Part shown: one piece after another, positions 1 to 64,000 of the stretch
Layout: the number at the start of each line of letters is the position of its first letter
Position numbering within the stretch: the first letter of the stretch is position 1
NCBI RefSeq assembly: GCF_040436345.1
Contig: NC_133218.1
Coordinates: 9,903,539 to 9,967,538 of the forward strand
DNA: 64,000 bases
Reading direction: 5' to 3'
DNA from: Pagrus major
Lineage: Eukaryota > Chordata > Actinopteri > Spariformes > Sparidae
Made by a program: the position numbers and the translations under genes
The notes under the pieces: generated by a model
Told to the model about the DNA's origin: nothing
The model's input: only the letters and a program-made list of their open reading frames with translations
Databases searched by the model: none

Positions 1-424
1 GTATGGCAAGCCCCAAGGGACAATGTTAACAAACACAGCATAATAAGGACCTGACAAAGCGCTCCACAAAAAAAACCTCTCCTGTGTAATATCAGGACTA
101 CAGCTGATATGCTGTATCCCTTCTCTACTGCTCCTTTTACAGATGTGCATTTTTTTATTCACAGCTAGTGTATGTGTCAGAACATGAATACAGAACTGGG
201 TCAAATACCTACAGCAGCAAACTTGTGGCTCACAGTCGGGTGTGATCTGTCCAGTCCATTCTCACTCCCAAAGTGTAAAGTAAGTTTGATGCAGTAAGTA
301 CCCCTTTAGTGTGACTTCTTGAAGCACCCCTATAGTGCAGTAGCATAAAGAGCGAGAAAGGTCCGAGTCAGAGGGTGGGTCATTCACAAGGGTTTCCCTC
401 CAGAGGGTGGGGTTTGAAGAGTGA
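1..424. other. Intergenic, nothing recognised
   Basis: No exon-like open frame, RNA gene or clear mobile element is visible here. The sequence is AT-rich teleost-type noncoding DNA. Confidence 0.5.
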
Positions 425-665
425 AGAGTGACTTGTTTTAAAATGATGTTACATAAGTTAACACATGTAAATGGAGTAACTTACGTTAGGTGAGTGACGT
501 CCCGCACTTTACGTAACGTGAGTTATGTCACTTACATGAGTTACATAACCTACATTACAAGACTGAATGTTGTCATTTTAACCCAAAGCATGATCTATTC
601 CTAACCCTAACCAAGTAGTTTACTAGCCTAAACTTAACCAAACCAGTAACATTTGACAACATTAA
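425..665. repeat. Dispersed fish repeat, family B copy 1
   Basis: The stretch has the AACGTNA-rich core (repeated gtaa/gtta words) followed by 'cctaaccctaaccaagta' and 'cctaaacttaaccaaac'. The same words recur near 6.5, 12.2, 17.6, 18.1 and 38.2 kb, which shows an interspersed repeat family. I have seen this motif pattern in many percomorph genomes, but I cannot name its class. No coding capacity is seen. Confidence 0.5.
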
Positions 666-2695
666 TAACATTCCAAAAGCCATTGTATGTCATACTATGT
701 GAACTGTTTGTCAGCAAGCTTTATTTTTAAAAGTCTATGGAGACGTTGCATATTAAGTATTATTGCTAACTTGACTGCGAAGCCCTTCACATCCATATAT
801 TACACTATAGGGGCAGGTAGAGCGTCATATTTTGAGCTTAACACCTTGATTCCACCGGGTATGTCTCTGTAACCTGGACCACCAAGAGTGTTTCATCATA
901 CCTGCATTTGATGGCAGTTTGATAGCAGAGACATGATTGGCTGTTAGTTTTCGTTGCAGAATCTGGTTGGTTAAATGGAGAGAGAGTACATGAAGAAACG
1001 CCCATGTCAGGTGAATGGAGGGAGCAGGGAGAGAGGTGAATGAAAAGATATTATTCCTGATTGAACTTGCGCTGAGCTTCATTTCTGACTTTGTTGTGCT
1101 GGAGTGCCTAAGTCTGCACAGACTATTTTGGAAATTGACCGGATGCACTATGCCATTCCACTGTCTGACTTCCTGTCTGGCTCGATGTGCTCTGTGCAGA
1201 TTGAAGTGGCTGTGGTCCGTTTCCATCAAAATAGACTCGGCACATATTCTCTGTGGAGTTGAACGGAGAGCTGCTTCTGGGATGCTGCAGAAATGTGCCT
1301 TGACACAGCCAGTGCAAGCATGAGGTGATGAGTTAGATGTGACTACCTTTCATTTTGAATTGACTAGAGGCACAGTTTTCAATGAAAGGTAGCCTAATTA
1401 TAGGTATTTAATATTTATTTAAATCTGACTATATTTAGCTGGTCAAGCCTGTCAGTTACAATTACTGTGATTTTTTTAAATTTTTTCAAAAATTAAAAGT
1501 GATCATTATGAATTATCAGTAGTGAAACCAAGTATTCTGACACATTGTCACTGTTGGGGGTTAAAAGGAGGAAAGAGAATAAGTCATCATTCCTGCTGTC
1601 CACAGGTCAATGAAAGAAACAAGACATTTTATCAAATTTACAACAACATTTCTCTGTCTGACTGTAGTTTACCAGATATTGTTTTACTTTTTAGAGTCTA
1701 CACCTCTACACTATTTAGAATGGATGCTGAGTCAGTCAGCAGTGTAGCTGTAACATCACATTCGAACAAAATTTTGTATGTTTCTAAATTAAAGACATCA
1801 TTCACACAAACAAAAACACATTTGCACATTCAATAACTTTAAATTGAAGAATGCGGGTCAGATGTTTAAAGGATAAAGTGATTGAATTCAATCTGCTGAA
1901 CAAACTGCGAGCAGTCTTCATTTGGAGTAGAAATGAGTGGGGCACCAGTGGGAAAATGCAATATTGTCTGCTCTTCCCTCACTGGACAAGGTCAATTAGA
2001 GAAGGACATGGATTGGCAATCAAACCTGACACCAAAGATTGACTATGGTGATTATAACCATGCAGATGGGGGGCTTTAAAGGTTATTAATAATGATTTAT
2101 GGAATTAATTAAAGAAGTAAGATAGGATTTCGTGCTTTAAATACATTATGTAAGTCCAGCTGAGGGAACATTTACCACTTGCGGGAACTCCAGTCATAAA
2201 TGTAATATGTTGGATGACTGGATGGTTTGTCATTTGGGCTGTGGTGGAGTTATGATTATGATTACAGAGTGAAGATTGATTAGCTGAAGAGAAGCACCAC
2301 AAATATCAGATATGAGATGCCATGGATTGATTCGGGACATATTTGTCCCAGCCTGATGCGTGCATCAACTATGACACTCAGATTGTCTATTAATAAAGAT
2401 GTGGTTTATTTTTGGTCCACATTACATGTCAGACTGTATTTTGTCTCCATCATTGCAGAGTTTGTTTCTGTAACTTACCTCAGAGGGAATCTTTGTGAAT
2501 CTGTTTCACTACTGTGGTGTCTTCGATGATGAATTTGACTCTCTGTATGTGGTGTTTTCTTTGTCTGTTCACCCTCCACTGCTAATGGGAACTGCCACAG
2601 GTTTTCTGCTATTTTTTTTTTTTTTAAGACAAAATATCAAATCCATAGACTACAGCAGTGGTTTCCAAAATGGGTGGCACAACAGCTATATGACA
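666..2695. other. Intergenic, no supported gene
   Basis: Several open frames of 60-134 codons overlap on both strands here. None has a recognisable domain, splice-linked neighbours or codon bias. A short segment near 810-850 resembles, in inverted orientation, part of the repeat at 11,935-12,050 (shared 'ggtagagc' and 'tattttgagctt' words), so at least part of this stretch is repeat-derived. Confidence 0.45.
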
Positions 2696-2704
2696 GGCTA
2701 AGGG

Positions 2705-2906
2705 CAGTGGCGCACCCAAGGTAAAAATGTCGGCCCCACTTATTTATTTAATGTAAATCAATAATGAATATAAGATGAAAATAAGAAATGTATAGCCAGC
2801 CAGCCACTTTTGACTGTCCCCCTAGCGCTGGCCTTTGGTGGCCACCCTAAGATTTTCAGTGGCCCCTTCTGGTCCCCCTCAAGAACGAATTCTGGGTGCA
2901 GCCCTA
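2705..2906. mobile_element. Candidate hAT-type MITE
   Basis: The left end reads cagtggcgcaccca. The right end, reverse complemented, reads ctagggctgcaccca, so the termini are imperfect inverted repeats. The flanks carry gctaaggg (2697-2704) and gctaaggc (2907-2914), a 7/8 match that fits the 8-bp target-site duplication of hAT elements. The 200-bp interior has no open frame, so this would be a nonautonomous copy. Confidence 0.42.
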
Positions 2907-2914
2907 GCTAAGGC

Positions 2915-3109
2915 CACCACAAGATTTTTTCATTTACTTTTTTTATTGTGCATTTTAATAATTTCACACCACCATAAGAACTAGTCACCTTTAATTCAAT
3001 CAAGCCTAATCCAATATCAAACTAAACATATTTAAATCTGCCAGATCCAGATTTTCACAGATGCCAGACTCGTCAATTTCCATGCATTATTCCCTGCGAA
3101 ATTAATGTA
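2915..3109. other. Intergenic spacer
   Basis: AT-rich sequence between two repeats; nothing recognised. Confidence 0.4.
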
Positions 3110-3345
3110 AATGTTGAAAAACGCCTAACAATGTTAAAGAAAGTGAGAAAAAAGTCCTTAATCTGTCCCTTTATCTGGATCTGCACCAAAAGTTTATGGG
3201 CTCTATTCTGGGCCGAGACCCATCCTCCATCCAAGTTTCATGGAAATACATTGTGTAGTTTTTTGTGTAATCCTGCTGACAAACCAACCGGCCAACAAAC
3301 AAACGGACACGGGTGAAAACATAACCTCTATGGCGGAGTTAAAAA
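3110..3345 (+). repeat. 3' end of a fish non-LTR retroelement, probably RTE type
   Basis: The stretch contains a run beginning 'aatgttaaagaaagtg', then words for 'atctgcaccaaaag', 'ccatccaagtttcatgg', 'taatcctgctgacaaacc', and ends with 'ggcggagtt'. This word order is the familiar 3' tail of an abundant fish retroelement, which I believe is RTE-like. The 61-codon open frame here (3131-3316) is the translated tail, not a gene. The 5' part, including reverse transcriptase, is absent, as is usual for truncated LINE insertions. Confidence 0.5.
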
Positions 3346-6300
3346 CGTTATACAATATTTTCCTGCATACAATAATACATGCAATAGCAGATTAATATAT
3401 TTAGCCACTTGAAGGCAGTAGAAACTAGCTGAGAAGAGCATATCACCTAAAAAATGTAATATGTTATTAAACAGTTTATTTAACAGACATGAAGCAACAT
3501 TAGCGTTGATTTGGAAAGGTGTTCTGGATTCCTATAATTCATTTATTATAGGTACTTCAACTACATTTTTCTATTATCTTTAAAAAGCAAAAAAATAAAT
3601 GTCAAAATTACAATATTTAAAATGGCAGCTGTGCTGCAGTTAATGAAATTACAGCTTACAGGTACCCAGCAGTCAGACATAGAAAACGACAGAGCAGCGA
3701 TGGAGACTTGTCACTGAGCTCAGAGACTCATTTCACCCTCAAAGTAGTCTGAGATGACCAAACCTGAGCTGCTGAAAAGGGGGTGCCATGAAAAAAAAAA
3801 GAATCACTATGGAGTGGTACCATAGTTTTAAAATGGGAGGCATTGGAATGAGAAGAGGAACTCACTAAATTCTTCTTTATCTGAACCTGTGAGTGTCCAG
3901 AGCATCATTAGGAACCGTGTAGCCCAAAGAGAAGAAACACATTGTCAAGGAAAGTTAGTTATCATCAAATGCTTTCTGTGTAACCCATGCTGTCCGGTGA
4001 CCTGTTATAGTTCACAAGCAGAGATGGAAACAAATATCTAAAAAAATATCTTATTACAAATTATGTTTTTAAATCATACCCATTTGATTATATACTTTTA
4101 TCTTATCTAAATATGTAATTGAAATACTATCCATCTCTGGTCACAGGGCAGCTGTCTACAGGTACTGTATGGCACTGTGCATGTCTGATCATTAAATCTT
4201 GGTGGTGACCCTCTAACCCCATGGCCCTTCATTTCCTCCTGATCTGTCAGTATGTCCATGTTTTTGTTGTACTTTGGAAAAAATCTTCTAAGATGTAGCC
4301 CTGAAGGTGATAAATATATGAACACTGTATAAAAAAAAGTTGGATAAATTGTATCCCAATGGTCTCAAAACAACAACAACAAAAAGCTAAGGACCACATA
4401 CACATATATAACAAATTGTATTGGTTTTGAACTTGTGACAAAAGATAGACTTTTGGTATATTGAGACAGCGTTGCACCTGTCTCTCCTGGTAACACAGCA
4501 AAGCTCGCCTCAATGAGAGCAGCAGCACACACATATTTGTTAGCAAACGTATGTTACTGCCTTAAAGGAAAGTGCAACCCTGAAAAATGAAGCCTTTCTT
4601 TCGCCTAGTGGCCATTCCAGCCTGCAAGACAGCTTTTGTAGCTTGTTAATCATTCCCCATGCACAGTCAAAACTGACATGATCATTTGATGCATTATTGT
4701 GTAATGCTCCAGTAATTATTCTTTCCTTTAACAAGCCAGGCTGCCCCCCTTCCCTCCCATGTCTCAGTCATTTATTTCTTCATTTTCTCTCAACTTAGGA
4801 ACAATCTCGGTCGCACTGGAGCATGGAGGAAATGTGACCAAGAGAGTAGTGCACTTTAGCTAAACTAGGATAGCTAATAGGTGTTATAGCACACTGAGCT
4901 ACACCTTCCTAATACACATGACTGTTGTTTTTAATGTTTTTATATTCAGGAAAGCAGTGCTGAACTGTTGTATATTCAAACATACACCCACGTGTGTGAG
5001 CTGCAGTGTCACAAAAATCTCTCCTATTGTTGCTCCACGGGCAAAGATGGGGGTTAAAGGGCCTTGCTTAAAGGCACCTGATTGTTAGTTTTTGACAAAG
5101 GTCAGAGAGTAACTCATTCACTTCCCACGCAGAGGTTTTTCCCTGCCAATCTCAGAATTTGAACCAGATGACCTCAAGGTTACATGCTTGCTTTTACCTC
5201 TCTGGTAAATTGTGTTTCTTGCTGCAGCTCTCGGGTAATTACAAGAGGTGTCAGAGACGCGCTGGATGTAATTACAGGTCAAAGCATAAGATTTACAGGA
5301 GACTGATAAGTGCGATCCTGTGTTCCTGACATTTGATTGCCAGATTTCAGTGAGAACGTACTGCCTTAAACTTTCTTTTACCCTTCTATACCGACATTCA
5401 CACTCACGTCTGTAGAGCTGCTAAGTGGGAGGATTTATTCTGGGGTTAGAGTTATGGATATAGCAGTACAGAGGAAGTAGAAGTACATTTTCTGCACAAT
5501 GTTAGGTGACAGACAGCTGGAGCACTTCCAAGGCTTGGATGGACATGAATTTCTCCTGGTTGAATAATCAGAACAAAAGATGTGCAACTGTGGTTAAAAC
5601 TTTCTGGTTCCAGACCAGTCAAAGACACAAGCTAGTGTATGTAAAATGCATTTTTCTCATGCATGTTAAATGAAGTGTAATCTCCACAGAAAGCTGTGTA
5701 AATCACTCCATGCATGTCTCAGTCCATGTGGTTTGATACATTTGATAAAAATTGAGGCATATATGCTCTATTAGACAGGCGAACGATGGACATCAAGAAT
5801 GCTTCTAAAAGCATTGTGGACTGGCCTTTAGTCTGGATAAATTACAGTCCCTCATCACCTGAAAAACATGCCTGCCATCATTCGGGTATCAGCCTACCCT
5901 CAGTGCCCCCACCCTCATACATATTGATAGAATCTTTAATCTTCTAAAGTGATTTTTAATTAGTCTTAAACAGTCAAATTAATTAAAAAACATACCAATG
6001 CACAAAAGTGAAAAGATTGAAAAATGTGCATCACAAAAGGTGAAGGTGTTGCACCAAGTGGAGTGAAATTTGGAAGGCTATTTCTTTTTCTTGGAAGCTG
6101 TTTCATCCACTTTTAGTGGCAAACTGAGCAGAGCGGAGCGCTTGATCAAACACAGTGACAAGTGACACACGTCAGGCAGGGTCGTTTGGGCATGCTCACC
6201 TCTTCCTCTGGGCTGGGTCGCCAGGTAGCACAACACATATGCCACACAGAAACTGTAGAACACTCAACTGATTTGTATCACTATGAAATCCGGCGATTAA

Positions 6301-6435
6301 CAGGACAAATTACCAGGACCAAGGCAGGAGGAGGGGTTAAAAATAGATCCATTATGGCATGTCTAGAAAAACTGCTGTATAGGCCATATGTATTGTCAGG
6401 CAGCGACCTCCAGTGGCCATAGTAACTATGACAAC
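3346..6435. other. Intergenic; no gene seen
   Basis: AT-rich noncoding DNA. Around 5035-5200 there is a decayed copy of a common fish repeat tail ('gggccttgcttaaaggcac' followed by 'gaaccagatgacctcaaggt'). A related word, 'agccttgctcaagggcaac', recurs near 25.0 kb. Open frames at 4107-4734 and 6078-6422 have no recognisable features. Confidence 0.45.
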
Positions 6436-6439
6436 AGAA

Positions 6440-6620
6440 AAGGAGGACGTCCATTGTCAGGTGATCGCTCAAACACAGGGCTTTCACCCAGGAGACTGCT
6501 GTTAATGTCCCATGTGAAGCCAAAAGTTAGTAGTCAGTTACTTTAACTTAGTAAGAACCTTCAACGGATATCATATGCATAATAAGATATTTACTTAAAG
6601 ATGCTATAAGCCTTATTTTC
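6440..6620. repeat. Dispersed fish repeat, family B copy 2
   Basis: It contains 'ctttcacccaggagactgctgtt' in split form, then 'cccatgtgaagccaaaag'. These match words at 17.6 and 18.1 kb. The copy is short and decayed. Confidence 0.45.
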
Positions 6621-7286
6621 TTAAGAAATGAGCGATAGATAGCTCTATGATCTAACAGTGATCACTGGTCAGTAACCCAGGTCTCCGCCCCCTCCTCATG
6701 CAGTAAAAGAGAAGAAATGTTCTGGTATCCCTGCTCACGTTATCCAATCAGGACAGAGAACTCCATGAGGAAGTGGTTCTGTCTGCTGGTGAACACGCAG
6801 GGCGTAGGACCCTCCAGTTCCGGGACCCAGACCAACAATGGTGGAACAGGGATAGCTACCGATTCCAGCGCTCCCAGTGATTGCTTATATTGTACTACCA
6901 AACAGGCCAAGTGAAGAGAAACAGCTGAAGAACAGAAAGAGCTAGAGAGAGCTGGTAACTAGAAGTGACATCAACGCTTACAGCAGCTTAAACTGACATA
7001 CGTACCAAGCCACTGTCTTTTCCTTAACAAGCACTTTTGTTACCTAAACCCAAACAAACTGTTCCACAATGTTAATGACGTGACGACCAAGGTAAGGTAC
7101 ACCTGTAATTGCCAATCGATCTATTCAGTCAGTCAGGTTCAGGTATGAGGACATGTTGGAACGCAACATTGTTTAACACTGAGCAAAATCCATCCTCTGT
7201 TTCATTATCATACGAAGGTCAATAGCAGCAAAGGAATTCATACTAGCATGTGAACGTGTGGGAGGTTGTGTGTAGATTCCTTCTTT

Positions 7287-7327
<41 letters not shown>

Positions 7328-8460
7328 GTGTGTGGTCTTCAGAGAGTAAGATAAGGGCAGAGTCATTGAGAGAGAAAGAGAGGAAGAGCGAGATAAACAG
7401 GTATAAGTGAAAGTAGAGGAGGTGAGCCATCGAGAAACACACCCTACATGGTTCAGGAGACTAATTATACAAGAAGGCCAAGCTAAGTCGACCACTTCAG
7501 AGAGTCTGCAGGCTACGCAGGGACCAAGCGACATGAATACCCCATTCAGAGGAGGGAAACAGCTTCTCATGCATGCCTTATTACCCCAAAGACCTACGTC
7601 TATGGCAGATAAGTCACATACTCCTTCTAGCCTTGCTCCTCTGCGGACACAGATCCTGTAATGATACATTTCACTTCTGGCGATTTCCAGTTTGATGGGT
7701 AGAAATGTGAAAACAAAAAAAGGAAAAAGTGCGCAATATGGGACATCATCTCTGACCCCCATCAAAGAGTTCTCTCTTCACATCCTGCGTTAAGGCGACA
7801 CAGTGCCAACCCCTCATTTTCCTGCCGTCCATCTCTAATGGGATTTGGGTTTTATATTAAGTCCACTTTCCCCCTCCCTCCCTCCCCTTGTCCTGACACT
7901 GCGGTGTGAGTGATTTGAATTTAAAAAGTGGCTGAATCCACAGAGCAGGCTTCAAATAGGATTGTGTGCGCCTTTCACTGTTAAGCAGGGCCTTCCAGGT
8001 AAGCCTGTCCTGTAAAATGACAGAAAAGGTGAGGGGTGCAGTTATGTAGGGCATCACTTAAACACAAGCTCCCTCAAAAGAGAAAAGCCTTCTTAGATCG
8101 TCTTGTACAAATCAGTGAGGCAGATTTTCTGTCTGTTGGCCAGTCTCCATCCAAAGGGGAATTACATGAACACGAACAGTCGATGCACTCTGTTTTTGCA
8201 CAACGCTTTCATTATTCTCAATAATGAAGGGGGATGAGATTCTGTTAAATAATTGATTCAAGGTCAGGTAGAGAGTTACATCAGTTACATGAAGAGTTAA
8301 ACTGCTCTCAGCTCTGTCATATGAACCACTGCAGCTATGTTTTAGCACCACAGGATATTACAGCATGTTTAAAACTATAAGATATGTTGCAGATGTGTTT
8401 ACTACATAAATGTTTCGAGTCTTTGAAATGACTCCATATAAAACAAGACTAGGAGTTTAC
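6621..8460. other. Intergenic with microsatellite; no gene seen
   Basis: Apart from the GT/GC microsatellite, I see no conserved exon. The 175-codon minus-strand frame at 7238-7765 runs through the microsatellite as His-Thr dipeptides and is judged spurious. Confidence 0.45.
7287..7334. repeat. (TG)n/(CG)n microsatellite
   Basis: A TG dinucleotide run is interrupted by a short CGCGCG block and returns to TG, about 48 bp in all. The alternating purine-pyrimidine tract could adopt Z-DNA. Confidence 0.9.
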
Positions 8461-8666
8461 AGCCATGCTTGAGGCTCTGTGAGGCTGTAATTAGGCACAA
8501 GGACAACGGTAGTACCGACATGCTGTTGTTCAGCAGGTAATATCCATCATGTTTATCATCTTAGCTTCGTGTGTTAGCATGGTAACATCTGCTAATTAGC
8601 ACTAAGCTTTGAGAGCAGCTGAGGCTGATATGTCTTCAGTTATATGGGTTTTTTTGTCATAAAGCA
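8461..8666 (-). repeat. Dispersed fish repeat family A, left part (split by an insertion)
   Basis: The stretch shows 'cagccatgcttgaggctctg', 'gctaattagcactaagc' and 'gctgaggctgat', the start of a widespread percomorph repeat read in reverse orientation. Continuity is lost at 8670 and resumes at 9696 with the expected next words. Other copies lie at about 25.96-26.43 kb (same orientation) and 39.4-39.8 kb (opposite orientation). Confidence 0.6.
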
Positions 8667-8897
8667 AAAGTGTAGTGAACCCAAGAATGTGTCACCACAT
8701 TAATTTGAATTGAAAGGAAATTAATCCTTCTGTTAATTTTTACGGATTGAAGCTGATTCTCCGGTAATATATGTTATACAGACATTTTATTTTTTATGTA
8801 CATTGTGGAGAAAAAGGGAACATTAGTAAGTGGAACCTTTGAGGCTGGGACTGTTGCCATTCCGGTGGTCTCAGGTGTGGACTTCCGCCCACTCGTC

Positions 8898-8967
8898 AGA
8901 CGCAACTTGGACGGCACATGTACAACTCCGTGTCTTCATTACTCTTCTATTCTGTCTGTTTCCACAG
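8898..8967 (+). repeat. 70-bp perfect direct repeat, copy 1
   Basis: The sequence from agacgcaacttgg to tttccacag is identical, base for base, to 9581-9650. The flanks differ on both sides, so this is an internal duplication and not LTR pairing. Confidence 0.85.
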
Positions 8968-9580
8968 GTCAGTACGTGACAATGGTTGATAAATTTAAGT
9001 TGTTTACACTTCTATTTGTGCATACTTACACTGAGAGTGAGTTTTATGGTCATTTGCGTATGTTTATTGTTGTTAAAGAAGTAGGAAATTCGCGCTGTTA
9101 CTGACGGTAAATTGGCGGTTTTTTGCCCCTGCCTTTGTCTTGCAGGCGGTCAAGTGTGTTCGAGACTGCTACTACACACGCACATAGTCTCATACCTGCA
9201 AACAAGAAACACACAACTGATAGCATGGTTCATTTATGTTAATTTAATAATAAGAGTTTAAGGATGTTTATGGAAGATTTGTATAGAAAAATGTTTATAT
9301 CCCTCCGTGAGTCCACTTGTAGTCCAGTGTGTATCACATTCAGTAAAACAGCAGATGTAAGCTGCATGCTAGTCACAGTAAAATGACACTGTAAATTGTG
9401 CTATAGATTTATAGTATGCAATGTGCCTTTTCTTACAGTCAGATTACAGGGTAATGCTGTATTAATTTGTGATTGATTTGTGTTTGAGATTATTGGATGA
9501 ATGTGATTTATAGACATAAAACTGATGGGGATATGACATTGCAGAGTTAATGCTGTATTTTGAATATTGGAGAATTAAAG

Positions 9581-9650
9581 AGACGCAACTTGGACGGCAC
9601 ATGTACAACTCCGTGTCTTCATTACTCTTCTATTCTGTCTGTTTCCACAG
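9581..9650 (+). repeat. 70-bp perfect direct repeat, copy 2
   Basis: Identical to 8898-8967 at an offset of 683 bp. It lies 45 bp inside the right end of the 1,025-bp inserted element. Confidence 0.85.
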
Positions 9651-9699
9651 ACAATTGTATTTGTTCCACAGGTCCCACATTCGGGACCCGTAACAAAAG

Positions 9700-10090
9700 T
9701 ATTGGACAAATCAAAATTGTGACCTGATGTTGGCACTTACAGCTCATCCTGAAGGGGACAGAATTTCATGGCATATCGTTCAATGTTTGTTGAAACATTT
9801 CACTAAAAAACAAAACTGCCAACCTCTTGTGGCAGAACAAGAAAAGACGGAGGAATCACCAGAGTCAGTTGGTTTCATCCTCTGGGAACCATGACTGTAC
9901 AAAAGTTCGATCGAGTAGGTATTGAGTATATTTCACATTTTGACATGATGTTGGTGCTGGAGGAAAAGTCAGAGAAACAATAGAATAGTGTTCATCCTCA
10001 GGAGACCATGAATGTCGATGCAAAATGTTATGGAGTTGTTCAGATGTTTCAGTCTGGACTAAATTCTGACTAAAATATCAGTGGTGGACA
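9700..10090 (-). repeat. Dispersed fish repeat family A, right part
   Basis: It continues the element broken at 8670: 'attggacaaatcaaaattg', 'gacctgatgttggcac', 'catcctgaaggggacag', 'tttcatggcatat' and 'catcctctgggaacca'. These words occur in the same order in the 26 kb copy. Confidence 0.6.
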
Positions 10091-11934
10091 GATGACCATA
10101 TCAACATAGATAAAATGTGTGATCTGTTGCCCACATGTATTCTCATTTTCTTAATCAAATGTAATATAACATTTAACTCTGACTAAGATAAAATGTCTGC
10201 CCCAAATGTATTGACATGCTTCTCTCAGTGTGTGGTCTTCGTCATGCATTTAATTTAATTCTGGCTGACATGTACAGTGTCATTGCTAATTACAGAAGTA
10301 ATACATCGGTCCCTTAGTAAGTGCCTCAATTGCCCTAGACTCATTTCTACAGCACCATATCAGGCACAAAGTCTTGCCTTCAGCCATGTATATTCTTCAG
10401 TTTTCCAAAGAAATTGCTCTTTTCTGAGCTACTTACTCAGTATTCAGAGCAATACAGCATAATGAACATAACACTGGCGTTCTCATCTGTTTGGAGATTT
10501 TTTCGGGGCTGGTGAGAGTTAGGGTCAGGTTTGTGATTGGCAGAACAAAACAGTGACACTTTTTGCGAATAATCATTTTTCATAGGGGCTGTTTTGATTT
10601 CTGGCTAATCATAAACATAGCAGTGCCCCTTTTGTATTTTATTTGTAATTGTATATGCACATTTTGAGGGTGAAAGGACTTTGACAAGTGAACAAAAACA
10701 CCAGATGATATACACATCTCCATGACAATGCCATCAGCGGATGCAAACCATGAGATCCGGGTGAAAGTTTTAACAAAAAGTTATGTTGGGTTAAGTGGGA
10801 TTACGTTTTATTGCCTAATAGCATAATTTGGACATTTTTCTCATCTGTTAATACATTGTCAACTATGATATTTGTGGAAAGAGGAGCAGAATATGCTTTA
10901 AACATACCATGGTTAGTCAGGAGAGAGACCACAAAGAGCTCTGACAAAAGATGATTGCAGTCATCTCTGGACTTCCTCCATCCTGCCTCTAGCTTTTGTG
11001 TCAGGCTGCTCTACTGCCTTTTAATTGTTATGCTTCTTTATTAATTTTATTAGCAGCTTGAAATGTTGGCCAACTTCTGTGTTGCACTCCAAATTACATA
11101 ACAACTCTTCCAAGAAAGTACATACAAAGCTCTGTTGACTGCAGCTTTGTATCTCCAAGGACACAACTGCTAGCTCAATGTCAACGAACAACAAAAGTTT
11201 ATTGAAGTCAGACAGATATTATGGATATTATGAAAAGAAAGTGTTTGGACGGAGAGGGTGAGTTTTATAATTCTAACAATTAATATTCACATATTTGCAG
11301 TTGTTTTGATCAGACAGCAAATATGACTCACAGTCAGTTAGTACAAACATCATTTCAATCAATCAGTTCACTGAAACATACTGAATGGGTTTTTTTGGGT
11401 TTTTTTACAAATTGTATACATATAGAAATATGTAAGTAAGATTATAACATCAACGAACCACAGAAATAACCACCAAAGTAATAATGGATTCAGCATGTTT
11501 ACCCATGAGAAACAAAAGCACAATACAGAATATTGCTCAAATAATGTCTAAAAAACAATCATTTACATACATACTCTGGCTCTGAATCATGGTTTCTAGT
11601 TCCTAAAGAGCAAAAAAAAAAAAAAAATCATCCTTCCCCAAACAGTCCCAAATACCAAAATGTTCCCCTATCACCAACATCCTCCCAGAGTATCAAGGGT
11701 ATCCTGTTCACCCACAGTCAGTTTCCTGCTAGAAAAAAAATGTATGTATCCCTGTCTTTTATGTCCAAGCATCTTGGATCACTTTTCTAGCATTCATATT
11801 TTTGCCTTCAAAGTCCATGTGTGAGAAGTCATGAGATGATTGACGTGTGTGTTGCTTGATTTGGGTTCTGTGTCAAGGTTCCTCCTCCCATGTCTTGTTC
11901 TCTTTAAATAAAATTTGATGATCTTCAACATGAA
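10091..11934. other. Intergenic; no gene seen
   Basis: AT-rich noncoding DNA with a 15-bp A run near 11,611. No exon-like frame or element end was recognised. Confidence 0.45.
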
Positions 11935-12050
11935 ATGTCTTTTGACTTTTACATGGCAAATCCAACATGTTTTCACTCCCAACTCGTCAAATATGGCAGC
12001 TTGGTCAGTGGCCCTAAGCTTAAAATAGGATGCTCTACCTACCCTTCTAG
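11935..12050 (-). repeat. Short dispersed repeat shared with 810-850
   Basis: Read on the minus strand it contains 'gggtaggtagagcatcctat' and 'ttaagcttagggccactgac'. Part of this recurs near 810 in the opposite orientation. The minus frame at 11,794-12,084 passes through it but has no recognised domain. Confidence 0.4.
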
Positions 12051-12169
12051 CTTCTGTATTACACAAAAAGGGCTCAGTGGTCAAGTCTGCTCTGCGGTCA
12101 AGTCTGCAACAATATGTAATATACAGCTTCTTAGATTTTCATGTTGACAAACTCTTCCCATATTAATGA

Positions 12170-12430
12170 CTTTTGTACTGTTAATGGTCAGATGGTCAGT
12201 GGTTAGGTTTAGGCTCCAAAACCCCCTGGGTTTGTGAAAAGATCATACTTTGGGGTAAAATAATGACATTCAGTCTCGTAACATTAATTATGTAAGTTAT
12301 GTAACTCATGACATTTACATACATTAACGTACTTATGTAACATTACTTCATAACAAATCACTCTTGGTCACAAATGGGACATGAATGCCGTTCTCCTGAG
12401 GGAAAGTCAAGCGTATGACACATCCATCCA
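12170..12430. repeat. Dispersed fish repeat, family B copy 3
   Basis: It contains 'ggttaggtttaggctccaaa', 'ccccctgggtttgtgaaaag', and AACGTNA-type words (taagttatgtaactcatg). It ends with 'gttctcctgagggaaagtc', the inverse of the 'caggagacc' words in other copies. Confidence 0.55.
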
Positions 12431-13400
12431 TCCCACCAACGTCCTGACTGAGACTTTTCTCTGTTTTTATACTTATGCACTACCATTAGTATAAAGAAGT
12501 GGCTCTAGATGCCTAACAGTGTCAAACTTGGAAGCATTGGTCCACTGACGAAACTGCTGTATCTAATGCATTGGGAGTGAAAATGGGGCTGGGCAAATCG
12601 TACTAAAATGTCCTTCCCACGGCAGCGCATTTCTCATTTAGATAGTTATCACATCAGGTTGATTGTTGTGTCCACTCCAGTGTGTGAAGCGGCTGTCTTC
12701 ACTGTCAGACAACAGAAAAGGAATTAGGATAATTAATTGTCTCTTTGTAGACCAGTCCAACAGAGCGCTTGGTAACTGTGTGGCCAGTAAAAGCAGCCAG
12801 GTCACTATGGTGATCCCTGCAGTACTTCGGGCCCAGACCATGGTCATTTGGAGTGACACTTGAACATACTTTCTGTATTGGTGAGAGGCCTACATGAACA
12901 CAGGGAGGGTACAAATTTAATTTATGGTGAAAATTCCCCAGAGGTGACTAGATTTTTCTCTATAACAGCTTCTCTCTCATCAGCACTGTTTTCTCTGCTT
13001 AATATCCCTGGTTAAAACCCCCCCCCAAAAAAATCTACATTTGCTGCGCCAACTCAGTATTTGAAGACACATTCATTAAACCACTACCCAAGGTTTACCA
13101 AAGAAAGAAGCCTGAAATTCACTTGGACAGCCTTACCGTCACTCCCCTGATGATTTAGGGGCCATCAGCACTGGCCAATTTTACCACCCACATTAATATG
13201 GGATGGCATCAGAACACACACATCTCACAGGCTCACACAGTGAAGGAAGTCTTCAATTTAACTTAGGGTTCAGGAAGCTACTTTAAACTTTGGTAGAATT
13301 AAAATGAAAGGTACTCAGTATGTAGGCAGAATAGCTCCTGTCATGTTATTGTGAATGAAGATAAAGATAACTTTATTTATATTTATCGGTTTATTTAGGA
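12431..13400. other. Intergenic; no gene seen
   Basis: No domain-bearing open frame is present. The overlapping frames at 12,638-12,914 on both strands are not supported by any recognisable product. Confidence 0.45.
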
Positions 13401-13621
13401 ACGATGCACATTAAAGGAACAGTTCACACAAAAATGACAATTTCGTCATTATCGTCTAACCCTAATGTCAATGGAAAGTCTCTGGAAGCCCAAAGATCCT
13501 GTAATGTTTTGAAAAGACATTATTTACATCCTCAGAAGAGGTTGAGCTTGTGCGCCCACATCAGACGGAGTGTTCACTGATGCTTTTAGCTTAGCAGTTA
13601 CAGTGAAGATTTAGGCTTATT
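13401..13621. repeat. Host repeat interrupted by the Penelope-like element
   Basis: It starts with 'ttaaaggaacagttcac' and 'aaaatgacaatttcg', a common fish repeat start. The sequence resumes after the insertion at 14,793 with 'cgtgtttccaagtcaatctg' and related words about a 'cttccagagacttggatta' segment. Confidence 0.4.
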
Positions 13622-13634
13622 AAGGGTGTAAATA
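13622..13634. other. Target-site duplication, left copy (Penelope-like element)
   Basis: aagggtgtaaata here is repeated exactly at 14,780-14,792. The pair defines the insertion ends. Confidence 0.75.
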
Positions 13635-14779
13635 CTAAGTGCTGTATCGTAGGAAACTGGACGTGTTTCAGTTTCTTCAAGACGTTTCACCTCTCATTCA
13701 AGAGGCTTCTTCGGTTCTACTGGAGGGGAGTTGCAGGCTTAAAACTCTGTCTACATACCTGAACCAGTGGCTAGGAGCATTTCCTGTTAAGGTAATCAAG
13801 GCTCTGCTCTCAACTGCTTCCATGTAGAGGATGGCCACTACAGCCGTGCTTCTATCTGTAGAAACCTTCACTGTACCGGAAGTAGGTGGTCGTCAGACAG
13901 AGGTCAGGTAAGGCACAAATGTGGTCTGGAACGAAGTTGGTTCTGCTTGACAGAGTGCTGACCTCTAAAAGATCCAAAACAGACAGTGAGGAGACAGAAA
14001 AATGTAACAACATTGTCATTCCTTATGTCGCGGGAATATCTGCAAAACTCAATGAACATCATATCCCAGTTCACTTCAAACCTACCAACACACTGAGGCA
14101 GAAACTTGTCCATCCAAAGGACAAAACGCCCAGGCATAAACAGAGTAATGTAGTTTATGCTGTTCAATGCAGCCAGGACTGCACAGATTTGTACATTAGG
14201 GGGACAAAACAAAAACTTCTCCATAAACGAATGGTACAACACAGGAGGGCCAACTCCTCAGGTCAAGACTCTGCTGTCCACTTACATCTGAAGGAGACAA
14301 ATCATTCCTTTGAGGACAACAATGTAAACAGAGAAGACAGATGGTTTGAAAGGGGGGTGTAAGAATCCATCAATGTCAAACTGGAACGACCGTCTTTCAA
14401 CAGAGGAGGTGGCCTAAGACATTATATAACACCCATCTCCAATGAAGTACTGTGTTCCCTCCCTAGACATCTTAACAACCATTCAGACCTGGGCTCACCT
14501 AGCCCTAGCAACCCATGCGAAGGCCAGTTGGGTCAACGACCCACACGTGGCCCTAACGACTCTGAAACTCAGAGCTCACACGTGTCCTTAACGACTCTGT
14601 AAGGACACTCCCACACAGAGTTTAAAAGCCTGCAACTCCCCTCCAGTTAGTTAGAACTGAAGAAGCCTCTTGGATGAGAGGTGAAACATCTTGAAGAAAC
14701 TGAAACACATCCAGTTGCCTACGATACAGCACTTAGAATTACCATGACCTGGATGACTGAGAACATCACCTTCATCAAC
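13635..14779 (+). mobile_element. Penelope-like retroelement, 5'-truncated
   Basis: This 1,145-bp insertion lies between two exact 13-bp direct repeats. The two ends (about 13,636-13,760 and 14,615-14,745) are long imperfect inverted repeats of each other, with words such as 'ctgtatcgtaggaaactgg' against 'cagttgcctacgatacagc'. Between them lies the C-terminal endonuclease part of the element protein. Penelope-like elements are known for terminal repeats in inverted arrangement, a GIY-YIG endonuclease C-terminal to the reverse transcriptase, and variable target duplications; all three are seen. The reverse transcriptase itself is missing, so the copy cannot move on its own. Confidence 0.8.
13886..14362 (+). 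pseudogene. Penelope-like element protein fragment with GIY-YIG endonuclease domain
   Basis: The open frame encodes the linker and the GIY-YIG module: VVYAVQCSQDC, then LYIRGTKQKLLHKRMVQH, and further on HLKETNHSFEDNN and DRWFERGV. In the family the YIG motif is usual; here it reads YIR, so a conserved glycine is replaced. The cysteine pair before it (C..DC) is typical of the fish subgroup. The upstream reverse transcriptase is absent and the frame stops at 14,360-14,362. The next codons (14,363 onward) read like a decayed continuation of the same domain. The fragment is a relic, without expected function. Confidence 0.75.
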
Positions 14780-14792
14780 AAGGGTGTAAATA

Positions 14793-15690
14793 ACGTGTTT
14801 CCAAGTCAATCTGGGATCTTGGGGCTTCCAGAGACTTGGATTATGCTGGACAGGCTTTATGGAGCCAATTTATATTTTTCTCCCAACTAACCCTTAAATA
14901 AACATTGCTCTAAATGCACCAGAATTATCCAAAAAAAATTCTCATCTGTGCAGTTTAACCATCCATAAATAGATGTAATGAAGTCACCCTTGGAGTTGTC
15001 TAAAACAATGTCAAGAAGCTCACATATTTTATATATTCATACAATAAAATTTAATGGAGTGAAAAGGACAAGTTGTCTCTAAAATGTAGTGAAGCAGAAT
15101 TAGAAGCGGAAGCATCATAAATTGCAATGACAAGCAAATTCAAAATTGCACTTGACATGTGTTCAATGCTCAAAAATGTCAATTGTAAAGGCAAATCAGA
15201 GAATTAGGCAAAGCACGGTATCTCTTCCTAATAGTTAAGTGTGTTATTGCCACGTAAAATGTGAGTCACCACCATCATGTTTAAGGCCAAACAAAGCACT
15301 GAAAAGAACTGACTTATTTTTGCTCAGATCACTGACCACTAAAAGTTTTAGTTCCTATCAGAAATGCTTGTATCAAACAAAGCACTAATTAAGAAATTCT
15401 CATGAGCGACTAGCAGACTTTCTGCACAGGCTCTTCACAAATCACACAGTCAACAGGTGTCTGAGCAACCGGTCATTTCAATGCTGGAGAAATTCCAAAT
15501 TACTCAAAGCCCTGCAGGCTCTGTCCCTGCAACTGTGTCCATGTCGACAGCCCGCGATAACAACAGCTTCAGTGTCCGGGCAAACAACCTGCAGCAATAT
15601 GACCCCCTTGCTGCGTTCTTGTTAAGGAGGTAAACACACACACAGACGGCCACAGAGACACATTACAGACAGACAGACAGACAGATGGCA

Positions 15691-15725
<35 letters not shown>

Positions 15726-16490
15726 TCTGACTCACGTTCCTTCAGGTCAAATTCCATTCTGCTTCCTTCCCTGTAGTGGAAGAGTCCATATAATGCTCCA
15801 TTGAATGCTCCATCGCTGCTAGCCAACTAGTCTGACAAAAACGCCAGAGCTGATATCATTAGCAACACTGGAAAACAAACTATTTGCATCATTTAAAAGA
15901 CTCTCTGGCCTCATAACGCACTTATTTTCCACTGACGTGTCCATTCAGTTTAACAGTGACATGAGAGGGACTGCATCTGATAGTATGATCATTAACTTTG
16001 TCTAAAGGATGCCGACATTACCCACCCTCGTTTGATAAGGCTTGGATACCATGTATGATCCCACACTGGCTGACATTTACCAGCTGTTACAATCCTAAGG
16101 AGCACTGTTTCGCTTATTTGAGGAAAAACAGGGATAACGTGGCCACAACAACAAACTGATAAATATTTTTCTCTGAATTGCAATCCTTCCAACCTCACAA
16201 CCTTTGCAGTTTATAGGCTTTTATAGGTGTCTCAGCCCAAAAATCCAACATTAAAGAATATCGTCAATATACAGTTGGACTTATCACCAACTCTTAACAT
16301 AGAGGTGATAGATACCAAAGAGTGAGAATAACAAACATTTACATTCCCTGAAAAGGTCCATTTTAATTGATAGTGGTTGTCATTATTATACACTTGATTT
16401 TAGAATAAACATATATACATAAAAGAGTAAAAATTCTATAAAAAGCATTTAATTAAGAACAAAAGGACACTGATTTTACCAGGGACATCT
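14793..16490. other. Intergenic with short microsatellites; no gene seen
   Basis: The first about 90 bp continue the host repeat interrupted by the Penelope-like insertion. The rest is AT-rich. Open frames here are short and without domains. Confidence 0.45.
15665..15721. repeat. (ACAG)n and (GA)n microsatellites
   Basis: About five ACAG units (15,665-15,685) are followed by a GA run (15,694-15,721). Confidence 0.85.
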
Positions 16491-17060
16491 GTTTTGATGT
16501 AGAGCGGCAGATCAAAGTTGAGGCTCAGAAGCACAGATTCATTACAGGCAGTCTCTCTGACATCCCTGAATGCCCTTCTTCTGCTCTTCAGCCCAGGACA
16601 GCTTGGTTTTATTGGTAACAATGAGACGTAAGGGCAGCACATTTTTTTTGAAAAATAAAAAAAGCAATACCAGCCCACCAGTGCCAAAAACATTTGTAAC
16701 TGTCAACTGGGTTTATGTGCCACTCTCCGGTTCTCTCCATTTCTTCCTGATGTCTGAAAACACTCTTTCTCTCTGGATCCAAATGCGACTTTCTACTCCC
16801 AGAGAGAAGTTTTCTGGATTTATGGTGACAGTTTGATCTTTTTGCAAGATGTCCTCCATGTGAGGAGTGCTCTTGCCATGAGTTTCTGAAGATGACAGCC
16901 TCACCAGGTAAGCTGCTGAAATTGATTCTGTGCATGAGAGAACTTTTTCTATTAAGGTCAGAGAAACCTGGCCTCTCCCGAGACAGGCCTGAGGGCCTGT
17001 AACTGTGGGGTGTGGAATTCTCTGTAGACATGAACTCGTATACAGAAGCATCTCTCTCAC
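16490..17060 (-). pseudogene. Possible decayed exons of a class I cytokine receptor (weak)
   Basis: On the minus strand the frame at 17,060-16,713 contains a stretch resembling a cytokine-receptor fibronectin fold: SCTES, AAYLVRLSSSE, then TVTINPENFSLGVESRIWIQ. A second segment at about 16,535-16,490 reads LSLNFDLPLYIKTD, which resembles the linker after such a domain. No WSxWS motif, transmembrane segment or convincing splice pair was found, and the segment between them is out of frame. This is a pattern impression only; a chance open frame is a real alternative. Confidence 0.2.
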
Positions 17061-17560
17061 CTACAGCCTGAACAAAACAACTGTGTAATGATAGGATTGT
17101 TCTCTCAGTTTTGCCTGTAATGGTAGTTCTCTAAGGGAAATACATTTGGCCTATTTGTGTGCCAACAACTTGCCATCAGAGCAAAGGTGGGAAGGTCAAG
17201 AAGAATTTGTTGGCTTATTTTTAAGTCCAGGAGCCAACTGCAGCAGTTCTTTGTAAGTTCAAACTAAGCCTTCTAACCTAAGGGTTTACTAAGCGGAGAT
17301 TTACGAATAACAGTACAACAACAGATTGCACAACACAAACTAGTGGTCACTTCTCCACTCAGTCTAAGATGTATGATTGATAAAAGCTCTGTATGCTGAT
17401 ATAAACAAAGCAAGTAAAATAAGTTTTATATATCATTCATAACCTTAAAACTGTAGTTTGTGTAGGTTATGCTACAGCTTGTGATGCTGCAGTAACTTTT
17501 TTTTTACATGGTTGATTGCTTATTAATTGGACAGTGGTGCAGGGTTCCCTCACCGCAGCT
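17061..17560. other. Intergenic; nothing recognised
   Basis: AT-rich spacer before two adjacent copies of the family B repeat. Confidence 0.4.
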
Positions 17561-17564
17561 TATT

Positions 17565-17835
17565 ACGGCCAGTCGGATGGATGGCTGAAAAACAACCACA
17601 GGACTTTCACCTAGGAGACCGCTGTTCATGTTCATGTGAAACCAAAAGCCAACAGTGAATTCTTTTAGCTTAGTGACTTAGTTAAATTATATCACGTACA
17701 AATGTCAGCTACTTATGTAACATACATGAGTGTGTAAGTTGGGTTACATAAGTAACATACTTATTTTTACCCACAATGTTTTCCTAAACCTAACCAAGTA
17801 GGTCTCTTGCTTAAACCTAACCAGACTGCAGCCAT
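17565..17835. repeat. Dispersed fish repeat, family B copy 4
   Basis: 'ggatggatggctgaaaaac', 'gactttcacctaggagacc', 'catgtgaaaccaaaagcc', then AACGTNA-type words and 'cctaaacctaaccaagtag'. This is the fullest copy in the window and shares word order with the copy starting at 18,060. Confidence 0.65.
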
Positions 17836-18059
17836 ATGATGACGGTCCAGTATGTGTGGTGCTGGTGTTCTGCAACGGTCATGTTGTTTTGGTTTCCGAA
17901 CAAATGATTTACATGTTTAAACAACCTGGCTTCATCAGGAAAACTACCATTGGTTGAACATTCAAGCACGTCCTTATTGACGTGTTTTACAACCAGATGA
18001 GGTAATCATTACAGCTTTAGAGGAGGAAGTGAGGAGAAGTAGTACGTATAGAGTGAAAG

Positions 18060-18345
18060 GTATGAATAGGGAGGGGGTCAGGGATGGCGGAAGGTTTAAA
18101 CAAGCACATGACTTTCATTCAGGAGACCATTGTTCATGCCCAATGTGAAACCAGAACCCAACAGTGAGTTCTTTAAACTTGGTAACAAAGTGAAGTTACA
18201 TCAAGTACCTAACGTAACACGATGTAAGTTACTTAGGTAACATAGGTACGTTAGTATCGGAAGTTACATTACAGTTACAGTAATGCTGTGATACAATGTT
18301 TTCTTAAACCTAACCAAGTTTTATTGCCTAAACCTAAAGAGTTTT
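18060..18345. repeat. Dispersed fish repeat, family B copy 5
   Basis: 'gactttcattcaggagacc', 'caatgtgaaaccagaaccc', 'caagtacctaacgtaacac', then 'cttaaacctaaccaag'. It has the same orientation and word order as copy 4, about 500 bp downstream. Confidence 0.65.
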
Positions 18346-18699
18346 TTTGTTGAAAATACATGTTTTAGGTGCAGCCAGATTTAGTAAATCACTTTTTGCA
18401 AATATCTTCTGCAACCCAATCCAGATTGGTCATGGTAAGACTGTTATCTTACTATGACCTTATCGCACCTCTTCTCCTTTTTTGTCTCATTTACTCAGTA
18501 AACAGCTCCATTTTCATCTGGTGTCATCTATCACAGACTCCCCTCCTGAGGAAAGACAAAACATGCTGGACTGTTTCTTTAGAAGGTGGGCACTTCACTC
18601 CGCCTGACTTTGAAAATGGGGGTTCTGCTTTGGGGGTTGGTTTTGTCTCTCTTCTGGACTTAGAGCCCGTCACACTTCTGATACTGAGCCTGCTCCTGG

Positions 18700-18985
18700 G
18701 ACCAGTGGCGGACCTAGGCTGTCTGAGGGCAGGGGTGAGAAAAATAAAAAGGGCACCAGCTGCTGCAGCAGGAAAACCAGCGCACAGAAAGTTGTGATGC
18801 ATTCATGGTTAAACAAACCCTTTTCTAGCATGTAGGGCAGCCTATATGGCACGTTTTTTCTCCACTGAAAGGGCTCCCTATAGGGCACTTTATCACGTTT
18901 CCTTGCAAATTGGGCCACCGTAGAGGGCACTTTATCATGTTTTATATACCATAGGGGCATCAAGAAGGGCATTTTGGTGCATTCT
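18700..18985. repeat. Dispersed repeat with internal degenerate 'gggcac' units
   Basis: It begins 'cagtggcggacctaggctg' and continues with repeated 'agggcactttatca' words spaced about 40-55 bp apart. The start resembles a DNA-transposon terminus, but I could not find a matching inverted end. Confidence 0.4.
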
Positions 18986-19425
18986 TTTTGAACATGGGGG
19001 ACATAATCATTATGTACCTTACTTCAGGTACTGAGATCTGTATCTTTTACAGAGCTTCTTTCTCCTACTTGCTGCCTTGTCTGTCTCGATACAAGTTCAA
19101 CCTGGGTATGAAATGGCTCCAGTGGCTTCAGCTGGTTCTAACAGAGGAAGGTCTTGGTTTCTCTTTCAAGTTAGGTCTCCACCATCACTTTTTAGCTGTG
19201 CGAGCCATGTTCCTTGACCCATACTCTGACCTCTGGTGACAGCAAGCAGCAGAACTGTTCAAGAATGAGGCTCTCACCAACCTGTACTGTGGTTCTGCTT
19301 GGCCACCTCCACTTGTGGAAGAGTTCTGTCGGTGGCAGATCTCCCAGGGGGCCTTGCCCTGCTCAGTGTCAAGCTCTGTGGAGTTCAGCCTGAAGACCCT
19401 TACAATGATTTCACACTTGGTTAAC
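18986..19425. other. Intergenic; nothing recognised
   Basis: No domain or element end is seen. Confidence 0.35.
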
Positions 19426-19636
19426 AGGGCTGCACACAATATATAGAATAAATGGTATTTATCTCAGTTTACAGGGTGTGACTGTATCTGATGGTATTTG
19501 GCTTTTTCACCTGAAATCGCACTGAGGTGATTTCCATTTTAAGTATATCATGGAGTAAAACTGAAGAAAATTGTACTCTACATATTGCAAATTGCTATCA
19601 GTATACCTCATGTTACAGTTTATTTGCCAGCCCTGT
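19426..19636. mobile_element. Candidate small hAT-type MITE
   Basis: The left end cagggctgcacacaata is matched by the right end tatttgccagccctg, an inverted pair sharing cagggctg. The flanking octamers agree at only about five of eight positions, so the target duplication is not convincing. No open frame is seen inside. Confidence 0.3.
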
Positions 19637-21896
19637 CAGTTGAGACAGCTTCTTTGATCTGTTAACAGTTTTAAAAAGCAGTGACAACTTATGCAGCACA
19701 GCAGTGTTGTGTTTCAGGGAATTTTCTTGACAAGGAAATTGAAAAATCATGACTACACATGGCTTATGCAGTAAAATGTCTCTCCAATATGTATGCACAA
19801 AGGCAAAGTATTTAAATGAAAAGACAAAACACAAGCTAATGCATACAGCTATTTTGAGGCTATTATGTTTGATAAGTTTTCACATTATGTCATTGAAGTC
19901 TATGTTATGTGTTTCAGAGATATTTGCTGAAGTTAGCATGCTAAACAGTTGGCCCTGCCCCGTCCTGTTTCATAAGACCACTTTGTACCTCAAGAGGTGA
20001 TAGTCACTGAAGCATCCAGTCCTCAGTCCTCAGTTAGCGCTGCCCTGAGGGTGTATTCTAACCTGTTTTTAATCAAGTTGAAGGTACTATGGTTAGACCA
20101 TTTAAGGACAGGTGGTTAATGAATGGAACAGCAAATGCAACGATGGCTGAAGCTCTTAGCAAGCAACTATTTTAACCACCCTCCTCTGGCAAGAAACCAG
20201 GTTCAGCAGCAAAGGACAGAAGTGACAGAAATAGATGTTGCGGCCAGTGTTGTGGAGTAAAGTAACACTGGTGTTGCTTTCTACTGCTGGAGACAGCTCT
20301 TTTGGCGAGTTAATGGATTAAGTTTAATGCTGAACTTGCAACATTTCCTCTAGACTGGTAAGTATACATCTGATAATGCAAATCTTGACTTGAGATTGCA
20401 CATTTACTTGTTTCTCACGATAGGGGTGGACATCCCAAAATTTGTTTGTAGTAGGATTATGACAGGTGATCAATTGTTACATATAGCACCTTTAACCAAG
20501 TGTTGTAGTTGCTTATCCTTAAACACTGATCAAATAAGTACATGTAATGAGGGGTCGCTTGTAGTGTGGGCTCACAGAGAATTAACATACTCAGCTTTAG
20601 AGATCCATTTAGCTCAGATAGTTTTAGCATCTTTGTTTTGGTTTCACAGCCCACATCATTACTATTTTGGTTCAGTCTTCCAGCTCTCATCCAGTTTGTT
20701 ACAGTCACTACAGACAGCTGTTATTAATGAAAAGGCTCTGATAAACACGTGATGTACTCATCGTGTCTCCAAAGTGGCAAAAATCAATCAATTAATGCTG
20801 CTTTAACAAAAGCTTAACCTAACAAGCTGGGTTACGGTTTGGTTGACCTATCATTAATGAAGGTTAACTCCAAAGTGCCCAACCTGAACCACTTAACCCT
20901 AATCACGTTTTTGAGCTGCCTAACCCTTAAACATAGTTTATTTGCTGTAACCACAATCACCAATTAACTTTAAACCAACTTTGTTCATTATTCATTTTGC
21001 TTTTTACTATTTTGATGAGAGATCAATTTTGAAAAAATATGCGTGCCATGGAACATCAGATGTTGTTTTGTCTTATTTCCAAGACCCCACAAATACACTT
21101 GCAGTGATCAAACTATTCAATTCATTTCATCACAAAAGTGAGTTATTTCGCAGCTTGGTCTCAAACAAAATATTTTTGTCCAACCTTGACAAAGACAATC
21201 TGCAACAAAAAAGGTTCCCTTCCTGAAACACAACTCAAGTTTTTCACAATCATCCAGCCACAAGAAATCACCATAAATTGAGGACATTTTGAGATTAAAA
21301 TACATTGATGGTAAACAACAAAACAAAAAAAATGAGGAATGAAATCATAAAAAACATCAAGCCATAATACATGATGCATAGAACTAAATGCAACAGTGCT
21401 GAAACACTAGGTGATGATGTTGGAGATTGAGGTTCAATGTCGTTATTGTCCACTGAAGCCAGAAAATGTAAATCTGAAAATACAAATTTAAGTTGATTGA
21501 TAAAAAGAAATAAAGGCGTTTTCTAAGTGCTATACAAACTAAGCAGTTATTGATGACTTGAGTTTTTATTCTTTTTTTTTTTTCACATTCTGTATATACC
21601 ATACCACATAGTATGCAATGCTGCTGAGCAAGTAGGTTGAATTGCTGACTCCAAGCAGTTTACAGTATTGTAATGTAAATGTGATAAGGACATTAGCAAG
21701 GCCTAATCTGGACATGACGTGATTTATTTATTATATAATCACACCTGGAAGGTATTTTGTTTAGTTCAGTGTAGGTTCAGGTTTCGTACATATAAATGTT
21801 AAAATGTTAAAACCAGCTTGTTAAAGTAGCATTGTTGAGCTAACGTTATGGTTTCTGCACTGCAAATACTGTAAGTTTACTAGTTGGTAAGTTAAC

Positions 21897-21943
<47 letters not shown>

Positions 21944-23715
21944 CGCACGCGCGCGTGTGTGTGTGTGGGTGGTGTCTTGAGAGACATGGATTATGAGTTC
22001 ATAGATGTACAGATGAGCAGAGAGTAAATGACAGCCTGCAGAGAAGGAAATGAAGGGAAAGAGAAGACTGCTGCCGGTACCTTAATTTACTTGATGCCAT
22101 GTGATGGGAGACAGTCGATGAACTGTGCTAAATTCTCACCACAATATACTTTGATCATTTGGTGTTTCCTTGCAGAACTGGCCTAGATCTCCCTGGTCGC
22201 TGCCCAGCCAAAAAAAATCTGGTGGTACTTTCAGTTCCCACACATCCACAAACACATCCACTGGAAGCAAATTGTATTTCCCCATTGACAAGCAATGCAT
22301 CACACTGATTTCTAAATGATGTCGGTGAGTGAAAGGTGGGGGTCAGTATGGGCAAGAAAAAAACACCCTTAACACAGACTGAATGTATTTCTGTAATCAC
22401 CAATGACAATGCATTGCCTCTTGTTCCTCAAATAAGACTGTGTGGTCTAACTATGATTTGTCTTCTGTCAGGGCAGTCACAGCACAGAGAGAAAGGGTCA
22501 TAACATGTGTTGATGATGTTTGTGAAGACCTGGTCTTCAAAATTGTATCAAATGTTGACTCAAGCACAGGGCCTTCGCTTGCAAATTATCCTCGCTTCAT
22601 CTCATTATTTCTTTCATTTTCCTCTTAACATCATTTTGAAAGTCCTGCTCCTACTCTAACGGTACAATAGGACATTTTGAGGAGATTATGAACAGGTGCA
22701 TTATTGCTGCCATGTTGCAGTATAGACAGCCCTCATGTGCAACATCAGATATTTAAAGCAACATCTCACTTTTGTAGGACATTGTAACCTTTTGCACACA
22801 TGCCTCACTCACTGCCGCTGGCTTCCTCAGGTGTCTATAATACCTAATTAGCTTTCAATTTGAAAACTCTAATCTTATAATCTTCTTTTCTTCAACACCG
22901 ATGTGATGATTTTTTTTTTTTTTCCTGTCAACAGCATACTTAAAAAGAGATAATTTTGCCTTGTGCAGACAGGAGGCTACTGGAGCTCAAGCATAAACAC
23001 TATGATATAACACTTAAAGGTCAGTCTTAATAAAATACTGAGAAGTCAAGTCTGTGAAAACCAGACATCTCAGTAAGCACACAATGAAACGTTAAGTTCA
23101 GCATTAAGTATTTGCCTTAGGGACCAAATACTGGTTTCATCATCATTTCCATTTCAAGTAATCAACTAATCAATGGTGTCTGCTCTTGCCAACTTCTGAA
23201 AACTCTGAATCTGTGTGATGAGCAGAGTGGACTGAACAGCATCCAGCTTTAAAAGCTGTAATTCCTCTTAAGGCATAAAGAAGGCAACGTTATTATAATA
23301 TTTAGTGGAACACTAACAGATTCATGGTGAGGCCCTCAGGAGGATGAACTGCTGTAAACAGACATTTCAGGAGAATGGAACCATAACTTATATGTAACAT
23401 CTGGTGAAGATTTCAGGAATAATATAAAGCATGATAAAGATAAGACAGACTGTTGAGTAAAATGCAGGATGTGCTAGATATTTTAAATCAATCTAAAAAA
23501 TATTGTATCAATGTCACACACATTCTAATTTATTTATTCTATTTTATTTGTTTGTTTTGGCTTTTCAAGATCTTATTTCATTCTCAATAAATGTTCATCT
23601 TTTTTTAATTTTCTGTACCTGCAATTTTTGCTTTCACATTTTTTAAATATATTGATTTCCCCATGTAAACCACAATGCAACTCTGCTTTCAAAGGCGCTG
23701 TTTAAATAACTATTA
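19637..23715. other. Intergenic; no supported gene
   Basis: A 120-codon plus-strand frame (20,390-20,752) and several minus frames are present, but none shows a domain, signal peptide or exon structure. The stretch contains the 21.9 kb microsatellite and otherwise AT-rich sequence. Confidence 0.45.
21901..21968. repeat. (GT)n microsatellite with GC interruption
   Basis: More than 20 GT units, a short TCGCACGCGCGC block, then GT again. It is the same TG-CG-TG architecture as the 7.3 kb array. Confidence 0.9.
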
Positions 23716-23989
23716 TTAAAGGTGCACTATGTAATTTGGAGGAAGAGAAGATAATTTTTTTATGCCTAAACAAACTAAATAATCAAACTCAAGACTGAAA
23801 GAAATGAAAAAAATAAACTCACCTTAAAGGACAACACAATTTCATACTGTTTTATTTTGTTTATATTTGGTGGATCCTGCCACCTTTCTAGCTTCAAACA
23901 GTGTTCTTTGTATTGTTACCTCATTCATATTGTAAATATTAAATTCTTTATTTGACATTTTTCTCCAAAGCTACATAGGGACCCTTTAA
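23716..23989. mobile_element. Candidate MITE with TTAAAGG ends
   Basis: The left end is ttaaaggtgcactatgtaa. The right end, reverse complemented, is ttaaagggtccctatgtag. The element is about 274 bp with an AT-rich interior and no open frame. The outer TTAA could be part of a target duplication. A similar end is seen at 44,801. Confidence 0.5.
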
Positions 23990-25955
23990 TATGCCAGATA
24001 TTATTGTAAAACTATAATTGGAATAACCGAAGATACCTTATGGGACAGAAAATATCATAAGGACTATGAACAAACTGTAACAATTTACCAACAATTAAAA
24101 ATTTCATTTTCATGTAAAACATTACAGGAAGACAACTGTGATGTTCCCTTAAGGATAAAACCTCTATATTGTGCTACTAAATTGTCATCCCGGATTTATC
24201 AGGACAGCAAACGTGACAGCAGCCCACCAGCAGCCTTTTCGCTGGCCAACACGAGACATGATCGCCTCTGAAGTGTGAGGACATTTCGGCACCGGCTAAT
24301 TAATTGTAATAAGGCAGGCTGGCACGTACGTTGGCAGTGACAGTCACGGGGCGAGAGGCGAGGGCTCGGCTTCCCTCCTAAAGCCAGTGTGGAGTTTTGA
24401 GCCGTCAGGTCGCTGCGCTCTAGAGACTTGCTCTGGCACTCACCTAGATACACATCTGCTCTGATTAATCGCCTGCTTCGCCCAGTGCATACATTTCATT
24501 ATCAGCTTTAAGTGGGCGAAAACAATAAGGATCGGGGCATTGAGCAGAGTTGTGATGAGAGGAGAGATGAAAGGAGGAAATATGGAAAACTTTGGGTTTA
24601 TACAAGTGGACTTGACTTGACTTAATGACCCTCTTTATTTTCTTCTTAGAGACATTAATTCAATAAATAATGCTTGACCTTCATTAACCTCTATTGACAA
24701 CCAGTTACCACCAGTCTTATCTGCTCAAGTCCCTCAACACTTTTATCCTCTTGAGCCACCATGGCTTGCTGTTATTGCCACAATCAATATATACAACAAA
24801 AACATCTAGTAAAGAGGCATTATACTAAAAACCAAACACTAATTTGTCATAAGAACTTTTTGCCTTTATGGGTCAAATAATTTAAGATGTATTTTACCTC
24901 CTTTTTCATGCTGTAGTAGAAGGGGGTTGCTTAGCAATGGTAGAGTCAACTGTAATAAAGCAGCAGCAGAATATTCCCTGCATCTGCTCCGGTTTAAGAG
25001 CCTTGCTCAAGGGCAACTTGTCAAGGGTGGTGAATGTTACATACTTCCAGCCATCAGAAGGTAGGAGAACTGCATTCTTTGAGTGAAAGCAGTTTAGACG
25101 AAGAGGCTTTACCCTCCACCACATAACTGATGAAGGATGGACACTCACTCAGGCTACATCCAAAGGTAATTCACCTAGATTTCTCTTGTCCATCAGCTCT
25201 TTTATTGATTTTACAATTGTTCGTGTCCTTGCTTGTCAAGAGCACAGCTCCTCTGAGTTTGGTTACAAAATGGAAGAAAAAACTCAAAAGAGCATGGCAC
25301 CATTCTTACTCACATAGACTTTGTTTTTCTTGTCAAGTCTATCCTCAGATTCCACATGGAGCAACACTGCCATCCCCTGGCAGCCTCTGTTCATTACCCT
25401 GATTTACACACTGCCACAGAGGGCACCAAACTTGTAAGAAAGAGCGGAGAAAGAGCCTTCAGCCTTAAGAACACAGCAGTGGAGGTTGACAAGAAATGGG
25501 TCAAGGAGATCTAGATCTGGGCCATTATTGTCAAAGAGAACAATGAGCATAGACTTTCGAGTAATTGGTGGAAAAGGGTAAGCATTTGTCATGTTAGTAA
25601 AACTGGGATCTGTGCATATCTAATAGGGTTTTACACAGTTTACAATGCCATATGTGCGACCTGCACGTGCTATTAATATGTGTCACTTTTATTATATTGC
25701 AGATTTCAAATGTAACAGTTCTGTTTCCATATCAATCGATCATTAATATTCATTTTTGAAATAAGATTAGTGTTAGGCTTGCTGTCATTTAAACAACAAA
25801 CTACTTTTACCATTATGATGTCACACAGCTGCTCCCTCATAAAGTCAAGGTAGATGGATTAGCCCGGAGCTCACAAATAATCATTTCAACTTCCAGGGGC
25901 ATCCCACTGTTTTTTTCTCGTAGGAGGTCGGAAATGTTCGAGTTCCAAGTTGTCT
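23990..25955. other. Intergenic; no gene seen
   Basis: Around 24,980-25,110 a short copy of the 'gccttgctcaagggcaac' repeat tail is visible. No exon was recognised. Confidence 0.45.
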
Positions 25956-25959
25956 GGAA

Positions 25960-26430
25960 GGCAGCATAAGTCGGCTAACGGCTAACATACTCCCAATGAC
26001 AGTTCACCATATTAATCATCCTGCTGGTTAGAATGCTACCACTTGTTAATAAGTACTTAACACAAAGTACTATACAGCTGAGACTGATGGGAGTATCATT
26101 AGTTTTGTACGGTTTGGTCATAAACAAAAGTACTGCATATATTGAAATGATGACCTTATTGTGGCACCGTATGCAAACTAAGAGATCACCAAAGTCATCA
26201 GAATTCATCCTAAGGGGGAAACAAACGTCTGCTTCCAATATCATGCAAACCAATCCAATAGCTGATGAGCGTGTCACTGAAAAACTAAAATGTCAACCTG
26301 CTGGTGGTACTAGAGGTAGTTAGGGGATTACCAAAATCACTGGGCTTCATCCTCTCGGGACCATGAGCATCTGTAGAAAATTACCAGAAATCCATCCAAT
26401 AGATCTGACCAACAGATCACATTGCCATCC
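25960..26430 (-). repeat. Dispersed fish repeat family A, full-length-like copy
   Basis: The words 'cagctgagactgatggg', 'gtttggtcataaacaaaag', 'gatcaccaaagtcatcag', 'attcatcctaagggggaa', 'atgtcaacctgctggtgg' and 'cttcatcctctcgggacc' occur in the same order as in the split copy at 8.46-10.09 kb. The 96-codon frame at 26,033-26,323 is a translation of the repeat. Confidence 0.6.
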
Positions 26431-26830
26431 CAGGAGCCACAGCACCAGCATGGCTAAAAATAAAGATTAAAATAATCACATCAAGTAAACATAATTTTGA
26501 ACTGTAGTTTTGTTGATTTGTCCATACAGAGTGAAGTAATAATGCACAATCAAGTTACAAAACTAAAACACAAACCACATAGAATTTATCTCCAGAGACA
26601 TGAGGAGTTTCAGATGAGGTGGTATTATTTCTCAGTGCTGGTCAGTGTGGGACCATACAGACAGGAGCTCCCTGCGATTCAGATCAGATAAGGATGAGGT
26701 TGAAAGACACAGATGACCAAAGAGTGCCCCTCTGTGTCTGTCTGTATCTGCCTCGATATCTGCTGGACTGCCTGCCTGTCAATCTGTCTTCATCTATCTC
26801 TTTCTTTTACTTTGTTAACTCTCAGCACAG

Positions 26831-26884
<54 letters not shown>

Positions 26885-27189
26885 ACTCCTTTTCAGAATA
26901 GATCAAACTATAAATTGATTGGGAGTTACTTGCTTAAGGACACCTAGTAGCCAGACCCTGAAAAGCACATTGGCCTTGTTGGAGGAGCTATTCTAGGGAT
27001 AGAAACAATCTTACGTTCAAAGAGGAGGCAGTTCAGGAGACAAACCCTGGGAGAACCACATACAACACAATAAAACTTAAACCAGCTGGTACATCACGGC
27101 TTGGCAGGGAGCTGTTAAACCAGTTTACCCAATTGGCACTACAATTGTTCCAAGAGGAGCTGATGATGGCTCACCTCTGTCTTTTCACA
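26431..27189. other. Intergenic region beyond the klhl23 3' end
   Basis: It contains a (CA)n microsatellite at 26,832-26,881. The 3' UTR of the klhl23 remnant would lie just below 27,190, but I do not see a clear polyadenylation signal on the minus strand. Confidence 0.4.
26832..26881. repeat. (CA)n microsatellite
   Basis: About 25 uninterrupted CA units. Confidence 0.92.
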
Positions 27190-27503
27190 CTACGTGCCAT
27201 CATAAACACAGATACAGCCATGCAAGCGAGCTGCTTCGGGCAAATCTCTGACTAAGTCCCATGTATCTGTGTGAGGGTCATATTTCTCCATGCTCTGCAG
27301 ATAGGTCCCTTTGAAGCAGGAATAGCCCCCAGTGACGTACACACAGCCCAGCATGGCCACCGCCCCGCACTCTATCCACCTCTCCTCCATGCTGGCAAGC
27401 AGGATCCATTCCTCTGTGTCTGGGTCGAAGCGTTCAGCGAGGGTGGTCTGGCCCCCTACCAGGTACAGGCTGCTGTTGAAAGACACCAGGCACATCCCAT
27501 ACT
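27190..27503 (-). pseudogene. klhl23: klhl23 exon 6 (last kelch repeats), open
   Basis: EYGMCLVSFNSSLYLVGGQ, later ERWIECGAVAMLGCVYVTGG and SMEKYDPHTDTWDLV, ending CICVYDGT and a TAG. This is the best-preserved exon and matches the KLHL23 C-terminus closely, including the GGYSxxKGTYLQS segment. Confidence 0.88.
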
Positions 27504-27703
27504 CTGCAGGGAGCAGCGACATGACAAGAACCGGGTTTCAATCCGAGCATTTGTATGTAAATATAGATTAACTGAATTATACAGGATAACTTGGAAACTA
27601 ATTTCGGTGTTCCGTCATTCTGAATGTACAATCAGGATCAGGTGTCGTTTTACCCTTGAGAACTTGTTAACTTATTTTAATTAGATTTTGTATTCAGAAC
27701 TAC

Positions 27704-27856
27704 CTGGATGGGGTCAAGTGGTTAGGATACTCCACTGGTCTATGTCCACTTTGTATCTCTGGATCTTGTTGTAGCTACAGCTGCCCTTGAAGCCATAATT
27801 ACCACTGGCTTCATAGATGTTGCTTGCCAACACAGTAGCTGAGGCGTTCCCTACCC
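27704..27856 (-). pseudogene. klhl23: klhl23 exon 5 (kelch), with stop codon
   Basis: VGNASATVLASNIYEASGNY then GFKGSCSYNKIQRYKVDID, followed by QWSILTT, a TGA at 27,714-27,716, and PHP. The GG doublet after IYE is lost. The acceptor is ttttacag, the donor CATCCAG|GTAG. Confidence 0.8.
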
Positions 27857-27994
27857 CTGTAAAAAGAGACAGGATCATGTTGATTAATAGGAATAATCTG
27901 ACAAGGATTATTCACTTTATAAGATACACGAGAAGATTGATAGCACTCTAATGTCATATACTGTACATCCAAACATAATATGATATACATGATA

Positions 27995-28130
27995 ATATGG
28001 CTAGAGTCAGCATCCAGTTAGCTTAGCTTTGTAGGCTATGACAATTACATTCTGACTCCGTCCAAAGGTAATAAAACCTTTCTTCCAGCACCTCTATAGC
28101 TGAGTAATTAGTAATTATTAGTAATTATTA
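27995..28130. repeat. Dispersed fish repeat, family C copy (klhl23 intron)
   Basis: 'agttagcttagctttgt', 'ctgactccgtccaaaggtaa' and 'ccagcacctctatagctga' match the copy at 42.33-42.50 kb ('gctctgtccaaaggtaac', 'gccagcaccagtgaagct'). Confidence 0.5.
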
Positions 28131-29787
28131 AGTATTAGACCAATTCTTAGCTAGCTCTTTTCTTCTGTCTTACGTCTTTATGCTAACCTAAGATAAACAG
28201 TCAATCAAGAGCTTCACCATGGTCTTGGTTGTGATGTGTGACAATCTGTAAATGCTCATCAACTGAACATTTGCAATTTGGTACTGGTGCTCATGTGCTG
28301 CACTAAACATAATGCCTCATTTTTTGTTTTTTCTTCAGAACAGCAACAAATTCCCTGCTATACATTGAAACATACTTTTGTTTAGCTCAGGCACTAGACC
28401 CCTCTCTCTTTTAGCAACACTAATCCCACAGTTGCTTAGTTAGACACTATTCAGTTCTGCTAGCTACCTAGCAGTTAGCAATGGCTCTCTTTCCTTCTCT
28501 CTCTCCTACTCTCTTTCTCTGTGTGTCAATTCTTTGTGTGTCTATTTCTGATCCACCTTTAGTGATAGTGGTACATGTAATAATTTTGTTTATTTGCTGT
28601 GTAGAAGATGATGCCGATTTGGAAACACAGTGCTGCACAATGGAAAATCAATCATTAGCTGCTGTAGTTAGCCAGCCCTCAAATAATTATAAATAATTAT
28701 AATAATTATTAAAGCTCCTGAGTCTGTGTGAAGCATAATTCAACTAACGTCAAATAAGCTGTGTAGCAAAGCAAACTACCAATAACCTGACTACACAGCA
28801 ATCACAATAACACTCAAACAGTGAATAGACACATATATTGAACACATGTGCATTACATCAACCGAAATTTTTAAAAAAAGTCATGTTCTTAGCTGTGCTA
28901 TGCTATGCTGTGTGCTATCTTGGCCCAGTTTAACGTTACCAGTCTTTGAAAAAAAGGTGCTGGTGGTTCCTAAGATGATGAGCCAAGCAGAAGAATGGGT
29001 TGTAATCCCAATGTTGTAATCCCAATGTTGAACAGTGCTCTTCTTGGTGTGCAATGTCTGATGAAGAAGGTGGATGGAGGAAACTGGTTGCTCCTTTCCT
29101 TTGCAGGGATAGCAGCTTGGTGTTAACTTGCTTCGTGTTCCTTGGCTTGTGGAGTTAGCTGACAAGCTTAGCGTCGCAGCTGCTGGTGCTAACTGAGCTG
29201 GAATACTAGCTGGACCTTGTGTCGCTACCGTAGGGAGAAGTTCTGGGCCTTCTTGAACTGCAGCTGGCAGCTCTAAGAAGCTGTTGGGCCCAGAAGAATC
29301 CAGGAGAAGAGAACTAGGGGCAGCCCAGTGGGAGAAGAGAGTGGAGAAGAAACAACAACAAAGGAAGGAGCTGGAGTTTTGACTCCTTGTCAGTGAGAGG
29401 TCTGTCACCCTGACCAATAGTATCTCAAAGCTGGGTCTCTTGGCAGTCTTTGCACCTAGTTGTTAAGACTGGGGAATTCTGTGGAACTGAGTCTGTTTTG
29501 AAATCCACAATGAAAAACTTCATCTGGATCCCAACAAGACTTGCAGACTAGACACACTGGATGCATGTGCAGCGCCGCTACGTGGCGCTACCTCTCGCTT
29601 TTCATTTCGGCGTCAATGTTAACAGGTTAGATCATTCACACTGGATGCCTGAGCCGAAAGCAATTTGAAAGGCGTCATATAAATGCAAGTACATTTACCA
29701 TTACAACAAATTATGAAATCTACATAAAGCAACACAATACACAGATGTAAAACATGCTGTTTTATGTGTGACATACTTGAAACACAC
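28131..29787. other. klhl23 intron 4, no gene seen
   Basis: A 178-codon minus-strand frame (28,881-29,417) is present, without recognisable domain; its upstream part is low-complexity 'ttagctg' and 'gctggtgctaac' repeats, so it is probably chance or repeat-derived. Around 29,550-29,690 the word 'cacactggatgc' occurs twice, and 'gcgtcatataaatgcaagt' resembles a LINE tail. Confidence 0.45.
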
Positions 29788-29925
29788 CTTGCACCATATC
29801 AGCTACAGCCGTCCACCTCCCTCCTCAGTGGATCAAACACTTCAGTCTGTGGTAGTGCTGAACCTCTTTTGTAGCCTCCCATAACATGCACACAGACACA
29901 ACAGGCCATGGAACAGTGGTAGTAC
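29788..29925 (-). pseudogene. klhl23: klhl23 exon 4 (kelch), frameshifted
   Basis: It reads YYHCSMACCVCVHVMGGYKR and ALPQTEVFDPLRRE, then after a frame change near 29,820 WTAVADMVQ. The sequence is too short for an independent open frame and was found by joining splice phases. The donor is CAAG|GTGTG. Confidence 0.78.
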
Positions 29926-30654
29926 CTGCAGGAGGTTTTCTCAACATTATTTTATATTTTATAAACCAAGTTCATACCAAGTTCAAACAGTATTGCTAAA
30001 ATAGAAATAAGCCCAAACTTTTGCATTGTGTGTTGTGAGCCTTATAAATTCAGATATATGATCAGTAATGCAGTGGTGGAGGTACATATACTTAAAGAAA
30101 ACAACAAAACAGTTTTGAAGTACTACCAAAAGATTATTTCCATTTCCCCTGAGAATTCCCATTTTATACCACTTTATACATTACATTTCAGACTGAAAAG
30201 CTACTTTTGACTCGATGGATTTTATCTGAGAGCCTTTGTCCATATTTACTTTGAATATTCCAAATTTTAAAACCTAGCATTATAAAAAGTATTTCATATC
30301 AGCTCCACCTCAACTGGCTATAATAATATAGTATGTAACATTCTGACAGGGGTCTATCTCCATCATTGGTACTTTTTTTGTTTGTTTAGTATTGTTGAGA
30401 CACTAAAAAAAACTATCCAAGAAGAGTATGAGTAACAGATCCTAGATACAGAGTTGGGTGATAATCCTCTGTGGGGTCATCACTTTCAGCAACCCCTTTC
30501 ACATTACAAAAAGTTATTTGATCCATTTTATATGAAATATTGATTAAAGCAGCTTCAATTTAAGACTCATGCCCAGAAACCCGGTGCCTAATCCCATCCC
30601 TTAAAGAATGGTGTCAATCAAAAGCACATCTGACATTATATTTGATCAACGTAC
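29926..30654. other. klhl23 intron 3
   Basis: Noncoding; no element end is recognised. Confidence 0.5.
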
Positions 30655-31165
30655 CTGGCAGTCAACATGGGCTGCCCTTCAGTCCAGTAGTCAGAATCAA
30701 TGTTGTACTCCCACACTGTATCCAACACCTCAGTGCTGTTGGTTCTGTATCCCCTGCTCACATAAATGGTACAGCCCAGTAAGGTCACTGCATAGCTCTC
30801 CTTGGAGTGATCGGGCATGTCTTCACCCTGCATCCACTCCCCACTGGACAGGTCCAAGCGCTGAACCTCAGACAAAGGACGCCAATGGTAGCCCCCAATA
30901 ACTATTACGGTGGAGCTGGATTTCATCCTAGTGACCGTCATGGAGGGCTGTTTGAACACAGGTGTTAGGGTGAATGTAGAAAGGAGGCTGTCAAAGTCAT
31001 TTTGCTGAAAGGAAAGATGTTTTGTTCGGAGTAGAGGGTCATGGTCCAGCCACCTGCCCACTGCCTCTGCCACTACTTCCTGTTTTTTCCTCTGCCAGGA
31101 GGACTGTCCTCAGGCTGTCAAGATCCAGTTCTAGAAATTCCTCTTCCTTGATCACCTCCTGAAAC
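30655..31165 (-). pseudogene. klhl23: klhl23 exon 3 (BACK end, first kelch repeats), frameshifted
   Basis: FQEVIKEEEFLELDLDSLR is followed, after a frame change in an A run near 31,082-31,090, by EVVAEAVGRWLDHDPLL and then the kelch segment IGGYHWRPLSEVQ and ESYAVTLLGCTIYVSRGYRT. The second kelch GG doublet is altered to RG. The exon ends in ...TARY at GCCAG|GTACG. Confidence 0.85.
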
Positions 31166-31486
31166 CTGCATCAAAGTGTTCAGAGTCAGCCCACCTGAAA
31201 TTAAATTACTTTGGAATCTTTTATAGAGAATAGAGTGACTTTGGCAATCATAGCTTATAGTGAAAAAAATCAATCATAGAGGAGAGTAGTTTATCATATC
31301 CTTTTGTCTGGTTTCTTCTGTTCATGTGAGAAATTTCCTAAGAGCCTCACCTTAATGACTGAATCACAGCACAGTGGAGAACTATTAGTGAGAAAAGTAC
31401 TACTCCGCTTTCATTTTGTCTTTGTTCCCATTTACAATTTAGACGCTGAAAAAGAAATCGCTAAATACAAAGAACTGATCTCTGAC

Positions 31487-31737
31487 CTGCCTGCAAGCAG
31501 CCTGCGGGCTTCCTTCTCCAGGATGTGGAGCTGAGAGAACGGCAGCATGCCCAAGCAGTTGTCCACACATCCAGCAGACGCACCAGGAAGACCTTGCAGG
31601 CCCTCTTCACCGCCCCAAACTGCAGCAGGTCAGCAGCCTTCAGCAAACTCCCCATGTTCAGCTGGGTTATGGTGAGTCTGGAGGAGTAAATATAGTCTAC
31701 CAACACTGATAAGACCTCCATCTCCAGGGCCGGCAGC
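31487..31737 (-). pseudogene. klhl23: klhl23 exon 2 (end of BTB, BACK), frameshifted
   Basis: It reads LPALEMEVLSVLVDYIYSS and SLLKAADLLQFGAVKRACK. After a frame change at about 31,563-31,569 it continues DNCLGMLPFSQLHILEKEAR. An apparent 2-nt gain (tg) explains the break. The acceptor lies directly at the end of the pentanucleotide array; the donor is GGCAG|GTCAG. Confidence 0.82.
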
Positions 31738-31740
31738 CTG

Positions 31741-31836
31741 AGAGGAGAGGAGAGGAGAGGAGAGGAGAGGAGAGGAGAGGAGAGGAGAGGAGAGGAGAGG
31801 AGAGGAGAGGAGAGGAGAGGAGAGGAGAGGAGAGGA
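31741..31836. repeat. (AGAGG)n pentanucleotide array serving as a polypyrimidine tract
   Basis: About 19 uninterrupted AGAGG units. Read on the minus strand they are CCTCT units that run directly into the CAG of the klhl23 exon 2 acceptor (31,740-31,738), so the array occupies the splice-site pyrimidine tract. Confidence 0.93.
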
Positions 31837-32730
31837 GTTATGAAATGTAGAGGGGCCATTCTAAGGATTACCAAGATAAGGGGAAGTTTACCCTTTCCTC
31901 ACTGTCATTTGACTGTATCATTTTTAATGGGATAAATAGGGACTTCAGAAGAGATACCAGCAGGCAATGTAGCAGCAAGTGCATGGAAGGAAGATCTACC
32001 ATTGGCCAATTACAACAGCATATGATAAATATGATGTCTAATTCAGTGTGAACTATACTTTGTCTAAAAGCCCTGTAATACACACATTATCACCATATAT
32101 ACATCGCCTAAATGTCTTACTTTATTTGGAAAAACTTTTTCATTCAATTTATTGTCCCTAAGGTATTAAAATGACTTCAATAGCTATACAAGTGGTGGTC
32201 TTGATATAAAGAATACTAAATCAAGGGGAGTCTCGCGCTTTATTTTTTCATGCCATAACTTATTTTGGATAGCCTCATGCATTCAGCATAACTTTGACTC
32301 CTTAACATTCCAGACAGTCATTTCTGCCACAGGTAGCCTGGTACCTGCTGCAGGGATCAGATTTTTACCTCAGGATGTTTTTTTTCCCGAAGTGATGTTT
32401 ATGTTAAAGTCTCCCTCGACTCAAAAATGTGTTTTTCTTATTGCGACTTGAGATGTTTGGGCTTCCCTGTGCAGAATGCTGTAGTGTGTGCATGGTTGCA
32501 GACTGGAAAGCTGAGGAAAGTTTCTCTGACCTCACCTTAAATCTGATTTGAAGACGTGAACAAACAAGCATGATTTTGTGACATTATGATCCAACATGCA
32601 ACTCGAAGGGTAACTTGACGTCAGGCTGAAAAACAGTGTTATGCTGCCCTCCCTGGTTGAAAGTTTCAAGCGTCTGTCACCTCTGTTGTCTGCTCTGTTG
32701 AACTTGTGGCCACACCCACCCAACAGTGAT
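31837..32730. other. klhl23 intron 1, distal part
   Basis: AT-rich; no gene or element end recognised apart from the adjoining hAT element. Confidence 0.45.
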
Positions 32731-32738
32731 GTCACAGG
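32731..32738. other. Target-site duplication, left (hAT element)
   Basis: gtcacagg is repeated exactly at 34,102-34,109. Confidence 0.8.
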
Positions 32739-33887
32739 TAGGGTTGCCACACGTCTCGTAAAATACGGAATCGTCCTGTATTTTACACTTAAATGTTGCG
32801 CCCTGTTTTGATTCAATACGGGCTGCGATTTGTCCCGTATTTCCAAGTTGCCTTGAACGCAGCATCATCTGACCCAGATTTAGCTTCTTAAAGTTACCAC
32901 CCGCCTACTCATAGGTTGGTTTGGTTGGTTAGTTTTAGGCATGAGGAATGAGAGATCATCAGTGATAGGGTGAGAGAGTCCCCACTGGCTGTCTCCAGTG
33001 GGGACATGTCTGCAGCTGCCCCAAGGACATTTTATTGCATCGGGCTGCCCCCGATACTCCGCCCCGTGCACCACTCAAACGAAAATGGATGCAGAAATAC
33101 AAATGTTAGTGGGAAGATTCAAATTCTTGGCTTTCCCGCAGTATAGGGACAGACAAAAACCAAACAGCAGTCTCACAGTTCTTCGTATCCCAAGCATCTC
33201 CTGAGGCTCAAACTGTAAGCTTCTTAATCACTTCTATGGTGGGACATCACGTTCTGTTCAGATTATATTTAATTTCTGGCTGTCTTTACTTGCAAATAAA
33301 TGAATCACATCACATACAAGGGACTGATGTCCTGGTTAAATCTCAGTCCCTAAGGTGGGCTGCCCTAACGTGGACTGGCCTCAATAATAGGTTATGTGAT
33401 GCATAAACACTGATTGATTTAAATATGAATCAATATAAATGTGCTGCCCTTAATGTGAAGAAAATACACAATTATTATACATTATTAAGTAATGCTTTAT
33501 CAATCTGGAAAATTGCATCCTTCAGTATTAATGAATCAGCAGTATAAAATGTTAAAAATAAATCTACCTACAATAGTGTTTCTCAGATGTATGTAAATAG
33601 CCTATCTAAGATCTAAGGCTATTTCTGTGTGGTTTCACTTTTGGATTGTGTGACTACTTTTCAGTACATAAGACAGGCAGCTGACAATTATTTTAGCCAA
33701 ATCTGTGTTCACACTATGGCCTGGGAAATATATCATCAATACAACATCAATATATTGTCAATAGACATGTAATATTGATAGTATCATTCATGATTTCATC
33801 AAAAAACAACAAAGACAGAAAGAAGGAAAGAATAAATTAAAAAATACTATAAAATTCATACTGTTTACTGTAATATGGCAATTAAAT

Positions 33888-33919
<32 letters not shown>

Positions 33920-34101
33920 TCATTAAAAATCTGTCATCCTAGTGTTAACACAGTTGTACATTATGATTTACCACAACTGGCGCTCCACCCCACCCTTGGG
34001 CCAGTAGTGGTTGGGCCCCTGTTGAGTGGCACCCCTGCCAGAGCGACGCCCCCACTGCTGGGGGTGTCCTCTATTTTGCAGCTTGGAAGGTGGCAACCCT
34101 A
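32739..34101. mobile_element. hAT-type nonautonomous DNA transposon, complete ends
   Basis: The left end is TAGGGTTGCCAC and the right end GTGGCAACCCTA, a perfect 12-bp terminal inverted repeat. It is flanked on both sides by the exact 8-bp duplication gtcacagg, the signature of hAT integration. The 1,363-bp interior begins with 'aaaatacggaatcgtcctg' and similar CCCGTATTT palindromes, contains a (TTA)n run at 33,887-33,914, and has no transposase frame. The element lies in klhl23 intron 1. Near-perfect ends suggest moderate age. Confidence 0.8.
33887..33914. repeat. (TTA)n microsatellite
   Basis: Eight to nine TTA/ATT units. Confidence 0.85.
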
Positions 34102-34109
34102 GTCACAGG

Positions 34110-35180
34110 GTCCCTGAGTATACTTCAGCATGTAGCAAAACTTTTATTTAAACGTAAACGCTAGTGCCCCAAGCACATCGTCCAGTCTGCCTTTGTGATT
34201 TGGTAGGGTTTATATAAACCCTCGCAATGTACCTCAAGGCCTGTTGCACACTGTCACAAAACGTTTTGAGGAAACTTCTTAATCATCCCAGAAACTCTAG
34301 CAAAATGGCGCATACCATTTTCAGATTGCATGTGCCCCTTCACAGCAGCAGGGTGAAAAACAAACCACTGGAGGTCAGCAAAGACAAGATTTTCAGGGAA
34401 TGTGAATTAGAATACTTTATTAATCCCTGGGGGGGAAATTGTTTTTGTTCCAGATGCTCAGTGCAAAGTAGAAATAGAAAAGAAGAAATAGATAGGTAGA
34501 TAGTTAGGATACTCTTTAAACCAGTATTCTACAGTCCTGCAATTCGTTGCACCAGCTATGCGCAAGTTCAAATGTAGCCTAGTATGAATGTCATTTCCAA
34601 TTTTTACGTACTACTAACATTTTAAGGGATGTACTAACTAAAATGGTTCCAATGTAGGTAGTAAGTTACAACTTCAATCTTACATCTGGCCCTCAGTAGG
34701 TGTAAAAATCTACCATCAAGTTACCAACAGTTTCAATCATTTTGAAAGATGGGATGGGAGGAGCAGATTTTAGTAGCTGTTTTGCGTCTAAATTTGACAT
34801 TAGACACCAACGTTATAGTGTTGGCAAGCAAATGTATGGGGTTAGATAACTTTCTAATTATCAACTAGCTAATAATTTATGACAGTTTGCAAATGTAGCT
34901 TAGGTTACAACTTCATCTGCCCAATAATAGAGCATCATTATTTTACATTCACATTCCTCACTGTTGTTGTTTGTTGATTAAGGGTATTAAATTGAATTTA
35001 CAATCAGCCGTAGGCCTTTTCAAAGACTACTGGGCATGAGAGACAACACAGTAATAAACAATGCATTAAGAATAGAGCTTTGACTGATTAGCAGCAGTGA
35101 AAACGTCATTTTCTGTCACAATGTTTGGTTGGTTTGGCCGTCACACCAGAGTAGTTAAGATGAACCTAGCAGGTGCAATG
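34110..35180. other. klhl23 intron 1, with a LINE-tail-like segment
   Basis: At about 34,395-34,505 the words 'aatactttattaatccctgg' and 'gggaaattg' followed by GATA-rich units resemble a common fish non-LTR tail. The remainder is AT-rich with no gene. Confidence 0.4.
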
Positions 35181-35184
35181 GGCC

Positions 35185-35350
35185 ACTGGTCCTCAGGGCC
35201 CCCTGCACTACATGTTTTAGATGTTTCTTTGCTCCAACACACCTGATTCAAATTCAAATGAACTCGTCATCAAGCTCTGCTGAAGCCTGATAACGACCCA
35301 TTCATTTGAATGAGGTGTGTTGCAGGGCAGGGGGCCCCGAGGATTAAAAA
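35185..35350. repeat. Palindromic fish repeat
   Basis: The left arm 'cagggccccctgcactacat' and 'acacacctgattcaaat' mirrors the right arm 'atttgaatgaggtgtgttgc' and 'gcagggggccccgagg'. The stretch folds into a long imperfect hairpin of a type common in fish genomes (a MITE-like sequence). No coding capacity. Confidence 0.55.
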
Positions 35351-36160
35351 ACACAGCTTTAAAGAAATGCGATGTGGAAGTCTCCAGCACACTTCCATAT
35401 CAGTATGGCCTGTGTGAGAGCGAGAGCAAAACTTGCCAAAGGTATCACCTTGTTTTAACACAGACAATAACTGAAACCATATATAAATATTCAGTTGGAA
35501 AGGTTGAGATATTGACTATTCCCCCAAGTGCAGCTGAAGTCCATTAAGGACTAATCAGGTCATCCACATTCTTCCCAATAATTTCATCATGGGGGGCAAT
35601 ATGGGAGAAAAATGACCACAGTGGTTACTTGCAGCCATTTCCCTTCAATAACCAGCTCCCCTGTCAACTATTACCATCTGGTCGGGCAGAAAACAAGACC
35701 CTGGCTATATCACGTTGGCTTCAATGGTTTTTGTGATAATTTATTGATCCCTTGAAGAGTCTTTCCTCTCTTTTCTCCTTCCCCCCTCTTGTACAGGGAG
35801 GTCAGAGGTCAGGGAGAGCTGGTGAGCAGCACTGCTGGAGGTGGCAGGGCTTCATTGTCTCTCTAAAAGACCGTACAGCTCAGCAGATGTTTGCCAATAT
35901 GAGCAACACGGGACATGAACCAAGGTTGTCCACTTGAATGACAGCCTTTAAATCACTAAATCATTAAAGTTGCAGGATGTCCTCGCACTGTAACTAAATG
36001 CCAGCTATGTGTTCATGATGCTGTGAGCCACAATATGAACCAGTATACTGCTGTCTGTGCTGTTATTATTTTGCCATGAATTCATATTTCTTATTGATGC
36101 ATTTAACATTGCCCTAAGTGCTCATCCATACACATTTGCACAAAAGATACTCATACACAC
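35351..36160. other. klhl23 intron 1, proximal part
   Basis: No element or exon recognised. Confidence 0.4.
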
Positions 36161-36400
36161 CTGACGAGGCTATTGGTCCTCTCCATCATGTCCGCAGTGA
36201 ACATATGAGCTGCAAGCACACAGTGCCACCTTGTGACCAGTGACCGGAAGAGCACTGCAGGGCGGTGTCCGTGAAGAGACCTTCAGAGTAGAAGTCTCTC
36301 AGGGCATCCAGCACCTCCTCAGGGTGGCTCGTCGTGGAAGTCATACACGTAGAGATCTTGGGATCCCCTGGGTGACACGGTTGTTGTCTGTCTGTGGCAT
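36161..36400 (-). pseudogene. klhl23: klhl23 exon 1 (BTB part), frameshifted
   Basis: One frame reads QDLYVYDFHDE, another continues SHPEEVLDALRDFYSEGLF then TDTALQCSSG, and a third gives HCVLAAHMFTADMMER. Together these follow the KLHL23 BTB start, with two frame changes and loss of several residues around the HRAVLAA segment. The donor is GTCAG|GTGTG. Exon 1 ends in phase 2, which fits exon 2. Confidence 0.8.
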
Positions 36401-36857
36401 CACAAAGGCTGACTCAGTGCCAAAGCATCAAAAACAGAAGCCTATTGTCTGTTTGACTATGACAAATACATTTTAAAACTACTATTGAGCTGCATGTAGA
36501 TTGCAAAGACAACATATTTGGTGTTTTCTATGATGAAATGCAGTGTTTGGGGAAAAAAAAGAGGGATGTAAATGACCGTGGCACCCTGTGGAGTCTCACC
36601 CCATTCTTCAGTTTGGTGTGCAAATGAGACAGTTGGTGCTGAAATCAAGGATTGCTCCTTTAAATATTCATCAACACTTCATGGATAATAAATGGTGTTA
36701 TGGTGATATAATATACACACATGCATCATTTGTGTTGTTAAATGATGGTGTTGAGTTTTTTCCTATAGATCTGGTTTCTCTTAACAGCTCTCGCTAATAT
36801 TATAATATCATAACACATGGAAAACACAATAGAAAATCATTAATAACACTATAGGTA

Positions 36858-36902
<45 letters not shown>

Positions 36903-38165
36903 TTGGAGCATAATACATCAGTGTGAATGGACAATGGCCATAACACACGTGATCAACATGATCCACAGGGTATGATGTTGGTTCCATTGAATTTCAAAAG
37001 ACTTTGCAAAAACAGAAATGAGATTAAATAATCGCGTCGGATTATATGAAGTGACATGGCCTTTATTTTGACGACGTCGCTCTGCCTTCAGTAATTAGCA
37101 CTGCACATGTGACAGTCAATGTGGCCAGAACAACTTCTGGTAGAGACTTTAAAATTAAAACGCTAGTTTACGTTTGACCACACACTCGACAGGCTTTGGT
37201 CACCTCCAGATGATAACCTGATGATCTGTCTTAACCAGTGATGGAAAGCAAATCAATTGGCCTACATTTTTACTTCAGTAGCCAATGTTTGCTTTCTATT
37301 TGGGAGGGAAATATTGTACTGTTTGCTACAGGCTAGTTATTAGTTATTTGCAGATTAAGATTGTGGAAAAAGTGTACTAAACATTTTGTCTACTGATCAG
37401 ATGTGATGCATTGTTATTAGTTAAACTAGCTAACAGTATATTAAGATGTTGAAATTACCCTGAACAAACTGCTATATCAAGTACTGCTTAGGATACATGT
37501 TCGACATACACTGGTTAAATAGCAAGTAATACATCTATAGTATTGATTATAAAATACTATATATGTACCAGTGTTGATACATGTTGTTGTTACTTTACTT
37601 GTATGTACTTGTAGCATTTATGTTAGAGACCAAGTTGCTCTTGTTCCGGTTATCTGCGACCAGCTTGACTAAATACCAGATGAGACAAGGCATTCCCATC
37701 GGCCTTACCTTTACTTTGAGTTTAGAACTGGAAATGAGATTATGAAGGCTGTATAGAGAGGGGGGCAGTGGTGGGAGGGTTCACTCAGGAGACCTTTGGG
37801 CTTGAACAGATTTCAATCAATAGGCCTATTAAGGCAACAGGAAAGGTTAATAGAGAGGCCTGCACATCTGGTTCTAACACTCACTAGACCCCTTTTGATG
37901 AGATGGAAATTGTCATCATTGTAAATCCGCCAAATATTTTCTTGATTAAGCATTTCATTGTTTTGCCACAGTAAATTATTGAAAATGTCCATTATAATGT
38001 CCAAGGTGACACCTTCAAATGCCTGGCTTTGGCTGACCAACTGTCAAAATGCCAGATATTTAGTTTACAGTCATGTATAAACCAGCAAAATATTCACAGT
38101 CACATTGAGATGCTTGAACCAGTCAATGTTGAGTTTGTTCTTTCAAAATAATGACTCAAGACAAT
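36401..38165. other. Intergenic between klhl23 remnant and phospho2, part 1
   Basis: It contains the CA microsatellite at 36,859 and a small fragment near 37,670-37,725 ('aaggcattcccatcggcct', 'ctttgagtttag') that matches an internal part of repeat family A. No exon was recognised upstream of klhl23 exon 1. Confidence 0.4.
36859..36901. repeat. (CA)n microsatellite
   Basis: About 21 CA units. Confidence 0.9.
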
Positions 38166-38169
38166 TGTA

Positions 38170-38235
38170 AACCACAATAGGTTTAGGCACAAAACCCACT
38201 TGGTTTGGGTTAGGAAAAGATCATGGCTTACCTGG
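38170..38235. repeat. Dispersed fish repeat, family B fragment
   Basis: 'aggtttaggcacaaaaccc' and 'cttggtttgggttaggaaaa' match the family B copy at 12.2 kb. Confidence 0.45.
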
Positions 38236-39399
38236 TGTTGTCCCCACAAACACTGCTGGAAAATGCCCCAACCTCATGCAAAGTTTTAAGTACTACACAA
38301 TAATTACGGATATACACCCAGGAGGGTTATCGCAATTATATTCCGATTTTGTAAGCCAGACAGTTCTTGACACTGAAAGCTACAGTGCAATTTGGCACAC
38401 AATTTATCATAATTAATCTCAGCAGAAATAATAATACAGCAGGCTGTTGCACAAATGGGCAAATTTGGCAACATTAATTCCAACAATAAAACTGTGCTAA
38501 GAACCATCTTTTAAAAGTTATGAATGAATGTCAATGACTCGATATGTTCTTTATAAGGAAAATTGCATCCAAGCCTGTTTATGCTGTTAGATTCTCAATG
38601 TTGTCGGCCTTTCAATAACTTTGAGAAAATGTGAAGAGAGGTCAAAATGTTTAATTCATTTGTAGAAAAAATCCCCACATCTCCCTCACAAAAACATAAC
38701 AAGAATTGCATGGCATTGGCATCACATGCTGGTCTTTTGAGGCCACTATGACTGGACTAACTGATTCTTACAATCAACCCCATTTTGTTATTTACTAATT
38801 ATTCACTTATGTGTTGTAAGCACAAACAGCAGGTCTATCCAAGGGCCATACTGCACGTGACAGCCCAAAAACAGTGATTAAGACATTAATGGAATATTTG
38901 GTAATATGATGGATTATATCTCTGGTCATACACCAGCTGTTTCTGGACCCTCTTCCTGAACAACACACCTTCCAAGTAAACTAGTCCAAACTTCCAAGAC
39001 TCGTTGCCCAAGTTCAACAGCCTCACTGCTGAGCCTGGCTGTTACTTATGCAACTAAGCATCTCCCTTTAATACAACAAGCCTCACTGAAAGCTTCTTCC
39101 CACTGAAGAGAGAATTCAGGAAGTAAACAAAGCCTGCTGAGTCTTGGACCGTAATACCAGGTTAGATCTTAGGCAAGAGCTATCTCTGTGAGTTGTTGGC
39201 CTGCATTCCTCTCCAAATCCATCATCAAATCCCTCTACATTTGTGCCAATCTAGTGATGTTTTTTTTTCTGTCAGTCTTGGGAAAGAATCTTTTGCATCT
39301 TCACAGGATGTATCTCCCTATCTGAAAGGAGAGGATACATCAGCTCTTCAGTCATTCAGCTGTTGGTGGCAACAGCACATAATAGTCTGAATATCTAAG
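38236..39399. other. Intergenic, part 2
   Basis: AT-rich; nothing recognised. Confidence 0.4.
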
Positions 39400-39800
39400 T
39401 CATGCGTCGGCATGAAATTTTGTTCATACATTAATGTTCATTAAAGACGATGTATCCTCATATTTCGGGACTGTTCCGCTAGTGCCACCATTTGTAGGTT
39501 TGAGTGAAATGTCTCAACAACTGTTTTGCTTTGAAATTAGGTTCAGACATTCAGTTCAGGATGAATTTTAATCACTCTGGTAATCCTTCATATTTTCATT
39601 TAGTGCCATCATCAGGTCAACATTTTAATAGTTAGTAGCGTGCTAACATACTAAACTAAGCTGGTGAAAAGGGTTAGGATAGGGTAGGATATCTGCAAAA
39701 TATTAGCATAGCAAATTAGCAATGGTATTTGCATTGTCATCGTGAGCAGGTTAGCATGCTGCTTTTAGCATTTTGCTTAAAGAACGCTGTGTAATTACAA
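39400..39800 (+). repeat. Dispersed fish repeat family A, forward copy
   Basis: 'gagtgaaatgtctcaacaac', 'caggatgaattttaatcac', 'tagtgccatcatcaggtc', 'cgtgctaacatactaaact' and 'gtgagcaggttagcatgct' in the order expected for the family, opposite in orientation to the 8-10 and 26 kb copies. Confidence 0.6.
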
Positions 39801-40009
39801 CGTCACGTGATGCACTGGGGCCCGAAAATACTTTTTTCCAGAAGTTTACATTGTGAAAGTAGTGGCTGTAAAGCGGTGAATAAAAGAGCGTCACAACCCT
39901 GCAAATTGACTTGATTGATTAAGCCATTTGGTCCAATAAAGTCTAGAGGAGCCACTAGATTAAATCATTATATTTCTATTCAAGTTAGCCAGGCGCTAAA
40001 CCGGGTGTT

Positions 40010-40190
40010 AGTTGGCTCGGTCGGAGGAAGTCTCTAGTGTGCATGCTCTATGGGACCCACAGTGCGGAAGATCCGGGTAATTTTAGAGCCGGGAAGTCAA
40101 GCTTTATTGGCTTCATGCACCACTGAGCAACTCTCATAGGAATGAATAGGGCTCTGCTTCAAACACTTTATCCAGGTTTTAATGTAACAT
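40010..40190. repeat. Dispersed fish repeat (unnamed)
   Basis: 'gtgtgcatgctctatggga', 'attggcttcatgcaccactg' and 'aggaatgaatagggctctg' form a block I recognise as repeated in fish genomes. Only this copy lies in the window. Confidence 0.35.
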
Positions 40191-40299
40191 CCTTGGCAGA
40201 ACCGCCAAGGACATTATCACATTCCAAAGTTCAAGATTTAGTTAATCATTTTCCCACACAGGATTCTACAATGAAATCATAGTTGTAGATCCGCAATGC

Positions 40300-40510
40300 T
40301 ACTCACAAAAACAAACTTATTTAAATGATGGTGGAGTGAGAAGGATGAGTTCAGGAGTCTCACAGCCTGAGGAATGAAGCTGCTCTGTAGTCTGGTGGTA
40401 CAGCAGCAGATACTTCTGTATCTCTTGCCAGACATCAGCGAGGTGAACCGACTGTGGCTGTGGTGGGTGTTATCTATTTGAATCTTTTTAGCTCCGTGCA
40501 TACACCTCAC
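40300..40510. repeat. Dispersed fish repeat (LINE-like)
   Basis: 'gttcaggagtctcacagcc', 'tgaggaatgaagctgctctg' and 'tagtctggtggtacagcag' follow a widespread fish repeat consensus. The frame at 40,277-40,510 is not a gene. Confidence 0.45.
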
Positions 40511-42329
40511 CTCACCAATATCACTGATTCTCCGTAGATGGTTGCCGATGATGATTTTTCATCAAACACACAATATCATCTATTTCTCTACCGTTCCCAG
40601 AGCTGAGAGACTAGAACATTTTGACAGACTGACTGGATACTCAGACTTTTCTTAGTAGGTTTAACCTCCAGTAAGGAAGGGTCAATATACTGTATATTGT
40701 CTCAAAACAACTGTCTGAAAGTGGTAACAAATGTGTTACAGCCAAACATTTATGGAGGTGTGGGGACGGCTCAAATACCCCTTTTCCACATCTAATGGAC
40801 TGGATTAGGCGTTTTGTTTTGCTTTTTATAAACAAAGCAAAAATTATAGAAAAAAATCGTACAATGTAATGCAATCTAACACCATCACAGTTTCTTAATG
40901 CCATATAATTTAATTATTAAAAAGTGTTGGCTGCTGTGTGATTGCTTTGCAGTGTCTCTGGGGTTTCTCTTTCTTTCTTGGCACCCAGTCTATGAACAGA
41001 ACATAAAGACAAAAATGCATAGAAGAGGTTTCTGGTTTGAATTTTATTAGAGTTACAAGATGAATAATCAATAAATACTATTTCACATGTTGCCTGATGA
41101 CAGTGTCAACTAAAAATCGTTTGGACTGAAGTTGTAAACCAAATACTCTGTCCAGGTAGTATAAACAAAGGCCAAGGATTACTCCCATATAATCTAAGAC
41201 ATTTTGACTCATCTGGATAACATTACCGAATAAACCTTGGGACCTTCACAATCATTAGAGCGTAGATGGATGTAAAACAGCACCTCTGAATTTATACTCA
41301 GAAAGATCATCCTCATAACAAAACAAACACCTGGACTTTTTTGTTCATTGAGCTTCAACAAATCGCTGGAGTTTATGCCATTCAGCTGAAGCAACTCAGA
41401 GCCAAACCTGGTTTAAACAATCAAGATAGGTTCACATGTATGACTTCAAACCAAAGACTTGAGCTGTAAAACAGTTCAAATCACTGAAGGACTGCAACAA
41501 CATATCTAGACATTGTATAAACCAACAAGATGAAATACTTTCAGTTGTAGGATGAAGTTACGTTGACAAAATATGAATCATTTATTTGGCAGGATAGGTT
41601 ACATTTTCTAGAAGTCGGAAAGTTGCACCAGTGGAAATACTGTTTAATTTCTTTATTGTTATTGAGTCTACAGGGCAAACAAGGTAAGTCAATGTGGAGG
41701 TGTTGGATTAAAAATGGTGGCTACAGCTCTGATCTAAATTTATGTTTTTAGCTATAATCTTTCTTTTCCACTGAAGACATTTTGTCATGTCACAGTAGGA
41801 AAAGCACAGATGTTAATAAAATGACAGCTGGCTAAACTCCATTGTACATGCTGGCTCACTGCCACACTGTCAAGGCTTACTGTGACAACTGGATAGAACA
41901 GAGCCATTGCTGATGTTTGAAATGAGACCTTTTCTACTGACAAGTTAAAATGTGTGCCGTAAAGAGAAAAAGGCCTAATGCAATTCAGTATGTACTTAAA
42001 GAGTATTTGTATGTTGTAACTTGTTAGGGTTAGGTTATCTGAAGTGCTCAGCAAAGGCTTCACACCTGTCTGATGTGACAACTGGTATTCATAAACGTAT
42101 GAACTTAATGTGTTCTGAGGACGTTAAGTACGGATGGGGTGAAGAAAAATTGTGTTTCAATGTGGTGGAATGTGGATGGTTACACAAGTTGAGCTTCCTG
42201 GAAGTTGGCCTGGGGTTAATACCTTCAGAGGAACAGTTTTGTGGGAAATATGCTTGTTTGCTCTCTTAAACATAGCTAAAGGAGAAGATCAATAACACAA
42301 TCATATCTGTCAGGTAAATATGGGGAGAC
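40511..42329. other. Intergenic, part 3
   Basis: No supported gene. Open frames under 100 codons on both strands lack domains. Confidence 0.4.
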
Positions 42330-42500
42330 AGAGGCAGAAGTAGTTTAGCTTAGCTTAGCACAAAGACTGGAACCAGGGGGAAACAGCTAGCCTAGCTCTG
42401 TCCAAAGGTAACAAAATGCTCCTGCCAGCACCAGTGAAGCTAAATATTATGTCTCATTTTTCTTGCTTGCTTACACATGGCTAATTAACACATCTGAAGT
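42330..42500. repeat. Dispersed fish repeat, family C copy
   Basis: 'agcttagcttagcacaaag', 'actggaaccagggggaaac', 'agctctgtccaaaggtaac'. It shares word order with the 28.0 kb intronic copy. Confidence 0.5.
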
Positions 42501-42651
42501 CATTTATATGGATGATACAACAACAACAAAATGAGACATGTTATCAAGCTCACAGGTGTCTGTAGGCAGATTTATTTTACCTTCGAACAGAACAAGACTA
42601 ACTGGTTCCCCCTATATATATTATATTATATTTTATAAACTTATATACACA

Positions 42652-42697
42652 TATACACACACACACACACACATTGTGTATGTATATACATATATAT

Positions 42698-42737
<40 letters not shown>
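42652..42737. repeat. Compound (CA)n-(TA)n-(CA)n microsatellite
   Basis: A CA run, a TGTGTATGTATATACATA palindromic core, and a second CA run. Confidence 0.85.
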
Positions 42738-42739
<2 letters not shown>

Positions 42740-43759
42740 TTCATAGGATAATACCAACAATGGGTCACTCAAGTGGTTTTCACTCTGCTCTAGGCTAAGA
42801 AAGCATTCACACTGGCACATTCCAAAGTGGGCTCACCCCGACTTTAGCCAAGGGCATGCTGAACTCCAGAGCAGGGTTAGCCCGGAGTTAGTGGGGTTAT
42901 CCCCTGAATAACAACTAAACTTGGGCCTCCCTTTCATCCTGTTATAAACATATATATATCGATTTGCTGCATAAACTCGCCAATACTATCCAACCAATGA
43001 GTTACCTGTCAGTCTGCATGACTTCATGTTTACTCTTCTTGGTTTATCTGTAAATTGTCAATGTGAACAGGAACCCGACCAGCACCAAAATTCAACAAGG
43101 TATCATTTTTTTCAGTTGGTCCAGACAAATGAACCGAACTACAGGTATGAAAACACCCTAAAGTGTATGGTCTCAGACAGGGGCAGCTGTGTATTTCGCA
43201 TTCTCCCCCCCCAAAGTTGAAGTTTGACTTGACTGTTGGAGCAGCTGAGAACTGCACAGGTTCTTCTCGATTTCCTATTATAATACATTCTGTCTCTCAG
43301 ACCTGCTGTCTTGGACAGGGGCTTTTCTATACACCCTGTTCTTGCTGAATAAATTTCCCTGAATTTCATTTTAACAGTAAACTTGCCGGTCATCATTTTT
43401 GTCTGATACAGTGTCAAACATAACTGCATGTGCAAACAGTAATGTATTTGTACTATATTTGGGCTCAGATGCCTAGATTCTCCACCTCTGGACAAAAGAC
43501 AAACTTTTCAACATAACTGAGAGTCCAACCATAAAGTCTCTTGCAGACAAATCATTAATTTTCAAGGATCTGAAACTCAAAGAAAGACATTTTACAAACA
43601 AAATTGTAATTTAAAAATTAAAAATACTGTCTTAATATTGTAAAAAATGTTTTACACAATCACAAAGAGCAGCATGCGCCTGCCACGGTGCAGACCCAAT
43701 ATTAAGTGCAGTGTTTCAGGTACAACTGAGAAGTGGATCAATTACAACCCAGGCTACGA
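42738..43759. other. Intergenic and phospho2 3' flank
   Basis: The phospho2 3' UTR lies in the upper part. No clear minus-strand AATAAA was identified. Overlapping open frames around 43.0-43.5 kb have no recognised product. Confidence 0.4.
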
Positions 43760-44764
43760 CTAGATACTTGCTTTCAGTTCCTCGAGGATGTCAGTGCCGC
43801 TGCTCCAGGCAATGACTTTAGCCTTTAGAAAGGTGTTATCTTCCTGACCTTCCAGTTTGGCCAGCAGTTTCTCCAGGGTGTATCCCTTTCTGGGCATCGC
43901 AACATCGTGCCCTCTCAGACAGGAAGTAGGGCAGAGATCATTCCCACCATCCCCCACGTAAAATATCTGTTCGTACTCCACACCTGCATCAGACTGCCCT
44001 GACAAATACAGCTCCAGGACCTTTTTCTTGCAGAGGTTGACGGGGCATCGATCGCAGTCGTGAGAGTGGTAGCACTGTACCTCCATGTACCCGAGCTCGT
44101 TGAACTTAGCCGGGTTGGTGAAAACCTGATCGACAGCTGCCTGGAGTCCAGACGCATGGAGGATCCAGTCTATGAACATGGTGTTGGAGTCAGAGATGAC
44201 GATGCAATCAATGGTGCTTTTACGTTCCGATATGAATGTCAGCAGGTCCGTCATCCCAGCTGTGAAGGGGATGGTCTCCATCACACTGCGGACCCTGTCA
44301 GGGCTGACCTCCTGGTCTCCTGGACGCACAGACAGGAAAAAGGTCAGAGGACTGAAGAAAAAGCCGGTTGGAGGCAACAATAAAATGTTCATTTGCAAAT
44401 ATTTTTGCCACTATAGGTGGCCTACAAACAGGATAATGAATTCTCACCTATGTAGTTCATCACTCTGCCCATGAACTCAGTCCAGTGGCCTTTTCTGTAG
44501 GATTTCTTCACAGAGTCAGGGAGAGTCTGACCTGGAAGGCATCTGGGAAGAGAGAAAACAAATAAAGATCCGCTGCAGATTAAGTGGCGACTTTTATACA
44601 TTTTGCAGCAGTAAAACATCCATACCTTACTTAACTTTAAGAAAATGCATTTTATAGTGATTAATTAATTGATTCAAGCAATATATTATTTACCTAATCA
44701 CCCAAGTGTCACTGTTGTCATCGACCACAGTGTGGTCAAAATCAAACACCATCAGAGTCTTCAT
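43760..44764 (-). CDS. phospho2: phospho2, HAD-family pyridoxal-phosphate phosphatase
   Basis: Three exons on the minus strand (44764-44694, 44542-44448, 44319-43760) join in frame with GT-AG introns into 241 codons plus TAG, exactly the length of human PHOSPHO2. The protein is a cytosolic haloacid-dehalogenase-fold phosphatase, described in vertebrates as acting on pyridoxal 5'-phosphate. Visible motifs: motif I FDFDHTVVDDNSD with nucleophile D8 and D10; motif II region VISDSN at about 97-101; a cysteine cluster CDRCPVNLCKK at 144-154; motif IV GDGGND at 178-183. The start at 44,764 puts the DxD motif at the usual place. It is transcribed away from syap1 and toward the klhl23 remnant, matching the human PHOSPHO2-KLHL23 order. 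All catalytic residues that can be judged are present; the gene looks functional. PHOSPHO1 is the alternative paralogue, but length, short N-terminus and neighbourhood favour PHOSPHO2. Confidence 0.93.
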
Positions 44765-44800
44765 TTTTCACCTGGAGAAAGACAGCAGTTTAAATGTCCA

Positions 44801-45380
44801 TTAAAGGGGCACTGTTAAGTTTCTGAGAAGAAATTCAAACTCAGAATTCCAATATTTACAATATCAATGAAGTAATAATACAAACTCAGAAATAGTTATT
44901 TTTTCCGTAGCCGTATAGATTTATTTTTGTGTCTTTATTATGCAATCAAACAGAAACGCGATAATAACGCTGTAACGCAAATTCCTCTTAATGGCTTTTT
45001 TTTTTTGTTGTTGCGCAATTAACGCACGTACGTTATGACCCTCGCCCGCCCAGTAGTTTGGGAAATCAGTAAGTGATGCAGCAGTAATGTTGTGGATGGC
45101 AAGCAGAAAACAAGCCTCCAACAAATACAAGCAGAAGTGGAAAAAGAAAAGGGTCTTTAATGACAAGTTCATTTTCAAAGCCCTGCCAGATGGTTGTCTC
45201 GACAAGCGCAAAGTTATTTACATTTACTGTTGATGTGAACTGAGTTACCACTGGAGTACGTCCAGTCTCAAATACCACCTGCTGGCTGAGCACACAGCTG
45301 ATGCAGAGAGCCATCATCCCCCATCACTAGTGGGTGGCTACAACTCGCAGGCCATTTAACATTATATAGTGAACCTTTAC
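44801..45380. mobile_element. Candidate MITE just upstream of phospho2 coding start
   Basis: The left end ttaaaggggcactgttaag and the reverse-complemented right end gtaaaggttcactatataatg share the TAAAGGnnCACT core seen at 23,716. The segment sits 37 bp upstream of the phospho2 ATG, in its 5' UTR intron or leader. The ends are imperfect, so the call is tentative. Confidence 0.33.
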
Positions 45381-45990
45381 AAGTGTAAAATTGGACACTA
45401 CATTGTGTTAGTATTACTAAGGAACGTTACAATCAGGTCAGTATGCCTATCTGTTGTTGCTTGTTGGCCTTGAGTTTACCATGTTATGCTTTCTGCATAT
45501 TTTTTGAGCATGCAGTACCTTTGAGGTTATTCTGTTCCGCGGCGTAGAGTTTTATATGAAGTAATGTGTTTTGTGTTCTCCTAATAAAGTAAACCTGTCA
45601 GTAAGTATTGGTTGGCTCAAAGTTTAACATTAGCCATGTTAGCTAAGGCTTAACTTAACTTTAAGTACTTTATAGGCAGAAATGTAATCATATTACTTGA
45701 TTATCATATCACAAGCATCCCACATGGCCTTACTGTCTATATGCATACATCCCAACAACATAACATACAACAGAAATTCACGCGTTCCTTTATTTACGTC
45801 GATGTGTTAAGTTGGTATTGTCAATAAAGACTTATTAAATCTTTACATTTACGGCAGTACTTGTGTTAAACCAGCACAGTGGCATTACATTTGCATATTC
45901 ATCAGTGGGCTGTGCTCATCCGATAGTCTTTCAGTGGCCTACCAGTCTCAAGCGGCACATACCGTCATGTGACGGTGAAATACCAGAGGC
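45381..45990. other. phospho2 upstream region
   Basis: AT-rich; no element recognised. A 5' UTR intron of phospho2 may cover it. Confidence 0.35.
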
Positions 45991-46110
45991 ATACCAATCC
46001 AAGGATCGGTATACCAATCCAAGGATCGGCATACCACTCCAAGGATCGGCATACCACTCCAAGGATCGGTATACCACTCCAAGGATCGGTATACCACTCC
46101 AGGGATCGGT
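45991..46110. repeat. Six-copy 20-bp minisatellite
   Basis: Six exact-length 20-bp units (ataccActccaaggatcggT, with variation a/c, c/t and one g) occur at 45,991, 46,011, 46,031, 46,051, 46,071 and 46,091. Each unit junction forms a near-palindrome around GGTATACC. The flanks carry inverted 'gcggca' and 'tgccgc' words that could close a stem around the array. The short open frames seen across it on both strands are consequences of the repeat. Confidence 0.9.
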
Positions 46111-46500
46111 ATATGCCGCTGAGCCACACTGAGTGACATACCAATGGCCTCTTCTCGATCTCGGCGTCATAACTCTATAAACTGTCATCCAACTATGTCA
46201 ACTCTCAATAAACCGCCTTACTCTATATGCCGATTTTACCACAACACCTCAATTAATACTAAAATGTTATGTTATTTTTGATTCATTATAATTGTTTAGT
46301 TCAAACTCATTATATTTCAAATTACTTATTTTTTTAAAAGAAGTCTGGTGAAGTCTCCTTACAACTTCACGGCCTTGCAGCCCCGCTACTCCATTCAAAT
46401 CGAGCTTCAACAGTTCAGATAAGAATGGTGGGGAATGACAAGGATTTCAATGATTTATACACTGGGCTATAGCCCAGGTTAACAGACATACAATTCATGA
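46111..46500. other. Intergenic between phospho2 and syap1
   Basis: Nothing beyond the end of the minisatellite flank is recognised. Confidence 0.35.
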
Positions 46501-47003
46501 AATAAATAAAATGGTCCTAAAACGCAAACAGACCTCCGCCTGCCTGTCTTCAGTCCACCGGTCCGTCTTCCTCCTCGTCTTGTTGTGTCAGAAGTGAAAC
46601 ATTTCCGGGTTCATTATCGCCACCTGGTGGTTAAGTGCCTCATTTTAGAGTCTTTTATAACACCTGTAACTATTATGATTATTATTATTATTATGGAAAC
46701 AGTCGTCCATATAATGGCCCATACAAACACATACTTTGAGACTTTAACTTGTTTTATTTTTTTAAATACTGTGTGAGCTTCACTGTAATGAAAGGTAATG
46801 TTTAGTCAAGAATCCAGAGCGCACCTGAAGGCATCATCCCCCTTACGACCACTGGGTGGCAGTAACACCCAAGTTGAACTCACACAAACGCAAACAGAGA
46901 AGAAGAAATCCTGTCTGGTTTAGTTCCTGGTAGCATAAAGTCCGAAACCACACTGTTGTTTTTCTCTTATCTTCAAGCTAACCGTCGTCTTATTTCGCAC
47001 AAT
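46501..47003. promoter_or_regulatory. Putative shared upstream region of phospho2 and syap1
   Basis: The two intact genes start divergently. A GC-richer stretch at about 46,530-46,610 holds, on the minus strand, a possible phospho2 leader exon (…ggcggag|gtctgt donor) and an ETS-like CCGGAAA at about 46,600. The syap1 leader lies below 47,004. Transcription starts are inferred, not visible; a bidirectional promoter is plausible but unproven. Confidence 0.3.
46849..46862 (+). promoter_or_regulatory. CTCF-like motif
   Basis: ccactgggtggcag agrees with the vertebrate CTCF core (CCASYAGRKGGCRS) at all but one position. It lies between the divergent phospho2 and syap1 starts. A single site has a fair chance of being coincidental. 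Confidence 0.3.
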
Positions 47004-47878
47004 ATGTTTAAAGGTTTGGGGACGTGGTTGGGTTTGGAGAGCCCGACGTTCACGAAGACGTCGGATGACAAAGAGCTGATTGTGGAGCAGGAAGAAAAGG
47101 TGGTGGAAGCACAAAACGAGGTAAACAAACGGCAACCAGCTGACGAGGATGGAGAACCAGAGACGAACCAGGAGAACTCTGAGCAGGAAAAAGGACTGGG
47201 TGGTGAGGAAAAAAACACCTGTTTTCTCTATATTGTTTTTGATTTTGCCAAATAAATTCATTTAACGTCGTGCTGGGAACGAGCAAACTTCCCCCTCAGT
47301 GGCTCGATGATTTGGTGTCTTATCCACCGTGATGTGATTCTGTCTGTCTATAAAAGTGTTCATTTTGTTAAAATGTAACTAAGGTTTCGTTTTTTAGCCG
47401 TGTTGTTTGTTGTCCAGCGCCAACAGGAGGCTGTCTGACTGCAGGAGAAGCTGTCTTCTGATATAGCTGTGTTATAATGTGGTAGCAGTGTTTTTGGTGA
47501 CAGTCCCACAGTCTGATGCTGTTGTTGTCTTCTCCTCTTCCTCCTCCGTCTGAAGATTACATCTTCAGTTTTGCCTCAACTGCCACGAAGAAGATCTCTG
47601 AGTCGGTGGTGGAGACAGCTCAGAGCATCAAGAAGACTGTGGAGGAAGGAAAAATCGACGGCATCATTGACAAGGCATGTCGCTTAATTGACTTGTCTGA
47701 CAAGTTTGGCTGCAGTTAGAAGACAGCTGTGGTTAGAAATGTGGAAGAACAGAATTTTTACTTGTTGTCAGTGCAGAAATTTGCTCAACTTGACATCACA
47801 CCATCGTGACAGTATTCCTGTAGAAATGTTGCTTAATACTAGACTTTTTCCCAAATAATAAGCAAATTCCTCCATTGA

Positions 47879-47922
<44 letters not shown>

Positions 47923-50900
47923 TTGCAGACTTTCCTTGGAGACTTCCAAAAGGAGCAAGAGAAGTTTGTTCAAGAGAAGAAGGCAAAAAAATCTGGTAAA
48001 GTCAGAAGACTAGCTTTCAGTGAAGTTGCATATTTTTCACATCGTGGGTGACTGGGGAACTTTCTTTGAATCAGTGGTCCTCATAATTTCCTCTGTGCAT
48101 AATATGGTATTTTAAAAAAACATAATACGATGCAATGAGTCAATCAAACTCCATTTATATAGCACCTTATACAAGTTAGTGCAGTTCAGTTCAAGACACA
48201 ACCAATATAAAGCATAAAACAATTGGAGACAAATGCACATGAAAAATACAAAAGTTATGAAATCATAACAACAAAATGTAATCATTTCAGTCAAAAGTTA
48301 AAGTTAGAGCTGAAAATTAGACATGTAAGGCACAATATCAGTCATTCCTTATTTTTTTCTGTATATAACGAAATGTAATTGTTACAACATTGTAATACAT
48401 AGCAGTGAGGTTGTGGATTGCAACTGAACACTGCTCGTCTCAACCTCCTCTACTATAGTCACTAAAAACACAAAAGGCCGTCTCTAGAGCCCAGGTTGGT
48501 CTTTGTTTTGTTTTTATGGGCGACTGTAGACACATGTTAGTGCAACGTGGTGGACTCCATGGAAGAGGCCTGTTCTAAGGCAACAAAATCACAACCATTC
48601 TTAGTTTCAGGCGATTTTACAAAAAAGAAAACATATTAATGAACGTAACATTCAATGTCTGCACCTAAAGCCCCATAAAGTGAAGTGTCGGTGAAACTCC
48701 AGGTATATGCTTGTGTGTATCTTAGACATCAGACAGGCAATATATTGTTGTAACATCTCTCTGAACACAAGTTTTTATCTGATGTTTGTGTGTCAAAGTG
48801 AATGTTTGTGTGCTGATGTTTGTGTCTAGAAGCAGCAGTGCCTCCCTGGGTTGGCTACAACGAGGAGGAGACAATCCAACAACAGATCCTCGCTCTGTCA
48901 GCTGTGAGCAAACACTTGATACACTATATTATTGTGTCAACATAATCACTGTCCTGCCCTTTTTGTTAAATATTTGCTCTCTGAATGTAGGACAAGCGAA
49001 ATTTCCTGCGGGACCCTCCGGCTGGCGTCCAGTTCCACTTCGACATGGAGCAGATGTATCCTCTGGCTGCAGTGATGCTGGAGGAAGACCAGCTCCTCAA
49101 CCGCATGCGCTTTGACCTGGTTCCGAAACAGTCAGTAGTCTTCCAAGTGTGTGTGGTTGTAAGCAGTGTGTACAGTGTGTATTTTACATTACAGTCTGTT
49201 TCTGCAGTAGTGTTAACCAGACAGAATTTAATTTACCTGTGGTAATGATGGTGATGTGTTTGTGTTTGACAGTGTGAAGGAGGAGGTTTTCTGGAGGAAT
49301 TATTTCTACCGGGTGTCTCTGGTCAAGCAGTCAGCTCAGCTCACAGCGCTGGCAGCCCAGCAGCAGCAGAAGGACGGTGAGGACAGGGCAGCCACTGAGG
49401 ATGTCTTCTTAACAGGTCAGACTTTGATCCACGCTTAACAACAGCTGAGATGCTGCACAGGGTTATTTTCTGTGTTATTGTGGCAGTTTTTATTCGCCCC
49501 AAACATCCAGATTACTTTTCTGGATGTACAGATGGGAAAACTCCCTAAAACTCCAGAAATATTGTATGTGTATGCATGATTTCCATCAGGTATTAAGCTG
49601 TTTGTAAGCATGGTTCTGTTTTACAGATCTCAATCATTATTGTACTGGACACACAGTGTATTAGGCAACAGTTCGCCATGAACTGATATAGACCTGCCTT
49701 TAATCACATAGGTTTGCATACAATACACCATGGGTTAGGTCTGTCAGTGAAATCTTGTGGCTACTTATAGAATGTATTACATTAATTCATCTCATGTATC
49801 TCTAAACTATCGTTGGCAGTCAGATCTCAATTTTGAATTCTGAGAAAGTCAGTCAACTTTGAAACAGTCTTTACAAGGTGCTTAATAACTGAGGAGAAAA
49901 TGAATATTATGACAGGGTAACAGGATGATTCTTACAGTAAAAGAAAAAGAGTGATTATTCAATCACACAATATCAAAATTAAGTTTAGACATGCGCCTTG
50001 ATGTGGTTGATATTTTACAAATGACTGTTTTGAAAATATACTGTAAATATAAAAGTACTGTACAAAAAAAGAACAAATGCATCAGTAAAATTAGTTAACA
50101 ACCTGAATGAAGAGAGATTTATAATGATTTCTTCTTTCACCTCATTCCATATACCACCAGTGACTTGCTTTGTGAAGGTGGCACATTCACATTCACGTTC
50201 TTCTTTTATACCTTTACCTCTGTGATAAATGGCGTTTGCATAGTTGTGGTGGGTGCACATAGCATATACATCTGCCCCCCAGCTGTACTCTCTTTCCACT
50301 CTTTATTTATGCAAAATGATTGCAGAACAATTATTATTATTGTTCTTCAACAGAAGGTGTGGTAAGAGGACAATCTGCTTTGTCACCACGTTTTCCTGCT
50401 TGTTCCACCACAAATGTTCTCATTGCTTTTGTTTTTTGATTCACTATCAGGAAGTGCTCATGGATTATTTGCTCTGTGTGGGGAGGGCCTTTGCTACCCT
50501 AAATTGGTGCATAAATCTGAGATTTGATTGGATGTCTGGGAGCAAAAGAACTTAAACCTGAGGGTGTGGCATTATTGAGCTCTTGTAGGATCGAAGGCCA
50601 TCACAGTGATGTTAGGAAGGTGAAAATTAATGAGAATCAAAGTCGGCAGTTCTTGCCATCCACTTCATTATTTTTCAGCTTGTCATGGCTCTTAGTGCCA
50701 CTCCTGCTGTACACAACCTGTATTACAAACCACAGCCCTGTCTGTGATTTAGAGCTAATCCATGGGTCACTGATTTAAGCAAACACACTGTGATTTGCAA
50801 GAGGAAAATTAACAGCACTGTATTATTTTTTGTAGACAATGTCAGACCAAAAACTCCACCAGTTTCCATCGGCGACATACAGAAGGTAAGGCTATTGAAA

Positions 50901-51456
50901 TGAAGATGTGTATGGTGTGTATGCATATCTTGATCTAATTTTCTAACAATCATTTCAATAGAGATAAAGTTGAATTTCTTTCCTGTCCGTGTGTCTCTCA
51001 GCCACCTCAGGAAGAAGAGGAGGAGATGTCGACAAGTCCTGGAGTTTCCGAGTTTGTAAGCGACGCTTTCGACGAGACGGCCATCAACCAGGAAGACCTG
51101 AGGAAAGAGATGGAGCAGCTGGTGCTGGATAAGAAGGACAGCCTCAACTCTGCTGATGGTTAGCTCTTTACAGTTTTTATTGATTCTTCAGCTGAATGTT
51201 GCCTCTCACGTGCTCTTATCACACGGCTGCTTGTATTTTACTGAGTGACGAATTCAGCCTATTTAGATTTTAGATATTGAGAATTATATACATAGTATTG
51301 ACTTGTCTCTTTCCCGTACATTCAGATGAGTCAGCAGACTGGGAGAAGGAGCTGCAGCAGGAGCTTCAGGAGTACGAGGTGGTGACGGAGTCAGACAACA
51401 AAGACGACCAGTGGGATCAAGAGATCGAGAAGATGCTGCAAGCTGACGAGAGTTAA
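47004..51456 (+). CDS. syap1: syap1, synapse-associated protein 1 (BSD domain)
   Basis: Nine exons join in frame to 359 codons plus TAA: 47004-47202, 47556-47674, 47929-47995, 48830-48903, 48991-49130, 49273-49415, 50836-50885, 51002-51158, 51326-51456. The product matches SYAP1 throughout: N-terminal [46 protein letters not shown], the BSD domain at about 157-212 ending FWRNYFYRV (F206, W207), [16 protein letters not shown], and [18 protein letters not shown] near the C-terminus. SYAP1 is a cytoplasmic adaptor that in mammals helps mTORC2 phosphorylate Akt1. All introns are GT-AG except intron 2, which uses GC (AAG|GCATGT) and whose acceptor abuts a GT microsatellite. An upstream in-frame ATG at 46,956 could add 16 residues, but the 47,004 start matches the family. 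Human SYAP1 is X-linked while PHOSPHO2 is on chromosome 2, so the linkage here is not the human one. Confidence 0.95.
47882..47920 (+). repeat. (GT)n microsatellite in syap1 intron 2, next to the acceptor
   Basis: About 20 GT units end one base before 'tttgcag', the acceptor of exon 3 at 47,929. The tract replaces most of the usual polypyrimidine region. Confidence 0.92.
48140..48290. repeat. LINE-tail-like segment in syap1 intron 3
   Basis: 'ccatttatatagcaccttat' then 'caagacacaaccaat' and 'aagcataaaac' resemble a frequent fish LINE 3' end. Tentative. Confidence 0.35.
49440..50835. other. syap1 intron 6, no gene seen
   Basis: Noncoding 1.4-kb intron. Open frames near 50.0-50.6 kb on both strands show no domain. 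Confidence 0.5.
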
Positions 51457-51945
51457 ACAACTTTTCTGTGTTTATCCTGTACAGTGATGTGGCCCAGAAT
51501 GGATGAAAAGTGACCGGTGATGCAAAGGGGGATGAACTTCCACATCATCTGCCCCACCCAACTGCGATTGCTATCTTGTAAACATTCTCCTGTACGTGAT
51601 GAAGGTGTAGATCTAATAGCAAGAGTGTGTCACCTCTGCTGAAAACGGCAGTTATGTTCAGGTGTATTAGTAAAGTGCTACTTCATTGCTCCTTCCTTAA
51701 TTGGTTTAACTGACTTGCTTTCCTTCACCCTCTCTGTTTTTGCTGGGGAAAGCTGCTCGACGGCACTCCAGTACAAGTACCTTGAATTTTATAATGGGAG
51801 GAGACTGTTTGTAATGATGGTTTAAATGTATGTTTCCACTGCTGCTTTCTGGTGGGTTGTACAGTAAAGTCTTAGTATAGTAACAGAAAAGTTCAATCAA
51901 ATGTAAAGTTACACTTATGTAAATAAAGAGGATTCTAACACTATA
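51457..51945 (+). other. syap1: syap1 3' UTR
   Basis: The sequence follows the TAA and contains a consensus AATAAA at 51,922-51,927, so cleavage is expected near 51,940-51,950. Confidence 0.65.
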
Positions 51946-52064
51946 CTGTACATCTGCTTGGCTTTTTGCATTTTGTATCACAGTTTTAAAAAAAAGTCCC
52001 TTGTGCATGTCTGTTTTACTTTTTTTCTCTGCAACTGAAATACAGTACAAGGGGGGATTGTGTT

Positions 52065-52327
52065 CTTGAAAAATGTGTTTTTGTGATTTTGAAGAATGCT
52101 ACAAAGCCTGATGTGAGGCTATAACACTTGACATGAATTCATTTGCATACTGGTACATTCCATATTTGACCTCCTTGTACATTTAATATGATTGAAGTTA
52201 AGATTATATACAGGACAAGAGGTGAGATTAAACTTATCAAATAGTTGAGCCAATATTAGCATTTATAATGAAAAAAAAGTATTTCATTCAAAACAAATGC
52301 AAAATAGATGGATTTTTTTTTGTCACA
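52065..52327 (+). repeat. Local duplication, copy 1
   Basis: Two blocks (52,065-52,193 and 52,224-52,327) match 60,091-60,224 and 61,032-61,138, with shared words such as 'tttttgtgattttgaagaat' and 'atttgacctccttgtac'. In copy 1 the blocks are only about 30 bp apart; in copy 2 they are about 800 bp apart. The first block keeps a 15-codon frame, VFVILKNATKP(D/V)VRL then stop, in both copies. Confidence 0.7.
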
Positions 52328-53266
52328 CGATAGGCCACAAAAGCATTTGTCTTCAAGTTCAGACCATCTTTTTGGCAGAAGATGACATTACACCCTCAGA
52401 GTATAGGACACTGTCCACTGCTGACAAGCATGCACAAACATTTTCTGCTGTGCTTCACCTTACCCTGCGAAAAGCACGCCCAATGATTAATCTATTAGGG
52501 AAAGGGCCTCAGTCGCCCACGATTTCTGCTATGGTTTTTACATGGAGATGGATGATAACCAACTTGTGGCTTGAGATTGTCTGCTGACTCTCTGTTTCTC
52601 AAGCTGTTAATTTTTTTCTGTTGCTTTCTGTCTGTCTTCCACTCTCACTCTCTCTGTCCCTCACAGCAGATCTTGCGGGTCACAAATGTAGTCACTTTTG
52701 TCTGTGTGTGTGTGTCTGTGTGTGTCTGTGCCTGTCTGTTATTCCAAGCAAACCTGCCATCACCGAGACAGAGGGCCCTTTATTACCAAAGTCCAACCAA
52801 TTCAACTGACAAATCCTGCTCCAAACAAACACACACACACACATGCAAACACACACTCATGCAAACACAAACACACACACTCAACCAGTCACATAGACAG
52901 TTGAACAGAAGAGAGGAGCCAGGTGCTGAATCTAGCCATTTCCTTCTTTCTCCCCCTCCCACAAGAAAACTTGCCAAGGTAAGTGAAGCCAAAGAAAAAT
53001 ACTAACCGTCAGTTATATTGCTAACGTTATAGAAACAAGCTAGGCTACAACGTTATAATGCTGTAATTTAGCATTTAGTATAGCTTGTTAAAATTGTATC
53101 ACTGTTACATTATAAGTTAATACTAATTTCTGTTCTATATAAAGCTATATAAATAATAATTTTATTTATTACGTATTCTATGCTAACATGCTCACAGTGA
53201 TGTTTCAAAGTTCAAGGTGATTTATTTGCGATTATGCAACACAGAGTTGCATAATGAAATTAAAGT
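52328..53266. other. Intergenic with GT-rich and CA-rich tracts
   Basis: A GT-rich tract at about 52,700-52,735 and a CA-rich tract at 52,828-52,882 are complementary and could fold together. The 144-codon frame spanning them (52,571-53,005) is low complexity and not supported. Confidence 0.45.
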
Positions 53267-54190
53267 TTAGATCTCCATGCCACAAAAAGCCTGCCAGACC
53301 TGGGAAGTGAACTGGGGGCCGCGATCCGAGACAATGTAAGAGGGGAGTCCATGGAGCCGGAAAACATGGAGGGTGTGCAGGTCGGTGGTCTCAGAGGCAG
53401 ATGGGAGCTTAACCAGGGGAATGTAGTGAGTCATCTTGGAGAAGCGATCCACTATGGTGAGAATAATGGCGTGTCCATCAGAGAACGGAAGACCAGTAAC
53501 AACATCCACAGCTATATGGGACCAACCTGGACGAATGGCCCCACTGTAACACCTCGGACCAGACCTCCTCTGGCAAGAATAGGCGGTTAGGTGGACCTGT
53601 ATCAGGGTCAGGGTAACTGTGTTGGGCCTCCCGCAGAATTGTCTCAATCTCCCAGGTAGTAGCTCCAATGATCCGGGGAATGAGTACAATGGGCTTGGGG
53701 TAAGCAGGAGTTGCATCAGAGGAGAAGAGGCAAGAGAGGGAATCTGGCTTTCCATTTTCGGGAGCCGGGACAGTAAGAGAGGGTGTAGTTAGAGCGACTA
53801 AGGAATCAATCAGGCTCAACTCCCACCAGTGAGCCTGGTGGGAGTTGAGCCTTCTGGCAGAGTGCGGGTAAAAACGGTTCTTGTGGTCCGTCCAAATGAG
53901 GAAGGGCTCCAGGGTACCCTCCAGCCAGTGTCGCCACTCCTGGAGAGCCAAGACCACTGCCAAAAGCTCTCTATTTCCTATGTCATAATTTCTCTCCGCA
54001 GGGGAGAGATGTCAGGTGAAAAAGGCACAGGGATAAAGCTTATGTGTAGTAGCATTACGCTGGGAGAGAATGGCCCCCACGTCGGAATCTGAGTCCTCCA
54101 CCTCTACCACGAACTGACAATCCGGGTCGGGATGCTGAAGGACAGGGGCGTGAGTGAATTGCATTGAACTGTCATAAGGGCGGTGAGGTG
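53267..54190 (-). pseudogene. gypsy RNase H and integrase remnant
   Basis: After the deletion the minus strand reads [20 protein letters not shown]-like RT/RNase H end, then LALQEWRHWLEGTLEPFL and WTDHKN (RNase H). It continues across frame shifts into the H2C2-like linker, and the integrase core [20 protein letters not shown] and [18 protein letters not shown]. The catalytic aspartates of integrase are visible but the third acidic residue lies beyond the truncation. Confidence 0.75.
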
Positions 54191-54202
54191 GCAGAGACAG
54201 GG

Positions 54203-54847
54203 CTAGTTCTTAAAGAACACAGTAGACAGATCATGGTATGCTGGCGGCACTAGAGACAAATCTGGGGGTTTAGGAGGGATGGAAGCAGATACCTTGACTG
54301 ATGTAGCGGCGGAGTGGAGACAGTGGGATTGGCAAAAGGTGCTCCAGCTGGAAATGGAGGCTGCAGTCCAGTCTATGTGGGGGTTTTGAAGACATAGCCA
54401 GGGGAGACCCAGTGTGACTGGGGCAGAGCGTGAGGGGATGACGAACAGCTGGAGACACACACGATGATTTCCAGAGATGAGTAAGGTGATGGGTACTGTG
54501 CGATGAGTAATGGTGGCCAAACGCCACCCATCTAGGGCAATTACCATTTTGGGGGTGTTGAGGGGTTCAATGGGGATGAGTGTCTGTTCAACCAGGGCAG
54601 AGTCAATGAAGCTGTCGTCAGCGCCAGAATCCATAAAAACATTAATGGGAATGGACTTACGTGACCACTGGAGGGATGCCGGAAGATTGATACGGACTGG
54701 AGGGCTGGAACTGGAGGAAGTCTGGCTCACCAATGTGCCCTCTTTCACTGGCAAACCGGTCCTTTTGGCAGAGCCAGGCAGAAGGCGAGGTAGTGTCCGG
54801 GCTGACCACAGTAGATGCACAGCTGGTTTGTAATACGGCGTAGACAT
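54203..54847 (-). pseudogene. gypsy aspartic protease segment
   Basis: The 214-codon frame carries INVFMDSGADDSFIDSALV, the D-S-G retropepsin active-site motif, and a downstream VTLGLPWLCLQNPHIDW signature typical of the fish gypsy protease-RT linker. It ends in a stop after [11 protein letters not shown], where the reverse transcriptase should follow but is deleted. Confidence 0.75.
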
Positions 54848-54857
54848 TCCTCAGGAG

Positions 54858-55696
54858 TCAAACGAGTTCTTCTCCCCTGCATTGGTTCCTCCAGGGCAGC
54901 AGGGGGAGCTCTGAGGATCCAGGAGGGACATGGGGAACTCCGAGGTGCTGGCAGAGACTGGGGGATCTGACTAGGGTTGGAGCTAGCTGGCCTACGACTG
55001 GTGGACGCTTTCTCTCTCTGTCTCTCCCTAAGACGATTATCCTATCGGATAACGAAATGAGTTGCTCAAGGGATGCTGGCTCTTCTCGAGAAGCTAACTC
55101 ATCATGTAAATTATCTGCAGATGCGGAAATCAATGGAGTAGGCTGCCACTGACTGGGAACCCTGGCGTAAGGGGAATAACCTACTTGCTGCCTCCAAGCC
55201 CTGTACCGAGTAATCAAAAACCCGCATCTCATTCACAAAAGTGACATGAGAGTCGAGAGCCCCACTCCCATAATGCTGTTCCCCACTGTGTTGCCTTCCC
55301 TCTCAACAGATTCATGGTATAAGCTATCTGTGACTTATCTGAAGCATAACTGGAAGGTTGTAAATTAAACACATGTGAACATTGTAATAAAAAACTACCA
55401 CAGGAACCAAGGTCTGAGTAATGTTCAGGAGGGGGAACAAAAGGTTCCTTGGCCAGGGGAGAAGGAGGTCGGGCTGAGTTTGTAGTAGGTGGATTACTCA
55501 CAGTAGCAGGTGTAGCTGAGGGGGGTGCAGGTGGCTGGGAGGCAAGCAGGTTGATTTGGTGGCCGAGGTGGGAGACATTGGAGCACAAAGGCTAGAGTGA
55601 TTCCATAACCTCCCGGAGCATATGCTCATGTTTTCCCAGGAGGATGCCTTGAGCGTTTAGAGCCTGGTGGAGGGATTCCGGATCCGCTGGGTCCAT
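54858..55696 (-). pseudogene. gypsy gag remnant
   Basis: Starts MDPADPESLHQALNAQG at 55,696, with a stop soon after HMLREVMESL. It continues with a proline-rich stretch ([14 protein letters not shown]) and the capsid-like [19 protein letters not shown]. The second part (55,232-54,858) is in another frame and ends in the zinc-knuckle/protease junction region. Several stops and shifts make it non-functional. Confidence 0.7.
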
Positions 55697-55724
55697 AGTT
55701 GGCCAGATGATTCTTTTACAACGT

Positions 55725-56207
55725 GTTGTGAATGGTAGGACCCAAAAGCGGACGAGGCAGGGAGTAGAGTATAAGGAGGTTTATTTAACTTCACAAGGTA
55801 AATGCAGGTGAAGGTGGAGAGATACTCATGCTGGAGACTTCCTCCGAGAGGTGGAAGGAGGAGGAGAGGTTGATCACGGTGGCGCTGGTGGATAGCGTGG
55901 CATGTGGGAGCTCAGGTGAGCGCAGGGCAAGGTTGTTGTCTGCAGAGGTGCGGAGAGCTGGGTACTGGAAGCGGAGCCACTGGTAGCTGGGAATGCAGGT
56001 GATCACATGTCTGGCTGACAAAATCATCTGGCAGCAGGTAGCATGAAGACCAGGGCTTATCAGCAGGCACTGATTGCCAACCTGCTGCAGGTGTATGTGT
56101 GACAGCAGCTGAGGGGAAACCCCGCCCAGCTTCTCAGTGCACCTCAGCAAGAACAACAGAAAGCAAAAAACCACCAAAACACACAAAAAAAACTTGACAG
56201 GCTGTGA
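55725..56207 (-). repeat. 5' LTR of the gypsy element
   Basis: About 480 bp, beginning tgtcacagcctgtcaag (minus strand) with a tgtgttttggtgg tract. Near its inner end is 'aataaacctccttatactc' and then 'cctcgtccgcttttgggtcc', which fits a polyadenylation signal followed by U5. The exact inner boundary is estimated. The 159-codon minus frame at 55,791-56,270 is a shadow of the LTR. Confidence 0.7.
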
Positions 56208-56503
56208 CAGACTGTGCCAATTGATAAGAGCACAGAATGGTCCCTGTGTGTGTTTTGAGCCTGGACTCATTTGTATTCATTGATAAGAGAATATAGATAA
56301 CAAAACAGGCTTTTGGATGAGAATAGTATAGTTTAAAAATATGTCAATATGTCAAGCTTGTGCTACCTCTAGGTATGGACTTGGTGTTTTTTTTAATTTG
56401 CTGACTAACTGTTCTCCCTGCCTATCCAAAAGTAAACTTTAGATTTGTTCCTCTTTTACAACTACAGTTTGCTGTCTTTGTTTCTTTTCAGCAGTAGTTA
56501 CCA
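56208..56503. other. Upstream region of the GPR56-like gene
   Basis: Contains a pyrimidine tract and an AG at about 56,489-56,490 (ttcttttcag) directly upstream of the ATG-containing exon, which implies a separate 5' leader exon. Confidence 0.45.
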
Positions 56504-58281
56504 ATGGAGCTCCGACTGACTGATAATCTGAGGGCTGTGTTCATCTTGATCATCCTCCTCTCCTCAGGTAAGATAACCACAGTAGGGAAAAAAGCATCTT
56601 TTAGCCTCATATTATTCCAATGATGGCATTAATGCTAGTGACTGATTTACATGCAAATTAAACTTGTCGGTTACAATTATTCGACGCAGTTTTGACTGAT
56701 AGATTGAAACAAGGATCAATTAAACCTCTCTTTTTTTTCTTTTCTTTTTCACATTTTCATGTAAAACCTTTTCACAAGTTTCTGCAGCAACTTCACAAGT
56801 CCAACATCTTACTTTGAGCTCATTAGAATGTGTTTGCGAAAATCGGATTTTCCTTATTTAAAAACAAAAAAACAACACTCAGTCAAAACTGGATGAAATC
56901 AATCTTTTATGGTGAATGTGTTTTGTTGTGTGAGCTCATCTGTTTCTCAGTGGGTTTATGTGTGAAACTGCAGTGTTGTGACAGTTTTACATTCACAATC
57001 TCACAAAAAAGACTGCATTTTAAATGTTCCTACTTGTGTCTCTTTCAGGTTCAAGTGAAGACCCGGACTTTAACTTTTGTGGCACCTGGCTCCATGGCAA
57101 AGGCTCCCTGAGCGTCAATGTCAACCTGACCCCAGGCTGTAATGGGATTTCAATCTCAGCCAATGAGAGCTCTCTGTCCATCGATGGGCAGATCACAGCC
57201 AAATGCAAATGGTCTGATGTAATTCCCCTTGACAAGTTTGGTCTTGATTCATCAAAAGATAGTTACTTCTGTCTGTACTGGGAGCCGTTGCTGGACCAGT
57301 TGAAGCTGCAGGTAAATCAGGAACAGGAGGAAGGAGGCAATATGAGGGTTTATTGACCAGTATGTGTCCATGCAGCGGGTCATCACCTCTCACATCTAAA
57401 CACTATTATAACGTCATCTGTCATTCTTCAGTCTGGCTCAGTAATGAAAGTACTGAAAAGACAAGTACACTGTTTTCCTCTGATTACAAGTAATCATCAG
57501 TCTACAAAGTAGAAGGTTTGAAAACAAAACTAGGATCCTTTTTTGGGGGGGTATCTACAATATCAGTTCTGAAAGTGAAATAGTAAGCTGTTCTACAAAA
57601 ATGTGTGTACGTAAAATGTGTAAGACTCAGACGCAGAGTATATGACACAGCAGCTTCATGGCAGTCCTCATTAAAGAGCTTAATGGCCGATGTTTGTTTT
57701 TGTTTTGTTTTTGTCATATTTTGTTGTACAGGTCGGAGGACAGAACCTCACTCTGTGCTGGCCTGCCAGCCTACAGGGCTCCTGCTGCACGGATCTGGCT
57801 AATGGTGCAAACAAACCCAAGGCACTCTATGGCATCATCAATGCAATGGTCAAAACCGATATGCTCAGCCATGATATACGGACAGGCTACATTTTCAATG
57901 GAAGCCCCATCAACTGCAGTAAGAGAGAATGGATGTTGTCTGCACATCTGTAAATGGAATATGTTCAGAAAGAGAAACGTTTTTTGATTTAACCCATTAT
58001 ATTCTGTTTCAGTAAATCCAGTAAGATTTTCCACATTGATTGTTAACATTTCCTCTTGTGCAGTCAAACACACAATATGTTTGTAAGGATTACCTTCAAA
58101 ATAAAAGCATCAAAACTAGCCAGAAACCAAAATATGATACAAACAGACTTAAGAATCAGATTCTTATTTAAGTGTCAGAGTTTAGAGTTTGTATGTATAA
58201 TGGTTGTTTTAAAATGTATTTATTTTTTCAGGTGAGTTATGTGATCGAGCGGACCAGGAATCTACCCAAGTCAACATGTAA
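56504..58281 (+). CDS. GPR56/ADGRG-like N-terminal extracellular gene, ends early
   Basis: Four exons (56504-56567, 57049-57311, 57732-57918, 58232-58281) join in frame to 187 codons plus TAA. The start MELRLTDNLRAVFILIILLS is a signal peptide. Then DFNFCGTWLHGKGSLSVNVN, YFCLYWEPLLDQLKLQV and LTLCWPASLQGSCC match the order of the PLL-like domain at the N-terminus of adhesion receptor GPR56 (DFxFC ... FCLYW). Similar proteins recur in fish as ADGRG-type receptors. There is no GAIN domain or seven-helix region. Exon 4 could instead splice at AACAT|GTAATT just before the stop, but the next candidate exon then meets a TGA. So this is either a short secreted ectodomain or a truncated receptor gene. 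No exact orthologue can be named. Confidence 0.6.
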
Positions 58282-58611
58282 TTTCCTCTCTTTTTTCTCA
58301 AATGCGACATCACATTTGTTGTCAAAGTACCATGACAGGGTGTTTTTATCAACATCCTCCTCCTCATATGGCTTTTTCTTAATTGCCAAGCCCACTGTTG
58401 CGAAGCTTTGTGTAATCAAGTGCATGAACTTTGACAACAACAGGAAGCTAAGCTTTACACTATATCAGGGTGGGGGTAACAAACATAACCTTGCTTCTAA
58501 GTGGCTTGAAGCCACAGTTTCTAACTTAATATCATGGCAGTGTGTGTTAGTGTGTGTGTGTCTCTGTGTTGAGGTTCCAAGGTGTCGGGATTGTTGAGCA
58601 TACCTGTGCTC

Positions 58612-59095
58612 GCAGCTTCATCGTGGAGATGGAGGAGGAGGCGTCAACCTGACATCAAATGTAAGACACATACAGAGGAAGAGCCAAAACTTGACTTATT
58701 TAAATTAAAGGGATAAAGCAATATTCATGTAAGATATGTAAGAAAATTTCATCACAAGGTCCATTAAGTAGCGGTTGTGGAGATTTTTAAACATCAGGAT
58801 GAAGTGATTGTTGTCGTGTTTTGTGTTTGTCTTGCTATGGACCCTGAGTCTGAAATAAAGATATATATATAAATATATATATATTACCCTAAGCAGATGA
58901 AGTTCATCATGGAATTGTAGATGCTCAAATTTTCATTTTTCCTCAGCAAATAACAGACTTCTCTTAAAAGCTGAGGTTCAAAGTACATCCTTGACCATGG
59001 AATCTAGAGCCGAGAAAACAATCTCCGTACAAGATCCATCTAGTAGCTCTTCTGGAGCTTTCAATCACCATATCAACATATAAACTGCTGTGGAG
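58612..59095 (+). pseudogene. Possible decayed later exons of the GPR56-like gene
   Basis: After ctgtgctcgcag at 58,612 a frame compatible with exon 4 spliced at AACAT| reads IFIVEMEEEAST then TGA. A further stretch (about 58,948-59,092, after cctcag) has an open frame with EVQSTSLTMESRAEKTISVQ, QDPSSSSSGAFNHHINI and a stop. The phases do not join without a stop. These may be remnants of the receptor stalk or chance frames. Confidence 0.3.
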
Positions 59096-60090
59096 TCAAG
59101 AATAAACTTTAAACTTCTGAACTGAATTGACTTGTCTCAGGTCATGTGTCAACCTACACTGTAGTCCACACAGGCCACATCAGCTACATTATAACCGCAC
59201 TGGTTCTGTCTGAGTTGCATTTTTACTTTATTTTTAGTATGCAGTGCATACTAAAAAAATTAAGCGGGGAAGCTTTTTTCTGCATGCATGAAACAGCAGG
59301 TTTTTTTCACAGGTAATCATTCATAAGACTGATTATATTTACTTAATGACTTGATAACTTTATGCTATTCTTGTAACTAGTTTCATATAAGAAGTTAACA
59401 GTTTTTGTTCAGTGGCAGCGATGGGTAGAAAGTCGCTCAGTTCACATACAAAGTAATCTGTTGATTCAGAAATTAACTCACAGATTCATTTTTTTCACTC
59501 AAAGTCTATTTTCCTCATAGCAGTGGACAGAAGACACTGCACTGACTTATCCCTACTCTGCAGCTCAACTGAACTGGCTGCTTCACTCTGTGACTGTGAG
59601 CGTCCATTTTTAATCACAGCACTTTATAGCAGGTTTTTAATTCAGTGAATGAGTAACTGTCTTAACATTTTCATTCATGTCAAGGGTGGTAGTGATTTAG
59701 TTAAGAAAATAGGTGTGAGGTTAGCCACATGAAAGTGAGTGACAGCAGCACTTTACTGACAAGTAGAGGACAGACTTTGAAAGCTGACTTTATTCCTCCA
59801 AACAATCTTAAAATAGGACCATTTGTGTGAGTACCCAGCAATCTACATGCACGTCTTCTAATTACAGCTGTGGACAGCATGGGGACGTGATGCATGCTCA
59901 CTATACTATATGGTGAGCTGGTTTATGGCTGGTGGCTCCCCTGTTCATTTGTCACATATTTATCTTAAAAGTGAATAAACCAGGCCCTGTTGTGCCATCT
60001 CTAACCGTACAATGCTGTGCTGCTTGTCTCTGTTTTTCAGGTCACTCACGGTGTATCTGCAGAGTCCACTATCACTGCTCTAAAATGATA
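59096..60090. other. Region downstream of the GPR56-like gene
   Basis: No exon with a GAIN or 7TM signature is found. An AATAAA occurs at about 59,100 (plus strand). A short frame with acceptor 'tgtttttcag' at 60,040 leads into the duplicated block. Confidence 0.4.
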
Positions 60091-61138
60091 GAAAAACGTG
60101 TTTTTGTGATTTTGAAGAATGCTACAAAGCCTGTTGTGAGGCTATAACACTTGACATAAATTCATTTGTATACTGGTACATTCCAGGCTTGGCATCTTTG
60201 ACCTCCTTGTACATTTAATTTGATTCTCTCTGAAGTCTGCCCATTGTATACGAAATAGTTTAAACAAACTCAATCAGAAATGATAATTTTTCTCAGAATA
60301 ATTAGACATTTAATGAAATAGTCTCGAGAGTTAAATTTGATACTGTATGTCTCATGTCCGCCATAAAAATAAGGCTACATACAGCAGTTTGGTTAGTTTA
60401 ATTTAGCCTGAAGACTTTAAAGAGGAGGAAACCCAGAAGGAAGAGGAAGGTAGCACAGCTCTGTCCAAAGATGGTTAAAAAATGTAATATTATTAATTCA
60501 ATATTTTTTTTAAATCTCCCTTCCACAACAGATTGTATCTGGTTTGTTTGATCCAAACAGCATATAATATGTGAAGAAGTATGTAAGAACACTGAGAGTT
60601 AACACTAAATTATGATTATGTGTATGATTGTATTGTTGTAATTAGCTGATTTGCCATTTCCCTCATCAATTTCTCTCTATTATATTAACATAACTAGTCC
60701 CATGAAATTAGCATTTAGCCTGATGCTGATGGTGTGTGAAGAACAGGCCATGTAAGGTCTCAAACACACCTCAAAACTTTGCAAGAACTATGTGAAGACC
60801 AAAGAAGACTGAGGTCCTGACTGTCATGGACATTTATGGGGGCACTTGAAGACTGAGAAGGCCGAGTATTCTGTAATATCACAAGAAGCTTCGTGGAACA
60901 ATGACAAATCATGCCTCAGGTTTTTACACAAACTTGTGGAGTCCATGCCAGCTCAAGCACATGCTGTGATTTTAAGCAAAAGAGGGACAAAACAAATACT
61001 AAGATATTCTGAAATGAATGCCCATTTTTCAAAGATTAAACTTTTTACTCAAATAGTTGAGCTGATATTAGCATTTATAATAAAAAAAACAGTATTACAT
61101 TCAAAACAAACGAAAATAGATGGATTTTTTTTGTCACA
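60091..61138 (+). repeat. Local duplication, copy 2 (with about 800 bp extra)
   Basis: Blocks 60,091-60,224 and 61,032-61,138 match 52,065-52,193 and 52,224-52,327. The extra about 800 bp lies between the blocks, so either copy 2 gained an insertion or copy 1 lost it. No clear terminal repeats mark the extra segment. Confidence 0.7.
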
Positions 61139-61230
61139 GCACGTGATCATTTGATTTGTGTTGGAGATTAAAGAAATGATCAAACTACATTGAGTTCAGT
61201 TTAGAATAACTAACACATTTTGGTCCATTT

Positions 61231-61253
61231 TAATAATAATAATAATAATAATA

Positions 61254-61292
<39 letters not shown>

Positions 61293-61385
61293 AATAATAC
61301 TTATCATTAATAATAATATTAATAATACTTATTATTAACAATAATAAAAATTATTAATAATTATTATTATTATTAATATTATTAA

Positions 61386-61422
<37 letters not shown>

Positions 61423-61425
61423 ATA
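61231..61425. repeat. (AAT)n-(ATT)n inverted trinucleotide array
   Basis: An AAT run is followed by long ATT runs with interruptions, so the array is self-complementary and could form a large hairpin or cruciform about 190 bp long. Confidence 0.9.
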
Positions 61426-61726
61426 TTCTATGTAAATAAAAACCTTTTTTTTACTTAAAGTCTGAATAGGGTCTGAAAAACATACTGAGTCATCTGAAGT
61501 ATATTATAAAACATTCAGCTCTTAATTTTGCAATGTATACATACTGTAAAAACCTCTTCTATTATACATGTCACAGTAATACAAACGACAACTACATTAG
61601 CTACATTAAAAGAGTTTGAATCACCTATAAAAAAACATTTTGGACAGTACAAAAATACAAATGAAGCTTAAATTTCATCTAAGGTTCAAGGAGAGCTCCA
61701 ATAATAATATATTGCTTTTCTTCACA
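61426..61726. other. Spacer before the Tc1-like element
   Basis: AT-rich; nothing recognised. Confidence 0.4.
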
Positions 61727-61728
61727 TA

Positions 61729-63287
61729 CACTGAACAAAAATATAAAAGCAACACTTTTGTTTTTGCTCCCATTTTTCATGAGCTGAACTCAAAGATCTA
61801 AAACATTTTCTAGATACACAAAAGACCATTTCCCTCAAATATTGTTCACAAATCTGTCTAAATCTGTGTTAGTGAGCACTTCTCCTTTGCCGAGATAATC
61901 CATCCCACCTCACAGGTGTGGCGTATCAAGATGCTGATTAGACAGCATGAATATTGCACAGGTGTGCCTTAGGCTGGCCACAATAAAAGGCCACTCTGCA
62001 ATGTGCAGTTTTGCTTTATTGGGGGGGGTCAGAAAACCAGTCAGTATCTGGTGTGACCACCATTTGCCCCATAGAGTTGATCAGGTTGTTGATTGTGGCC
62101 TGTGGAATGTTGGTCCACTCCTCTTCAATGGCTGTGCGAAGTTGCTGGATAATGGCAGGAACTGGAACACGCTGTTGTATACGCCGATCCAGAGCATCCC
62201 AAACATGCTCAATGGGTGACATGTCCGGTGAGTATGCTGGCCATGCAAGAACTGGGATGTTTTCAGCTTCCAGGAATGAATTGTGTACAGATCCTTGCAA
62301 CATGGGGCCGTGCATTACCACGCTGCAACATGAGGTGATGGTCGTGGATGAATGGCACAACAATGGGCCTCAGGATCTCGTCACGGTATCTGTGCATTCA
62401 CAATGCCATCGATAAAATGCACCTGTGTTTGTTGTCCATAACATATGCCTGACCATACCATAACCCCACCGCCACCATGGGCCACTCGATCCACAACGTT
62501 GACATCAGTTGACATCACGCTGTCTGCCATCTGCCCTGAACAGTGAAAACCGGGATTCATCCGTGAAGAGAACACCTCTCCTCGCCATCGAATGTGAGCA
62601 TTTGCCCACTCAAGTTGGTTACAAAGACGAACTGCAGTCAAGTCGAGCCCCCAATGAGGACGATGAGCATGCAGATGAGACGGTTTCTGACAGTCTGTGC
62701 AGAAATTCTTTGGTTATGCAAACGGATCGTTGCAGCAGCTGTCCGGGTGGCTGGTCTCAGACGATCTTGGATGTGAACATGCTGGATGTGGAGATCCTGG
62801 GCTGGGTGGTTACACGTGGTCTGCGGTTGTGAGGCTGGTTGGATGTACTGCCAAATTGTCTGAAACGCCTTTGGAGACGGCTTATGATAGAGAAATTAAC
62901 ATTCAATTCATGGGCAACAGCTCTGGTGGACATTCCTGCAGTCAGCATGCCAATTGCACGCTCCCACAAAACTTGCGACATCTGTGGCTTTGTGCTGTGT
63001 GATAAAACTGCACATTTCAGAGTGGCCTTTTATTGTGGCCAGCCTAAGGCACACCTGTGCAATATTCATGCTGTCTAATCAGCATCTTGATATGCCACAT
63101 CTATGAGGTGGGATGGATTATCTCGGCAAAGGAGAAGTGCTCACTAACACAGATTTAGACAGATTTGTGAACAATATTTGACAGAAATGGTCTTTTGTGT
63201 ATCTAGAAAATGTTTTAGATCTTTGAGTTCAACTCATGAAAAATGGGAGCAAAAACAAAAGTGTTGCTTTTATATTTTTGTTCAGTG
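61729..63287 (-). mobile_element. Tc1-like transposon, complete ends
   Basis: The 1,559-bp element begins cactgaacaaaaatataaaag and ends with its inverse, cttttatatttttgttcagtg, and is flanked by TA at 61,727-61,728 and 63,288-63,289. The terminal inverted repeats are about 280 bp long (61,729-62,012 and 63,002-63,287) and highly similar. TA duplication, long inverted repeats and a DDE transposase are Tc1/mariner signatures. The terminal words belong to a Tc1 group I know from many teleosts (and, reportedly, lampreys). High identity of the repeats points to a fairly recent insertion. Confidence 0.88.
62016..62981 (-). pseudogene. Tc1-like transposase, frameshifted
   Basis: The N-terminal DNA-binding part (62,981-62,757) reads MSQVLWERAIGMLTAGMSTR then AVAHELNVNFSIISRLQRR, a paired-type helix-turn-helix. 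The middle (62,641-62,381) has CNQLEWANAHIRW and VMVWSGICYGQQTQVHFIDG. The C-terminal part (62,363-62,016) has WPAYSPDMSPIEHVWDALDR, which includes the final DDE-motif residue. These three lie in different frames, with further deletions, so no active transposase is made. Homology to fish Tc1 transposases is clear. Confidence 0.85.
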
Positions 63288-63289
63288 TA

Positions 63290-63840
63290 CAATACAATGT
63301 AAACCACAGTGCAGTAACCTACAATCATTTAACACCCCCATGTTTCCCTGTCAGGAAATGAAGTTTAACTTCATCTAAACCTTTAAACAATTTAAAACCT
63401 CAAATAAATTCTTTCCCAGTCTAGATATTCTGAAAAAATCGGCTCCAGGCCTGTATTATGAGTGAAGGTGTCATTTAATCCCCAAAATCCAATCCAGTAT
63501 CGTGATATCTGTGAATTGCAAGTGTGCTTGTGTTCACCAACCCAGCTGCTCTGTGGTGATTAATATCACAGGATGCCAGAAGACTGAGAGGCGTAGGATG
63601 TAGTTGATATCTGGAGTCACTCTTCGGTTGTGGTTTGTCACTCAGACATGCCAGCGGTTACCACAGCTGATGGCATAATTTCAACTGAGGAAACAGTGAT
63701 TCTATTGGTGCAACACTCTTCTGCATTTTGTCATTTACAGTACTTGATAAGAATACTGTATTTTTACTGCTATGGCTTTGATTTTTCCACTGTATTAAGT
63801 TTCACATATTTTTTCCTTCAAAAAAAAAAAAATCAATCCA
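63290..63840. other. Intergenic; no gene seen
   Basis: The 99-codon frame at 63,630-63,929 has no recognisable domain. Confidence 0.4.
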
Positions 63841-63935
63841 GGCACTCCAAGTCAAGGTCAAATATAAAGAGCCAACATGTTTTAGCCCGTAGACCTTTAT
63901 CAGAGCTCCAGTTTGGAGCTTGGAAATGATAGCTT
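63841..63935 (-). repeat. Fish repeat with hammerhead-ribozyme-like core
   Basis: On the minus strand the order 'gagctctgataaaggtctac' and 'gggctaaaacatgttggctc' resembles the familiar CTGATGA-(stem)-GAAAC layout of hammerhead ribozymes found in retroelement repeats. The core is mutated (CTGATAA, AAAAC), so an active ribozyme is unlikely. Confidence 0.28.
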
Positions 63936-64000
63936 GGATTCGTAGTGGTTGAAACAAGCTGGCTTTTTTAATGATTGACGTTTTAATAATTTATCCACTA

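What the first reader, a model, noticed from the sequence alone, without database searches (positions are those of the whole stretch)
27190..36400. klhl23 is a unitary pseudogene with intact splice sites beside intact phospho2
Six exons align in order with KLHL23, and every intron keeps GT-AG ends and a fitting phase. The frame is nevertheless broken about five times and has a TGA in a kelch exon. The adjacent phospho2 and syap1 frames are perfect over 241 and 359 codons, which argues against poor sequence. In human, PHOSPHO2 and KLHL23 share read-through transcripts, so losing klhl23 while keeping phospho2 splits a linked pair.
Basis: partly seen in the sequence, partly recalled or inferred. 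Interest (0 to 1): 0.75.

Follow-up and report, generated by a model that had tools for sequence, protein, structure and literature searches.

The report
Dead second copy of fish klhl23
A fish carries a broken copy of the klhl23 gene, introns and all, next to an intact phospho2, but an intact klhl23 sits on another chromosome, so this is the ordinary loss of one of two duplicates rather than the loss of the gene.

Summary
On the minus strand, 36400-27190, six klhl23-like exons lie in order with five GT-AG introns in fitting phase; the coding sequence has six frameshifts, a TGA and in-frame gaps of up to 21 residues. phospho2 beside it reads intact in three exons.

'Unitary' fails. The same genome holds an intact three-exon klhl23 on C9:18347812-18344454. 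Two trees put it and the window copy into two teleost clades, klhl23a (C9) and klhl23b (window), with gar and bowfin outside. They fit ohnologs of the teleost genome duplication, though the deepest forks are unresolved. Intact klhl23b is listed for some other fishes, so the loss is lineage-specific.

A side finding interests more: three introns of klhl23b fall inside one exon of klhl23a and were probably gained in the b lineage. Overall interest is low.

The parts
36161..36400 (-). klhl23b exon A (start of BTB; 5' end taken at the first ATG, not known): ATG out of frame, three frameshifts (about 36330, 36236, 36202), two 3-residue gaps
31738..36160 (-). intron A/B, 4423 nt, GT-AG; not in klhl23a
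31487..31737 (-). klhl23b exon B (BTB and following): 2-base frameshift at about 31565, 3-residue gap at about 31521
   Evidence: BTB in Pfam
31166..31486 (-). intron B/C, 321 nt, GT-AG; not in klhl23a
30655..31165 (-). klhl23b exon C (to the first kelch repeats): frameshift at about 31083 beside a run of six A, 21-residue gap at about 31001
29926..30654 (-). intron C/D, 729 nt, GT-AG; not in klhl23a
29788..29925 (-). klhl23b exon D (kelch): frameshift at about 29819
27857..29787 (-). intron D/E, 1931 nt; same place and phase as klhl23a intron 1
27704..27856 (-). klhl23b exon E (kelch): TGA at about 27716
27504..27703 (-). intron E/F, 200 nt; same place and phase as klhl23a intron 2
27190..27503 (-). 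klhl23b exon F (last kelch repeats), open to its TAG
43760..44764 (-). phospho2, intact, three exons, upstream of klhl23b on the same strand

Best explanation
This is klhl23b, one of two klhl23 copies that most likely go back to the teleost whole-genome duplication, inactivated fairly recently in this fish's lineage. The other copy, klhl23a on C9, is intact and presumably does the gene's work (KLHL proteins are, from general knowledge, substrate adaptors of Cullin-3 ubiquitin ligases; not tested here). klhl23b evolved fast. With klhl23a present, frameshifts, a stop and deletions could accumulate here. phospho2 stayed because, it seems, the surviving teleost copy sits at the b locus. Shown: two clades, intact a copy, lesions, altered conserved sites. 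Inferred: the genome duplication as source, the recency, and redundancy as the reason.
For: Intact klhl23a: start, three open exons, two GT-AG introns, stop, 560 codons, 79%, 80% and 86% identity by exon to Centroberyx klhl23a. Tree of 43 rows: the window with eight other percomorph b proteins (100/100), with Centroberyx_1 and Diretmus_1 added 11 rows (100/100). Tree of 28 rows: the C9 gene with Lates, Micropterus and Eleginops (100/100). Centroberyx, Diretmus and Salminus have one protein in each clade; gar and bowfin are outside both. Constraint: 13 of 180 KLHL23-invariant columns are changed in the window row, against 2 to 5 of 169 to 172 in each of nine b proteins; for columns invariant in the b rows alone, 21 of 285 against 3 to 11 of 267 to 275. 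Five of six frameshifts have no run longer than three bases within 7 nt, and gaps of 9 to 63 bases are not base-calling errors. phospho2 and klhl23b have one contig length in 5 of 5 species, phospho2 and klhl23a in 0 of 24.
Against: No reads or RNA were available; the frameshift at 31083 lies beside a run of six A. The age of the duplication is not settled: forks among the deep teleost lineages are open, the two Megalops proteins pair with each other (91/79) instead of one falling in each clade, bony-tongue proteins fall in neither, and the b stem holds long branches (Salminus_2, Hypomesus). Equal contig length is only a proxy. The broken allele could be polymorphic. A second phospho2 in this genome could not be sought, because the search did not complete.
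Confidence: 0.92

Rival explanations
1. Unitary pseudogene: the fish has lost its only klhl23.
For: Frame broken six times and a TGA beside an intact neighbour.
Against: Intact klhl23a on C9, grouped with other fishes' klhl23a.
Confidence: 0.02
2. Assembly or sequencing error in an intact klhl23b.
For: One of six frameshifts lies beside a run of six A; reads could not be inspected.
Against: Five of six frameshifts lack long runs, gaps of 9 to 63 bases occur, and conserved sites are changed 2.5 to 6 times as often as in nine other b proteins.
Confidence: 0.03
3. The broken gene still works as a non-coding RNA or as a short protein from exon F, perhaps through read-through from phospho2.
For: Splice dinucleotides are intact at all five introns, exon F is open, read-through transcripts of the pair are described in human (PMC5095152, passages), and two proteins listed (platypus P0110, Salvator P0119) carry both domains.
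Against: Intact splice sites are expected if the loss is recent; no BTB frame survives; no expression data.
Confidence: 0.04

Closest known systems
Loss of one duplicate after the teleost genome duplication
   Same: One copy intact, the other decaying in place with its introns. PMC10179623 (passages) says that 75% of klhl members in Carassius lost one paralogue after that duplication and lists klhl23.1 and klhl23.2
   Different: Here the dead copy is young enough to be read exon by exon
PHOSPHO2-KLHL23 read-through pair of human (PMC5095152, passages)
   Same: Adjacent genes, phospho2 upstream of klhl23 on one strand
Intron gains in teleost slc26a1 and slc26a2 (PMC12357937, abstract and outline)
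   Same: Extra introns in a teleost gene relative to its relatives
   Different: Here in a duplicate that then died; whether other fishes' klhl23b share them is unknown

Membership tests
Unitary pseudogene | No functional copy of the gene elsewhere in the genome | tested here: not met
   Intact klhl23a on C9
Unitary pseudogene | Disabling lesions at the original locus | tested here: met
   Six frameshifts and a TGA
Duplicated (ohnolog) pseudogene | An intact paralogue exists | tested here: met
Duplicated (ohnolog) pseudogene | Introns retained | tested here: met
   Five GT-AG introns
Duplicated (ohnolog) pseudogene | Duplication dates to the teleost genome duplication | tested here: inconclusive
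   Two clades with gar and bowfin outside, but deep teleost forks open and the two Megalops proteins pair together; block synteny not examined
Processed pseudogene | Introns missing | tested here: not met
   Introns present
KLHL23 | BTB, BACK and kelch repeats of KLHL23 type | tested here: met
   Nearest named proteins are KLHL23; BTB and kelch, not BACK, were matched in the three klhl23b pieces scanned
KLHL23 | Acts as a Cullin-3 adaptor | not testable with these tools
   Family knowledge only; no assay

The most novel reading that the evidence does not exclude
klhl23b gained three introns, all phase 2 at AG|G sites, inside one ancestral exon after the duplication, while klhl23a gained none there; the copy that took on introns and evolved fast is the one that died here and is missing from the listings of most acanthomorphs. 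If other klhl23b genes share the introns, this is a datable case of lopsided intron gain between two duplicates before loss.
Probability: 0.6. Interest if true: 0.35.

Novelty: new member of a known kind. Interest (0 to 1): 0.2.

Why it matters
It corrects a claim of gene loss: the fish keeps klhl23. It shows the trap of calling a pseudogene unitary without the rest of the genome. The locus is a readable case of late, lineage-specific loss of one duplicate next to a retained neighbour, with extra introns in the dying copy.

Tried and rejected
Considered and rejected: unitary loss (intact C9 copy); processed pseudogene (introns); an alternative splice pattern that restores the frame (exons A, B, C and D each hold a frameshift and E a stop, so no choice among these exons gives a BTB-kelch frame; argued, no RNA seen).

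Tested, weak: direct repeats at the ends of the three extra introns. In-register runs of 5, 6 and 7 nt, against 3 and 3 at the two shared introns, looked like target-site duplications; a toy model with splice-site frequencies recalled from memory gave about 5e-5. But klhl23a intron 1, a shared intron, also gives 5, and the test was made after seeing the data. I give it little weight. blastn (filter on, E up to 1e-4) of the five introns found no other copy in the window or in 46 of the 48 loci held; the two left out lie in the window itself. A genome-wide search with intron C/D did not complete.

Against intron gain at the first place: at four loci (L003, L005, L006, L007) the match begins at residue 77, two residues before it, so these paralogues may have an exon start close by; the DNA looked to me like a start some codons further up, but I did not settle it.

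Not done: dN/dS, reads, RNA-seq, species name, a second phospho2 in this genome, exon structure of klhl23 in other species, block synteny of C4 and C9.

Full report
What is there. The window is a piece of a chromosome-scale contig of a fish genome (G000:C4:9903539-9967538; 785.9 Mb in 25 contigs). On the minus strand, klhl23-like exons A-F lie at 36400-36161, 31737-31487, 31165-30655, 29925-29788, 27856-27704 and 27503-27190, with five GT-AG introns in fitting phase. Aligned to intact proteins of Sebastes and Chaetodon, the same six frameshifts, one TGA and four in-frame gaps appear. The ATG at 36400-36398 is out of frame with the BTB frame; since the Chaetodon record starts upstream, I do not count it among the sure lesions. 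Five of the six frameshifts have no run longer than three bases within 7 nt; the sixth lies beside six A.

Constraint is relaxed. In 499 columns filled in ten b rows, 13 of 180 columns that are otherwise invariant in the KLHL23 rows used are altered in the window row, against 2 to 5 of 169 to 172 in each of nine other b proteins; five of the 13 replace a glycine. For columns invariant among b rows only, it is 21 of 285 against 3 to 11 of 267 to 275. My rough inference is a few per cent of neutral change since the loss; with so little, survival of all ten splice dinucleotides needs no special cause.

It is not unitary. A search of the genome with Centroberyx klhl23a found an intact copy on C9: codons 5-412 in one exon (79% identity), 407-461 (80%) and 459-562 (86%), no stops. 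The DNA gives a start, two GT-AG introns and a stop, 560 codons. One search found 258 proteins and listed 120. Ten clusters (24 member sequences) match the window at 61-77% identity: Chaetodon, Nibea, Morone, Pempheris, Sebastes, Sander, Centropristis, Centroberyx, Diretmus and a partial Etheostoma. By my reading of the names, about 50 acanthomorph clusters of the other type are listed, at about 46-52%. In the 43-row tree (42 of the 120 listed, chosen by me, plus the window) the b clade also takes in Hypomesus, Salvelinus and Salminus_2 (14 rows, 95/92), and the a clade has 17 rows (97/95). Centroberyx, Diretmus and Salminus carry both. Gar and bowfin lie outside both. In a second tree of 28 rows the C9 gene falls in the a clade and the window in the b clade.

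Limits of the dating. The forks between the a clade, the b clade, bony-tongues, Albula and Megalops are open, and the two Megalops proteins pair with each other. The teleost genome duplication is the likeliest source, by the two old clades and the separate chromosomes, but it is not shown.

phospho2. The neighbour reads intact in three exons, 93% identical to Symphorus in the long exon. Contig lengths give a linkage proxy. phospho2 and klhl23b have the same length in 5 of 5 species listed for both (Morone, Pempheris, Centropristis, Centroberyx, Diretmus). phospho2 and klhl23a have different lengths in 24 of 24 (Centroberyx, Diretmus, Polymixia, Channa argus, Mugil, Menidia, Melanotaenia, Pholidichthys, Embiotoca, Nothobranchius furzeri, Betta, Kryptolebias, Aulostomus, Paralichthys, Dunckerocampus, Phyllopteryx, Entelurus, Syngnathus scovelli, Odontesthes, Genypterus, Xenentodon, Siganus, Periophthalmus, Chanos). 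I matched these by eye from the two listings of 120, and left out species with no contig length in one listing (Semicossyphus, Scophthalmus, Fundulus), congeners, and Gadus, whose records come from different assemblies. A different length need not mean another chromosome where contigs are short. The human read-through transcript is described in PMC5095152 (passages), which says that only KLHL23 is translated from it.

Extra introns. klhl23a and klhl23b share introns D/E and E/F in place and phase. Introns A/B, B/C and C/D of klhl23b fall inside klhl23a's first exon, at klhl23a residues 79, 165 and 361. Fifteen other loci of this genome among those held match klhl23a across the first two places in one unbroken piece, and four of these across the third; one search lists no stop in them. 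Four further loci begin their match at residue 77, so an exon start near, though perhaps not at, the first place exists in some paralogues. Gain in the b lineage is the simpler reading; loss in klhl23a is not excluded, as no outgroup gene structure was in reach. Intron gains in teleosts are on record (PMC12357937, abstract and outline).

What is in print. Searches for klhl23 with pseudogene (10 papers, 9 listed), klhl23 with zebrafish (7), two of phospho2/klhl23/synteny (21, 10 listed) and klhl23b (0) gave no listing about this loss. PMC10179623 treats klhl duplicates and their losses in Carassius (passages). I call this a new member of a known kind, of low interest.

Noticed in passing
window 31738-31837: The acceptor end of intron A/B is a GAGAG-type simple repeat running straight into the AG of exon B.
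   Followed up: no
window 53267-55591, minus strand: Remains of a gypsy-like retroelement (RNase H and aspartyl protease matches in Pfam; the name gypsy is my recall).
   Followed up: partly
window 62016-62895, minus strand: Tc1-like transposase pieces (DDE_3 match in 62019-62369; the name Tc1 is my recall).
   Followed up: partly
window 13886-14602, plus strand: Open frames that reminded me of the GIY-YIG end of a Penelope-like element (recalled; the one piece scanned had no Pfam match).
   Followed up: partly
P0011 (Etheostoma spectabile): This klhl23b record lacks just about exon E and ends inside exon F: an independent decay or a poor gene model.
   Followed up: no
window 57024-57356, plus strand: Exon-like open frame without Pfam match, unidentified.
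   Followed up: no
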